Shown in pieces: positions 1-64,000 of a stretch of DNA of 64,000 nucleotides. A program made the position numbers and the translations under genes. This stretch comes from Hymenochaete sp. R1 (taxonomy: Eukaryota; Basidiomycota; Agaricomycetes; Hymenochaetales; Hymenochaetaceae): the NCBI GenBank assembly GCA_019400425.1, contig JAFREE010000054.1, positions 1 through 64,000 of the forward strand, in the 5' to 3' direction. The notes under the pieces are model-generated. The model did not search any database. It had not been told where the DNA came from and saw only the letters and a program-made list of their open reading frames with translations. Within the stretch, counting starts at the first letter, position 1; the number at the start of each line of letters is the position of its first letter.

Positions 1-76
<76 letters not shown>
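1..76. other. Poly-C run at the contig edge
   Basis: A run of 76 C residues. On the minus strand it follows the first bases of an intron whose homologue in copy 2 (from 54408) continues with mixed C/T sequence, so the run replaces expected unique sequence. A poly-G read-tail artefact at an assembly break inside a repeat is the simplest explanation (inference). It does not resemble a fungal TTAGGG telomere. Confidence 0.7.
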
Positions 77-78
<2 letters not shown>

Positions 79-340
79 AAGGAAATGACTCACGTAGAAC
101 AGAGAGTCGATTCGATAACCAAAGGGCCGTTGGTGTATTCATTCGTAGTATCATATATTTAAGAGCGAAGTATAATTGAATATTAGTGAAGAATTACAGC
201 GAAGAAAAGAAAGGGTTTGATTGTTGAAAAAGTCGCAAGTAGGAAAAAGATCGGCTGTCGATATTGGCGGGAAGTTGGATGAACCTAGACAAAAAGAAAA
301 GAGTCACTCATCATAATAACAGTAAAAAGCGCGAGGTGCT

Positions 341-374
341 GGACGGCGAAGAGTGTGCCGGCTCTTCGCCGCCC
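341..374 (-). other. Intronic stem-loop H5, copy 1
   Basis: Minus strand: arms GGGCGGCGAAGAG and CTCTTCGCCGTCC pair over 13 positions, including one G-U, around the loop CCGGCACA. It lies in inferred intron 8 and is identical to copy-2 H5. Confidence 0.85.
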
Positions 375-512
375 ATCTACATAAAGAATCGAACACTTAA
401 CTTGTCGTTATGCGCATACAAGAAGAGTCGAAGTCTTGAAGGTAGTAAGGAGTCTAGGCTGAGATCAAAGCAAATAACGTTAGAAAGAGTGTGCGTCATA
501 AAGGGAAGAGAA

Positions 513-544
513 GGCGATGGAGAGTGTGCCGGCTCTCCACCGCC
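513..544 (-). other. Intronic stem-loop H4, copy 1
   Basis: Minus strand: arms GGCGGTGGAGAG and CTCTCCATCGCC, 12 pairs, loop CCGGCACA. It lies in inferred intron 7 and is identical to copy 2. Confidence 0.85.
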
Positions 545-726
545 TGTAGAATAAGATATTAACTTAGCTACGGTAAGAGCGAGAATAGGGATTTTTAGAG
601 AAAGAAAAACTAGCTTCGGGAGATCTTGAGGTAAAGTAGTCGTTGCGTATTCGAATGATCTGTACTGGAATCGGGATAAAGAAAAATCAACAAGGATGCG
701 CAGAACGGATGGAAGAGAAAAGAAAA

Positions 727-758
727 GACAATGGCGAGTGTGCCGGCCCACCACCGCC
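727..758 (-). other. Intronic stem-loop H3, copy 1
   Basis: Minus strand: arms GGCGGTGGTGGG and CTCGCCATTGTC, loop CCGGCACA. Copy 2 has CTCGCCACTGTC. The T/C difference swaps a G-U for a G-C pair, so the stem survives the substitution. Confidence 0.85.
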
Positions 759-921
759 TATAGGATATAGAATTTACTTAGCTACGGTAAGGAAGAGATG
801 CCAGGCGATGATTGCATAGGAAAGGTCTTGAGTTTGATTAGTGAACCTGTACGCGAAGAATCTAGACAAATGAAAACAAGAGAAGTCAGCGACAATGTAT
901 AGCAAAGTAGAGAAAAGAAAG

Positions 922-953
922 GGCGATGGTGAGTGTGCCGGCTCACCACCGCC
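922..953 (-). other. Intronic stem-loop H2, copy 1
   Basis: Minus strand: arms GGCGGTGGTGAG and CTCACCATCGCC, 12 of 12 paired with one G-U, loop CCGGCACA. It lies in inferred intron 5 and is identical to copy 2. Confidence 0.85.
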
Positions 954-1157
954 TGCAGGATATGGAATTAACTTAGCTACGATGAGGATAATAGGCAGGT
1001 TCCACGTTGTTGGGGAGAAAAGCTTGCGATAGCCGTTGAACCGGAAAAGGAGTCGAACGGGGTACGAAGGTTGGGCTGCTGTGAGCACCCGCAAAAGAAT
1101 GTTTATGTGTGAATATAAGAGAAAAGATATTAGCGACTGTTCGAAGAAGAGGAGAAA

Positions 1158-1196
1158 GGCGGGTGAACAAGAGTGTGCCGGCTCTTGACCCCCGCC
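1158..1196 (-). other. Intronic stem-loop H1, copy 1
   Basis: Minus strand: 5' arm GGCGGGGGTCAAGAG, loop CCGGCACA, 3' arm CTCTTGTTCACCCGCC, paired with small internal irregularities. It lies in inferred intron 4. Copy 2 differs by A to G (still pairing, as G-U) and by G to A near the internal loop. Confidence 0.8.
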
Positions 1197-1470
1197 TATT
1201 GATAGAGATTGGACCCACTTTTTTGGGAGAAGGCGGAGTCGCCGAGCGCCTGAGAATAAAGGACACCCGGACGACCCCAAGGGGTGCAAGATGGCGAACG
1301 ACGGATTGATCCCGAGCGTTGTCTAAAGTAACGGAAGAAAGGAAGGCGTTAGCATTCTTCATAAAAGAAAAATTGGAGAGCAAGAAGCCTACTCACTGGG
1401 TCGAAGTTCTGCTTTGCGGTGGCTGGTGACGGTCCTTGGAAGATCTAGCATATAATAGTTAGACGAAGGG

Positions 1471-1515
1471 GAGGTGGCCTCTGGAGAGTTGATCAGGCTC
1501 TCCAGCGACCACCTC
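1471..1515 (-). other. Intronic stem-loop H0, copy 1
   Basis: Minus strand: an 18-nt stem (17 paired) with loop CCTGATCAA inside the 73-nt intron at 1445-1517. The stem begins one base after the donor GT, so the hairpin fills most of the intron. It is identical to H0 of copy 2. Confidence 0.85.
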
Positions 1516-1725
1516 ACCTTACACGACAAAGGACGAACTCAACAGATAAATAGAATAACCCCTTCATACAACGACCACATATCACACAAATAAGCGCCAC
1601 TATCGAAAACGAAACGAAAAGTTGAAATGTTAATCAGTATTTGAGCTCAAAGTATCGGCATAAAGTAACTTACGAGGAAAACATCGAAGGCATGCGTCAC
1701 CCTTTGGTGCTGAGCGGAACGGCCA

Positions 1726-2982
1726 TCACCACTGTGACCGCTCGCGCCAGCGGGGTGCTTTGACAACATCAAGCGTCTGTCTCTCCAACCATTCGAAAGC
1801 AAGACGAAGGAGCAGCTTGCAACGAGCGCGAGTGGGCGAGCGAGGTAAGGGAGGAGAAGCGCCAATGATAGTTGTCGATATCGCGTGCGTGGTGTCCTCG
1901 CCAACGTTGACGATATTGATTCCGGTGTCGACTTGCTCATCGTGGATGACGAGGGTTGAGATGTCACCCACCGGATCCGGACTGACTTGCTTAACGAAGA
2001 GCGGGATATGCCAGTCCTCACGATCGATGGTGATAAACTTGTCGTGTTCGTGCTCGTCAACAACCTCCGGAATGGGCGAGACTCTTGGCTGAGACGAAGC
2101 ATCGATACGAGGTGGCCTCCACTTCGGATCAAGCTTACGGATGGCTTGCTTGAATGCACTGTTGGCGCTGTGAATGGGATGCTTCTTCATCCATTCCTCA
2201 GTGGTGTACGTTGGCCAGGTCGAATTCTTCTTCGGGAAGTCACTCGGTGGAAGCCTGAGTGAACTGACGAAGACTGAAGAAGCAGGAGGTGGACCAGGAG
2301 TGACACCCACTGCGGCAGCAAACTGAGCGACGTTGGTCAAGGTTCGAGATGTAGACAAGCCTCCGAGGGAGCCGAAACCAAACCCAAGACCAGGAGCAGA
2401 GTCATTGTCGTCGTTGTCGTCGTTGTCGTCGTTGTCGAGCACCTCCTTGGGCGAGGGAAGTGGAGGAGAGACAGACTCCGAGTCGACGACCTCAATGTGC
2501 TGAGGAGCATCGATTTCATCTTTGACAGCAACTTTTGGTTGGTAGACCGGGACTTCCCATGTAGGCGAAGAGAAAGCAGAGTCGAGGGACGACGACCTGG
2601 TAGGGAAGAGGTCGTCGAAGAAATCCTCCTCGAGTTCCGGAGGAGAGAGGTCGGCATGGAAAGGTCCTTTGATGAGAGCAGCATATGGAACAGTGAGAGC
2701 GAGCTGAGGAACGCCAGCGAGTCCGAGACCTGGGACACCGACATGATGAGTGGCATAGTCGCGAGCTGCCTGCAGCTTCTTCTCGGCTTGATCGACTTGC
2801 TCTTGGTTGTACCAGTCTGGGATCTCACCGAGGAGGTCAGGAATGCTACGACGGGTACCGCCGACCAGAGCGGCAGAGTTGACGCCAGCGTCGGAGAAGG
2901 ACGTGTCCTGCACGGCGTTGAGTTTTGAAATGTAGTCTGGTTCCTCCCAAAGGAAGCAGACACGACGAATGTTGGAAGACAT
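1726..2982 (-). CDS. Orphan family protein, copy 1 (418 aa)
   Basis: I recognise no known family or domain. It is a single open exon starting with MSSNIRRVCFLWEEP. This ATG is chosen because copy 3 has a one-base deletion just upstream that breaks the longer frame, and because the longer frame in copies 1 and 2 only reaches a non-ATG codon. Visible features are: an acidic, Pro/Ser-rich body; a DND repeat tract near residue 190 encoded by repeated GACAACGAC units and variable between copies; a Gly/Phe-rich patch after it; a conserved basic segment around WMKKHPIHSANSAFKQAIRK; and a C-terminal basic amphipathic stretch ending RWRERSQW. There is no signal peptide and no membrane segment. Relative to copy 2 it lacks seven codons net after residue 41, in frame. 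It carries a TATA box 120 bp upstream and the hairpin-intron array downstream. Function unknown. Confidence 0.85.
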   Translation of the reverse strand: MSSNIRRVCFLWEEPDYISKLNAVQDTSFSDAGVNSAALVGGTRRSIPDLLGEIPDWYNQEQVDQAEKKLQAARDYATHHVGVPGLGLAGVPQLALTVPYAALIKGPFHADLSPPELEEDFFDDLFPTRSSSLDSAFSSPTWEVPVYQPKVAVKDEIDAPQHIEVVDSESVSPPLPSPKEVLDNDDNDDNDDNDSAPGLGFGFGSLGGLSTSRTLTNVAQFAAAVGVTPGPPPASSVFVSSLRLPPSDFPKKNSTWPTYTTEEWMKKHPIHSANSAFKQAIRKLDPKWRPPRIDASSQPRVSPIPEVVDEHEHDKFITIDREDWHIPLFVKQVSPDPVGDISTLVIHDEQVDTGINIVNVGEDTTHAISTTIIGASPPLPRSPTRARCKLLLRLAFEWLERQTLDVVKAPRWRERSQW

Positions 2983-3101
2983 TGTGAGAAAGGATAAGAT
3001 ATTGCTGGCGAGCACGAGTGAGACTTGGTCAAGTAGTATGCAGTGATGATGATAGTACGAGGACAAGTGGGGGGGAAAGTCAAGATCCTAGAGGATGAGC
3101 T

Positions 3102-3110
3102 GTTTATATG
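3102..3110 (-). promoter_or_regulatory. TATA box of orphan copy 1
   Basis: CATATAAAC on the minus strand, 120 bp before the ATG. The same nine bases precede copies 2 and 3 at nearly the same distance, inside a conserved block with GCTGATCGACACTGGTCCTC just upstream. Confidence 0.75.
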
Positions 3111-3525
3111 CCCTCCCTCCCCTCGAGGACCAATACTAGTGTCGATCAGCCAAAGAGAGAGACAGCAAGCAGGCTGAACTTGAATGAGGTCATAATTGAG
3201 CGTGACGACCTCCGAGGACTTTTGTGTTGTCTGAGACATTTCACGATTGAGCAGCCGTATCTTAAAGATTCTGACAGTGACAAGGGGAGGGAGTTACTAG
3301 TATTCAGTGAAGAAGGCTTTTGAGTTGCATGTGCAGTGCAACCAGTGCTTGCGAAGAGCTTGAAATCATATTAGTCCCGGTGAAAAAGAGCTGTGAGAAG
3401 ACGTACACCGTTGGAATAGAGCTAATTTTTCGTTGATATGACATTGAACAATTAGAAAAGTATGGCAATTTTGCATTCGCTCAGCGTTGAGATGATGATG
3501 GTGGAAGGTCAAAAGGTTGCGGGAA

Positions 3526-3541
3526 ACGCGACGCGACGCGT
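3526..3541 (-). promoter_or_regulatory. CGCGT-repeat motif upstream of orphan copy 1
   Basis: On the minus strand it reads ACGCGTCGCGTCGCGT, about 545 bp upstream of the ATG. The same motif in the same orientation precedes copies 2 and 3. It contains ACGCGT, the MluI cell-cycle box bound by MBF-type factors in fungi (established for yeasts). Function here is inferred. Confidence 0.5.
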
Positions 3542-3914
3542 TTGAGCGAATGTCTGAGATAGATCGACGTGATTGGTTCGGTGGTTGTGGGTGAGCCGAC
3601 CCATGCATATGAGCACATTATATCGTCGAGTTCCGTCATCACATTTATTGTATTTCGTCAATAAAGATGGTGAATGAAGATGACGAAGAGGCATTCTGTG
3701 GAATAATCTGTCCCTACTTTCTTTGTCGAAGGTCTGGATGTACGGCAACGGCGATCACCGGTTCAACCCGAAGTGTCTCTTCTTACGTTCCCAGCGACTC
3801 TTTAAGCTACCCCTAAATTTAATCCGTTTCCTTGGTTCATTACTATAGAACTACATTGTTACAAATAAGTAAGCAATTTCTACCCAGCAAAGTGTAGCTC
3901 CAAATTTTTAATAG

Positions 3915-6900
3915 CTAACGAGGTTGTATATCAAACGGTAACGACGATGCCGTCCCTACCTTAGGCAAAGGACCCCAATCGAAGTTTGTGATCGACGAAG
4001 GTACTCTTGTATGTGTCTTTCCTAGCTTCACAGGCTTCGCATGTTGGGATTGCCTTGTATGCCTTCGTTGGTTCTCCGAATCACTGCGGTCTCCGGAAAT
4101 TTCCACCGAGGTATCCGGAGAAGAACTCACGGACGGACTACCGGCCTGGCCCGACGTCGTCCGCGGATCTGGCTTCTGGAGACTTTCAAGAGTAGGGATA
4201 CGCTTCGTCGGTTCCACCGCTGTGTTATTCTTCAAGGGCTTCGTTCGGACTTTGGCCAGGGCGTTCTTTAAGCGAAGAGCATTTCGTTCTGCATTGAGGG
4301 CAGCTGCCGTGCTTGCAGCGATAGAAGGTGTAACCTGAGTACGACTGAACAGCCCTTTATCATCCCCTCCATTGGTATTGATTGAGCTACTCGTGTCATG
4401 GCGGTACCTATTCCGAGAAGATGAGGTTGGCCCACGCAATGCTACATCCAAAGCATCGATGTTAAACCTGGACACTCGTCTCGTTAGCTCTTCGATCTGC
4501 TGGGCCTGAGAATCGATAGCCAGATCGATATTGCGGAATGTACGATTTATAGTATCCAACGATGGTGGCCTGCAAATATCGAGTGGAACGTGAGCGGCAT
4601 CGAACAGAGAAATAAACGAAGTAAACAAACCTTATGCTTGGTCTGCCCTTCCGATGTTCCTCTATTTTCTTCTTGCAACTGTTGAGATGCCCCTCGAGCT
4701 GCTCAACCCTATCATTGATCAACTGCAAAAATTGTCAAGATACATTGCACTTGGCAATCAAATTCTAATACTGACCCTGATCTGTTTGCGGAGCTGGTTC
4801 TGGATCTCTGCGGCATCAGGACCAAGTTTCCTATCTTTCAACATGCGAGCAAACTCTGGATCTGCTTTCGCCTTTGAGAAACGAACGACTTCCTCTTTGA
4901 GAGTTTCAGCTGCTCGACAAATCATGAGCATTCATTTGAAAAGGTTTTGGATTGCACTTACCTTTAAGTAGGTTGCTTTCAATCTCCCTCATAATCGGAG
5001 CAAACTGATCCTTGAGCTTAATAGCAAGAATGACACTTTGTTCCATGCTTTTGAGTACTTTGGAAAAAGCATCTAGATCCCCAAAGCACCACTTGGTTTT
5101 ATCGGCAAGATCCTCCTTCGTATGTAGGGACCTCGCGGGACGGCCAAGCGTGATTCTTAAACTAGCTGCCACTTGTGACGCCTTCGACAGCTATTTCACG
5201 ATGAGGTACGTTAGTGTGAAGTATATATCGAAATTTTACCAAACTAAAGCTTACTTGCTCGAGTTCAGACTTCATATAGAGCATTAATGTTTGACATTCA
5301 CGTTGCATGCTTGACTCAAACGTAGTCTGCAGCGGGAGTTCTCTTGGCTGGTGTTGGGCAGCAGGGGGCTGAGGAATTTGCTGGTTTGCACCAAATAGTC
5401 TGTTTCCGGGTACCTGCGTCGGAATAGGCGAATCATTGATAGTTCCTGGGGTCAGTGACGGCGGTGTTGCCGGCGAAGGCATACCGAAAGGCGAAGCTTG
5501 TGGCCCACCGACTCGAGGACCGAGAGCCGGCGCCTGGAAAGATGGTGAAGAGCTAGCTCTATTCGAGTCCGGTGCAGTGACAGATGAAGGTCTTGAGAAC
5601 GAAGGTGCGGGGATGCCAAACATTGGTGGCTTCGCTTGTGAAAATTGTGGTGGTGTTTCGGGGGTCTTCGGAGGAGTTGACTCGCGCTTGATGGGAGGTA
5701 ATTGACCGAAAGGCATCTTGGGAGAGGCAGGCCGCGGTTTCGCTGCAAATACATATGCATTGGTAGGTGTTGAGGGTTTCGTTTCGGGTTTTTCTTCTAA
5801 AGCGGGGACATTTGCTAATGGTGAACTCTTTGTAGGTCTTGAACCCGGCCTACCAAGCCCGAGCGCAGGAGGAGGGGCTACCGATGGGGTGACAGGTTTC
5901 GGTGCAGCGAGAGGCTTATCTTCTGGCTTCGGTGAGCCTTGAGGAGTAGTAGCCGTGAATGGAGATGGAGAGGTCGGAACACCAAAGAAGCTAGGTGAAC
6001 CCGTTCTATTCCCAGGTTTCTCGGTGGCAGCGCCAGACAGAGGAGAACTGATTTTTGGAGTTTCGGATGCCGACCTATCAGTGGAACCGATTGGTCTTCC
6101 AAACATTGTTGGAATGGACGAGCCCATAGGTTTATTGCCGAATAACGAAGATGGAGGCGATTTCGAAGCCTTCCTCTGGATAGCTTGGGCTTGTGTCGGA
6201 GATGGGTTTGCAGATGCGATATCGTCTTCAGGCATTGCAATTGGCTTTATGGGTACAGATCCATCTGAAGCGGATTGCCTTGGATCATCTTCCGGTGCCT
6301 CGTTCTCAATTTCGTCCTCGTCTTCATCTTCCTCATCCTCATCCTCTTCTCCACTCTCTTCAGAATCCCGAACCTCTTCGCCCTTCTGCTCTTCGGACCC
6401 TTCTGCTGAAAAGGTATCCGAGACGAAAGATTCCGCGTCCTCGTGGTCTTGGCCATCATCATCTCCGAGATCCTGCTCTTCCTGATCAAACGTGCCATGA
6501 GTCGACGGTGTAGGAGGAAGATTATCCTGATCGAGTTCATCTGGCTTCTGGACGGAGACAAATGACTCCTCGCGAGACAAACCTGATCCCGACTTTTCAC
6601 CCTCTCCATCTTTTTGATCGGCCTCTTTCCCATCTAACTCTTTGGGCGTGTTGCCTTGCTTCAGCAAATCAGTGAATGTCGCAGGCTTTTCACTTTTCGT
6701 GAAAGCGCTGAATCCACCCGAGGGCCCACTGTAAGCAGAAAACGCAGAAAATGCATTGGGGGCGGGTGTGCCTTTCGGTGTGGTACTTGCTGGACTTGGG
6801 GTTGGTGGTACACCAAAAGATGATTTCCCAAACACGGATGAACTACCAGGCGTAGATGGGGCACCAAAACTAGAAGTAGTCTTGCCTGGAGTCCCAAATG

Positions 6901-9900
6901 CATTCGCCGAAGCTGGTATTTTTGGATTCGCAAAAGGTGAGGAGCTATTAAGCTTCCCAAAGGCACCGAATCCTTCTGACGGAGAAAATGCAGACGATGT
7001 CGATCTGAGATTAGCAAAAGCGCCTCCTGCAGGAGGTGTCATGGCAGGCGTCGTGCTAGCCACCGCGAACGCCGTGGGAGCAGGAGTTCCCAAGGGCGTC
7101 GTAGACTGCGACCTCGCATCAGGGGTGGAACTGAGCTGTTTCTCAGCCGACTTGGGAGATTCATGTGTGAGATGGTCAATCGACTTCGCTCTTGTTGTAG
7201 GACTCGTTTCGGGGCTAGAGTCAGGTGTACTAGTACGTGTGGGGGTGGAGAATAGGTACTGCCTATCGTTCGAAGCGCCACTGAAAACATTTGTGCTTGA
7301 TGCAAAAGGCGAAGGCGAGAAACCAGGCGTCGTACTGCCGAAGACATTGGTTGCGCCTTTTCCAAATGGTGTTGGCGTCGACGGCTCATTTTTTCCTGCA
7401 GGAGAAAACGGCGACTGAGATTCAGGCTTGTCTTCTGACACTGCACTTTTTTGAGTACCATCACTCGAAGGTGCCATGGATATGCTAGGCGCTTCGCTGG
7501 GCTTCGATTCCATCGCTGAGACAGGCTGCTGACCGAATACTGATTTTCCATTAGAACTAAATGCACCGAAACCTTTCGTTGTACCGGCAAAGCTTCCGAA
7601 TCCACCGCTACTAGTTGAAGTTGATGCAGGTGCAGGAGAAGCAGGCGCAGCGAAACTTGACTTGCCAAATGCTGACTGGCCGAACGAAGGCTGACCGAAC
7701 GACGACTGCCCAAACGTCGTTTGCCCGAAAGCAGGTTGGGCACCAAACGAAAGTGTGCCAAACGCAGATGCTGGTTTGGAGGCTTCGGCCGACTTTTCCG
7801 TATTCTGCGATTCGGCAGGCTTTGCAGTAAATGCGCTGAAACCGGAAGCCGGCTTTATGAATGCAGAACTTCCCGTTGAGCCGAACGCCCCAAACGAGGT
7901 CTGAGATGTTCCACCTCCGAAAGCAGGACTGGTTGATTGTATACTGGAGTGAGGTTTTGCGAATGAGCCAAAAACTTTGTGTTCAGCTCCGTTTTGAGTT
8001 GAGATACTTGGAGCGGACTCGCTGCCCAGAGTCAGCCCGCCAAAACTGCTATCGTTATTATGTGCATCATCCATGTTCGCTTCCGGCGATCCTGCAGAAT
8101 CCGGAGCAGACGAGCCGTTCGCTGGAGACTGTGATTCGGTCGATTGCCCAAATTTCGACGGACCAGATGCAAATGCTTTAAACCCTCCACTAAGTGCACC
8201 AAAAGCAGTTGACGATGATGTATTTGAACCAAAAGGCGAAGAAATTGACGTTGCCTCAAAACTTGACTGACCAGAAGATGTTTGACCGGAGGTCGATGAA
8301 GCAAACGCAGATTGAAGCTGGGTCGAAGTACCGCCAAACCCAGAAGAACCAAAAGTAGGAGGTGAAGGTTTCCCAAATGTTGGGGCCCCAAAGCTTGACG
8401 CACCAAAAGTAGGATTGATAGTCGACAGAGGCGCAGTTGTTCCAAAACTTTTCACCGCATTTGGTTCTGTGCCTGCGTTTTCTGTTGAAGCCAATGTCGA
8501 AGGATTCACCATTCCGGGATACATCCCTCCTTTTGAGTTTGAAATGAACCATGCCTGTAGAGTTCCGTCACTCGCATAAACATACAGGACGGGCAGGTTC
8601 TGTTCCTGATTGTCCATGGGTGATGTCAAATCCAACTCCAGAGACATAGATACTGTGTCTTCGGCATCCTTGTCTAATGGTACGCTTGGAGTAGAGGTCT
8701 CCTCGAGAGTAAGGTTGCACCAAGTCTCCACCGATCCTCCTTCGGAAAGGCTTCCAAGAAGACCGATATCGCTTGAGGTGCTGTCACTGATGAAGGTAAG
8801 CACCTTTGCGGGCTCCCAGTTCCGTAAAATGACAGTAAACGCCCCTGGAGGTCGCAGGCCTGGTGAAGGATAATATGGCGGTTCAAATTCCGTCTGCGAA
8901 GCAGTATTGGACTTAGGGTCATATAATGTGAGAACATGTTTCTGTTCCACTTCAGGGTCCTGAGTAAGCTCGGGGGCATAGATGCCGTAGAACGCTTGGT
9001 TGGAGAGCCATTGAAGGGATATGACACTCTTGCCTTCTGCGCATGGTGGCCGAGGGACATGTAGCTTGATCGTATTTGTATCGGTGGGACTGTATGTTAC
9101 GATGTCGCCACCACGAAGCCCGATGGCTATTTGCTTCCCCTTGGCAGACCAAGCGACTACAAATCCGTCAACACACCGTTATGAGGGAAGATAAGGGAAC
9201 GTACTCGAAGTAGCTATATCTTTCGGGACATCTGACAATGACCAGCCACCGATAGACTGCAGTTTCCGGGTATCGAGTACCTCAACAGCCAGTCCGTTCC
9301 CACCATTCGTAGAATCTCTCCGTACTGCTACCAAATCCGGTAAGTCGCCCGGGTTACTTGATAACTGGCGCACAACACCCGGAGGAGAGGGGGGAAATAC
9401 ACGAAGCGTGTTGACATTCCCTGAACCCTCTGAGAATAACACCTGAGTATCATATACTGCAATTCCACCATTTGCGAAAGCAACAACGAGCCTGCCTCCG
9501 TTTGAAGCGAAAGTGAGATGCGTTGGTATGTCTGTTAATGGTAATATTCGTTTCGGTTTGATTTGTTCCTCGCCCTCGGATGTCGATGTCACTATGACGC
9601 TCCGCAGGTCACTTAACGGCGAGAAAACAAGCTCTACGTATGATTGGTTAGTGCGATTGTGTGCTTTATAGGTAAGGGAGACGTACGGTGCCCTCCTGAA
9701 CTATTCAGTGTATTTGCTGCAAACCATCCTCTTGAGTTTGTAATAGCGAAGTGATGTCCTTGGCCATCAAAATCGTCCAAATTTAAAGGTCTCTCCGAGA
9801 GCCTACACCTCGTTCGTTTGTTCAGAAGTCGTAACGAGAGAAACTAGAGGACGTAGCACCAGCCAGTGGGTCAGCGCTTCCATACAAGGTAGTTCATATG

Positions 9901-9995
9901 TTTGCCATGCTCACGTCAGCGTCCTTTGTTCCTACAGGCGACGTGGTCCATGAGACTTGCGATGATTCTGGCGCTCTAAGCGGAGTGTTGTTCAT
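3915..9995 (-). CDS. NUP159: FG nucleoporin, Nup159/Nup146 (NUP214) type
   Basis: Likely cytoplasmic-face nuclear pore component that anchors the Dbp5 mRNA-export helicase through its N-terminal propeller (family knowledge). Model: 9995-9915, 9843-9687, 9633-9205, 9156-5255, 5190-4962, 4909-4776, 4722-4631, 4569-3915; the sum is 1893 codons, 1892 aa. The ATG reads MNNTPLRAPESSQ. Residues about 30-400 are propeller-like, with the LNLDDFDGQGHHFAI segment near the start. A long FG domain follows (many FG, GFG, SFG and AFG motifs), interrupted near residue 1160 by a Glu/Asp run, then more FG/Pro-Ser sequence. The C-terminal exons encode coiled-coil helices (LKSMEQSVILAIKLKDQF; INDRVEQLEGHLNSCKKKI), then a Ser/Arg-rich tail. 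A CACGTG lies 116 bp upstream. The reverse-frame Ser/Leu-rich ORFs over this gene are shadows. Confidence 0.88.
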
Positions 9996-10110
9996 TATTG
10001 CGAAAGCTGCATAGATTGTTACAGGGAGAAGGGAAGGGGGTGGTACTTTGGCAAGACGGCTTGTTTCTGTAAGTGAAATGAATTCGAAACGCGCTCGTGT
10101 TCGCGCAAAT

Positions 10111-10116
10111 CACGTG
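10111..10116. promoter_or_regulatory. CACGTG E-box upstream of the nucleoporin gene
   Basis: CACGTG 116 bp upstream of the nucleoporin ATG. It matches the core of Cbf1/bHLH sites. The same hexamer lies at similar distance before two other genes in the window. Confidence 0.35.
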
Positions 10117-10620
10117 CATCCTCGGTAAACAAAAATAAATAAACCCCAAACTTCGAAAACTTTAAAAAAGCTCAGTAAACTCGAATTCAACACTTCCAAT
10201 CGACGACAAATTTAGCTTGTGAGAATAAATGAATCCATTTCGTTCTAAGTGAAGCTATGTAAGCATATATGTAGTGTTACAAGAGTTGCTGCAAAGGCAT
10301 TTAAACTTAAACAAATTTTCTCGTCATATAGATGGGAGTAAAAAGTAACATAACGCAAGATTGAGGGGCCATACAAGAAAAGAAAAGAAAGATGAATCGT
10401 CCAATACATGCAACGCCTTAGCCCACTGCGGCATTTCCGAGAAAACTCTAGGCTCCCCAAAGTCCCGCGTTGTGTACGGCTCCTTTTTCGGCCAACCCCC
10501 AATCGTGCGACACAACGGCAAAACGTATATCGCTCGTATTCTCATCGAGGGTTCACTTCTATCCGTGATGTTGGCCCATATTATATCTCAAAAAGTACAG
10601 TCGCTTTCCATCCCGAGTCT

Positions 10621-12830
10621 CTAAAATTTCAGAGGCTCGACTTTCTTCGGAGTAGGAATCTTTGGCGCGTTCGTGACTTGGTTACGAGTCGGGGTTGCTG
10701 GTGCCGCACGGGCACCGCGAGGACTTGCGGTAGAGCCAGATTGTCGGTTTCTTTCCTTTGTACTGCGCCCAGATTTGGATAATCCTGACGGAGGGGCACC
10801 AATACAGCGAGATAACGTCCAGGGAAGCTCATAGCCGGCCAGCATCGCCCCGTTAACGTAGCGCGCAATTTCAAGATGAAGCGTTGGGTAGTACGTCGTC
10901 GACGCTTTGCGAGCAACCTGTTTCTCACTCAGTATATAAGCTTGGTAAAATTAATTAGAGGCTGTACCAGGATTATTCGCTCTAGGCCAGAAGCAAAGAG
11001 ATCTTTATGGAACTGGTACACGGACAGCTCGTGGTCCCTCGGAAGACCTAAATCAGCGGACGATTTTGCTACGGCATTGAGTAATTTGAAATGCGAGGTC
11101 TGAGGCAAGGTGAATACATGTCAGCCATCAAAGTAGGAAGATTACTACGAAGCTTACCAAGTAGCTCATCGCCTCAAACTCGACACCTCCAGTCATACCT
11201 CCCGGTGCTCTCGGCTTCTCGACGCGTTTCTCATCGGTGTCGTCAAGGTTCCAAATAGTGTTGCTCGGATGGCAGAACACCCAGAAGTAGTCTCTGCACA
11301 CGTCCGATACTTCCTGTAAATACGTTTTAAAAACTCTAGGCACATGCAAAGATTCAATGAATTCGTGCGGCGTCAGAGGCGTTTCTGGGGCCTCAGCCGT
11401 GGGTGGAGCCTTGGTGAGTAGAAGAGTTCGAACAAATGAAAAGATGTTCCGGTAAGAAGGGGGAAGTTTTATCAGCTGGGAGTTGACGCGCGGGAGATCA
11501 ACTTCATGAGAATCTTCCCAAACCTCACGGTGGCGGTCTGGGGTAGTAGGCGACGATGTTGGGAGAGATGAAGGAGGATACAACTCGAAAAGCTCAAGTA
11601 GAAGATCGACGATAAGTTGACGAGTTGCTACGTCGCCGGGCTTCTTATCCGAGTAAAGGAGGCGCACTAGCTGTGCATACGGCGCAGGGCTAGTGGAACG
11701 AAGGGCGGCACAGCCTATGGCAGAAGTAGCCATAGCCTTGAAGCATCGAAGCAACTCATGCAGCAGTTGATCATCGTGTTGTTCCTCTCTATCGGAAAAG
11801 ATATCAAGGTTGTTCGCTGTAGAAAGAAAATGACAAATACCTCCATTCCACTTCGAGAATTTCGTTGAGTCGAGTGAGTAAAGCAGAATAACCTCCTATC
11901 TGCAGGAAAGTCTCTGTCCAACTGCATGGTGATGAGTGTACTGTACAGGCTCAGGACATAATGAAGCATACCTTGCTGACTCATTCCGCAGCAGGAGCCG
12001 CAGTTTCTTCACGAGTTCGATGTCCAGATCCACGCTGGACATGCTCATCAGTGCATTGAAGTACTTCGAGGGTGCCATATCCTTCGACCATGTTTTCTGG
12101 CTTTTCTTTTTGCTTATCTCAGATGACGAGGATGTTGGGATTTGAAGTTTAGGTGACCCTTTTGCGAAATCTAGAGACAAACCGCGAGTGTGGCGATGGT
12201 TAATAGGCTTCGGTGGTGCAAGCTCATCGTCGGAGTGTCTTCCTAAGGAGATGGACGACCTCATGGCTGCGCCTAAGAATCGACCGGTGGTCCGAGGTGG
12301 CTCTGGAGTCTCTGTGGTATCTTCTCTGGGGGCTCGAGGAGAGCCAACAGTATCGCTGCTCTTCGACTTGCGAAGCGATCCAACTTGTTTCTTCGGAGTA
12401 ACGTGCTCCACGGCTGGTGCAGGCTTCATAACGCGGGACGATCGAAGCATGGCAGCCTTGACAGTCGAGTCTATGCCAGTGAGCTTTGGACGTAGTGTAT
12501 CTGGTATTTGAAGATCGTTCTTAGGACGAGAGGTTTGAATGAAACTCAGAAACTGGACGACAATGAACGCAAACTCACCAGGAGCTCGTCGAAGGCATGC
12601 GTCATCTCGACCGAGTCTTGTCCACCTGAGTTCTGTCGTACAATAGCCTTCGCCTTTGAAGCAGTGTTGAGATGGACCGTCTTGTTTCTGTCGTTGTCGT
12701 GAAAGACGGATGTCCTTTTCGTTGCCTTCGTCATAGCGCCTCCGACGGGCCCATTCTCTTTGCCAGCCTCGTCACGGTCTCGGTCAAGCTGAGCAACAGA
12801 AGCACGTCTCTTCCCAAACCCCTTGAACAT
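10621..12830 (-). CDS. Formin GBD/FH3-domain protein without actin-assembly domains
   Basis: Probable Rho-GTPase-binding regulator of polarity or the cytoskeleton (inferred from the domain). Model: 12830-12579, 12519-11972, 11921-11841, 11788-11158, 11099-10968, 10923-10621; the sum is 649 codons, 648 aa. The N-terminus is basic (MFKGFGKRRASV). The GBD begins at FDELLNDLQIPDTLRPKLTG; including NDLQIP fixes the acceptor of intron 1 at 12520. A Ser/Pro-rich insertion follows, then the armadillo-like FH3 part (RLNEILEVEWREEQ, LLHELLRCFKAMATSAIGC, LLYSDKKPGDVATRQLIVDL, VCRDYFWVFCHP). The C-terminal tail is Pro/Arg-rich. Canonical fungal formins continue into FH1 and FH2 domains; this one stops about 100 residues after FH3, and no FH2 sequence lies downstream. 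The last intron ends in GAG, an acceptor chosen for frame; that boundary is the least certain. Confidence 0.82.
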
Positions 12831-14452
12831 GATGATGGACGTAAGTATATGAACTGCAGAGACAAACGATTGTAATGGCAGAAGGAACGGGAAAGAGAAG
12901 AGGCGGCAGGACAGCTGCATTTGAAGTCGAACTGCCGCGTGTTTGTGCACGTGACCGTGTGTTGAGATCACGTACCGAAAAGAACGGATATTCTCTTTTT
13001 AAGGCAATGGCGTCGATCATATAGTCCTAAAAGAGCACTCGCCGCGTCGCGCGCTCAAAGCTACGCCATCAAAGATGTAAACACTTTTATGCCGGTGGGT
13101 CGGAATATCTACACCTTCGCCCTCCCATCTCTTTCCTCCTCCCACCATCTTTCTCTCTCTTTCTCCCATCTTTCTCCCCTTCAGTCGGGCAGTAGAGCCC
13201 ATAGTAGTTTCTAAAGAGTCGCTGAAACTCAACATAAAGAGTCCATGCTCAGACAAATGACTCTTGCCACTCAAGTAAGCCTCCAACTCACGTCGAGATA
13301 CCACTCCGACATCTGACACTCCGAAGTCTCCGTGAGCGCTGTAGAAGCCTGCTCGACTGCCTCATGGGCGGCCTCGTATCTCTACTTAAGGTCGTCCTTC
13401 TCTCACCTCAGCCATCCGTGTTATCCCCCCTTGCCTCTCGGAGCAATTCTCAGCAAGCCTCCACTCGCAACCGCGTCGGATCGGACTCCAGGGCACTCGG
13501 TCGCGCGCCCAGGTCCGACATTCTGATGCATTGCGCAAGTTGTACGCAGCGACCGAAGTACCAGGATATTATAAAGCCACTGGAGGGGAGGGGCGTTCCG
13601 CTTTCGTACCCCTGTCGCCCGCGGGCATGAAGTATAAGGCGTTCGTAGGGGGCGGCGCATGGTTATCATGCACTGATTGATTGTTTCACAAAACTTCCGA
13701 ATGGCAAGTGAAAGTACTTAAGGTAGGCGAGTCTCAGTCTCTGACTCTCGCTCCCCTTTACTGACCGTAGCTTCTTTTACCGTACAATAATGCGACACTG
13801 TGTCCTTCTGTAACGGACTTGCGAACAAAGGCATCACATCTCCAACACTTTCAACTGATGAGCCTGTGCCTTTTGCGATAGATTGGAGCATAAGCGTCTT
13901 TCTCGGACTCCGACATTCCAGTACTTCCTTCGCAGCATCTCACGGTCACTAAAGGTCAGATTCCGAAGGTTTGATGGACCACACGAATTCATCTGACTTT
14001 GTGGGTCCATATAAGACGCGTTTGGATTTGTCAGTCAGAATACTTAAAATCTTCATCGTTTACGAGGTCATCTAGAAGGTGTGTTACATACATAATATTG
14101 TTTGAAAAAGCTAACGAAATACGTATACATTTTTATTTTTCAATAGATCAATAAACGGGAAACAAAAAAATGCGAAGAACGAAGATATCTACGGTATTGC
14201 ATCTTCGGCAACCAGAGCAACAGTAAGTCGAATCCGGTGGGCTGTTGCAATCCAGGGTATAATGAGATGTGTTCCATAGGTCATGCATCGTTTATGTCCG
14301 TAAAGGCGTTAAAGCAAACGAGATAAGGAAAGCAAATAATCGAAAGCAAAAGAAATTGGGAGCATGAAAAGAGCAAAAGTTCATACGAGGTATAATTCAA
14401 AGTCCGTCTTTTCGTTTCTTTGGCTTATTTGTCAATGGTCCATGTCGTGCCT
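12831..14452. other. Intergenic region with a CT-rich block
   Basis: Upstream side of the GBD/FH3 gene and downstream side of the first transcription factor. A pyrimidine-rich block of TCT/CCT runs covers about 13115-13185. The short ORFs here have no recognisable domain. No RNA gene was recognised. Confidence 0.5.
12948..12953. promoter_or_regulatory. CACGTG E-box upstream of the GBD/FH3 gene
   Basis: CACGTG followed by AC, 118 bp upstream of the ATG at 12830. It is a candidate bHLH/Cbf1 site. Confidence 0.35.
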
Positions 14453-17400
14453 TCAAATCAGCAAAATTCCGAGGCCGAGGTCATTCGTCATTATATCGTA
14501 CCAGTCCACGACTCCGCCACGCGCGTCGCGAACCATCCACACACGTTCCATGACGGAACGAACATTTCGCATATTCCCGATCACATCCTCAAGCGCCCGC
14601 AAGCGTGTGTGCACAAATTCGCGCTGCTCAGTGGTCTCGGCAAGACAGCCCGTCAGAAGGAGAGGGATAGTGAGGGCACGATCGATGGTGCGCTCCGGTA
14701 TGGTACAGAGCGTTTCGATGACGTTGCACACGCCATTGCGAATCTCGGGTACGCCTTGAAAAGTGAAGAAAGGTTGGTTCAGTTGAAGAAAAGTCGAAAT
14801 ATCGACGAACTTACTCGGTGATGGACCGTGCACTACAGACGCAAGGAAGAGTGATGCTGCATGCAGGTAAACCCGGGTTACGCTCTGGTAAAGGTTTTGG
14901 GGTTCAGGTATGTCGTTTGTTGTAGCATTCGAACCATAGGCCAGAGCCGCCGAAGGGGGGACAGGCGATGCAGACAAAGCTGCTTGAGATGCACCTGCCG
15001 CGCCCAGCATGGCTCCCACAGCAGATGCCTGTCCGAGCTGACTCATTGAACTAGAGGTCACGGGCCCACTGATACTGTGCCCTCCATTTGGACGTTGCGG
15101 GTGCATCTGAGTTGCAAGGCCTGCAAGCTTGATCCTCTGGCTTTCGGGAGTTGCTGTAGAGATGTGACCAGAGGACGGCATAGTGTTGAGATTGGCGTTC
15201 ATTCGTGCTGCTGGCTCTGTCATGTTGCTTACGAGAAGGCGGTGTTGAATGGAGGCGCCTCGTTGGAAAAGCTCGGCTTCATTGAGAGTCCCGAGTATGC
15301 GTTGTTGATCTTTCCATTGGGCGAGGGAGGCTGTTTCAGCGAGGACGATGATAATGTCGCTTGAAGAACCAACGAAGTTGTCCAAAGAGAACTGGTTGGG
15401 CTGGATGATGCTGCCGAAAATGCGTCGGTACAGGTTGAGGAAACGGGGAGCTTGGCGAGTAGAGAAAGCCGCGATGACATCGTACCACTGATTATAGGAA
15501 CTGTCAGCAACGGAGGAAGGAGTGGGTTGCGGAGTAGTGGAGATTAGACTTACGATCGTCATCTTCGCGGCTAGCTGCTCGGCTTCTCCCATGAGAGCTA
15601 GAATGTCGTCCGGCTTCTCGGTTTCGGTGGTTGGGATCCCAGTCTGGACAAACCAAGAACGTGCGTATTCCACATACGTTGCCCAATCGCCAGTGCCTCC
15701 TTGCAGAAGGTGATACCCAGCGAGGTGTAGGGAAGCTAATGCAGTCGACGCATCGTGGTGAGCGGCAAGGGAGCCCATTCCAACCTGATTAAGTTGGAAG
15801 TCGGCGCGGTCGAAGAATTGTTGAGAGGTGGCATTCCTGAGGTCGACATCGGGTTGGTCAAGCATGCGAGCGACACGGATGGTCTTGTTGTGCTTCGCTG
15901 CGAGGGCACATGACGCATTGACGAGAGGACCGAAAGGTTCGCGCATGAAAAGCTGGATAGGATACGGATACGCGTGTGACAAGAAGCGAGGACGACCACA
16001 TAATCATCCGATGGAATCGTAAGGTACGGGAACACCGAGAAGGAAAGGAACAAATTAGTCACATTGACTTTACATGAATTTATTATACAGGTTCCGCACA
16101 TACGTTCTTCAAGACCGAACGAGCATTCTCCGACCCAAAGACATACTGCATTGGCATTACGCTGTCAAAATAGTATGCGACGTGTGGGTCGACCAGTGAA
16201 GGATCCATCAACGCGTCGCCAGCAAATCCGTAACCAGATGAGGGAGTTGACCGACTATGATGTGACGGGGCATTGGCCATGGTGGCTATCTGGGAGGAGG
16301 GTCTGCTTGGTGTCTGATTGTAGGAAGTGTTGGGACCCGCTCCCGAAAAAAGCGATGAGTCGTCATTGCCGATCATGAGGGGCGAATTGCTGAGGCCCAT
16401 GGATGGGGTACCGGCGGGTTGGGAGACGCCTGGCATTGAAGCGACAGCACCGAATGCATCGGTTTGGCCGTAGTTGACGACGGAGGGTCCAGGATGGTCA
16501 TTGAAGAACGGCGAGCCGCCTGTGAGGAGAGAGCATTGATCAGTCAGAAATGGCTCATGTTCCAGAAGGTGAGAGGGTGAAGAGACGGAAAAACGAGAAC
16601 GGAGAGCGGAGTCTGGAGATGATTGACCAATTGCAGTTGCAGTGCAAAACAGAAGCTGGCAAGCCAACGAACGAAAAGCGAAATCGAAAATCGGCTGGAC
16701 TGAGACTGAGATGGATGCGGATGCGGGTGTGCGGGAGAAGCAAAAGCTGATGATGATGTAAAACCACCGAGGAAGGAGGAATGAAAAAGCAAATACAAAA
16801 TGCAGGGATAGCAGGAAGCGGGGCCCGTGGGAAAACAGAACACGAGCCAGGATTTAATCAATCGTTTCGGTAGGCGTTCATTTTATTGGCCGGCGCATTC
16901 AAGCTCGCTCTCTCGCCTCGCCAAAGGCCGCGACGGGTGATCCAAACGATTCCTGAAACGACTCCCCGCCTTCTTTTCTCTCGTCAACATTGGGAGGGCA
17001 TTGTTCGAGTAATGCGAAATTGGAGAGGAGATATGAACGTGGCCACCAACGCTTGATCCATGACAAATCCCCGACGTTTCAGGACTTGGTCATTTGGGGA
17101 AAGTTCACGCTACTCTCCCTTTTTCCCAGACAATGAGGAAATATGATGACCACGTTATCTCCGGCATCCCCTTGCGCCTCCGATCTGACGTAGGAAGAAA
17201 CGCAGTATGAACGCAAATATCCACATCAATGGACTCTGCGCAGCGAGGGTCGGCCACGCCATCAATCCTATTCAGGAATCAATGGCTATGCTGCTCCCTC
17301 CTATCCCACTACAGCTATCAAGTAGAGACGTCGGTGGATGCAGAAGGTCGATGCCTTATCAAAGAATCCTCCGAAGAGTTCGGATAGCCCCTCAAATATC

Positions 17401-19998
17401 GCCTCAATGATGCCGAACATCGAAAGGAAATGGAAAGGAAAGGGAGGGTTCGAATGTACGGACTGCCTTTGTGGGGCCCAAAGCTAATCCCAAAGCAGTT
17501 TCCTCACAACGAAGTGCGATAAATTTGGCTTTGATCGGACGTGATGAGTTGATGCCGCTTCCATCACGTGCGTGACCGCAAATCGTTCCTGGGGGCGGAG
17601 CAACGCGCATTGGAAGAACCAAAGCTTCGTGGGAACGAAAGGACGAAAAGAATACAGACAGGAGGTGGGGAGAACGAAGGCAAGAAAAATGAACAGAATG
17701 GAGAAATGGACAGCAACTCACCAGCAGCGGATTCGAGATCACCATAACCGGAGTGCGGACTGTGCGTCTTGACATCGTAGAAACCTCGCCTCTTCCCCTC
17801 CGACTCATTCATGTCACCACCGGTGTACATACTACCTCGTGGATGAAGATAATCGAAGTCGCCTTCGGCGGTGACGCCCATAACCGCGGACGCCTGCGGA
17901 GCTTGCGCCTGCGAGTAGTGTAGGCGAGAAGAGTGGGATGGATACGAGTAGGGACTGTAGCGATGCTGACCACTCCCGTGTGAATGCGCGTAAGCCCCGC
18001 TTTGGGGCTGTTGAGACGAGTACTGGTCCCACTCGAATGAACCGCCGGAAGCTGCGCTAGACCCCATCGTATCGAAGCCGACCATGGGTCCAACGGATCC
18101 CATTGCACCGAGTCCCCCGAAAGCAGCGGGGCTCGTCATTGAACGTCCTGGGTGGCTATGAGTCTGCATATCTGCATTCATGGGATACAGTGTCATTTCA
18201 GGATGAGGAGATACGCGGTGTTGGTATTGATGCTGGTGAGCGGGATGAGAACGTGAATGTGTGTGAGGGAGTGTGGCGGACCGGGTCGTCGAGGCCTTGG
18301 AAGTCGTGGATCCTGATGCATTGTTGTGGGAGGAAAGGCGTGGTTGGCCGCGCACCATTCCGGCTTTGATGAGCTTCTCCTTGATGCCGGCCTTGTACTT
18401 TTCGACGGCATTCTTGTCCTGTTAATTTAGATTTGGTTGAACCCCACGCGAGATTTTGGCCGAGCGCGAGTTACATTCGGACCATCAGGAACGAGATGCG
18501 ACGAGGACGGGCGGCGATGAGAAGCAAAACGGAGCGAAGGATCGAAAGCAATAATCGATTCGATAGATGTTGTGTCCATTCGGAGGAAGTGGGCGTGCAA
18601 AGGCAGAAGTTTGTCAGTACAAAGGGGTTTTCCAAACAAGAAACGAGACGATGCAGGACGAAATGAAACGCCGGGAAACACTCAGGGGAAACATGTTCTC
18701 GGGGCTCGCGCCACGCGAGGTCAATCCACTCGGGACGGAAGGGGAAAGTAGAGACCGCACAGGTCGAACTCGCCATCATCCCTGCTCTATCGGACTGCTC
18801 CCTGGACTTCATACCAGATGGGGTATGCCCATGCGTCCGGATGCTAAAGCACGTGTGGCTCGTGGCATGTCGGGGGTGAGCGACGAACCTTACACCCGTC
18901 AACCACGCAAGGGTTCATGCCCCGAGCTCGCGGGGTCAACGTGAGGTCAAAGATCAGACCGCCCACAGCTGAGCCTCAAACTCATACGCGACAAAGCATG
19001 ATGGGAGCGGGAGACCCTTTCGCATATTCCCGAAGTGCCCAAGCACGCGTAGGACCAGAGTTTTTCCGGATGATGGTTTTTTTGAAGGTGATATCGAAGA
19101 AGAAATGGGGGAAAGGGAAAGTAACTTACGCGCATCCATGGCGGCCTCTTCGGACCCCACCCAAGGCAGTCGATTCGAAGGCGAGTGCACATTTGACACT
19201 CACCCTTTTCGCCGACGCGTTGCTCATCGCATTTCTAGCTCATCGATTAGCATCAATTTTGACAACACGAACCACGTGTTCGTAGTCGAGAACAAGAAAG
19301 AACGCACTTTTCTCCGTATACGGCACGTCCTGGAAAGAAGTGATTGAGTAAGTGCGTTCGGATGTAAACCGAGGTGGTAAACATAGTATTAAGACATACC
19401 AGCATCCACCTTTGCTATTCGAGTTTGCACCTGGGACTTTTCCGGACGCCGAGGACGCGTCTTGGGCATCGGACGGGTTTTGATTGAGAGACAAATTTGG
19501 GCTTGCGCTCTCATCCTTTTCCATCTCGCCCACGGACACGATGGTTGGGTTGGATGGCACGGAGGCGCCAAAAGTGGGACCTTCGTCGGAATTCATCATC
19601 ATCCTGACACTGTCTCCTTCCGAGTCCGAAACACCACCCAAGGACCTTCCGAGTAACACTGGCGAAGGTGAGGCCGTAGAGAGCGAACGAGAAAGCGGAG
19701 GTGTGCGGGGTGAGAGGCTGCTTTCACTGGAAGGTAATATAGAAGTCGAATTATGGACTGGGAGGAAGAAGTCGTTGTTTGCTGAGGACTCGAGGGTAGG
19801 TTGCATGCCTTGAGTGCATGCGCTGAATGCTGGAGAGAATGCTTCGGGGGCGTTGATCTGGCGCGAGACGAGATGATCGTGCGAGAGGAGCATTTCAAGA
19901 AGAGGACGGGAGGGTGGGGAAGAGATGGGAGGAGGAGGAGGCAGAAATATGCCGAGGGATGATGATGATGGTATAATATATAGCGTTCGTGCACACAT
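14453..19998 (-). CDS. Zn2Cys6 transcription factor with Fungal_trans_2 region (TF1)
   Basis: Nuclear DNA-binding regulator; target genes unknown. Model: 19998-19400, 19329-19308, 19234-19130, 18418-17722, 16519-16104, 15952-15554, 15487-14815, 14754-14453; the sum is 1071 codons, 1070 aa. The zinc cluster is C199-x2-C202-x6-C209-x10-C220-x2-C223-x6-C230 (WTCRIRRKKCDEQ...CTRLRIDC), followed by LGWGPKRPPWMR. The cluster is built from three exons, one only 22 nt long. A His/Ser/Gln-rich linker leads to a C-terminal helical fungal-TF domain (LHLAGYHLLQGGTGDWATYV, MTIWYDVIAAFS, RVYLHAASLFLASV, LTGCLAETTEQREF). Two introns (15488-15553 and 14755-14814) are multiples of three, so the ORF also reads through them; they are removed because of GTAAGT donors. 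Introns of 1202 and 711 nt are unusually long. TF2 is a relative with the same domain order. Confidence 0.83.
16520..17721 (-). other. Unusually long intron (1202 nt) in TF1
   Basis: A GTGAGT donor at 17721 and CAG acceptor ending at 16520 join the variable linker to the C-terminal domain in frame. Typical introns in this window are 45-75 nt. No ORF with a recognisable domain lies inside. It could hide an alternative promoter or a non-coding RNA; nothing in the sequence decides this. Confidence 0.6.
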
Positions 19999-22900
19999 TG
20001 TTTGAAGAACGGGAAGGGGACTAGCACGACCAACTAATTTAAAATAATAATAATAATTGCCGAGGGTCCTCTGTTATCTAGATCTAAGGTACCTTTTCCC
20101 TCCCTTCCTTTCCCTTCACCATCCCTTCGCTTGCCTCTTTGGGATTTTATGACTTAGCCTCCGTCTTCCTCGTAAGCGACTCATCGGTTTATGTCAGCAA
20201 TCAACCCAGTTCGCAGGCTCAACGCAGCTTCCCACGCTCACCTCCACCCTGACCTTTGGCTCCTTGCTGACTGGCCGCTATTACACTCACTCACTTTTAC
20301 TTATGTCTATGACTCTATCTCCCGGTGAGTCCTTTTTTTTTCTCTTTTTCCTTTCCCTCAGCTGAGCTGCCTCCCTCTTCCCCGCCTAGAACCTAAACGC
20401 GTCCGCTTCTTCGCGTAGCATGTCTTTTAGGTGACCGCGTCGCATACACAGTTGATTTTCAAAAACCACAATGGACACCGGACCTCCCATCACGATCAGA
20501 CAGACACAATCAATCCAAAGACTCCTCTCAGAACAAAACTTAGGTTCCTTCGCTTAACTCGCTCTCTTAGACCCTATTGCCTTTTTACCCGTCCCCGAAT
20601 GCGATGAACTCGAACGCCGCTCGTGGCGAGCCGAATCCGTCAGAGTTTTGGGAGGGTAAGAGCGGTGCACTTTACCCCTCTCCCCCCTGCCTCCGCGCTT
20701 AGGACTGAGGTCAGAGGTGGTGTTTCTTCCTTGTTTACAGAGCTTGGAGACACATTGAATGGTTTCGACGCTCGCTCGCTCGCTCGAGAGTTTCGGGAGC
20801 TGTTGACAAAGCTTGGTGTGTACACTGGCAGGTGGCGATTGTCAAGAGATTTGGAAAGGATCAGGTTTGGCATCGTGGATCTGGTTTTGAACGGTTGAAC
20901 GGAGGAAAGAACGAGGCGGGGTTGGACATCTAACAGTGCATGGCGGAACATCCAGAATGGAGAGTGCGGACTTGCTTGCCTGCCAGCGTGCGTATGTGCG
21001 ACCTCAATCGGCATCATTCGTCTTGCTGCTCCTCATCTCGTTGCCCCTCCAGCTCCTCCGCCAGCCCCTCACCTCATAATCGACATCTCATCAATCCCTC
21101 TCTTTAAGATTGGAGCGAAGGTCTCACGGGCCACTATCCCGGCGATGAAGCGTAAGGTCTGGAGTTTGGTCTGGGCTTGTCTCTCAAGCTCTCAACTATT
21201 CAGTTTTACATTCTCTAGATGGCGCGTGTTTTCCTTCACGGAAATTAAGCGTTACGCAAGTGAATAGGTTACAGCGTTAGGGAGGTGATGTGGTGTGATG
21301 GTGGTACTTTATCCACCTATTCATTTCATCGTCAATCGGTCCCGGCTAACGGCTCATGCCGTCAACGCTTGAGACGTTGAGGTTTACCACATATGTTGAA
21401 GAGGCTGAGTCATAGGCTTATGTAGAGAGAGAGAGGCTCCGTGACAAGTGTGTCATCCCGAACGTGGACGGACTCGGACTCGGTCGAAACGAGAGAGCAG
21501 AGATGAAAGGAACGACCTACTTCTGACGAAACCCCGACGCCTGCCCTTTTCTCACTTTTCCTCCGATGTCAAATACAACTAACGCTAAAGCTTTGCAAAA
21601 AAAAAGCAGTGCGCGGCGTAAGAGCAGTTCTTGGTCTAGACGAGCCCGAAACATTGCAAATAGTCATATTTTCATTTTTCGCATCGTCCTACTCAACACA
21701 ACACACCTCCGAGTTCCGTCTTCAAGATCGCAAACACGACCCCTCTCACGGCTCAAGCCCGTATTTGGGCCGTCCAGCCGGGCTGTGGCATCTAAGCTTA
21801 ATTAAGCCAGGCTGAGAGGAGCTCTACGCTTGTCCAGCGCAGCATCGAAACTCGTGGATTTGGATTAAGACGCTGCTGCGTAGGGCTGAGCAGTTAGATT
21901 CAGATATAGCAGCGCAGCTTGCTACCCGGCATGGTATGTTATTATCTCACGTCATGACAACCACGATGATAGTAGAAATGGGGAAAAAAGGGGAGAAAAA
22001 CGTCAAGGACATCGGTATTTGTTCCGAGGGGAATCTTGCTTGCACAGACACAGGCCACACATACACACGCAAACCCTGAGTGAGTAGAGACCCTTAGTGG
22101 ATGGATAATTGATTCGATACGTTAGACCCTTTTCCCCTATCTTTCGACAAGGTACCTTGGAGCCTTTATTTTGAGGAAGTCTCTTGCTGGCTTCTTTGCT
22201 TTTTACCTCTTGAGAACCGATCAGCTATCATGGTTTCAAATGAATGGCCTCGAGATCCGCCCTTCCTTCTTTGATGCCAGTGAAGCAGGAGCCTTTGATA
22301 TCAAAGTTAGAAGTAGATGAAAGGGTGATTCGTCGGATGCATCTCATTCTAGTCCTCTCTTTTTATTCTTCAAACATAAGATGAGCATAAACATAGAATG
22401 AGATACACTCCGTGTCAAACAGATACATGAGCCAGATATAGATCGTGTCTCCATCGTAATGCATATTGCATATCGATATGTTTTCTTCCCCCTTGAGCTT
22501 TGCACTTTCGCGTTTCAGGCTCGCTGCGCTATGATCCCTGCTTGTGTCCTCGATGATTCGGTCGACAGATGCACCCGGTCGCGGAATATGAATATCTGCG
22601 TCTATGTGTCGCACGGTGTGGGGTGCGGCAAAGGAGGTGGGGATTGTGCGTCTCGTCGAGCTCGGAGGTTGCCAGCACGATAATCTCCGCCAACAATCGA
22701 AAGAATCTGCACAAGAGATCCAGTGATGGGACTATGCCAGTGGTTGGTTTCAAACTCAGACTTGGAAAGCCTGCGAGCATCAGCATCATGCGAGCATGAC
22801 AGAGACGAAACGCGATTGCTCCCGGGCCCGCAGAGAACGATGGCATGTAAAAATATAGCACGTTCTCCTTGAAAGTATCAACGAGTCTCTGTCGCTGGAA

Positions 22901-25830
22901 AGGACATGTTGCCTGTAGACTCTGCGCATTTTCCAGCGATGAAGAAGATGAAGGAGAAAGGAAAGGAAAGGGTAAGAGAGGGGTAAACTTTCGCATCAAC
23001 CACGCCTTCCTGATTGGGAAATTACCGTTTCTCTTCCGTCCGTTCCTTCTTCTTCTTCCGTCGTCAGCCAATCTCCCGTGCACGCCACACTCCTGTGTGA
23101 CACATTCATTTAAAGAAGCCAATATTAATGCTCTCACCCAAGCACTATCGGCCTTTTAACGTCCTTCTAATGTCCGACTCCGACTCGGCTCAGGATCCAT
23201 GTTCATGACTTATCGACTTACCGGCATTCCGACCTTTTCGTTCAAGTCGACGTCCCCTTTCCTTGCTTTTCGGTGCCATCGCCTTCCTAGTAGAGCAGTA
23301 ATTCGTCGGGATATCATTGCACCTTGCTAATCGATGTCGATATTGATCTTCCTGTCTTCTGGAAAACAGGAATGGGCATGCATCGCCGTCGATCGAATTA
23401 AAGATTTTAAGAAGGGCTTGCATTTCTGAATAGAAGAGCCTCAGGACGAAAGATCACCGACGTACCCGCCCTTCTCGTTCTTCCCAGGCTCATTATCGAG
23501 ACTCGTATCCTGGACGACCTCTCTGGATTAGATCCCCAGTGTATCAATGGCGATGATACTGTTGAACGAAGAGCTGGTTTGGTTCCTTGTCCTAGTAAGA
23601 AAAGTATCGGCGATGACGACGGGACTAGTCTGCCGCACTGCAATTGTCGCGTTGTGAAGAACGTGGCAGACGAATCAATGAACGAGAGAGGTGAGTACAT
23701 TTTCAAAGCTCCGACGAACCCGTACCGAGTGATCGATTATGATTAGATTAAGATCGGTACCCAGAGACGAGGCCCTCGCTTCCAACGCTTCCGCCTCTTT
23801 TCTTTGCACTCAAAATTTACGCGTCATGCAGGCTGTTGGCAAACACTCACCGGTTCGTGCCTACCTGAAGCGTCGCTTTTCCGTCGCTCGTGCTCGAGTG
23901 CGAACAAACGAGTCGTGGACTTCGGGGACTATACATGTATTCGCTCTACACTTACATTACTAGTACACACAAGCAGTAGCGATACAAAGCACCGCGGCAC
24001 ACACCGACGACGAATCACGCCGATTCAAGCCCTTCCCCTATCTCCCTTCACCTCAAAACTTTCCCGTCCTCCATCCTATCTTACCAACCCCGTTTTGTTT
24101 AGGGATATGCCCCCCGCATCTCCGCTCTCCATTCTCCATCCGTGATCGTCCTTCCCATGCGATGATGTAAGTTGCAACTCCGACGTCCGCTTCTAGCCGC
24201 TCTTATCCGTCCACGCTTCCGGGGGGAAGGAGGAACGTCAAAGAGAAGGAATCACGATTTTGCTTTCCGCCGCGACTGATGCAGTCCAGTCCCTGCTGTA
24301 ATGTTGTTGCTGTTGCTGGACTGCTGACGTTGACGACCAGGGGCACAGGGACGCAATTGGAAATTCATCGCAAACCTTCAAGTTGATCCCATGTCCCATG
24401 CTTGCCCACGCTAAACGAATCGCCACCCCTTTCTTGGTTCTGCTTCGGTTCGACATGTGAGTTTGAATTAATCTGTGTCGGTGCTGGTATCAGTGTCAGT
24501 GTCATAACAGGAGACGGGGGGCACTTAGAGACGGGACACGGAAATGAACGAACGACGAAATAGGAGGATCGATCGGTGATGTGATGTATGATGGTGGGGC
24601 GTTTTGATGGTGGCTACAATGGCACGGTTCACAGTTTGGGATTCTCCTACTTATGCACAAACGAGTCTGCCTCTTCCTGAAATCTTACTCTACGCGGATC
24701 CATCTCACAACGTTTCGAAAACGACCGAGCTTTAGTCTACCGGGGATCTGCCAGTGAATGGGAGCGCTATCAAGAACACAACTTCACTATGATCTCAACG
24801 ATTGTTACAGGTTCATCATTCACAACTAAAGCTTTATTATACGTATAATGGTTTGGGAGCGGGTAACGGAGAAAATACAGAAGCAGGAACCCGCAACAGG
24901 AGCTAGGAGTCGATAATTTTGGATTGGTGTGTCTTTTTCCGTTCATTCATGTCGCATCAATTGTATGTCTCGATCCGTAGGCGACTGTGTGAACTCTTGG
25001 TGTCCCGTAGCTCAAAGGTTGATCACACACGGTACCGTAGTGCTCGAAGAGTATCCCAGGCCTCACTTTTTACTTCCTCCGTTACGTACTAAGGGTTCAG
25101 ATGTAGAGTGAGAACCAGCTAGACGTATCAGGTGAGATGGATGGGGATTGGTCAACTTACTATGGCATGTTTAAGGATCATTGATCGGATTGAAGACACT
25201 TAGCTTACTGGAGCAAAAAACTCCCAAGGATGCTGAATCAAATACAGATTTCAAACACGTTCTGAGAGCTGTGCTTCGCATCACCCGGTATGTGTCTGTG
25301 CAGTTTTTTGATCAACGATCAAAGCATGGGCGATAGAGGTGGAGGAACTTAGCATAGTGGGAAAACAGACCCCAGAGTCGTATAGCCGAAGACAACACTA
25401 CGACTACAACCAACATCCAAGGGTCAGAACTATGATGATCTCGATAGACAGATCAGTATATCTTAATTCGCGACAAACGGACGAAACGAACAAGCGGGTT
25501 GATACAAGATCGCAAGAATATGTATAGCGAGTTATGCGTTGAAAATGTTAGGAAATGCGAGGAGCCCCAGACTCGACTCGGAATCAGATCTGCTACAAGT
25601 ACAAAGATAGTTACGGACGAGCAAAGCGTGGAAACACAGAGAAATGGGGTTTTCTTTCCCAGGTATGTGGGCCAGAGCATTTAACAAGCAAACGAGAGAG
25701 AAAAACAAAACATGAAAAAAATGCAATCAGTCGTTCATAGCAGATCGTTAGAAGTAACAAAAAAAGCGAAACACGGAAGAAGAGAAGACATTTGACGAAC
25801 AGAAAGCGAGAGCCATTCCGGGAAACGTCT
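19999..25830. other. 5.8-kb gene-poor region upstream of TF1
   Basis: Only short, overlapping ORFs without domain signatures are visible, plus C/T-rich tracts around 20,090-20,400. No tRNA, rRNA or repeat array was recognised. The part nearest TF1 probably holds its promoter and 5' UTR; the part near 25,500-25,830 is the 3' flank of TF2. Confidence 0.5.
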
Positions 25831-28800
25831 CTAAACAAGCAAAAGCGAGAACCCTCCCACCCGTAATACCTCCCTCCAATTGACCTCACCACTGTCTAAT
25901 GGTGTCATCCTCTCCTCCCAAGGCTCGCCGCCTCTACTTAAGCGCGGTTTTTTCCCAAGACGCCGGTCCTCTGCATCCAACCTTGCCTTTCGTCGCAGAT
26001 TCCAGACTTGCTCCATAACCTGAACAACCTGCCCACAGTTCCCTGCTCCTCCAATCTCACTTCGCAAGACTTCTATGATCCTCTTTCGGTATCCATTGCC
26101 CGATGTCGGTTCATACTCATGTCCGCGTCCCCTCTTGCCCAAACGCGATGGGGGCCTCGAGTTCATACCAGGATAGAGGGTGGCACTCGATGTAGCTGTT
26201 TGAGGTGACGGGTTGTCGTCGAAACTATCGTCCTCTGTCATACAGCCAACGAGGCAAATGGGGAATACGACGCTCCGGATGACGCTGCTTCTGAGGTCTG
26301 GTGAGTGCGAGTTGCTTGGGACACGTTCGAGCGCTTCGACCGTTTTCTTCACGCATTCCGAGATTTCGGGGACGGAAGGTTTGTCGCCTGACAAGATTGT
26401 ATGAAGATAGAGTCGGGCCGCAGCCCGGAAAATAGACGCTGTGAGCCGCCGACGGTTCTCTGGCGAGTCGACGTCCCGGCCAAACCTGTCTGGTACAAAC
26501 TGACCTTCAAAATGAACACCGAAGTGGGGGACCGCATCCTCGAACGGCGCACGACCGAGGTAAGTGTTTTCTATTTCCTGGCCGCGACGCACGAGAGTAA
26601 CGGCAGAAAGACGACCCTCCCTGACTTCATCCTCCTTCCACGCCGATAAGGCCGAGATCTCCGCCAGAGCCATGAACGTCGCGTTATCGCAGCCCATCAC
26701 GTCCCACATCGAAAATCGTTTATCCCTCTCAGCATCTCTTTGCCTCCGTCTTTCTCCTGTTTCGATCTCGACTCCTGCACTCACCTCAACGAGCCTCGCT
26801 TCTTGAAGAGGCCCAAAGAGCGTGCGGTAGTACATCAAGAACCAAGGCTCGCGGACCTGCGTAACGCTGGCTAAGACCTCGAACCACATTGTCGTTCGGA
26901 CCACGAAGGCCCCGAGCGGGTTTGTCTCTGCGTAGGTCGCCATGACCTCCCACATCTCTCTGCCTTCCTTCTCTGCAGCAAACCGTGCTTCTTCAAGCCT
27001 ATCCTCTACCCACACGCGAGCGAAAGTGAGGAAGGCAGGCCAGTCTCCAACTCCTCCCGCGAAGAGCAACGCGGAGACGCACTGCAGACTCGCGAGCGCT
27101 TCGTGCTCCTGCAAGCGCTGGCCCTGCCTCTGTCCCATCTGCCTCAGCGCTAACGCAGATGTGGAGTTGACCATCCGGTCAAGCTCGAGGTGCGCCTCCT
27201 TCGTATAATCGATCTCCTCCTGCTCCGACGTCAGCAGAAACTTGTCCCTACCGGGAGTCGCATTCGGGTCGAGGGCCTTCGCGTCGCGTAAGCGCTTTAT
27301 GTGGACCTTGGCGACGGCGCAAATTGCCATACGAAGCACCTTGACCTGCATGACGCTCTCTTGGATCTGTTTGACAACATGTCTATCTGCAAAGAAGTAG
27401 ATCTTTGGTAAAGACGACTTCATGTAGTGATCGATGAATGGTGCGTCAGTACCCTCGAACTGAGGCACGTCGGGTCCTGGAGTCGGCGTCGGGCACCAAT
27501 TCGCGAATGTAGACTGCTGATATTCGGAAAGAGGGAATTGGAAGCCATAGCTATTGAAGAAGGAGGCTGGGTCTTGCTGCACGGCCATAGCCGGATCTGT
27601 GGGTAGAATCAAGCTATCGAAGCCGTTACCGAGGCCATCGAAGGCGAGATCATTGGCACCTGCGGCACCTCTGATTTGGTACGGAATTTCGCCTGTGTCG
27701 TACTCGTGGTTAGGGTTGAAGCTATGGTACAAGCGCCCAAACCTCGAAAACGTCGCGAACGACTGGTCGTTGAACAGGTCCAGTGAGGCCGCCTCAGGGG
27801 GCTTTTGCACGGTGGGACTTTGGTCCGAGTTATTTACTTCAATCGACGCGAACGAGGGTTTTCTTCCGAGCATAGACGCTGGGGGGATAAGCGCCGGGGC
27901 TACGTGAGTTTCCAGACCTGAGCCCTGGTACAGACCGCCCCTATCCAATCCGTTTGGATTCAAAATGCGGTTCAGGCCCATCGCCTCTGATGGACCAGCT
28001 ATTCCTTGATAATGAGCCAGCATCTGTGGTCCATTGTTTCCCTCCTCTTCTTCGGCTCCATTTGCTTGATGCACAGCTTGTCTTCGTTCATTGGGGTTGT
28101 TCGGGGCCTGAAGCCCTGTCCCTGTATAACAAAGTCCAAAACCGAAAAAAATAAAACAAAAAGAAAGTCAAAGGGGAAATTGTTGAAACAGGTCGTACAT
28201 ATGGATTGGAGAAGACGCACAAAATAGGAAATCGGCGAGATAGGGTATTGTAACAATGGTTTTTTTTCGCCATGTAAGTCATTCGGACGTTATTTGATAC
28301 AGCAAGAAGAGTTGCAATGCGATACACAGGACGTGCCATGCAGCATTATGACGTAGCCAGTATGTTATTCGACCGATTCGCGTCGGCATCGAAAGCAAAG
28401 CGAAAGCACGGAAAAATCAAGACGTGAAAAGTAGAGAAATGAAATGGATAAAAAGAGGATAAAAAATTGTAGTTGTGCGTGAGTGTATCGGTAGAGATTT
28501 TTACGGTGACAAGAGCCAGCCGAAATGCATGCGATGGCACCATGTTTCCATCAAGGCCCCACGATTCGATGAATGATTCATCATACGAGAAGCATCGCAA
28601 CCAAGAAGGCCGAACACCGAAGCGAAACAAGCTCAAGAGCAAGAAAAGAAAAGAATGATCGGAGAATACGGAAGTCACGTACGATGAGCAAGGCGACGGG
28701 GAAAGCGACGATAATCAAGACGATGAAAACGACAAATTAGAAAAAAAAATCAAGAAAAAGGGTTGAAACCCGTTGAGCACGCTCTACCCACGGAAGAAAA

Positions 28801-31226
28801 TCCCAAAGCCTTACATTGATTGATACCACCTCCGTGAACCATGCCATGTCCTGGAATCTGTCCTTGCATGCCATTCCCGCCGCCACTGCCCATGCTCATA
28901 CCCCTTCCCATGCTCATAGCCCCGTTTCCAGACTGCATGTCGGCGGGGCCTAAAGTATAATTGGGCTGATGGTGTGGAGAAGAGGTGTAGTCTGTAGCAC
29001 CCCACATGGGATCCCCGTTCGCGTGAGACACGAGGGGACCATTGGGGGCAAGCTGAGGCATGTTATTATTGTATGGCGAACTTTGTCCCTGGACCTGGTT
29101 CTGGTCGAACTGGGCATTGGATTGCGGACGCTGGGGGATGGTGACTGGTGGCATTATCGATGGGTCAGAGGGTTCAGCGGCGTTGGTATGGTCGGGGAGT
29201 CGATGTCCGTCGAACATTGGTAGCATCGGGTAGGAGTGGGTATCAGAAGAAGTGAACGTATACAGAGTCGTGGGGTTCGTGTTAAGGCCAACATCAAGTC
29301 CAAGACCCGAGGTGGAATCCATATCCAACCCGCAGCCAATGCCCGGACCAACGTCATGTCCACCATCACGGATCGCATTGATCAAGATGTTGGGTGAGTC
29401 AATAGGTTCGGGTTTGATGTTGGTAAACGGCGACACGTTGGACGAATAGGACGGATGGGTCGGCACATCAACCGTGGGGTCAACGGGCAAAGACCGACCG
29501 GATAGTATCGATGTGGAGGTATCGTCAGTAGTGGACATGGTAGAGACATAGTTGGTTATGGCGGGTGAGTAACAGACCGTGCCCGAGCCGTCATACCCAG
29601 CAGGGGAGGATAAGTAATTGGAGGGGTCCAAATCGGCGCCAGAAGGCGAATAAAAGGGGATCGAAGGGGACATGTTGAGGGACAAGTCGTAGTTCGACAA
29701 CGGGTTATTATATGTCGCGGTATGATCGCCCGCAAAAAGCATTGGTACGGGGAAAGGTGTGTTGGGTGTGAGCGGTAAGTTCCCGTGTGAAAGAGGGGAT
29801 CCGAAATTAGACGATGTAGATGAAACAAGTGAGGGCGAAGGAAGCATGGACGTCGAAGCCGAAGTGACAGGCACGTTCAAGGTCATTTGGGAGCGAGAGT
29901 ATATGGGTACAGCGGATATAGAAACCGATTCGAGGGATCCAGGTGGAGAAGCGCGCGAAGTCGTAGAGGCCGTCATTTCGGAAACCGTATCACGATTAGC
30001 GCGAGATATATTGTATGAAATGGAAGATCGATGTGCGCGGCCTAAGTCAATCAGCTGCTCAACAGATGAATAAATTAAAGCGGTGACAAACGTACGCGTC
30101 GATGGCCTCGGGTTGGAGATGTCAATGCCCAGGGCATTATGAGAGTTGTTAGCATCGGTGAACGTATCATTTCCATTCGTAAAAGTCGAGTCGCTAGAGC
30201 CAGATGTTGATGAGGCCGCAGGAGATCCGTGTCCTTGTCGGGGGCTCGTCCTCATGGTTCCTAGCTCCCTTCCTTCAGCAAGAGGAAGGAACTCAGTAGG
30301 GCCTCGGTTAGGGCTGCTCTGCGTATGAGCTTGCAACGGTGGGCGAAGCGCGGTATGGGGATAGGCAGAGGGGGATTGTATCATAGTCGCGCTGCCAGGA
30401 GTGGAAGGTGAGCTCGGACCTTGAGCATGCTGCTGCCGCTGATCAAACGGGACGGGGAGAGAGATTGTATGCGGTAGGGGATACATACTACCCGGAGGAA
30501 CGAGCGAGCCCCCCGATGCAGACGGTCCTGCTGCCGACGACGAAGCAGTGGAAGTCCAAGTCGAGGATGGCGGAGACATGTTCTCTAGTTCAGAGCCGGT
30601 CGTAGGGACTTCGGGCTTGGTGACCTCAGCGGGGGATGGGGAAGAGCCGGCACCAGAGGCAGAGTGACCCTTGATCATGCCGTTCTGGGCAAGGAATCCC
30701 TTGATCTTGGTCCGCATTTCCGCGACGCTGTTGCCCTCCTGTATGCATGTGTCATTACGAGTACAAGTACGAGATCCCACAGGGCGGGGTGAGAGGACGA
30801 AGAGAAATAGGGGGTATATGAAATTGCGAAGAACAATGGGAATCGAGGGAACCGAACGATCTCTCTGAAGGATGGGCCGCGATAACGATGAAAGGGAAGG
30901 AGAGTAGAGCAGCCAGTACGGGGGAGAATGAGGGGAAAGTGGCAGTATCGACTCACTCTCATCCATTCTGGCCTTTTGGCACCAAAGCCCAGGCATTGGA
31001 TCCTCAGACGAGTGCAGGTTTCGCAATTCCCTAGCGCATCCTGCTTCTCATCGCATTTCTAGAGGACAAAAGAATCAAGAAAAAAAGATGGTCTATGAGA
31101 ACGATGAGGACGCATATAGGGGGACAGGGCACATACCTTCCTGCGGATTCTACACGTGTAGCAGCCGCTCTTCGCGCGTACGGAGCCCTTTGGCTTCGAG
31201 GAGCCTTTCTTTGAAGAAGCAGACAT
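25831..31226 (-). CDS. Zn2Cys6 transcription factor with Fungal_trans_2 region (TF2)
   Basis: Nuclear regulator related to TF1. Model: 31226-31137, 31058-30957, 30738-30096, 30041-28815, 28121-25831; the sum is 1451 codons, 1450 aa. The zinc cluster lies at the N-terminus: C22-x2-C25-x6-C32-x9-C42-x2-C45-x6-C52 (YTCRIRRKKCDEK...CTRLRIQC), followed by LGFGAKRPEWMR as in TF1. Residues about 65-690 are a long low-complexity Ser/Thr/Pro/Gly linker. The C-terminal half carries the helical fungal-TF domain (ALASLQCVSALLFAGGVGDW, WFLMYYRTLFGPLQEARLVE, RAAARLYLHTILSGDKPSVP, VMEQVWNLRRKARL). The zinc-cluster intron after RIRRK sits at the same place in both genes. A 693-nt intron (28122-28814) separates linker and C-terminal domain, as in TF1. 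The intron at 30042-30095 is in frame and is inferred from its GTACGT donor and TAG acceptor. Confidence 0.85.
28122..28814 (-). other. Long intron (693 nt) in TF2
   Basis: A GTAAGG donor at 28814 and CAG acceptor ending at 28122 join phase-1 exons. It lies at the linker/C-terminal-domain junction, the same relative place as the 1202-nt intron of TF1. Confidence 0.65.
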
Positions 31227-34200
31227 TAGCGACACGCAGGACGACAAGGATGATAAAGGATGATTTTTGGGCACAGAAAAGCAATGAGTAGAACGTCAGA
31301 GGGGTGAAAAGCTCGAGAGAAGGACGCTGAAGGGGGGGGAGGGTTGAGGGAGCATGAGGATGGTGGAAGTTGCAGTTTAAATATGAGCGTCTGCCTGGCG
31401 CTCTCACTAGGAAGAAACCAGGTAGTGTGTGACAAAGAAATACTATGTCACACAGTCACGCAGCTTGCTACTACTTACGGGGACCCGGAAACCGCCCGTC
31501 GAGCGCGGAGGCAAATTGAGTTTGAGTTCACCTGCCATTTTGGGAAAGAAACGAAAATCGAGATTCTGGAATCGACTTGCTCTTTTCCCTTCTTGACTGA
31601 ACGGTGATCTGCACCTTTCCCATTGGCCACCACCTTAGACCGAGTCCTCTCCTCCGAATTCGCCATTCTCACGAGCACCACCTCTTCTCTCGACCCTTCA
31701 CAGTCGATGACGGAAGACAAAGGCGCTTTAATAGTTTTATTCTTGCTTTGGAATGAAAGGAATTCTCGTGCAGTTCTTCCCGTCGTCCGCACAGGAACAG
31801 ACGGAGAAACAACGCATGTATTCAGTGTGTTCAACCAACCTCCTATACCCGCCACACGAGTATAGGTCGGCCACTACTAGTACTACCAGCATGGCTCATT
31901 CCCGGGAACGCTACTCGTCGTGGAGCGGCAACACCCAATTTTTTTTGCATGATAACGAGAAGCTTCCGTGATCCTGTGCTTGCCCCGGTCCTGTGTTAGC
32001 TATACTAGCCCGACGCACGTCTCTTCCATTGGTCATTCCGTGGGCCTATGCGTGTGCGTTCAGTGGACAGTCCATTCAGTAGCTCTTGCTTCCCGCAGCC
32101 ACTCGATATACACGCGAAAGCCCCTTCCTTTCATACGTGCTCAAGCTCGGAGCCGGTCGCAGCCTCTCGCTCCTAGTGTTCAGCAAAACAACTTTTCCGC
32201 GTAACCGGTGAGTATCGAGCCCATATACGTTCCCTTCCAATTCATGACCTCCTAAAAGCCCTCACCTGCCACAGTCGCCCCTCACATTGATGAAGCTATC
32301 CGCCGATCGTATACCATGTTACCCACCGACTCGGCGTCGTGTTTCCGATTTCCGACTCCGTTGAAAGTTGGCTTATCTCCTAATTTTCTCGCTCACTCTG
32401 CGTTTTTTCATCACCGGCACATTCCGTACTGACTATGGTTCTCTATTTGAATTCGCTTCTCGGACAAGATCAAGCGATCCGTCTCTGCAAGCGGCGTGTA
32501 ACGACCTTATACTTCTCCGATAGCCTCTTCATCACTATGAAAAACAATGGCAGTTACCCCTTGATCAATTCGCCTGTCAGAGACCGGCATAACGACTTTC
32601 TTGAATTTAAAACGAGACTCCCGTCTCGAGGACTCTGATTTTAATTTGTTTCGAGGCAAGAATGCGAGCCGAACGCCGTCGCTGGCTATAGTCAAGAAGC
32701 GGCTCAGGTTGACGAAAACAGGAGTGCGAAAGTTTGGTCTTGTGTTCCCTTTTGATGATCACCGTCAGAGGATCGAACAAAAAGCTGAATCATCTGGGGT
32801 CGACCGACGTGAAAACTCAATAAATTGAAGAAGAAAGAAAGGTATGTCGGAGGCACACGATGGTTCGATGAGACCTCGATAACGACACCAAAAATACACC
32901 TTTAGGTGTTCCTAATTGTTTAAAGATATTAATCGATAAGACCACGACCATGAGTTTATGTGTCTGCTCATCGCCTCGAAAGGAAGGTGCATAGGATTAC
33001 ACAGCTTCATAATACAAGTAGGATGCATACGTTCAACCCTCGTTAGAAACGCGAGGTACTAAGGCGATGAAGAAACGTCGACATGAATTGGATTGCGAGT
33101 GATGGTGGACTGATTCCAGGACATCTGACACCGTTGGGTAAATAATAGGTCTCCTAGGCAAAGGATAAGGCCTTTATATTTTTTTAAAAAAAACTCTTGC
33201 CGCGTCTTCAAAGCTCTCTTTCCTTTGTCTCGACGATGTTGGGTGAGATGTGAGAAAAATAGAGACAAACTATCGCAATCTCCGCTGGAGAACTCAATAC
33301 TCCTCCTGATCCTTGTTATGCCCGTTGCCGACGCCGAAGAATCAGCATGAGAATCTCGATACGGGATTTTCCTCAAAAGGAAGGTCTCCCATCAACACGA
33401 TCGGCCGGCAAGCTTGTTTCTGCCACCGGGGGGTTCTCTGGCTCTCACCCCTAGTCGGCAGCGAGCTTCTTTCTTTCCTCTTGCGCGTTTCATCATCAAT
33501 GTCCGATGCTGCAGATGACCTCGGGAACAGGAGAGGCTAGGGACACGCTGCGGCCAGGAGGGCTCGATGGATCGTATTTTATCGAACCGTATCTCGCCTT
33601 GGATTCGCCTGCCTCGTCCTGTCCTCGGACGGCACACACTGACACATACACACACAGCCAAACGTCTCCAGATTCCGCGATCCCTTTGTCTTTGCCCTAG
33701 CATGCGACTCGTGTATGATCGCAATTGCATTTTATTCCTCTTTGACAACTCTTTACTTCGTTAGTGCTGGAGGCGCATTAAGGAACTTGGGAAAAGGTGG
33801 ACCACGCATCAATGGGTCGTTTTTCTATCTTTGGACCCCCACAGCCGACACAACACAGCCAGACAATCCTCCGTGTTTCGAACTCAAAATTCGAATAACG
33901 ATGCCTCTCATTTCAAAACAGAGACGAACGGCTTTCGCAGAAGGGCATGCCTTCAAGTTGTGCACGCAACCCGCAGCAGCCTTACCCCTGCGTTGTCATC
34001 ACCTGATGTTGATTCACCTCTCCCCGAAAACCGAAGGCCCGTCTAGTCCCCTAGTAAAGCACCGCCATGCCACTTTTGATTCCACATATTCTCAGTGATT
34101 CTTCCATGCGCCGACCGCTCGCCCACGGATTACCTTTCCGCAAGTCCGAAAGCACATGGCAGCTCAAGAGAAACATCAAATACCCTGCAAGGGATCTACA

Positions 34201-37200
34201 GCCACCAGTATCCTCGTACGTTCTACAAATACACATTCTTATCCGTGATTCGAGTCCGCGAACAAAAGCGTTGCTGCGAATCATGAAACGAATGTCTTCT
34301 CCGAACCAATGCTCTGGCGCGACCCCACGAGGAAGTCATGCTGCTTCTGGGCTTCCCGTCGGTCCCGATTGGTTTCAGTTTCTGGGAGGTCTTGCATGTC
34401 GGTCAGTCAGCATAACTAATTGTACTCTGCAACGCCATCGTATCACAGCGTGGACCCGAACGACTGCCCTGGTGACCGGCGACCTTGAACTTGCCTATGT
34501 ACGGGCGTAGGTGCTCACACATTGACCCTGATTAACAGGCTTGTTCCACACCAACCAAGGACCCATACGGCGGAACCCCTCAACTCAAAGAGACGGATTT
34601 GGCAAGACCGCAGGTTAATTCACTGATGACAGGCAAGCGGGAAGACGTATACAACGGCAAGGAAGTTCAGGGTCATATCGGTCGTTTCCATGTTAGTGAA
34701 ACAGCTTTGCGTGAGAAGTTCAGTCGAAGGAGCTTGGTGGTACACATGCTCAGTCTCTTTTTCTCCGAGGAAAGGTTCTCGTACGCTCTTTGTTCGTGGC
34801 TTTGTCTAGACCGCGCGCGCATTGCAGGTTTATTCATGGCGCGGCCGGAGCGCCTGTACGTACAGTTTCTTTGATTCTCCGATTTTGGGTTGCGAATTTG
34901 CAATTTGCTGTTGATGACGAATGGTATTCACGACCGCCTGGATACCGGTCCGCGATCTAACCAGGCTCCTTGGAATCGCTACTTGACAGCGTATTTGTGC
35001 GGAAAGTGAGTGGCTGAAATAATTGAACTGTATTAGTCTCTTACGTGACACCGTTCCGTCTATCGATTCACTGGCAGTTTACAATTGGTTCTCCTTGACC
35101 GCGAGTTCGCCTTCGACCGAACTTGGAAGAACGGTCCATTTCAATACATTCTAATCTCGACAATGCGTTCTTACTTGCGGCACCGATAACCGAACGATTC
35201 GAATCACATCGCGTCGTCACTCGCTGTGTTCATAACCCACAGATCCACATGACACTCTGATGCTTCCATCACCATCAACAGGAAGGATACGCGAGCCTGC
35301 CTTGATCTTTTGCGGTTGTTCGGAGCTACTCTTGTGTCAAACTTGAAGCAGTGTATCCGAAGCATCTTGAAAAAAAGGAGAACAAAGAGCCCCAGAATCA
35401 GGTATGAACTTATCGATTTGCAGACCCAATGGTATCTACGTTGATTGGCAGTTTGCCGCGGGATTTTGCAAATAGTATGTGATAGATGCATTGGTCCACA
35501 CACATCATACTCATACGACGGCACAATCAGAAGAAGTCGCATGTCGGCGTTCCCTTTCTAACGAAGGGCGTGCAGCATGCGCCATGCGTACCGTCAGAGA
35601 TCCAAGTCAGTATACCCTTGCTATCTACGTATCAAGACCCAATGACCCGCAGACTCACGTTCGTGCAAAGCCAATGTGTTAACCTCGTTGCGGCGATGCC
35701 GAATACCCGTACGTCCCATCCGTATTTCAGAATTCAAAAGCATACTTTACTTTGGCAAGAATTATGAGCGTCGCCGGGGTCTCTGATACACTCTTGTCTC
35801 TTCACAGGCCCTCTTTTACGCCGCTTGACCTCATGTAGAAGGCTTCAATGAAACGTTTGGACCTACTGACCTCCATTGTCCACTTTTCACGCCCGACTGA
35901 GTCGTCATTTTGAGAAGTTTTTAATAGCCTGTCGGGATCTACCAGATAAGGGCAAGATTTCTCACGATAAGACCAACGTTTTCTGCTCGTCGGGAACGTG
36001 TAGAGCGGAAATGAAGAGGCGGCGGAAGGTGTGTCGTGCTAAGAACCTCACAGAAGTGTGACTTCACAAAGGTTTTCGGCTACAGGGTGGTGAACTTGGA
36101 GCTCTTGAGTAAAGACTTCGGTTTTGTGCGAGATGCGTATCGAAGTTTGGCTCCATTGTGCAGCATTGACAGTAATAATAGACAAACTGCAATGCTCCTG
36201 GGATAGCTCATCAAAGTCACTTTGAGGTGACGATATCTGGACCCTAGAGAGATGATTTCCCTTACTTCAATGCTTCCTCGCTGCAGAAGGTACTCCTTTG
36301 AGGTGCTAATATCCTTTTTTATCTCGGTTCGATCGAGGGTCTCAAACGCAACTAAAGCATTTTCATGACATTGTAGAGCGATATTGCAGCCTTGCTTAGA
36401 GACTGTGAGTGATTTTCTGTGTAGCAGGCATCGTCCACTCATAGCATACTAACAGAACTTTCTTGAATTATTGACTTACAATTGCTATCTTGAGCTCTCT
36501 ACCAGCCTATGAAGTCGTGCAAACCGCGCACAAGCTACGAGTCCATATGGCTTGCAATTGAATGATTAATGCGGATTGTATGTACGCGGAAGGGGCCGGG
36601 GATCGTGCTAAACAGCATTCAGACGCCAGCAAGCATGACCTTTTTGCTGCAGTGCATTTACCGGCCCCGGCTGGTCTCAAACGAGCCGGATTTATTTGAG
36701 TGCATGCGATGTAGAAGATTTGTATCATAAAATCTCGGTATCTGAAGCGGGGCCCGGTGCACAGGTGTGTCCGACATCCATATCGTGTCGATAGAGCCTG
36801 AGTTTTGGGGTCTGCCATTCATTTGATGACAATTCGAGGAGACTCCCACGAAGAGTAAGAGAAAGAGAATTCTCATCTATACTGCCTTTGTTGTGATTCC
36901 ATTGGTGAGCTTGCCTGTCAGAACACGATCGGATGTTTGGTTCAACCCCGAGAAGCGCGGGTAGATGAAGAACACAAGTTCGTATTGAATTCACGTTTCT
37001 AGCTAGATTTAAGTGACCTCTAATCTTCGTCCAGATGCTTGGTTGGGCCCACCCTAAAGAACATTGGTATTTCCAAATATAAGTACGTCGAGACGATAAC
37101 TGCGATTTTTCGTGACGAGCGTTGAGAAGTTGAGAACCAAGAATAAAATATGTATAAAGGTGTGATGTTGTCTGGGGGTCACGACATTCTTCCTCTCTTC

Positions 37201-39332
37201 GTCTAAGCTCCGCGCTTATCGTCTTGCGTTAGAGGCTTGCAACTGAAAATAGGGCGAAAACAGAAAAGAGAGAGAATGGCGATTCTATTTCTCGATGGCG
37301 GAGGCTGAGTTTGCTATTTCGATGAGATCACCTGTGGCTATACGCCTTTATTGACTAGTCCAAAAAAGGCAAACCCCGAACAGTTCTTTTTACCGATTCG
37401 GACAAATTTCCCGCCACACATGAGCCAAAGTACTAGTATGTCCTTTCAGTTGGTACCATCATGATCCTGTTCTCCGCGTTCCGTGGACAGCATCTCTTTA
37501 CGCGAAAATAAAACTCGTATTCAGTGTCCCATATAGGCTCTCTTTGTCTGCGCGCACACGTTCCGGTTTGGGTAGCATTGCAACAATCATTCATTTTCGC
37601 GCCAGGATCACGGATCCCATCGGAGATGTGTACATCCAGGAGGCATCGGTATGTTGGAACGATTGCAAATTTCTCACTCTGCACAGCAGGTGCAGCAGTG
37701 AAGCCGGGAAAGGAAGAGGTACACGGAAGTCGAAGAAGAAGACAGGAATAGGTTAGGATCGTGGAGCGCAAGCTCGCCGGAAGACGGTATATGATTACCC
37801 AGATCAGGACATTTATTTTTGAAATACTGTCACCTCGATCAGTACAGGAGATTCATACTTTTGAGATCTCTAGTATTGCGAGCTGAGGCTCGCAGAGAAG
37901 CTTCTTACGATCTCTGGCGTCCGGCGTTACTGGTTACAGTAATAACCTTAGCTCAGTCTTTTTAACATACCATTTCTGATACTCATCTGATTTCTTCTTT
38001 TGCCTCATTAAGATTAGAGACCACGGAGACGGATACGAACCCGTCAAACAGACACGGTGGTGTTCGTCAGCTCAACGTAAAGATAAGGACTTGTAAACTA
38101 TAGTCAGTGAATGGCCACGATGAGGTCTTGCTTACTAGTACTCCGAGTTGAGTTGCACCCGTGCTGCACAAATTCGATGCGGATGAACCAAGAAGTTCCA
38201 ATGACCTCTAGAAGCTGGCGAAGTCGTTTTCTCACTTGGCTCGACCTGGAGCTTCTGTGAAGGAAGAATGCTACATAACTCAAAGTCTCCGAGTCGACCA
38301 TGCGTACTATGCGTTCGCGGCTCGGTGCATAGTCCCCTTTCTGAAAGCTCCACTCTTCTACTCTTCCATAAGTCTTTCACGACTTCTCATCTCGAAGAAA
38401 AGTCTCCAACGCATCCTCACATTCCATAATCGAATCCCGACGGAAGGCCCTTCCAGAGCGGGTTCGTAATCGCTCTTACTAGTAGAACTTGGGACTCGAA
38501 GTCGTCGGAGTGACAGCCTTCGAAGCGAGAAAATTTCCGGGTCTGATTCAGTTCATGGCGTTATGGGTCAGGAAGAATGGTCCTAGAAGCATGAGCGATA
38601 TTGTCATTGAATAGAGAACCGCAGAAGCATCGTTACGGCTTTCGATTAATGATGTCTAAGCAAAGCACCTATTCCTACTAACCCAATCCTGCTCGGTGCG
38701 GGTGTATTAAAGACTCCGGTAGCTCTAACAACCACGGACCAACAATCTGATATCACTGGATTTGAAAGGAAATTGTGAAGAAATTCCAGCCTAACGTCAA
38801 CTTGCAGGGCCAGCAAGGACGCACCGCAGATATCCGTGAGCTTCACGGCATAGCGTAGCCCAAAGGTTCATGCATTCCTTCCAGATCTGGGGGATAAATC
38901 GCAGACCGCTGATACCTAGGAATACGAGTTGAATCTGAATCTGACATTGCCGTCCGGCGATGGCAGCCAATGACAGCGCTATATTAGCTCGGGTACACAT
39001 ACATAGCCAAGTATGCCTTTATCTTTGCTTTGCTTTTTGATAAATGAAATAGGAACGAAATTTGAAATGAAGGAAAGTCAGTTAAAAAGGGGGGAAAGAG
39101 AAGGTGGGTGGCTCGGAAGGGAATATGGGCTGGTAGTTAGGATATATACAAGAAAACAGATGGACGAGAGGTAGCAAAAAAAAGGTATGTCGCAGGGAAC
39201 AGAGAAGACGCATTCAAAATATGAGAGAAAATGAAAGGAGAATCCAATCCTTAGGTAAACCGATAAGAATCCAATGTGGACCCGGCGACACCGTATCAGG
39301 CCTTTTGCTCAAGCGACCACCGCAGGCTACGG
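31227..39332. other. 8.1-kb gene-poor region upstream of TF2
   Basis: Both strands were examined. The ORFs are at most about 150 codons, have no domain signature and often have non-ATG starts. No RNA gene, transposase or reverse transcriptase was seen. It probably contains the TF2 promoter and the 3' flank of the PH-domain gene; most of it is unexplained. Confidence 0.45.
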
Positions 39333-41278
39333 CTAGTGGTGAGACGAAGGATCAAGCATAAGCGTACTCGCCCCACTTGCACTCCTCTTCCTCCCTCCAA
39401 TGGACACGGATGCCTTTACGGTAGATCCAAGGATTCCTCCAGAACTTGGGCCGGGTGCAGAGCCCTCTGGAACAGCAGATGGCGAGACCATGTTGGAAGC
39501 AGAGGGGTTCGAGCGACGCGCAATCATCGCGCGAACGTGGCTCAGCCACCTGATCTCTTCAGCTTCGCTCGGGGCACAGAGCAGCAGGGCACGCTTCGTC
39601 GTGACGATCTTGAAGAAAAACTGACCACCAGAGCCGGCGTGAGGAGCTTCGGTATCATGAAGCTGAGGCTCTTCGTTCGGGGACATGATGGGAGGAGACA
39701 CAAGGCCAGATGTGCCAGTATGTTTATTGGCGGTAGAAAGGTCGAACTCGAGCGCATCAATGATTTGCGAGAGATCAATTATACGACGGCGCTTCGTATC
39801 CTAGAAATAAGTCAGTTCGATCTGCGTGAGGCATTAAGTGGGCTTAGAACTTACCATATGATTTGCGCTATAAATAAGCGCGGAACTCGTGAGCATAAAC
39901 CATCTCTTCCTCCATCCACGGCGCTTTGATCGGCATTTCAACAAATATCCGGACAGCACGACCTTTAATGGGTCCATCGTTGCACTTCCACTCGCCTGGA
40001 CTTGAGCTTTCGACGGAGATGCAGTTATCGCCCCAGATTTAGGGTTCTCAGCACCCAGCTGGTCCTCAGAATCCGACTCCGACGTGACGGGAGCGGCGAA
40101 CCCTACACTTCGAGCAGAAGGAGGTGAAGGGGTCGTCCCAGCTCCAACGACGATCGGAGAACGAGGAATATTATTTTGCGTCTGGCTCTTGGCGGATGGA
40201 ATGGGGATGGGCGTTGCAACGCTGTTCTGAGTTGAGGTACCGAGAAGGGCTTCCTTGGCGACGTTCACTTGTTTCACCCAATCCTGCATGTCGCCCTCAT
40301 TCGAAGCTTGAAGATAATATGTGCGGCTCGGTAACACGACAACAAAACTATTCGCGTGCTTCTTCAACTCAACTGGAGAACACGAGTGCACCTCCGATAG
40401 ATCCAAAAGGCGAAGAAGCTGATATTCGGCGGAGCTTTTGTAGAGAGCGAGTTGGGATGGGCGCAGAACAAACCAGCGCTTTTTCCACGTCTATACACAG
40501 AAAAGCCTGAGACCACAAACTTACATTGAAAAGGAAATCAAGACGAACCTTTCGACGCTCTCCTTTCTTTAAAAGATACCCAGTCCTAATGACAGACTCG
40601 TCTGTCTTTGCCTCTTGCTGTGGCTCGTGCGAATCTTGGTTATGTCTCCACTCCTCCTCCGCATCGCCATCAGCCTCTTCTTCCTCGTCTGATTCCTCCT
40701 CGTTGCTTCCACTCCTTCGCTCCGCAATAGACGTCAATGGTTTTGATGAAGCGCTCGTGGACAATCCAAACGACATGGTGTGATTGTGGTTCTGGGTATG
40801 GCCATGTGGGACGGGGATCGGGTAGGGATGCGAACCGCTCGGTCCACTCAGATGAGAAGAAGGCGGAGAGAGGTCGGGCGAGAAATAAGATTCACCATCA
40901 CTCTCCGTACCTGAAACTGGGCCCGCAGGCATTGCGTTCGTTGGTTTGAGCTAGTCAAATGGAGACCATCGTCAGCATCATATCCAGATTCAATCAACTA
41001 AATTATGGAGGGGAGCAAACGACGGAGACGACCTTGTACGGCATATGCAGGGCCATATAGCCATTAACGGTCTAAATTACGATAAAAGTGAGAGAAACAA
41101 GGGGTATGGGAAAGAAATTGGGCGCAAAAGCAACAAAACAGGAAAGGTTGATGGAAGGTTTGACACGTACTTTTGCAGGCTTGTTGTGCATCGACAATTT
41201 CCTAGTAATCTCCTGAGGCGTTGGCGGGGCTGCCGAGCCATTGTTGGCAGGCTGAGGGCTCTGCACGGAAGTCGTCAT
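39333..41278 (-). CDS. Tandem PH-domain protein
   Basis: Probable phosphoinositide-binding adaptor at membranes; the layout resembles yeast Opy1 and animal TAPP proteins (inference from domain count). Model: 41278-41171, 41071-41033, 40950-40549, 40490-39855, 39800-39333; the sum is 551 codons, 550 aa. PH1 spans about residues 172-285 (GYLLKKGERRK, then TWKKRWFVLRPSQLALYKSS, ending DMQDWVKQVNVAKEALLG). A donor at 40548 was preferred over 40524 because it joins GERRK to TWKKRW, the usual PH beta1-beta2 spacing. PH2 starts near residue 362 (SGYLLKCRSKRRGWRKRWFM) and ends near residue 490 (EEIRWLSHVRAMIARR). The segment between the domains is Ser/Pro-rich, and an acidic stretch (EESDEEEEADGDAEEEW) precedes PH1. 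Confidence 0.85.
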
Positions 41279-41413
41279 GAGGTCAGAGGTATGGTGGTGG
41301 ACAATGGTGGAGGAAGAAAGAAAGAGAGCGCGGAGGTAGGAAGGGCGAAGTGGCTCTGTTGCAATCTCGTCACGCGACACGTCGATCATTTATGCATTAT
41401 GTAATTATTTTCC

Positions 41414-41655
41414 CTACATACGCGGACTCCGAGTCTGAGGAATCCAACGACAAGTATCCTTCTTCAAGCTCTTGAACTCCTTCAGTTCCTTCAAGAGTTT
41501 ATTAACCGTTTTGGGAAAAGTCTCGCTTCCATCTGTATGGTTAAGAGGAAAGAAAGCCTTTACTGATTCTTTCTCCAGGCCAGTAATGTATTTTGAAGAT
41601 TGTATCTCATGAGGAAGAAGCGGCATTGCCACCCGAACCAGGATAGACGTTCTTT
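41414..41655 (-). CDS. Possible small orphan gene (last exon)
   Basis: An open frame of about 80 codons ends at 41414 and contains MPLLPHEIQSSKYITG and LLKELKEFKSLKKDTCRW. Its composition looks protein-like. A TTACAG acceptor precedes it at about 41656. A candidate upstream exon (MAEDGLGHSSTLREGHSEKH) lies antisense to the 5' region of the acyl-CoA-binding gene, but the joining frame is not convincing. I recognise no family. It may be a remnant or chance ORF. Confidence 0.3.
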
Positions 41656-41939
41656 GCTTAAACTGCTTAAACTGTAATTACATTCTTCCTTTATGATGAA
41701 TGTTAAGTATAAGGCAGATTCTTGCGAACATCAAGCTACGAGTGCTTCTCTGAGTGACCTTCTCGAAGAGTCGAAGAGTGCCCAAGCCCGTCCTCGGCCA
41801 TCTCCGAGTCCAAGACGAGACGATAAGATTGCAGATACCGTTGACGCCCAATCGCAATCGCCGCAGCATCGGCGCGATAATCGACAAGCCCGTGATTTCT
41901 CAACGTCCTTTCTTCCTCTTCAACCACCATCACCACACC

Positions 41940-42704
41940 ATGAGCTTCGAAACCAAGTTCAACACCGCTGTCGAAATCGTGCAGAAACTGCCCAAAAATG
42001 GGCCGGTCAGTCCAACACAAGACGATCAGCTCTATGTATGTTGGCACACTCACTCCTATCTTAACTCTCGAGTTTCTAACATAAGGTCAAGTTCTACAGG
42101 CACTTTAAACAAGGTTCGTTGACCACTGTAATTCTCGCACAATTTCGCGCATGGCTCCTGCGTACTTTCATGCCTGAGCGGACCTTCTTTATTTTCCGTC
42201 ATGAAATAATGTCATTTCAAGGAGTGACATCGTTACGATCGATGAGCTCAAGAACCGACCCCATTCTGTTGCTGAAACCCGTCTTCTCCTCTCAACGGTT
42301 TTCTCGATCTATTCCTTGCAGCTGTGGTATAATTTTTGTCGCGCAGCTACCGTAGGAGATGTCAACATCCCCCGCCCGTCGGGTTTGCTTGACTTCGCCG
42401 GCAAGGCCAAATGGTACGTATTCCTCAACTTATTTCACTTCTCTCTTTCAGTCGTGCGGCGTTGTTGATACTGAAAATTTTCCATCCGGACTAGGGATTC
42501 ATGGAAGTCTATCGAGGGTACTTCAAAGGAAGACGCACAGAAAGCTTACGTCGAGAAGCTCCTCGAGGTGAGTTGCTTTTACTATCTCCCGTGTCTCGGA
42601 AATTCGGAATCGTGGTTAATCCTTTACTTTCTTCTCTACAGATCCTAAAGAAGGCTCCTGAGGAATTCTCTGCTGAATATATCAAGGCAATCGATGAAGC
42701 GTAG
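41940..42704 (+). CDS. ACB1: Acyl-CoA-binding protein
   Basis: Binds long-chain acyl-CoA esters in the cytosol and supplies them to lipid synthesis and chain-elongation enzymes (family function). Model: 41940-42035, 42086-42113, 42347-42413, 42495-42567, 42642-42704; the sum is 109 codons, 108 aa, close to the usual 86-105. It starts MSFETKFNTAVEIVQKLPKN. The ACBP signature is present: FYRHFKQATVGDVNIPRP, then DFAGKAKWDSWKSIEGTSKE and KAYVEKLLEILKK, giving the four-helix bundle and the Tyr/Lys residues that contact the CoA moiety. Exon 2 is only 28 nt, and intron 2 (233 nt) is longer than the others. Confidence 0.95.
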
Positions 42705-45700
42705 CGCAGTGTTCAGGTTTTGCCGGACAGCTTATGGACTTTGTGTGATACTGAGTAAAAGATAAATTGATGTATAAATGAGATCGTGAGCAATTGTGTA
42801 CATTTAGGAGACCGTTTTAAAGGAAAGGGACTGTCGAGAATAAGAATGTGCCAAGGTGGGACTCATACAATGGTCAAGTAATGGATTGGCCACTCATGCC
42901 ACTATTACCCTCTGGGATTCGAAAGAAAATGTAACTCTCCCCCTTGAAGGTCAAGTTGGATATACTTTACAGGATCATTTGGAGCAAACTGTAATCACGA
43001 TCGGTATACTTCATCTCATGCATTACTGTCAGAGATAACTTAGGGTATACAGCAAGTTGTTTCCGGCTCGTCCTGCCGCCTATTGTTAGTATGAGTGCCA
43101 CAGGAACGCATTTAAACACCGCACAACGCTCGGAACACTACTTCAAAATAGCCCGACACACCTTAAACTCGGGCTTTCCTTCGCCGAGCGTATCATATAC
43201 CAGACTCCTTCACCGCCCGACAATACCACTAGTTTCGTAGGCAATGCCATCCCCTCGCTCAGACACAAATGCCGGCAGGTCTTTGCCGGGGCAGGATAAA
43301 ACGATGAGGCAGAGCAGAGCTTGTTATTTGAAACGAGTGTGAGTCCGAGAATAGGAAGACCGGTAGAGGATGGGAAGGACCCCAAGGAGTCCGAAATGCG
43401 CGACGAGTCGGAGGAATTATTGGAGTTTTTTGGTCGTCCGAGCCTGGTATCCATTGACTTACAGTGATAAGCAGCAAAAAAAATCGCGTTTTGAACTCCG
43501 CAGAAGGTTGCATAACTTAAGGATTGGGTCGGCACCAAAGCGCCAAGACGTCCGGTTTTACAACCGTTTGGATCACTTTGCGTTGCCCATGTATCGTTCA
43601 CTTGAAGCTCTCGGAGTGCGCGAACCGGCACCGGTGAGGGCTAGGAATTGGAACTTACATGAACGACAAAGGAAAGGCCGGGCGTATCAGCTTGTTTCTT
43701 AGAACAGGGTCCTGTGGGAGGAAGTCGACGAACGAGCACGATGCTGGTTTAACGATCTGTTGACAAACAGGATTCCAATACAAAAAGTCGTTCGTAAAAA
43801 AGCACTGAAAATAGAAAATGCTTCGCGATCGTGGAAAGAAGATTACTTGCCACAATGCCTGTTTTGTCTTCTTCTTTTACCGCTCGTTTTTCGTCAATGG
43901 AAGGTGAAACATTCAGTATATCTGGAATCCCCAAGGTTGACGAAACATTTCTCCTTGAAGCACATTGGGTTGATAAATGGAAAATACAGGTCTTCACTCG
44001 ACCACGATAAACCTGAAAATAGAATCACAATGAATGCTATGCGATCTCGGGCGTTGATCATGTTTCCCGAAGAATCGGGTTTGCATTATTGGTTCCTACT
44101 TGCTGAGAGAAACGATCAAAAGATTATTATCAGCGCACATGAGTCGGAGCTTAGGACGATGCATTAGGACAAAACAAGCCTTCCGAGTCTGTGGACCCCT
44201 TCGTGTATTGAAATACGTTCAGAAACATGATTCTGAAACGGGTCCTGAGCGAGATTGCCGAACCCGCAGTCTTTTGTCAACTAATAACGCGCTCGCTCTG
44301 GGTTGGATCAGGCTCGGCGTCGGTTGAGGACGGGAAGTACGACCCCACTTCGTCTCGTAGGTTAGTGTATCATAATCGAATCGGCATCCTCAAACCGGTT
44401 TTGAAATGAATATGAGACTGATATCTACCCTTGTTTCGAATATCGTGAAAGAATTTGGGTTGTTAGGCCTTGAAGGAAGTGTCCTCGCGTAGCACCATGT
44501 TGAATCTTTTCACACCGGTCTGATCTTCGCGCCGACGATAGGTGCACGCGGTACGATTCATTCTGTGGGTTGCGGGAGCTAGCAAAGATCAAAGATTGAA
44601 AGAGGAAGGCGCCTAAAATTAACCTTTTTGCCAGTATATCCCAAAAGAGCGGGAGAGACGCCGAGAGGCGCCCGAGCGTGTTATTGAATAAATAAGCTCG
44701 GTGTTGATTATTGTCCGTTCTTGATGTACGTTGCAACGCTGCGGGAAGCGGGCCTGATTCCAGAATGATTGCATTCAGCATGCATGTGGTCCAACGGAAA
44801 AGCGAGTGCTCATTGCAACTCGCTTATCCGCCACCGCAAGAATGCATTTTTTGTAAGTCCACAATCAGCGATCTTTGGAATCGAGCTCTACGGACTCACT
44901 TGAAACTGGATCAATGAGTTTACATTGGGCAACAAAATTGAAGCAGGCAACGACCGACGACGAGCATATCTTGAGTTTCAAGATTCATAAGGGCTTCGAA
45001 GAATTGATAATTATTACGGTCGCGCCCGATGGTGTGCTCCCGGTGGTCTACTCCCGCGCCGCAGCTCCTCCACTACGAGTGCAAGATACAAGACTGGGTC
45101 ATCCTACGAGGACAATTTTAGACGATAAAAGAAACCGGGACATCTACGGCTCCAGCCCCGAGAGCTCGTGGGTTTACGAATCTCTTTGCGGATCGCCTGC
45201 GGAAATCGGACGAAGACGAAGACGTTGAAAGCCTCCCAGTCCGAGTTCGATATCGAGGCTCCCACGCAACTTGCTTCTTTCCAGTCTAAACTTCCATATG
45301 CCCTAGCCAGGATCTTCTTCGGCAATTGACCTGCTCCAGCTCTCTGTAGTAGGAAGATGTACCACGCATCTTGAGCAAGAAACATGAACACAAGAAGAAG
45401 CACGGACGAATAGCAATAGCACAGGTGAAGACTTATCGCAGGCACGAAGCGTCTTGTCACCTCCCGTTATCGTCGGTACATCGTGTATTGTCGATACAGA
45501 GAGAACCGGGCCCGGTGTTGAGCTCGACCTTGGATTCGTTCATCGCAATCGTACTCGCCAAAGAGCTGTGATCGGAGATCCGTCTCGTTCAGTGTGCTAG
45601 CAGCGACAAAACGTAAAAAGAACACACTCACAACCATCCCCACAATCCCCACGATCTTCGACATACTCCGCGCTTCTCGGTTGTTGCAGTAACACGCCCC

Positions 45701-46897
45701 CCCCCCCCCTCCCCCATGTCCATGTCGCTCTGCCTTTCCGAATGCGGCAATCGCCTCTGGACGCATTGAGAAGATGGTGGAGGTGGTGATGATAATGATG
45801 ATAGTGATGATGATGCATTCGTACGCGTTCGCACGGCACATGTGCACGCAGCAAGAAATCGGAGTGGACGATATACGGTAACTTGCAATTGATCTTGAAA
45901 GGCAAGGAAGGGACTCCGGACTCTGCTACGTTACTTTCTTTTCTTTTCGTATGCCAAAAATTACATCCTTGGATTTTCTTATCCTCATGATCTGGTTTAT
46001 GGGGTTCTTGTCGGTAACGGCTTTTGAGTCGAGCTGATATCTAGTATGGTCCTGGGGGTCGAAGTGAAAGACACTGAAAATACAATGACTGTCTGAGTTT
46101 GTATGTGTTTGCCCTCCCAAACTCTCTTCGCCACCCATAACGAGAACCAGACCCAGACCCAATACTCAAAATGCAATTCAAAGGAAATGTACGTAGAGCA
46201 TCTTTTGATTCAACCTCTTTTTTCGATTCTAACAGAACAAAACAAAAATACTTCGTATATACCGTCGTGAGTGTGAATGTAGAAATACCAAGCAAAGAAA
46301 TACTGCAAGAAGGCCGTTTAGCCGAGTCAGCTTATCCTTCCACACCAACCGATTCCTACTCCTCACAGCACAAGAACCAGAACCTGATCTCCTCCCGCAT
46401 GGCGCTGTGAAACGATGCTACTGTACTGTACCAGTCTAGTGTACGTCAAGTGTCCCGTTTAGACAAAAAGCAGAAATAAAAGTGAAGGGAACAAACAAGA
46501 ATTCGACAACAGAGAATAGAAAACAGAAAAAAAGGGGGAAAGAAAGGAAGAGTCGTGAATAGTTAGAAGTAGAGTTCAGTCCGGGTGTCGTGTCGTGTGT
46601 TGTCGTATGAGAAAGTGCAGATAAAAGTAGAAAGGTATCGCGTAAGAAGGGGGATCGATAACAGAGGATGATGGGTCATCAAAGGGGGAGGGAGAGGTTC
46701 GGATAGAAAGCAAAAAGGATTATATGAAGAGGGAGGGAAGCTCGAAACGAATAAAGATCAGTCAACGAGAATGGTCACACAACGACAAAGGAATAAAGGG
46801 AAAAGAAAAGAGAAAACACTTGTATGGAAACATGAAAAGAGAGAAACTCAAGAGGTAAAGATACAGAAAACGAGCAGTGGCACGACGCTCGTACACG
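42705..46897. other. 4.2-kb region without a recognised gene
   Basis: It contains short ORFs on both strands, a 13-C run at 45697-45709 and an imperfect GAT/GTG microsatellite around 45770-45815. Around 43143-43720 (minus) there are two exon-like frames flanked by GTAAGT, but no family match. The part from about 46,400 is purine-rich on the plus strand and probably the 3' flank of the kelch gene. Confidence 0.45.
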
Positions 46898-49800
46898 TTA
46901 CCGCACATCCTCTCGTTCGCTCGCAAACGTACTCATACTCCCTACAGAACTCCTATCCGGGTTCGCAATGAACAACTCAGGCCGCTTCACAAGCCCATAC
47001 TTAACGTTCTCCGACCGCCTACGCGGCCGCGTCTTCCCATTGTCTTTGCCGTCCGATTTCATCGGGATCGGACTCGTCGGTGTCAGGATAGAGGGAGACG
47101 TGGTTCGTTCGTGGGAGGTGGATGAGCCTGAGGTTGAACCGGAGGCAGAGACGGAGGTGGATAAGATGGGTGAAGGAGAAAATAACTCTACGCTCATTCG
47201 GCGCTCGTACTCTGCGATGCGCGATGCGACGGCGCCTTTCCGTGGACTCGAGAGCGAGCGGCGTACGGACTTTTCTGTGAGCGGTGCGAGCGTCGGTCTG
47301 GTGTTCTCTTGGGATACGTCAGTTGGGGATCGAATGGATGTGGTGTTGGTGGGTAAGGAGAAGAGCGGATCCGTAGAGGTAGTGGCTGCTGCGACGGCGG
47401 TGGGAGACTGGACGAGTCGCCTTGGTTCGTCGAAATCCAGTATACTCGCGTGTCCGTCTGCGATATCTTGGGACGTATCAGGCCCTGACTCCCGACCCTC
47501 AGCAGATGACAAAGGTATCGGAACAGGAGCAGCCAAAGGCGCCTCCTCGATATCCACACTCCTCGCCACCGAGCTCCAAGTCTCGTCCTTCTCGTGTCTC
47601 CTCTTTCCTATCCCCATCCCCAACCCGACACTCCCGTCCCTAAAGAGACTCGACCGCGGTCTCGGTTCATAGTCCCCCGACCCACTCGTCCCTTCCCTTT
47701 GGACCACGTCGAGCCTCCCCGCAAGCCTCTCGAGCGCCGCGGAGTCCGCCGTCTGGCTCGTTCGGAAGCTCAAAGTGCTCTGCCCGAGCGCGCTCGCCGC
47801 GTTCACGTATATACCGGACCCCCTCCTCTCGTGTCCAGCGCTACCTGACGCGCCGCGTCTGGGTTCGCCGCGAGCACCATGGGGCGAGTCGTCCGTCCCT
47901 GCGGACCCTCCGCTCCCCTCTTTGATAGCGCCCAGTCTTCCGGGAGGCGGGTTCGGGTCCCGGAAATCGATCGGTACAAAGGACGAAACTGAAGGACGCT
48001 GCATGTGGGGAGAACTGCTACCGTTGTAGTGATGGTCGCTTAGCGCCTCACGAAGGGAGGTCGTGCGTTTGAAGCGCTGCCACCATGAGTCGGAGCGCTT
48101 GACGGGGCTGGAGGGAATGCCACCTGGGCCTGGGCTGGGACCGGAGCCGATGAGAGATGTCGTGCGTGGGCGGGAGGACGTGTTGGAGAGGGGGCCGGAA
48201 AGAATGGAGTGTGCTTGGGAGGAGGAAGAGGATGTGTGGTTGCCTGCGGCGCTGGCATTCAGGACGGAGGAATTGGAGGGGTCATTGGATGAAGAGGTTT
48301 TGGAGGCGATGGTAATGAGTGGGTAAAGCTGGTTGCGGGTGGCGCCGGCGGATGTGGTAGAGGTCGAGAGGGTTGAATAAGGAGAAACGCCTCCTTCGCC
48401 TCCTTCAACGGCAAGTTGTGAAGTTCGGGATACGTTCGTCGAGTCCTGGTCACCATCGGGATCATCGAAGAGAGTCTCGGTCATTCCATTCGGGTCTGCG
48501 AACGGGTCACTGTATTTCGATACCTCGGACGCAGCTAGCCTCCCGCCACGCATCCTCTTCGCGCCGTTGACTTCAGCTTCATGCACTTCCCCACCCACAA
48601 GCGGATCCAGCCCGTATTGATTGTTCTTATCATGCAGCAGTAGCCCCTCACTATCCTCATACTCGTCGTAGTCGAAAGGGAGGGACACGTCCTTCCCATG
48701 CGCTCTCCCACCCGCGTTCGCTCCGCTCCCACTGAACACCCTCCGCACACCCGCCCCAACGTCCTTGAAGGACCCAAGCGGGTCACTAAACAACCTCCCG
48801 ATCGACGGTCGACTGGAAGTAGAATGCTGGCTTCCATACCTCTCGTGCGCGGGCGAGGAATCGTTCAGGCTAAACCAGCTCCTCGAGCTCCCGCTCCCAA
48901 ACCTCATCGGCCCGCCTGCGCCATGAGCATACATCGACGAATCTTCGTTGGCTAGCATATCGACGCGTTGCCGTGGGCCTTGGGGTCTACCCAAGCCGAG
49001 AACGGTCCATCCCTCCGACTTGTCCAACATACGCGTCTTTTCACCCCGTGCCATCGCTCTTCGAGCCTTGAACCAAGGTAGCATTACGAATCCGGCCATT
49101 GCGCCGGCCGATGAGGGAGTCTCGGGATCACGGTCGTCGCCGTCGCCGTGGAGGAGGTGGAAGCGCTGGTCGCGAGTGCGTCGGCGGCGAATGTACACGA
49201 CGACGACGACGCCTGCGATGACGGCGACAAAGAGAACACTGAGGATGCTGGCGACGGCGATGACGGCCTTGTTTTTGGTCGAGTCGCCCCCGTTGCCATC
49301 ACCGGACGTGGGTTGGGGTTGACCGCTGCCATCGGTTGGGTTCGAACCGCCTGTTCCGTGTGGGCCTGAACCGCCAGTGGTTCCGGAGCCAGGGCCGCCT
49401 GGAGAAGAGCCACTGGTACCACTTGAAGGAGGAAGGGTCGTATATGAAGGAGAGGACTGTGGGGAGAAGGAGGATATGAAAGCATTGCTGTTGGTGTCGA
49501 AGATAGATATATCTACAGAACTTCCCGCGTTGGAGCCGTAACCTTCATGAAGGAGAAAGAGCGGTAGTTAGAACATTCATATCAATGCAGGACTAATTAT
49601 AACCGGTACGAACCGAAAAAGAACAGAACCTGCGAGCCCACTTGAACTGCGGAATGATCCCGACGTGCACCCAGCTGTGAAAGCGCCGACACGCTTGACC
49701 ATTCCATGGGATTTTTGGATGCGTCCAGGACCCATCCATCATTGTACGTGGACTGGAATGACGCGTCTGACCCGCCGTGGATAAGAACCTTGTCCCCTTC

Positions 49801-50713
49801 AAGCCATGTGCATGCGAAAGCGCGCCTCCCTGGCGGCACGGATGAGCTGGAGACGCTCTCCGTAGACCAGGAAAATGAAGAGGATGTCGTGTCGAGACTC
49901 CATATCGTCGAGAACGAGATCATTTTTGCTTCGCTCGCAGAGTAGCCACCGAGGACGACCATCTTGCCGTTTGAGAGGATGGTGGAGCAATGGCCATAAA
50001 TGTCCGATGGCCCGTTGTCGGACGGGAGCTGTGAGAAACCAGGTACGCTGGGGTCGAAAACATAGTGATCTGAGTATCCTGAGGTGGAGCCGTCGTCTTT
50101 CTCACCCCCGACCAAGTAGACTTTGCCTCCGTTCGATGCTGTCGTCTGGTGTATTCTCCTGCTGGGTTGGCTTGCCCATCCTTCCGATTCACTTATCCAC
50201 TGAGGGTCACTCAAGGAGCTGATATCCAATAAAATAGCGGAGTTTTTCTGGCTCGGTAGGACGATAGGAGAGTTTGGTCCGCCATCACCTCCGAAGAGCA
50301 GGAGTTGAGACTGGTTGTAGGCGGCGAGGGAATGCCAAGCAAGTTCCTGGCCCTGGGTCGTGGATGAGTTTTGTGAACCAGAGACATAGTTCCAAGATGG
50401 TGATGAAGGATCGAAAGAGGAAGAGAGGTCGAGGGTGAAGAGGTCGTTGGTTGTGGGAGCAGAAGTGTAAGAAAATGAGCCGAACTGGTCTGTTTTACCT
50501 CCGGAAACGTAGAGGAGGTTATTGACGACGGCCACGGCCTGGCCCCATCTTTTTCGATACGATTTCAGCTAAGCTTCTACAAGAATAAATTAAACGCACA
50601 TACCTTGGTTGTGAAGTGAACGCTGCCGTTGTTTGATGAGCGAGGAGATGTAGGACAAGCAGACGAAGGACAGGGGTTGTGAACTGCTGATGCTGCGGTT
50701 GAAAGCGCGTCAT
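46898..50713 (-). CDS. Type I membrane protein with kelch-type propeller
   Basis: Probable cell-surface or secretory-pathway protein; ligand unknown. Model: 50713-50604, 50548-49614, 49542-46898; the sum is 1230 codons, 1229 aa. The N-terminus (MTRFQPQHQQ, then a Leu-rich segment LRLLVLHLLAHQTTAAF) is a signal peptide. Residues about 38-350 hold kelch repeats (LLYVSGGKTDQF, QLLLFGGDGG, KVYLVGGEKDD, KMVVLGGYSA, KVLIHGGSDA, QVLFFFGGYG). A Ser/Gly/Thr-rich stalk leads to one membrane segment at about 440-464 (Val/Ala/Ile-rich), followed by YIRRRRTRDQ, a stop-transfer signal. The cytoplasmic tail of about 760 residues is low-complexity Ser/Pro/Gly, with Arg-rich patches. The Ser- and Pro-rich ORFs on the plus strand over the tail are shadows. 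Confidence 0.85.
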
Positions 50714-51365
50714 GAGCCTAAAGTCAGTAACATGTACGTGTGAGCGACGAGAGCTAGATCGGCTGAGATAACATTAGAAGTATGTCCACGATGCTATCTG
50801 TGGGTGAGAGAGCGAGAAGGCGAGAGAAGGGTGGATGGTGGAGGGAGGAAGGCAAGAGAGGAACCGTTCGTCATGTAAATTGGAGATGAGTGTTCAACTC
50901 AGCCACAGCCACCAATATACTCTCTCCCAGGCACACTCGACACTCACAAACAAACACGTCGCGTCGCGTCTCTTTTTCTCTTTTTCTCGCTCTGACCTCT
51001 CTCTGACCACCATCTTCTCAATGTTGAACAACGACAAAGAATTATGATTCATAATTCTTACATCTACTCAGAGTGTCTTTCATGATCTAATGATGCTGTT
51101 GAAATGGTGTACGTATGCATTTATTTTCGACATTAATGGTCAACTAAAATATCCAGCAGGAAAGCCACTCATCGAAGAACTCTCCTCACTGAATACTTGT
51201 AACTCCTTCTTCCAAGATCCTTCAAGATACGACTGCTCAGTTGCATAATGTCTCAGACAACGCGAAAATCCTCGGAGGTCATCACGCTCGATTATGACCT
51301 CATTCAAGTTCAGTCTGCTTGCTCTGTCTCTCTCTCTGGCTGATCGACACTGGTCCTCGAGGGAG
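50714..51365 (+). promoter_or_regulatory. Upstream region of orphan copy 2
   Basis: Divergent region between the kelch gene and orphan copy 2. From about 51,150 it matches the upstream region of copy 1 and contains the conserved GCTGATCGACACTGGTCCTC block before the TATA box. The CGCGT repeat lies at 50956-50969. Confidence 0.6.
50956..50969 (+). promoter_or_regulatory. CGCGT-repeat motif upstream of orphan copy 2
   Basis: ACGTCGCGTCGCGT, about 530 bp before the ATG, in the same orientation as the copy-1 and copy-3 motifs. The first ACGCGT unit is changed to ACACGT, while the two GTCGCGT units are kept. Confidence 0.5.
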
Positions 51366-51374
51366 GGCATATAA
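51366..51374 (+). promoter_or_regulatory. TATA box of orphan copy 2
   Basis: CATATAAAC, 131 bp before the ATG at 51497, conserved in all three copies. Confidence 0.75.
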
Positions 51375-51496
51375 ACAGCTCATCCTCTAGGATCTTAACC
51401 TTTTCCCCCCACTTGTCCTCGTGCTATCATCATCACTGCATACTACTTGACCAAGTCTCACTCGTGCTCACCAGCAATATCTTATCCTTTCTCACA

Positions 51497-52771
51497 ATGT
51501 CTTCCAACATTCGTCGCGTCTGCTTCCTTTGGGAGGAACCAGACTACATTTCAAAACTCAATGCCGTGCAGGACACGCCCTTCTCCGACGCTGGCGTCAA
51601 CTCTGCCGCTCTGGTCAGCGACAACAACAACAATACTTTCACCACTGCTACCCGTCGTAGCATTCCTGACCTCCTCGGTGAGATCCCAGATTGGTTCAAC
51701 CAGGAGCAAGTCGATCAAGCCGAGAAGAAGCTGCAGGCAGCTCGCGACTATGCCACTCATCACGTCGGTGTCCCAGGTCTCGGACTCGCTGGCGTTCCTC
51801 AGCTCGCGCTCACTGTTCCATACGCGGCTCTCATCAAAGGACCTTTCCATGCCGACCTCTCTCCTCCGGAACTCGAGGAGGATTTCTTCGACGACCTCTT
51901 CCCTACCAGGTCGTCGTCCTTAGACTCTGCCTTCTCTTCGCCTACATGGGAGGTCCCGGTCTACCAACCAAAAGTTGCTGTCAAAGATGAAATCGATGCT
52001 CCTCAGCACATCGAGGTCGTCGAGTCGGTGTCTACCTCTCCTCCACTTCCCTCGCCCAAGGAGGTGCTCGACAACGACGACAACGACGACAATGACTCTG
52101 CTCCTGGTCTTGGGTTTGGTTTCGGCTCCCTCGGAGGCCTGTCTACATCTCGAACCTTGACCAATGTCGCTCAGTTTGCTGCTGCGGTGGGTGTCACTCC
52201 TGGTCCTCCTCCTGCTTCTTCGGTCTTCCTCAGTTCACTCAGGCTTCCACCGAGTGATTTCCCGAAGAAGCACTCAACCTGGCCCACGTATACCACTGAG
52301 GAATGGATGAAGAAGCATCCCATTCACAGCGCCAATAGTGCATTCAAGCAAGCCATCCGTAAGCTTGATCCGAAGTGGAGGCCACCTCGTATCGATGCTT
52401 CGTCTCAGCCAAGAGTCTCGCCCATTCCGGAGGTCGTTGACGAGCACGAACACGACAAGTTTATCACCATCGATCGTGAGGACTGGCATATCCCGCTCTT
52501 TGTTAAGCAAGTCAGTCCGGATCCGATGGGTGACATTTCAACCCTCGGCTCCCACGATGAGCAAGTCGACACCGAAACCAATATCGTCGACGTCGGCGAG
52601 GAGACCATGCACGCGGTATCGACAACTATCATTGGCGCTTCTCCTCCCTTACCTCGCTCGCCCACTCACGCTCGTTGCAAGCTGCTCCTTCGTCTTGCTT
52701 TCGAATGGTTGGAGAGACAGACGCTTGATGTTGTCAAAGCACCCCGCTGGCGCGAGCGGTCACAGTGGTGA
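51497..52771 (+). CDS. Orphan family protein, copy 2 (424 aa)
   Basis: Very close to copy 1 along its whole length, including the C-terminal RWRERSQW. The start is MSSNIRRVCFLWEEP in context CACAATGTC. It differs from copy 1 by a longer Asn/Thr stretch after residue 41 (SDNNNNTFTTAT in place of GGT), a shorter DND tract and scattered substitutions, with no frame break. Against copy 3, many differences in the first two thirds are silent, for example Leu CTC/TTA and Ala GCT/GCG, which indicates selection on the protein. A second open frame of 170 codons overlaps the 3' half at 52338-52850; it is kept in copy 1 but shortened in copy 3, so it is not treated as a gene. Function unknown; no enzymatic motif visible. 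Confidence 0.88.
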   Translation: MSSNIRRVCFLWEEPDYISKLNAVQDTPFSDAGVNSAALVSDNNNNTFTTATRRSIPDLLGEIPDWFNQEQVDQAEKKLQAARDYATHHVGVPGLGLAGVPQLALTVPYAALIKGPFHADLSPPELEEDFFDDLFPTRSSSLDSAFSSPTWEVPVYQPKVAVKDEIDAPQHIEVVESVSTSPPLPSPKEVLDNDDNDDNDSAPGLGFGFGSLGGLSTSRTLTNVAQFAAAVGVTPGPPPASSVFLSSLRLPPSDFPKKHSTWPTYTTEEWMKKHPIHSANSAFKQAIRKLDPKWRPPRIDASSQPRVSPIPEVVDEHEHDKFITIDREDWHIPLFVKQVSPDPMGDISTLGSHDEQVDTETNIVDVGEETMHAVSTTIIGASPPLPRSPTHARCKLLLRLAFEWLERQTLDVVKAPRWRERSQW

Positions 52772-52980
52772 TGGCCGTTCCGCTCAGCACCAAAGGGTGA
52801 CGCATGCTTTCGATATTTTCCTCGTAAGTTACTTTATGCCAATACTTTGAGCTCAAATACTGATTGATATTCCAGCTTTCATTTCGTTTTCGATGGTGGC
52901 GCTTATTTGTGTGATATGTGGTCGTTGTGTGAAGGGGTTATTCTATGTATCTGTTGAGTTCGTTCTTGGTCGTGGAAGGT

Positions 52981-53025
52981 GAGGTGGTCGCTGGAGAGCC
53001 TGATCAACTCTCCAGAGGCCACCTC
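52981..53025 (+). other. Intronic stem-loop H0, copy 2
   Basis: Arms GAGGTGGTCGCTGGAGAG and CTCTCCAGAGGCCACCTC pair at 17 of 18 positions, loop CCTGATCAA. The stem starts right after the donor GT of a 73-nt intron and resembles a mirtron in layout. Confidence 0.88.
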
Positions 53026-53299
53026 CCCTTCGTCTAACTATTATATGCTAGATCTTCCAAGGACCGTCACCAGCCATCGCAAAGCAGGACTTTAACCCAG
53101 TGAGTACGCTTCTTGCCCTCCAATTTTTCTTTTATCCAAAATGCTAACGTCTTCCTTTCTTCCGTTACTTTAGACAACGCCCAGGATCAATGCGTCATTC
53201 GCCATCTTGCATCCCTTGGGGTCGTCCGGGTGTCCTTTATTCTCAGGCGCTCGGCGACTCCGCCTTCTCCCAAAAAAGTGGGTCCAATCTCTATCACTC

Positions 53300-53338
53300 G
53301 GCGGGAGTCAGGAGCCGGCACACTCTTGTTCACCCGCC
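53300..53338 (+). other. Intronic stem-loop H1, copy 2
   Basis: 5' arm GGCGGGAGTCAGGAG, loop CCGGCACA, 3' arm CTCTTGTTCACCCGCC, with a G-U where copy 1 has A-U. Confidence 0.78.
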
Positions 53339-53542
53339 TTTCTCCTCTTCTTCGGACAGTCGCTAATATCTTTTATCTTCTCTTTACATATAAACATTCT
53401 TTTGCGAGTGTTCACAGCAGCCCAGCCTTCGTACCCCGTCCGACTCCTCTTCCGGTTCAACGGTTATCGCAAGCTTTTCTCCCCGACAACGTGGAACCCG
53501 TCTATTATCCTCATCGTAGCTAAGTCAATTCCATATCTTACA

Positions 53543-53574
53543 GGCGGTGGTGAGCCGGCACACTCACCATCGCC
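53543..53574 (+). other. Intronic stem-loop H2, copy 2
   Basis: Arms GGCGGTGGTGAG and CTCACCATCGCC, all 12 paired (one G-U), loop CCGGCACA. Confidence 0.88.
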
Positions 53575-53737
53575 CTTTCTTTTCTCTACTTTGCTATACA
53601 TTGTCGCTGATTTCTCTTGTTTTCATTTGTCTAGATTCTTCGCGTACAGGTTCACTAATCAAACTCAAGATCTTTCCTATGAAATCATCGCCTGGCATCT
53701 CTTCCTTACCGTAGCTAAGTAAATTCTATATCCTATA

Positions 53738-53769
53738 GGCGGTGGTGGGCCGGCACACTCGCCACTGTC
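53738..53769 (+). other. Intronic stem-loop H3, copy 2
   Basis: Arms GGCGGTGGTGGG and CTCGCCACTGTC pair at all 12 positions, but four pairs are G-U, so the stem is stable only as sense RNA. Loop CCGGCACA. Confidence 0.85.
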
Positions 53770-53951
53770 TTTTCTTTTCTCTTCCATCCGTTCTGCGCAT
53801 CCTTGTTGATTTTCCTTTATCCCGACTCCAGTACAGATCATTCGAATACGCAACGACTACTTTACCTCAAGATCTCCCGAAGCTAGTTTTTCTTTCTCTA
53901 AAAATCCCTATTCTCGCTCTTACCGTAGCTAAGTCAATCTCTTATTCTACA

Positions 53952-53983
53952 GGCGGTGGAGAGCCGGCACACTCTCCATCGCC
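53952..53983 (+). other. Intronic stem-loop H4, copy 2
   Basis: Arms GGCGGTGGAGAG and CTCTCCATCGCC, 12 of 12 paired. Relative to H2 a U-A pair has become A-U, a compensatory double change. Loop CCGGCACA. Confidence 0.88.
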
Positions 53984-54125
53984 TTCTCTTCCCTTTATGA
54001 CGCGCACTCTTTCTAACGTTGTTTGCTTTGATCTTAGCCTAGACTTCTAACTACTTTCAAGACTTCGACTCTTCTTGTATGCTCATAATGACTGAAGAGT
54101 TAAGTGTTCGAATCTTTATGTAGAT

Positions 54126-54159
54126 GGGCGGCGAAGAGCCGGCACACTCTTCGCCGTCC
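54126..54159 (+). other. Intronic stem-loop H5, copy 2
   Basis: Arms GGGCGGCGAAGAG and CTCTTCGCCGTCC, 13 of 13 paired, loop CCGGCACA. Confidence 0.88.
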
Positions 54160-54445
54160 AGCACCTTGCGTGTTTTTACTGTTATTGTGATGGGTGACTC
54201 TTTTCTTTTTGTCTAGGTTCATCCAACTTCCCGCCAAAATCGACAGCCTATCTTTTTCCTACTTGCGACTTTTTCAACAATCGAACCCTTTCTTTTCTTT
54301 GCTGTAATTCTTCACTAATATTCAATTATACTTCGCTCTTAAATATATGATACTACGAATGAATACGCCAACGGCCCTTTGGTTATCGAATCGACTCTCT
54401 GTTCTACGTGAGTCATTTCCTTTTGCCCCCTTCCCCCCCTCATAC

Positions 54446-54473
54446 GGCAGCGAGCTTGGCACACTCGTTGACC
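54446..54473 (+). other. Intronic stem-loop H6, copy 2 (second loop class)
   Basis: Arms GGCAGCGAG and CTCGTTGACC pair with one bulged A, loop CTTGGCACA. Confidence 0.8.
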
Positions 54474-54651
54474 TTCCCTCTCCCTCCCCTTTTCTTCTTC
54501 CTCTTTCTTTTCCGCGTTCATGGATGCTGCTAATGTTACTGTCGCGTTTTCTTCCCTAGATTTCGTATCGCCGTCTTCTGGGCTCTCCGAACACCCTTGG
54601 CAATATTGGACAGGGATTCAGCAAGTTGAGTTATTGTTTCTTGGCCTGAAC

Positions 54652-54685
54652 GGGCGGAGAAGGGCCGGCACACCCATCGTTGCTC
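54652..54685 (+). other. Intronic stem-loop H7, copy 2
   Basis: Arms GGGCGGAGAAGGG and CCCATCGTTGCTC, 11 of 13 paired. The usually fixed closing GAG/CTC is here GGG/CCC, a compensatory change. Loop CCGGCACA. Confidence 0.75.
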
Positions 54686-54889
54686 ATCACTGTACCTTTT
54701 ACCTCTATTAAGATTAGTGACGTCTTTCTTTCATCTAGGTTTATTCTACTAGCCCCCTCGACATGCACGCCCTTTTCCTCTTCGATCTTTCGTTCACACA
54801 ATTAACGCCATTTGCCCTTCGATAATTTACCGCTCGCTTCTGATCATCAAGTAACTCATTTCTTTTCGGCTCCCTTTCTCCATCTCATA

Positions 54890-54914
54890 GCGGCGAGCCT
54901 GGCACACTCGTCGC
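54890..54914 (+). other. Intronic stem-loop H8, copy 2 (second loop class)
   Basis: Arms GCGGCGAG and CTCGTCGC, 8 of 8 paired (one G-U), loop CCTGGCACA. Confidence 0.83.
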
Positions 54915-55088
54915 CTTCCGACCTCCCTTCCTCTTCGTTTCCCTTCTACTATACGTTCACGGATGCTGCTAATTTTCGTTCATGTCTTCCATCCTACAGG
55001 CCTCAGTATTTTTTCGCAAGATTTCTCAAACGTCGCCAACACATAGAATATGTCTTCAACCAGTTAAGTATCTTTTCTCTGTTCAAGT

Positions 55089-55122
55089 GGGCAGCGGAGA
55101 GCCGGCACACTCTCCGCCGCTC
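55089..55122 (+). other. Intronic stem-loop H9, copy 2
   Basis: Arms GGGCAGCGGAGAG and CTCTCCGCCGCTC, 12 of 13 paired, loop CCGGCACA. Confidence 0.85.
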
Positions 55123-55374
55123 ATTACTTCTTCTTTATACCGCTATCATGATGGGTGACTTCTTTTATTCTAGGTGTACTCAAGCTTCCGCCAATTATAA
55201 CTAATAAAACTTCACTTATTTAAATCTTTCCCATCGTCCTAGTTCTCTACCCTTTTTGTCGCGAAACGATACTAATGTCAAAGCATATCCTTTTCATCGA
55301 GAATACAGATATACGATGTGCTATCTACTTTCTTCTCAGTGAGTCGATTTTTCTTACTCCTTTCCCCACTATAT

Positions 55375-55402
55375 GGCGGCGAGCTTGGCACACTCGTTGA
55401 CC
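55375..55402 (+). other. Intronic stem-loop H10, copy 2 (second loop class)
   Basis: Arms GGCGGCGAG and CTCGTTGACC with the same bulged A as H6. One A-U pair of H6 is G-U here. Loop CTTGGCACA. Confidence 0.8.
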
Positions 55403-55573
55403 TTTCCCTTCCTCCCGTTCCTTCTCCTTCACCGCGTTCATGAATGCTACTAATATTAGTATTTCCCGTTTGCGATCAGGTTTTTTTTTCGCTGTCTGCA
55501 GAGCCCTTCGAGTTCCTCAATAATATGTCCACGAGATTTGAATCAGTTAAGTATCTTTTTTCATTGCAGAGGC

Positions 55574-55607
55574 GGGCGCCGGAGAGCCGGCACACTGTCC
55601 GTCACTC
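55574..55607 (+). other. Intronic stem-loop H11, copy 2 (weakened)
   Basis: Loop CCGGCACA and inner arms GGAGAG/CTGTCC with one G-G mismatch. The lower stem has further mismatches, so this member seems to be decaying. Confidence 0.6.
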
Positions 55608-55804
55608 ATCATTGTATCTTGTTTGCTTTAAATCTCATTATATGCGCTCAATTCAACTTTCTTTCTTTAGGCCTGGAACAAGTCAACAAAGTATCGCATC
55701 CAAGCATATTTGGTCAGAGGACGGCACATCTTGGGTCTGATTTGTTTTTTGGGTTCTTGAACCGTGTAAATTGTTTCTGTCCATTTCCCTATCCCCCTCC
55801 CTAC

Positions 55805-55831
55805 AGTGGCGAGCCTGGCACACTCGTCACT
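55805..55831 (+). other. Intronic stem-loop H12, copy 2 (second loop class)
   Basis: Arms AGTGGCGAG and CTCGTCACT, 9 of 9 paired, loop CCTGGCACA. Relative to H8 a C-G pair has become U-A. Confidence 0.85.
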
Positions 55832-56049
55832 TCCGACTCTCTCTCTCTCTCTTTTCATTTTGTTGTCCGTTTCTGAGTACTGCTAATGTTATCTCTCCTA
55901 CCCTTCTTTATTCAGACGCTCCGATGCAAGGCAAATTTGTGTATATATTCGTAAATTGGTAGTGACTCGACTAACACATTCCATCCGTTCGCATTACATT
56001 AGAATCGACCCAAGTCAGTACATTCCCTCCTTCCCCATCCTCATCTCCG

Positions 56050-56074
56050 CGTGGAGGGCCTGGCCAGCCCTTCA
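56050..56074 (+). other. Divergent intronic stem-loop H13, copy 2
   Basis: Arms GTGGAGGGC and GCCCTTCAT, nine pairs with two G-U, loop CTGGCCA. It is the last and most divergent intronic hairpin of the array. Confidence 0.55.
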
Positions 56075-56162
56075 TCGCCCCCCGTTCCCCTCCCGTATCT
56101 TGTCTTCATATACTTATTTCTGCTTTCCGCTTTCTCTCGTTTTCTCCCTTTAGGACCCATAA

Positions 56163-56181
56163 GGGGTGCCCCCGGCACCCC
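56163..56181 (+). other. GC-rich hairpin in the last exon of the array
   Basis: Perfect eight-base arms GGGGTGCC and GGCACCCC around CCC, ten bases after the last acceptor. It lies outside the introns and differs from the intronic class. Confidence 0.65.
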
Positions 56182-56334
56182 AAGAAATGCGGGGATGGAT
56201 AACACTAATTTACTGCGAGCTCTTTTTCATATTTTGACTATACATAATTTGTACTATTCTGTATCATTTGTAATTTCTATCTTCGCACCAATTTTTTTTC
56301 TCTTCTACCGGCAGTCGCCCCTTTAGTCGATCGT

Positions 56335-57129
56335 GCACCTGACATTCCAATGTCCTAACCCTAGCCCAATCATAATAAACCATAGTTATTTTTTAATTAT
56401 TACTATTGGTACTTATCTAAGGTCCTTACTATATTGGGTTAAATATAATGGCGATTCGTGTGACAGGCAGGTTTAAAATATAATATATACAGTGGTCATG
56501 CTGAACAGGGTAAGATTTACTGTTCGTCTGAAATAGCCTCATGGGTCAGTACCAGTGGTAGCGGTGACTGGCGACATGGATCCTTCCTCACCTTGATCAG
56601 GACCTGTTTTCCATGCCGAGCCGAATTGAGCACTTAGTGTATCATTGCACCAAACGTATGATTCACCGTCTGGTATTGAAGCTTGAACTGCTCGCCGTCA
56701 TCTAATCAAGTCGATGTAGGTTGCATGCAAGCAATTCGAGGCTCCGGTGAGACAACAAACAACGGAAGTTTAGCTTTCGGTTCGTAAGAAAGAAGAGGAT
56801 ACTGCTGATGAGCTAATATTAATTTTATTCTCACGGACGAAAAACGCGTCGCGTCGCGTCCGTGGTTCACTAGTACTGCTTGTAGTCTTGGCCTTCGACC
56901 ATCATGACCACCGCGCCTGCCTCACAGTCAACGTTCTCGTTTTAGTTCTAGTGCAGACCCATTTATAATATTAAGTCGAGGGTATGGAAATTATTTATGA
57001 ACTTATATTTTATTTCAGACTTGAAGACATCGGCGTCTCTGCTTACTGGCTGACGGTGACCTCATTTGACTTCGGCCTGTTTGCTCTGTCTCTCTCTTTG
57101 GCTGATCGACACTGGTCCTCAAGGGAGGG
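56335..57129 (+). promoter_or_regulatory. Region between copy-2 array and orphan copy 3
   Basis: AT-richer sequence without ORFs of note, then the upstream region of copy 3. The CGCGT motif lies at 56844-56859, flanked by ACGGACG and CGTCCGT, which could pair around it. Conserved promoter blocks start near 57,060. Confidence 0.5.
56844..56859 (+). promoter_or_regulatory. CGCGT-repeat motif upstream of orphan copy 3
   Basis: ACGCGTCGCGTCGCGT, the same sequence and orientation as upstream of copy 1, about 400 bp before the ATG. The surrounding sequence is otherwise diverged. Confidence 0.5.
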
Positions 57130-57138
57130 CATATAAAC
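57130..57138 (+). promoter_or_regulatory. TATA box of orphan copy 3
   Basis: CATATAAAC, 126 bp before the ATG at 57256. Confidence 0.75.
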
Positions 57139-57255
57139 ACCCTATCCTCTCGACTCTTGACTTTCCCCCCACTTGTCCTCGTACTATCATCATCACTGCA
57201 TACTACTTGACCAAGTCTCACTCGTGCTCACCAGCATATCTTATCCTTTCTCACA

Positions 57256-58536
57256 ATGTCTTCCAACATTCGTCGCGTCTGCTTCCTTTGGGAGGAACCA
57301 GACTACATTTCAAAACTCAACGCCGTGCAGGACACGCCCTTCTCCGACGCTGGCGTCAACTCTGCCGCTCTGGTCAGCGACAACACCACCACCTCCGTCA
57401 CCACTGCTACCCGTCGTAGCATTCCTGACCTCCTCGGTGAGATCCCAGACTGGTACAACCAGGAGCAAGTCGATCAGGCCGAGAAGAAGCTGCAGGCAGC
57501 TCGCGACTATGCCACTCATCATGTCGGTGTTCCAGGTCTCGGACTCGCTGGAGTTCCTCAGCTCGCTCTCACTGTTCCATACGCTGCTCTCATCAAGGGA
57601 CCTTTCCATGCCGACCTCTCACCTCCGGAACTCGAGGAGGATTTCTTCGACGACCTCTTCCCTACCAGGTCGTCGTCCCTCGACTCTGCCTTCTCTTCGC
57701 CTACATGGGAGGTCCCGGTCTACCAACCAAAAGTTGCTGTCAAAGATGAAATCGATGCTCCTCAGCACATCGAGATCGTCGACTCGGAGTCTGTCTCTCC
57801 TCCACTTCCCTCGCCCAAGGAGGTGCACGACAACGACGACAACGACGACAACGACGACAATGACTCTGCTCCTGGTCTTGGGTTTGGTTTCGGTTCTCTC
57901 GGAGGCTTGTCTACATCTCGAACCTTGACCAATGTCGCTCAGTTTGCTGCTGCAGTAGGTGTCACTCCTGGTCCACCTCCTGCTTCTTCAGTCTTCATCA
58001 GTTCACTCAGGCTTCCACCGAGTGATTTCCCGAAGAAGCACTCAACCTGGCCCACGTATACCACCGAGGAATGGATGAAGAAGCATCCCATTCACAGCGC
58101 CAATAGTGCATTCAAGCAAGCCATCCGTAAGCTTGATCCGAAGTGGAGGCCACCTCGTATCGATGCATCGTCTCAGCCAAGAGTCTCGCCCATTCCGGAG
58201 GTCGTTGACGAACACGAATACGACAAGTTTATCACCATCGATCGTGAGGACTGGCATATCCCGCTCTTCGTTAAGCAAGTCAGTCCGGAGGTACAGGACG
58301 ATATAGCGGTTTCCTCCACTCAAGGTCAAATCGAAACCGAAGCCTCTATCATCGTAGTCGACGAGGAGAATGCGTGTACCTCACCTCAATCTATCGACTT
58401 TTTCCCGCCCGCATCTCCCCTTTCGACACATTCTCGCTTTCACAGTAGGCTCGCTCTCCGCACTGTCATCGGTTGGCTCGGGAAAAAGGTGCTACGCGCT
58501 GTCAACGCTCCTCACTGGCGCGATCGGTCTCAATAG
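57256..58536 (+). CDS. Orphan family protein, copy 3 (426 aa, divergent C-terminus)
   Basis: The first about 345 residues match copies 1 and 2 closely. After FVKQVSPE the sequence changes abruptly: the acidic/Ser-rich linker is unrelated (VQDDIAVSSTQGQIETEASI), and the final about 30 residues are recognisable but diverged (RLALRTVIGWLGKKVLRAV, APHWRDRSQ). The spacing and amphipathic basic character of the last helix are kept. The sharp change suggests gene conversion or recombination between family members. A one-base deletion upstream of the ATG relative to copy 2 removes the longer frame and supports this start. Many differences from copy 2 are silent. Downstream are a 51-nt intron (58602-58652) and one hairpin intron (58760-58889). 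Confidence 0.87.
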   Translation: MSSNIRRVCFLWEEPDYISKLNAVQDTPFSDAGVNSAALVSDNTTTSVTTATRRSIPDLLGEIPDWYNQEQVDQAEKKLQAARDYATHHVGVPGLGLAGVPQLALTVPYAALIKGPFHADLSPPELEEDFFDDLFPTRSSSLDSAFSSPTWEVPVYQPKVAVKDEIDAPQHIEIVDSESVSPPLPSPKEVHDNDDNDDNDDNDSAPGLGFGFGSLGGLSTSRTLTNVAQFAAAVGVTPGPPPASSVFISSLRLPPSDFPKKHSTWPTYTTEEWMKKHPIHSANSAFKQAIRKLDPKWRPPRIDASSQPRVSPIPEVVDEHEYDKFITIDREDWHIPLFVKQVSPEVQDDIAVSSTQGQIETEASIIVVDEENACTSPQSIDFFPPASPLSTHSRFHSRLALRTVIGWLGKKVLRAVNAPHWRDRSQ

Positions 58537-59230
58537 TAATGGCCGACATTGGCCGTTCCGTCCAGCATAAGGGACTGACACGTTCTTTCGTTCTTTCTCT
58601 TGTGAGTCGCTTTCATACGAGTGTGCGACACGTCTTCTAATTATCAAACAAGCGTTTCTCTCTTTTGGGCCTTTGGATTTTTTTGGGATTTTGGATTTTC
58701 TGGATTTTTTGTGTGGGTGATGAAGCGGACCGGACCGGACATTGCGGATACAAATAAGTGTAAGTCCTTGTTTCATTCTACCCCATGGGCAGCGGAGAGC
58801 CTGATCATCTGTCCAACGTCCACCACTTTCCTGAATCTCTCTTACCATTTGCATTGCATAACTAACATATTTTACTCCTTTGTGTCCAGGCTTTCCTTCC
58901 CTTGGGCCAGGGTGTCGTCGTCGTAGGCGGCACCCTGGTCACACCCGCGATCCTCGTACGAAGCTGCCTCGAACACTTCCTCTATGGATGAGGCGGCCGA
59001 CTACCTGCGTGACCGGACCGGACCCTTCGTATCGTCGTCGTGCGTCATCTACACGGCTTCGCGCCCAGGACATCGTACGTTTAGCTACCTCGAACACTTC
59101 CTTCGGGATGAGGCTGGTTGGGCGTTGGTTTTGTCTTGGCCTGCGGTGCAGTGTGGCTGACGTTTCAGGTGGAAGGATTTGGATGGATAGGGGTTTTCGT
59201 TCTTGCTTCTCTTCTTTTTAAAATCATAAT
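58537..59230 (+). repeat. Reduced hairpin-intron region, copy 3
   Basis: Two introns follow the stop codon at positions equivalent to introns 1 and 2 of the other copies: 58602-58652 (GTGAGT, CTAAT, AAG) and 58760-58889 (GTAAGT, CTAAC, CAG). The second holds a stem-loop. The following exon contains arms GGCCAGGGTG and CACCCTGGTC (58902-58937) and a diverged direct repeat of about 45 nt (units near 58955 and 59075). ACCGGACCGGAC occurs on both sides of the intron. The CCGGCACA array is absent. Confidence 0.65.
58787..58821 (+). other. Intronic stem-loop, copy 3
   Basis: Arms GGGCAGCGGAGAG and CTGTCCAACGTCC, loop CCTGATCAT. The loop matches H0 of copies 1 and 2, and the intron is in the same place; four mismatches weaken the stem. 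Confidence 0.65.
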
Positions 59231-60251
59231 TTGGGTTTCCAGCTGTTGTTTTTCTTCATTTGTTTTACTATTTTCTGTTTTTGTTTCTGCTCTCGTCATC
59301 TCGTCATCTTCCTCGTATCATTCTCTCCCGTCTTCCTGTCGAAAAAACTGATCTGCTAGAACTATGCCATCTCGCGTTTCTCCTACAAAAAACTCTCCGA
59401 AACACACACAGAACGGCTCGCCGTCATCCATTCATTCACGCAAGCTTGAATTCGGTGTTTAGTCTGAATTACTGTTCAGTCGTTAGCCCAATAATCATCA
59501 CTGAACATCGAGAAAGATTCCACCCCGCAGTCTGGGGATAGGTTTGAGGAGTCCTAACTCGAAGTCCCGAGTATTTTAGATAATATCGTCGTTGAGGTTC
59601 CGATCTTCGCGAGTGCGAGTAAATGGCACGACAAGCGCAATCGTAACACAAGATTCGAAAGTATGGATCAGGTCTCCGTACTTCCTCTTCACTTGAGTGG
59701 CGACCTTAACAAGGTGCCACGGCTGAGTTGCCCATGCAGGCCCCTCCCTTCTGCTTTGCTTCTTCGACTTCTCGAAAGGCATACGCTCGCCACGACGTCA
59801 AGCTCGAATGGGGAAGAGGGGGGGGGGGGGGGGCGGAGGGAGAGGGATAGAAGTCGTACCGCTTGAACAGTGAGATAACGGTCATTATATTGGGTCGTGC
59901 AAGTTGAAAATGAGATTGAAATGAAAAACAAAGGCACAAAAAAATGAGGGAAGAGAGAGAAAAAACCCGGACGGATCCATTGCTCATACTGCGACTGCGC
60001 GAATAAAGTAATCCGATGGCGATGACTGAAAAGTGGAGAAGACGGCAGAAGGATGAAGTTGATAAAATACAGTGAAACACAAACGTGATGATAAGTGGCA
60101 GAACAGACCAGAAAATGACCTTAAAGCCACAGAACGCAAGAAAACACTTAGCAAGGGACCGTCAATCATACAAACATGCATCCTCCGTGATAGCCAACCA
60201 ATGCAGCGCTTGCCTGAGGTAGGCCCACGCCCCATCAAGACATCTCTTCCA
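59231..60251. other. Intergenic region with a poly-G run
   Basis: It contains a 15-G run at 59819-59833 and the 3' flank of the RING-like gene. A short open frame starting MPSRVSPTKNSPKHTQNG at 59364 ends after 34 codons; it may be a gene-start remnant, but no family is recognised. Confidence 0.45.
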
Positions 60252-62093
60252 TTAAATGAACAAAGCGATCGCCCCATCTTCTTCATCCATCCTCCACTCT
60301 CCCTCCACTTTCACGCTTTTATGTTCTCTCCCACACCCAGGTACCGGGCACTTCCAAGTAAAGTTATCTTCGATCTTCGGGAGAGGCGCCTTCCCTTTCC
60401 CTTTGGCCTTTTCCTTTCCTTTACCGCCTGTACCACGATTTCTGCGAGGGGCATGAGCTCGACGATTTCTCCATCCAGTGACGGGAACGAGAGTTGTGGT
60501 GCGAGCTGTTGTGTTGTGAGCTGTTGTGGTATGAGCTGCGTCGGATTGCGAGGGGCCTGCGTCGTCGTGCTGGCCTTCTTCGCCGCCGCGCCGCCGCAAT
60601 CGAGAAGCTATGGAGGGCTCGGCAGCCTCCGGGGCCGAGGCTTTGCGTTTCCCCTTCCCCTTTCTGTCCGAAGACGTCTCTGCAGGGCTGGAGTTATCGT
60701 GGCCCTCTATTCTGTCTAAAAGGGGAGGTTGGGTTGACGGGGGTGGCTCGTCATCACGGAGCGGGTGACCCCTGAGGTATGAAGATGCTTTCGCCTTGCC
60801 TTTTGCCTTGTCCGAGCGTTCCGGCTTTTCCGCTTGAAGAAGAATCGACGGTGGTGGTGGAGTGGTTGGTTTCATGATTTTATTGATGCACCTTCCGTCC
60901 ATCATATGACCGCATCTCAAAGCCCAAAGCCTCCTCTTCTTCACCGCCTCCTCAGACCCCTTCACGTTCATCACTAAAGGGTTTCGACATTTCGCACAAA
61001 CGAGGGTATGCTTCGGTGACGTTTGCATGCTCGGTCCAGGGCTATCCGATACCGAAATCGCCTCAGGAATCGAAAAGTCGTGCGTGAACCCTGGCGAAGG
61101 CTTTGTTGGATGTGTGAACGACGGCTGATACTCAACGATGAGGGGTAATGGGTTCGGAAGCCGGCGAGCGCCTGGATGGGTCTGTCTCCATGATGCCAGC
61201 TGAGCACGACGGTCGTATAATCGGAATTGTTCTTCTTGCTGCTCCCGTTCGGTTTCGGATATTCCAGCTGCAGCCAACCACCCATCGTCATTTCCGTTCG
61301 TTATATTAGTTCCGTGATTCCCCAACCCGGCCCAAGTGCTTGCTGCTGCGAAAGTCCTTCCGATATAAGCCGCCGACCAGTTGAGACCTATTTGGAATCC
61401 AGCATCGCTTTCGTCACCGAGTCGGAACCCATCACTCTGGGGTTGCTGAGGGCGGCCATTGCGTGACAGTATACCCCCACCGAGGGGCATGCCTATCCGT
61501 CTTACACCTGCCATGTTCTGATTCTGACCAGATGTCACTGAGGAGGGTGTAAGTGCCGCAGAAGAATCCCCGTCGCGAACCCCAAAAGTCGGAGGTTCGT
61601 GCATGGGGCGGATGACGCCAGTGAGATCGGGTCCTCGTTGCGAAGTTCTCCGAGCTAATTGAGGTAGTACCGGGACGGGGGGCACATGTGTGTCAATGGC
61701 AGGCGGCGGCGGCGAGAAGTAGATGCGGCGATGGTAAGGAGGTGCGACTAGAAAAGCCCAGCAGGAGTCATGGACATAGACATTGTAATGAGCTATGCGG
61801 CATAATTAGACGCGCAGCAACTCACCTGCTTGGTTTTGCTGCATATTCGATCGGTTACTGCCAGCCTGAATGTGAGCGGCGTTAGAAGGCATTTCAATTA
61901 TTTGTATCTCGTCGTCATCATAAACCTCGTCTTCGCTATCAATGACGATGACTTGATCGTGCAAAGCATGAGTTGTGGTACGCGAGCTCGAGCTGACTTG
62001 GACGTCGTCGACGTCAATAGGAACCATATGAGTGTGTTCCTCCGGCGTCGTCGGAAATGGTGTTGAGGGCCGCCATCTGAGGATGCTCGCCAT
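60252..62093 (-). CDS. RING-like zinc-binding protein with SUMO-interaction-like motifs
   Basis: Possible ubiquitin ligase of the SUMO-targeted kind (inference). Model: 62093-61826, 61747-60252; the sum is 588 codons, 587 aa. Near the N-terminus are MVPIDVDDVQV, DQVIVIDSEDE and DEIQIIEM: hydrophobic cores, two of them next to acidic residues, as in SUMO-interacting motifs. A split zinc-binding set follows: C340-x2-C343, then LWALRCGHMMDGRC (C368, H370, C376) and, after a Lys/Ser/Pro-rich insertion of about 180 residues, WKCPVPGCGREH (C556, C561, H565). The order C-x2-C...C-x-H...C...C-x4-C is RING-like, but the insertion is far longer than in a standard RING, so folding as one finger is uncertain. 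The basic GKGKGK stretches look like low-complexity nuclear-localising sequence. Confidence 0.72.
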
Positions 62094-62239
62094 CGTCGAG
62101 GGGAACGAGCACAGTTCTTGGTGGAGGTGGTGGTAGAGGTGGTGGTTGACTGGGAATGAACGTCGGCGAGAAGGAGACTCAATTGAAGGCTATCGCGCTA
62201 ACGTAAGCGAGCGTCGATCATTATTGTTCTTCATTATAG

Positions 62240-62247
62240 TCACGTGA
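62240..62247. promoter_or_regulatory. TCACGTGA palindrome
   Basis: A perfect 8-mer E-box, 147 bp upstream of the RING-like gene and 97 bp upstream of a possible plus-strand start at 62344. It is a candidate bHLH/Cbf1 site in a divergent promoter. Confidence 0.4.
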
Positions 62248-62343
62248 TCTGTATTTCGCCTATCCATAAATTCAGAAATTTTCAAAAGTCTTTCTTCGAG
62301 TTCATCTTTCTCTCTCTCCATCACCATCAACCCAGTCTCAACG

Positions 62344-62880
62344 ATGGCAACGGGAACGACAAAGGTGGGTTAATGACTTCAATCTCCTTTGATATGATGA
62401 CTTTATTCTCTTCCCCGTCCTACACGACCATGCCGAGAGATAGAGCTTGTTCGTTCGCAACGAACACTCGCCCTTCGAGGCGCCAGTGCACTTGCCAGTG
62501 CCATTTCGTCTGATCCTCCTATTACTTCTTGACTTTCATATTCTTCATCGATGCTGACTCCGCTTCTCTCTAGGCTGTTTTGTAAGTTAACCTTCCTAGT
62601 TCCCTAGTATCGACCCGACTGGTAGCTGCGTACGAGATGAAAACCATACCGTTAATTCGCAGTTTCCTCCCTAACGCCCTCCCTTCGGAGTACTCCCCGA
62701 GACCCATGTGTTCATTTTTCCTCTTGTGCCGGCACAGAACCCTTTGTGCGTAGGTCAAGGTGGGCTACCTTGTGTACGTTGGCCGTGTGGTCGGGGCAGG
62801 CGTGATGAGGGCGAAGTACTTCCTTGGATGTCTGACCCCCTTCAGCTGCTAGTCGGGATATGGAATATTCTGTATAGAAC
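62344..62880 (+). other. Possible very small multi-exon gene
   Basis: ATG in good context begins MATGTTK, followed by a GTGGGT donor. A CTAG acceptor, then GTAAGT eight bases later, then CACAG and CGTAG acceptors suggest further exons. The resulting frames are short and match no family I know. It may be a small conserved protein with microexons or an untranslated leader. Confidence 0.25.
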
Positions 62881-63039
62881 ATCTTACTGATTCTTTGCTG
62901 TTCATTAGGCTTTGTGAAAATTTTATTATTCCGTAGCGAGTTTTGTTGTTATCGACGTTATGTATCATGAACCTTCTATGTCTTTGTCATCGTGTATCGT
63001 AAGAATATTTTGAACCTTGTCTCTCACCTTCCATCCTCA

Positions 63040-63744
63040 ATGTCCCGCAAAGAGCCCACACGACAACAGTTGTCCTCTCGACTGGCGTATAGTCAAGGCA
63101 CGCCTGCTTTCATTCAAAAACTTAAGAACAGAGTGGCGGGCGTATCCAACCAAGAGGACGAAGAATTTGACGAATGGGAGGCCGCGTCAGGTAGACCGCC
63201 TATTCCTCGTAGACCTACGCCACCCCAACGACCCGAGGGCGATCCAGGGAGTGCTGACGAAGAGGACCTCGGAGACGAGGCTCCGCAGGTCGTTGTTATA
63301 CGAGAAGGAAAGCATTTGACGGAGAGAGAGGCAGAGAACGAGAGGCGTAGAGGTGCGTTGATTACGTGCAACATTTCGCATCTCAGGCTGCAACTATTGC
63401 TCACCACGGCTTCTGTCATAGCAAGAGGCCTTTCTCCACTCCCAGAAGTAACTACAGATGAGAAAGAAGCCCCAGAAGGACACCCTTCAACGACCAAGGG
63501 TCAAGCGAAAGATGCACCCACCTCTAAATCTATATCCACGCCCCTCTCCTTTTCCTCTGCACCTACCACTGGTGCGAAACCCAAGAAACGAAAACTTGGC
63601 TTAGTCGACAACGACAACCTATCGGAGCTCGCAAATAAGGACATAGAACAACAAACTCGGACAAAACCGAAGAAAGGAAAGGAGAAGGGCAAAGCAAAGA
63701 AAGCAAGAACCGGGGCGTTGTTGTCGTTTGACGATGACGGTTGA
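63040..63744 (+). CDS. DUF4604 / KIAA1143-type protein
   Basis: Small, highly charged, conserved eukaryotic protein of unknown function. Model: 63040-63352, 63422-63744; the sum is 212 codons, 211 aa. It starts MSRKEPTRQQLSSRLAYSQG with the family N-terminus (TPAFIQKLKNRV), then an acidic region with RPPIPRRP, the APQVVVIREGKHLTEREAENE block, and a Lys-rich C-terminus (KPKKRKLGLV, KPKKGKEKGKAKKARTG) ending SFDDDG. The 69-nt intron at 63353-63421 is a multiple of three, so the uninterrupted ORF is misleading; it is removed because of its GTGCGT donor, the CATAG acceptor and the atypical residues it would encode. Probably nuclear (inferred from basic stretches). Confidence 0.85.
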   Translation: MSRKEPTRQQLSSRLAYSQGTPAFIQKLKNRVAGVSNQEDEEFDEWEAASGRPPIPRRPTPPQRPEGDPGSADEEDLGDEAPQVVVIREGKHLTEREAENERRRGALITCNISHLRLQLLLTTASVIARGLSPLPEVTTDEKEAPEGHPSTTKGQAKDAPTSKSISTPLSFSSAPTTGAKPKKRKLGLVDNDNLSELANKDIEQQTRTKPKKGKEKGKAKKARTGALLSFDDDG

Positions 63745-64000
63745 ACGGTGAATCGGGCGGGCCTCATAATTGGGAGGCATCGTGCCCAGCGTGTATAAAC
63801 TGCAGGGCTTGAGCGGATGACCAGCAGTACTTTGAGGTGCGTTCATTTCAGAATTGTTCGACACGCTTGCGTCTGATAATGTTCCGCTTTAGAGTAAGTA
63901 TTGGCCAACTGGGACCTGGCCGCTTTCTTTCCTCCGTCGGCCCCTTACTTCTAGTCTGTTAAACGTGTCCTTTGACCCCAATTGGATCTAATGTGTCGAA
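63745..64000. other. 3' flank of the DUF4604 gene
   Basis: No ORF with a recognisable product; probably terminator and 3' UTR sequence and the beginning of the next intergenic region. Confidence 0.4.

Follow-up and report, generated by a model that had tools for sequence, protein, structure and literature searches.

A family of predicted RNA hairpins without a described match was identified in the window (the whole stretch of 64,000 nucleotides from Hymenochaete sp. R1 that was analysed), with one hairpin per intron in 14 out of the 16 predicted introns of an array downstream of an orphan open reading frame (ORF). Judged from the sequence, the region might represent an array of introns belonging to a bipartite gene with several copies, in which a loop-reading factor would have the introns spliced or retained as a set and the array would act as switch and assembly site, a reading whose chances we put slightly short of even. 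The original prediction of 16 placeable introns, 14 of them with a stem-loop, was borne out by mapping of donors, branch-like sites and acceptors, by which the introns of this array (copy 2) were placed at 52824-56153 as follows:

52824-52875, plus strand: predicted intron 1, without hairpin; acceptor not conserved in copy 1
52953-53051, plus strand: predicted intron 2, donor GTTGAGT; hairpin 52987-53019, loop CCTGATCAA
53100-53173, plus strand: predicted intron 3, without hairpin
53278-53417, plus strand: predicted intron 4, donor GTGGGT; hairpin 53303-53334, loop CCGGCACA
53519-53634, plus strand: predicted intron 5, donor GCTAAGT; hairpin 53543-53574, loop CCGGCACA
53714-53831, plus strand: predicted intron 6, donor GCTAAGT; hairpin 53738-53769, loop CCGGCACA
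53928-54042, plus strand: predicted intron 7, donor GCTAAGT; hairpin 53952-53983, loop CCGGCACA
54099-54216, plus strand: predicted intron 8, donor GTTAAGT; hairpin 54127-54158, loop CCGGCACA
54408-54559, plus strand: predicted intron 9, donor GTGAGT; hairpin 54443-54475, loop CTTGGCACA
54625-54738, plus strand: predicted intron 10, donor GTTGAGT; hairpin 54653-54684, loop CCGGCACA
54851-54999, plus strand: predicted intron 11, donor GTAACT; hairpin 54886-54918, loop CCTGGCACA
55063-55173, plus strand: predicted intron 12, donor GTTAAGT; hairpin 55090-55121, loop CCGGCACA
55339-55479, plus strand: predicted intron 13, donor GTGAGT; hairpin 55372-55404, loop CTTGGCACA
55546-55670, plus strand: predicted intron 14, donor GTTAAGT; hairpin 55575-55606, loop CCGGCACA
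55766-55915, plus strand: predicted intron 15, donor GTAAAT, not conserved in copy 1; hairpin 55802-55834, loop CCTGGCACA
56014-56153, plus strand: predicted intron 16, donor GTCAGT; hairpin 56048-56078, loop CTGGCCA

Twelve of the 14 loops of copy 2 read either CCGGCACA (eight) or CYTGGCACA (four), in agreement with the near-invariant loop noted originally, the exceptions being intron 2 and intron 16, the latter with a loop of 7 bases. Within the window, GGCACACTC occurs 17 times, 15 of them inside the two arrays, as compared to 0.34 occurrences expected. Two classes of hairpins can be distinguished, namely class B with an 8-base loop (n=27) and class A with a 9-base loop (n=14). The atypical donor AGYTRAGT precedes 22 of the 27 class B hairpins and none of the 14 class A hairpins, whose introns carry other, mostly consensus-like donors (Fisher test of donor type versus loop class, 3.3e-7, a value that overstates independence since tandem duplication alone could tie both). 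Among the predicted introns, the 8-base loop goes with AGYTRAGT and the 9-base loop with other donors, and the association of the class B loop with this predicted donor is newly described here. The loop starts 36-48 bases past the donor in all 14 hairpin introns, and introns 5-7 begin with GC. AGYTRAGT occurs 14 times on both strands of the window, 11 of these occurrences being array donors, and a genome-wide search for the combined donor-plus-loop signature yielded 20 matches, all inside arrays, with none for the reversed control.

Copy 1 had been proposed to repeat the first eight introns, and alignment showed introns 1-7 to be of equal length and intron 8 to be one base shorter. Within intron 9 of copy 1, contig C287 breaks off in a run of G, and the array of this copy extends past eight introns, with introns 10-16 and seven hairpins found at the end of contig C100 (L010). 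Besides this remainder of copy 1, related arrays are present elsewhere in the same 27.8-Mb genome on C56, on C262 and at both ends of C221. When a covariance model was built from 12 hairpins of copy 2, its matches included 17 A2 hairpins out of the 18 present in C56, C262 and C221; the E value was at most 2.1e-5 for 16 of these and 0.29 for the other. The array arose in part through tandem duplication, the repeated unit comprising two introns (with spacings of 439, 481 and 433). The further features of the copies in the window are:

342-1509, minus strand: six hairpins of copy 1, loop starts at 1497, 1181, 941, 746, 532 and 361
1726-2982, minus strand: orphan ORF of copy 1, 418 aa
51497-52771, plus strand: orphan ORF of copy 2, 424 aa, upstream of the array
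56327-56368, plus strand: conserved 3′ end, TCGATCGTGCACCTGACATTCC ... TCCTAACCCTAGCCCA, where the BLAST match to the C100 copy stops
57256-58536, plus strand: orphan ORF of copy 3, 426 aa, without array
58788-58819, plus strand: single hairpin of copy 3, intron-2 type, loop CCTGATCA

Contig C21 also matches the 3′ motif, but the covariance model found no hairpin in 10 kb there. The ORF of copy 2 differs from that of copy 1 with a dN of 0.024 and a dS of 0.101. The orphan ORF yielded no Pfam match above the cut-off and no NCBIfam or protein-database match, none of 7996 scored candidates reached E 0.001, and the structure model of the protein has a mean pLDDT of 32.9. ORF and array dissociate, copy 3 being an ORF without an array, and C56 and C262 carrying arrays beside a ruined ORF. 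A coding signal in the predicted exons is not put forward, since the 171-codon open stretch found when they are joined is reached by 23 out of 500 first-order Markov sequences.

Pairing of the hairpin arms is supported by two-sided, pairing-preserving changes at 11 of 12 stem pairs (41 hairpins). In total, 65 covariation cells were observed, a number reached by none of 500 shuffles, whereas register-slid controls gave 6-26. G-U exceeded A-C both in the upper eight pairs (48 versus 8) and in all twelve pairs (67 versus 22), which points to the sense-strand RNA. Comparison of copies 1 and 2, which covers 13 of the 14 hairpins as intron 9 is missing in copy 1, revealed 1 change in 107 loop bases, 2/78 in the three closing pairs and 13/234 in the rest of the stem, as compared to 129/1478 in exons, 23/166 in the last exon and 112/1078 in other intron sequence. 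At the third stem position below the loop of intron 14, copy 2 has G-G where copy 1 has G-C. For the more diverged arrays, identity amounted to 64/75 in loops versus 532/927 in exons for C56, 65/68 versus 301/634 for C262, 16/17 versus 143/270 for C221a and 19/20 versus 141/258 for C221b, so that loops are 85-96% identical where exons are 47-57% identical. The original observation that loop and closing pairs are near-fixed while lower stems vary is thereby upheld, the arms drifting with compensation and the loops being almost frozen. The predicted hairpins form a family with constrained loop and closing pairs, compensated arm drift and a near-fixed distance to the donor, and the predicted exons change at roughly the same rate as the remaining intron sequence. 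Constraint lies on elements of the predicted introns and not on exons, as would be the case in an inside-out host gene.

The splice sites themselves are unevenly conserved. Between copies 1 and 2, donors changed at 4 of 112 bases, all of them in intron 15 (elsewhere 0/105), while acceptors changed at 14 of 150 bases, no better than exons; introns 1 and 14 lack a conserved acceptor, and intron 15 lacks a conserved donor. In C56, intron 8 has lost its loop together with the 5′ hairpin half, as judged by eye, and intron 11 carries the altered sequence CTAGGTAAA. These losses of sites count against the reading of the array as a jointly controlled set. The same applies to the predicted folds: four of the 14 hairpins (introns 9, 10, 11 and 14) fold weakly within single introns, with mean probabilities of the five loop-closing pairs of 0.26, 0.41, 0.46 and 0.00, respectively, only five of the 14 hairpin introns are more stable than shuffles at z < -2, and predicted donor accessibility ranges from 0.02 to 0.86 without pattern. 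The intron 16 hairpin folds with a probability of 0.82-0.86 with its 7-base loop. Consensus folds (15 of 27 class B and all 14 class A introns) contain a single hairpin only. A second helix of class B introns, pairing columns 81-88 with 115-122, is 79.7% paired; since 137 of 500 shuffles match its three two-sided pairs, it can be considered as a lead only.

Under the proposed reading, the bipartite gene would comprise the orphan ORF and, downstream of it, a noncoding RNA module with many introns that is able to persist without an intact ORF. One putative RNA-binding factor would read the loop on the pre-mRNA near the donor, and the array would be spliced or retained as one set, thereby providing a switch and a multivalent assembly site. 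Base pairing of AGYTRAGT with U1 snRNA (5′ end) could take place with a shift or a bulge, and class B donors would therefore probably be weak and depend on the factor or be held back by it. Such U1 registers are described in PMC9311317. A more specific version would make the array a self-contained RNA control element of a new type: a dedicated factor would recognize one and the same loop in about twelve introns of a transcript and decide on splicing of the whole array via donors pairing out of register with U1, and the resulting many-site switch or scaffold would have outlived the adjacent protein gene in some copies. This version is put forward only tentatively, as less likely than not. No U1 gene could be located in this genome; the RF00003 search is uninformative, as it was also empty in 14 controls, and the single ATACTTACCTGGC match is not U1-like. 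GYTRAGT was also considered as branch site but set aside, since several copies lack the AG ahead of the hairpin and a donor further upstream was not evident by eye.

Earlier suggestions for the function of the locus comprised small RNAs derived from the introns, a platform for an RNA-binding protein and control of splicing. Conserved loops with compensated drift of the arms are the reverse of a miRNA precursor, so that small RNAs cut from the arms are disfavored, whereas the near-constant distance between loop and donor and the tie of an atypical donor to one loop class suggest that a loop-reading protein platform and/or splicing control fit better. miRNA-like precursors have a conserved arm, a variable loop and a stem long enough for Dicer; here, the loop is fixed, the arms vary and the modelled stem comprises 12 pairs, and this candidate was rejected. 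Searches against Rfam gave no match at the gathering score in the window and in L009-L013, one sub-threshold match lying on the minus strand with 19.5 of the 42 bits needed. The absence of Rfam matches, and of any such locus among the literature matches listed, is consistent with the initial impression that no fungal locus of this design has been described. Box C/D and H/ACA snoRNAs were rejected on the basis of the missing Rfam match, the one hairpin per consensus fold and the absence of boxes by eye. The Vts1/Smaug recognition element is a CNGG loop (CNGGN0-4). Class B loops such as CCGGCACA likewise start with CNGG (26 of 27), but none of the 14 class A loops (CCTGGCACA, CTTGGCACA) does, and the conserved ACA end lies outside that element, which was rejected as well. 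A telomerase RNA was rejected, too: BLAST homology between copies ends at, or at most ~13 bases after, a telomere-like motif in which five arrays carry differing letters, while telomerase RNA is described (PMC12506658) as having a template followed by a conserved pseudoknot and CR4/5.

No second gene with the donor-loop signature was found in the genome, and a wider regulon is therefore unsupported. All 15 exact GAGCCGGCACACTC matches and five of nine one-mismatch matches lie inside arrays. The four one-mismatch matches of the 14-base core outside arrays (reversed control, 3+3) look like chance, and the one examined has a 4-bp stem. A looser signature gave 56 matches, close to the 47 of its control.

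Alternatively, the array might act as a multivalent decoy that soaks up one RNA-binding protein via the unspliced transcript or long-lived excised introns, the position in introns being a means to deliver many sites. The many near-identical loops per transcript (12/14 in copy 2), their presence in six arrays and the confinement of the donor-loop signature to this family in the genome would fit such a function, for which the repeat-bearing fungal lncRNA meiRNA, acting on Mmi1, offers a precedent (PMC4077057). A pure decoy, however, needs neither the donors conserved outside intron 15 nor the near-fixed distance between loop and donor, and we consider this explanation possible but doubtful. Conserved intron elements next to unconserved exons are also the hallmark of inside-out host genes, in which each intron would yield a stable small hairpin RNA, just as snoRNA hosts yield snoRNAs, and fungal noncoding hosts with clusters of intron-encoded snoRNAs do exist (PMC2780460). 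Such a gene is rather unlikely here, given that no snoRNA match reached the gathering score in the window and L009-L013 and that miRNA-like products would need conserved arms. To our knowledge, there is no small-RNA class with a fixed loop, free arms and a link to a donor class.

Palindromic loop cores, namely CCGG, TGATCA in intron 2 and TGGCCA in intron 16 (the two 6-base palindromes differing in letters), might furthermore allow hairpins to kiss and thus compact or condense the transcript; as perfect palindromes are absent from the 9-base class and the conservation of GGCACA exceeds what kissing would require, such loop-loop contacts seem highly improbable as the explanation. The least probable explanation, which we give hardly any credence, is that of mobile or freshly duplicated, introner-like introns sharing hairpins through recent copying only. 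Part of the array did grow by tandem duplication, and fungal introner-like elements have stable structure (PMC9024468 and PMC8469720), but the intron bodies have diverged while the loop has not, the arms are compensated, the frozen loops already count against recent copying, and no dispersed copies were found in other genes of this genome. An introner-like element was rejected on the grounds that the signature is limited to arrays (20/20).

With snoRNA host genes (UHG/gas5-like, Neurospora clusters; PMC2780460), the locus shares introns carrying conserved RNA and a host of little coding potential; it differs by the lack of a snoRNA match at the gathering score, the single hairpin with fixed loop and free arms, the link to an orphan ORF and the class-tied atypical donors. 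In yeast, the intronic structures of RPL30, RPS14B and RPS17B (PMC4937481) resemble it as structured RNA acting on splicing in cis, which would be presumed here, but these are single and located in protein-coding genes, whereas up to 14 related hairpins occur in the noncoding array. The decoy lncRNA meiRNA/sme2 (PMC4077057) is likewise a noncoding RNA with repeated sites for one protein (putative here), although it uses DSR sequence motifs instead of structured hairpins inside introns. Fungal introner-like elements and sister stwintrons (PMC8469720 and PMC9024468) are related spliceosomal introns with predicted structure, as the introns of the array would be; they are dispersed over many genes, whereas the predicted introns described here were found in one gene family only and have constrained loops.

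The hairpin family thus combines the absence of an Rfam match with strong covariation and constraint and with an unusual site, the serial introns of a noncoding array next to an orphan ORF. If a dedicated factor reads the loop, the array would be a splicing switch with many sites that occurs in nature, and it would lend itself to studying the purposeful use of atypical donors, such as GC donors or those with shifted or bulged pairing to U1. The constrained intron elements and free exons also suggest that selection on a gene can act on its introns even where these encode no snoRNAs.

Two short motifs precede the ORF of copy 2:

50954-50969, plus strand: promoter motif ACACGTCGCGTCGCGT, differing at one base from its counterpart upstream of copy 1, copy 3 and C262
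51368-51377, plus strand: TATA-like sequence CATATAAACA

The promoter motif ACGCGTCGCGTCGCGT was rejected as a mark of the family as it is enriched genome-wide. The TATA-like sequence is also present at C262 and C99 and, with one change, at C228, and at all three of these loci the ORF is broken or startless.

The window belongs to an assembly of 27,796,547 bases in 336 contigs (C287:1-64000). Among nine matches to a protein encoded nearby, two unnamed sequences rank first and the next, from Phellopilus and Coniferiporia, are the closest with a name, so that the source is probably an agaricomycete near Hymenochaetales. Sixteen introns are predicted at 52824-56153, 14 of them with a stem-loop. 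The relevant features are:

51497-52771, plus strand, orphan ORF copy 2, with the 16 predicted introns 3′ of it
56353-56368, telomere-like 3′ end TCCTAACCCTARCCCA, also found on contigs C100, C221 (two) and C56
50954 (copy 2, one mismatch), 56844 and 3526, ACGCGTCGCGTCGCGT upstream of family copies, also found on contigs C262, C99 and C228

Class B, with the 8-base loop CCGGCACA, comprises all of introns 4-8; along introns 9-15 it takes turns with class A, whose 9-base loop is CYTGGCACA. A two-intron unit is visibly duplicated in tandem at spacings of 439, 481 and 433. At the branch site of class A introns (e.g., 54408-54559) a block, CGTTCATGRATGCTGCTAAT, is conserved that exceeds the branch consensus in length, and many class B introns contain the similar TCATGATGGRTGAC.

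In copy 1 of the array, the contig end interrupts intron 9, where a poly-G run (window positions 1 to ~76) marks the assembly break, and the remainder lies at the end of C100. Four more distant arrays are found, one each on C56 and C262 and one at either end of C221 (C221a, C221b); the one on C262 is interrupted within a hairpin loop (locus L013, ~5120), GAGCCG being followed by unrelated sequence. In total, 48 hairpins were listed (copy 2, 14; copy 1, 13; C56, 8; C262, 8; C221, 4; copy 3, 1). A covariance model built from 12 copy-2 hairpins recovered 17 of the 18 hairpins of C56, C262 and C221 in alignment A2, 16 of them at E <= 2.1e-5 and the C262 intron 12 hairpin at E 0.29, while no match was listed for C56 intron 11. 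Hairpins of the intron-2 and intron-16 types scored low (11.9 to 23.7 bits), and that of C56 intron 2 gave no listed match, so that their family membership is based on position and shape. Rfam yielded no family at gathering score for the window and for loci L009-L013.

Judged from the alignments, the hairpin is a selected RNA structure. Among 41 aligned hairpins (39 distinct), 84.2% of cells were paired and 11 of the 12 pairs showed two-sided changes; these occurred in 65 cells, compared to a shuffle mean of 28.6 and to 6-26 in register-slid controls. None of 500 shuffles, which ignore relatedness, equalled the observed value on any of five measures. Moreover, G-U outnumbered A-C (48 vs. 8 in the upper eight pairs, 67 vs. 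22 in all twelve), which indicates a sense-strand RNA rather than a DNA hairpin. Thermodynamic folding of single introns, however, was uneven (4 of 14 hairpins weak; z < -2 in 5 of 14 introns), which counts against this conclusion. In class B (alignment A3, columns 81-88 and 115-122), bases following the hairpin might leave the lower stem and pair with the branch region. Covariation support for such a putative switch was not significant.

Comparison of copies 1 and 2, taking in 13 of the 14 hairpins, revealed 129 changes in 1478 exon positions (last exon, 23/166) and 112/1078 in other intron sequence, against 1/107 in loops, 2/78 in closing pairs and 4/112 in donors, where intron 15 accounts for all four. 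Conservation is thus marked in loops, closing pairs and donors, weak in the remaining stem (13/234; Fisher 0.12 vs. exon) and not evident in acceptors (14/150). Loop identity also exceeded exon identity in C56 (85.3% vs. 57.4%), C262 (95.6% vs. 47.5%), C221a (94.1% vs. 53.0%) and C221b (95.0% vs. 54.7%), values obtained from pairwise alignments of hand-picked segments in diverged sequence with gap-rich exons. The joined exons gave no convincing coding signal.

These observations fit the broad pattern, constrained introns and free exons, of an inside-out host gene, in which each intron would release a stable small hairpin RNA; we nevertheless regard this explanation as improbable. Somewhat less doubtful, but still unlikely, is a decoy, with the array serving as a multivalent sink for an RNA-binding protein. 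Arms that can be exchanged around a loop that stays fixed are the trace expected of a loop-reading protein. That such a factor acts on splicing is suggested by the near-fixed distance to the donor and by the way in which donor type goes with loop class. The number of hairpins suggests that this factor would act on the array as one set.

Of the 27 hairpins in class B, 22 have the donor GYTRAGT, always preceded by A, as against none of 14 in class A (Fisher 3.3e-7, with no correction for common descent). The remaining five of class B lie in intron 4 of copies 1 and 2 (GTGGGT), in C56 intron 5 and in introns 5 and 8 of C262. Three of the four intron-2 hairpins (copies 1 and 2, C56, C262) have GTTGAGT, and the copy 3 hairpin has GTAAGT. 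The canonical donor is AG|GTRAGT, from which AGYTRAGT differs by one changed letter or, read as GTRAGT, by one inserted base. By its sequence, AGYTRAGT is able to base-pair with the 5′ end of U1 if the register is shifted or contains a bulge, and such registers are described in PMC9311317. Array donors account for 11 of the 14 AGYTRAGT sites on both strands of the window. Genome-wide, TGTGCCGG-N26..42-ACTYARCT matched 20 times, always inside the six arrays (reversed control, 0). A looser donor-loop signature matched 56 times (22 inside arrays) against 47 in its control, and therefore gives no ground for claiming targets dispersed through the genome.

Among copies 1-3, the ORF evolves under purifying selection (dN/dS about 0.23, 0.38, and 0.41), and copy 3 combines it with one hairpin and no array within the window. 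In C56, the ORF lacks its first part (matches from residue 184) and is broken by frame changes and a stop codon, while the loops are kept and the promoter was not identified; in C262, large deletions and stops disrupt it, with promoter and loops both kept. Such separation of ORF and array suggests that the array is functional in itself. The contig ends C99 and C228 carry the same promoter and lack the first ~60 codons; we think that they are putative 5′ parts of the C221 copies. Among the literature matches listed (open-licence PMC papers) there was no comparable locus, and none of the known classes tested could be matched to it on all defining features; only the broad inside-out pattern agreed.

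All five arrays with a 3′ end present terminate in TCCTAACCCTARCCCA (one mismatch in C56), and four of its five exact genomic copies lie in these arrays; as its reversed control gave 19+23 matches at one mismatch, the placement alone is notable, not the number. Possibly, TCCTAACCCTARCCCA is a putative telobox-binding-factor site at the transcript end. ACGCGTCGCGTCGCGT occurs 11 times exactly in the genome and, with up to one mismatch, 30+39 times (palindromic matches counted on both strands) vs. 1+3 in the control and, by these counts, is a general motif in Hymenochaete sp. R1. Two further ORFs in the window (14453-15982 and 25831-28074) contain PF11951, a fungal-specific transcription factor domain.
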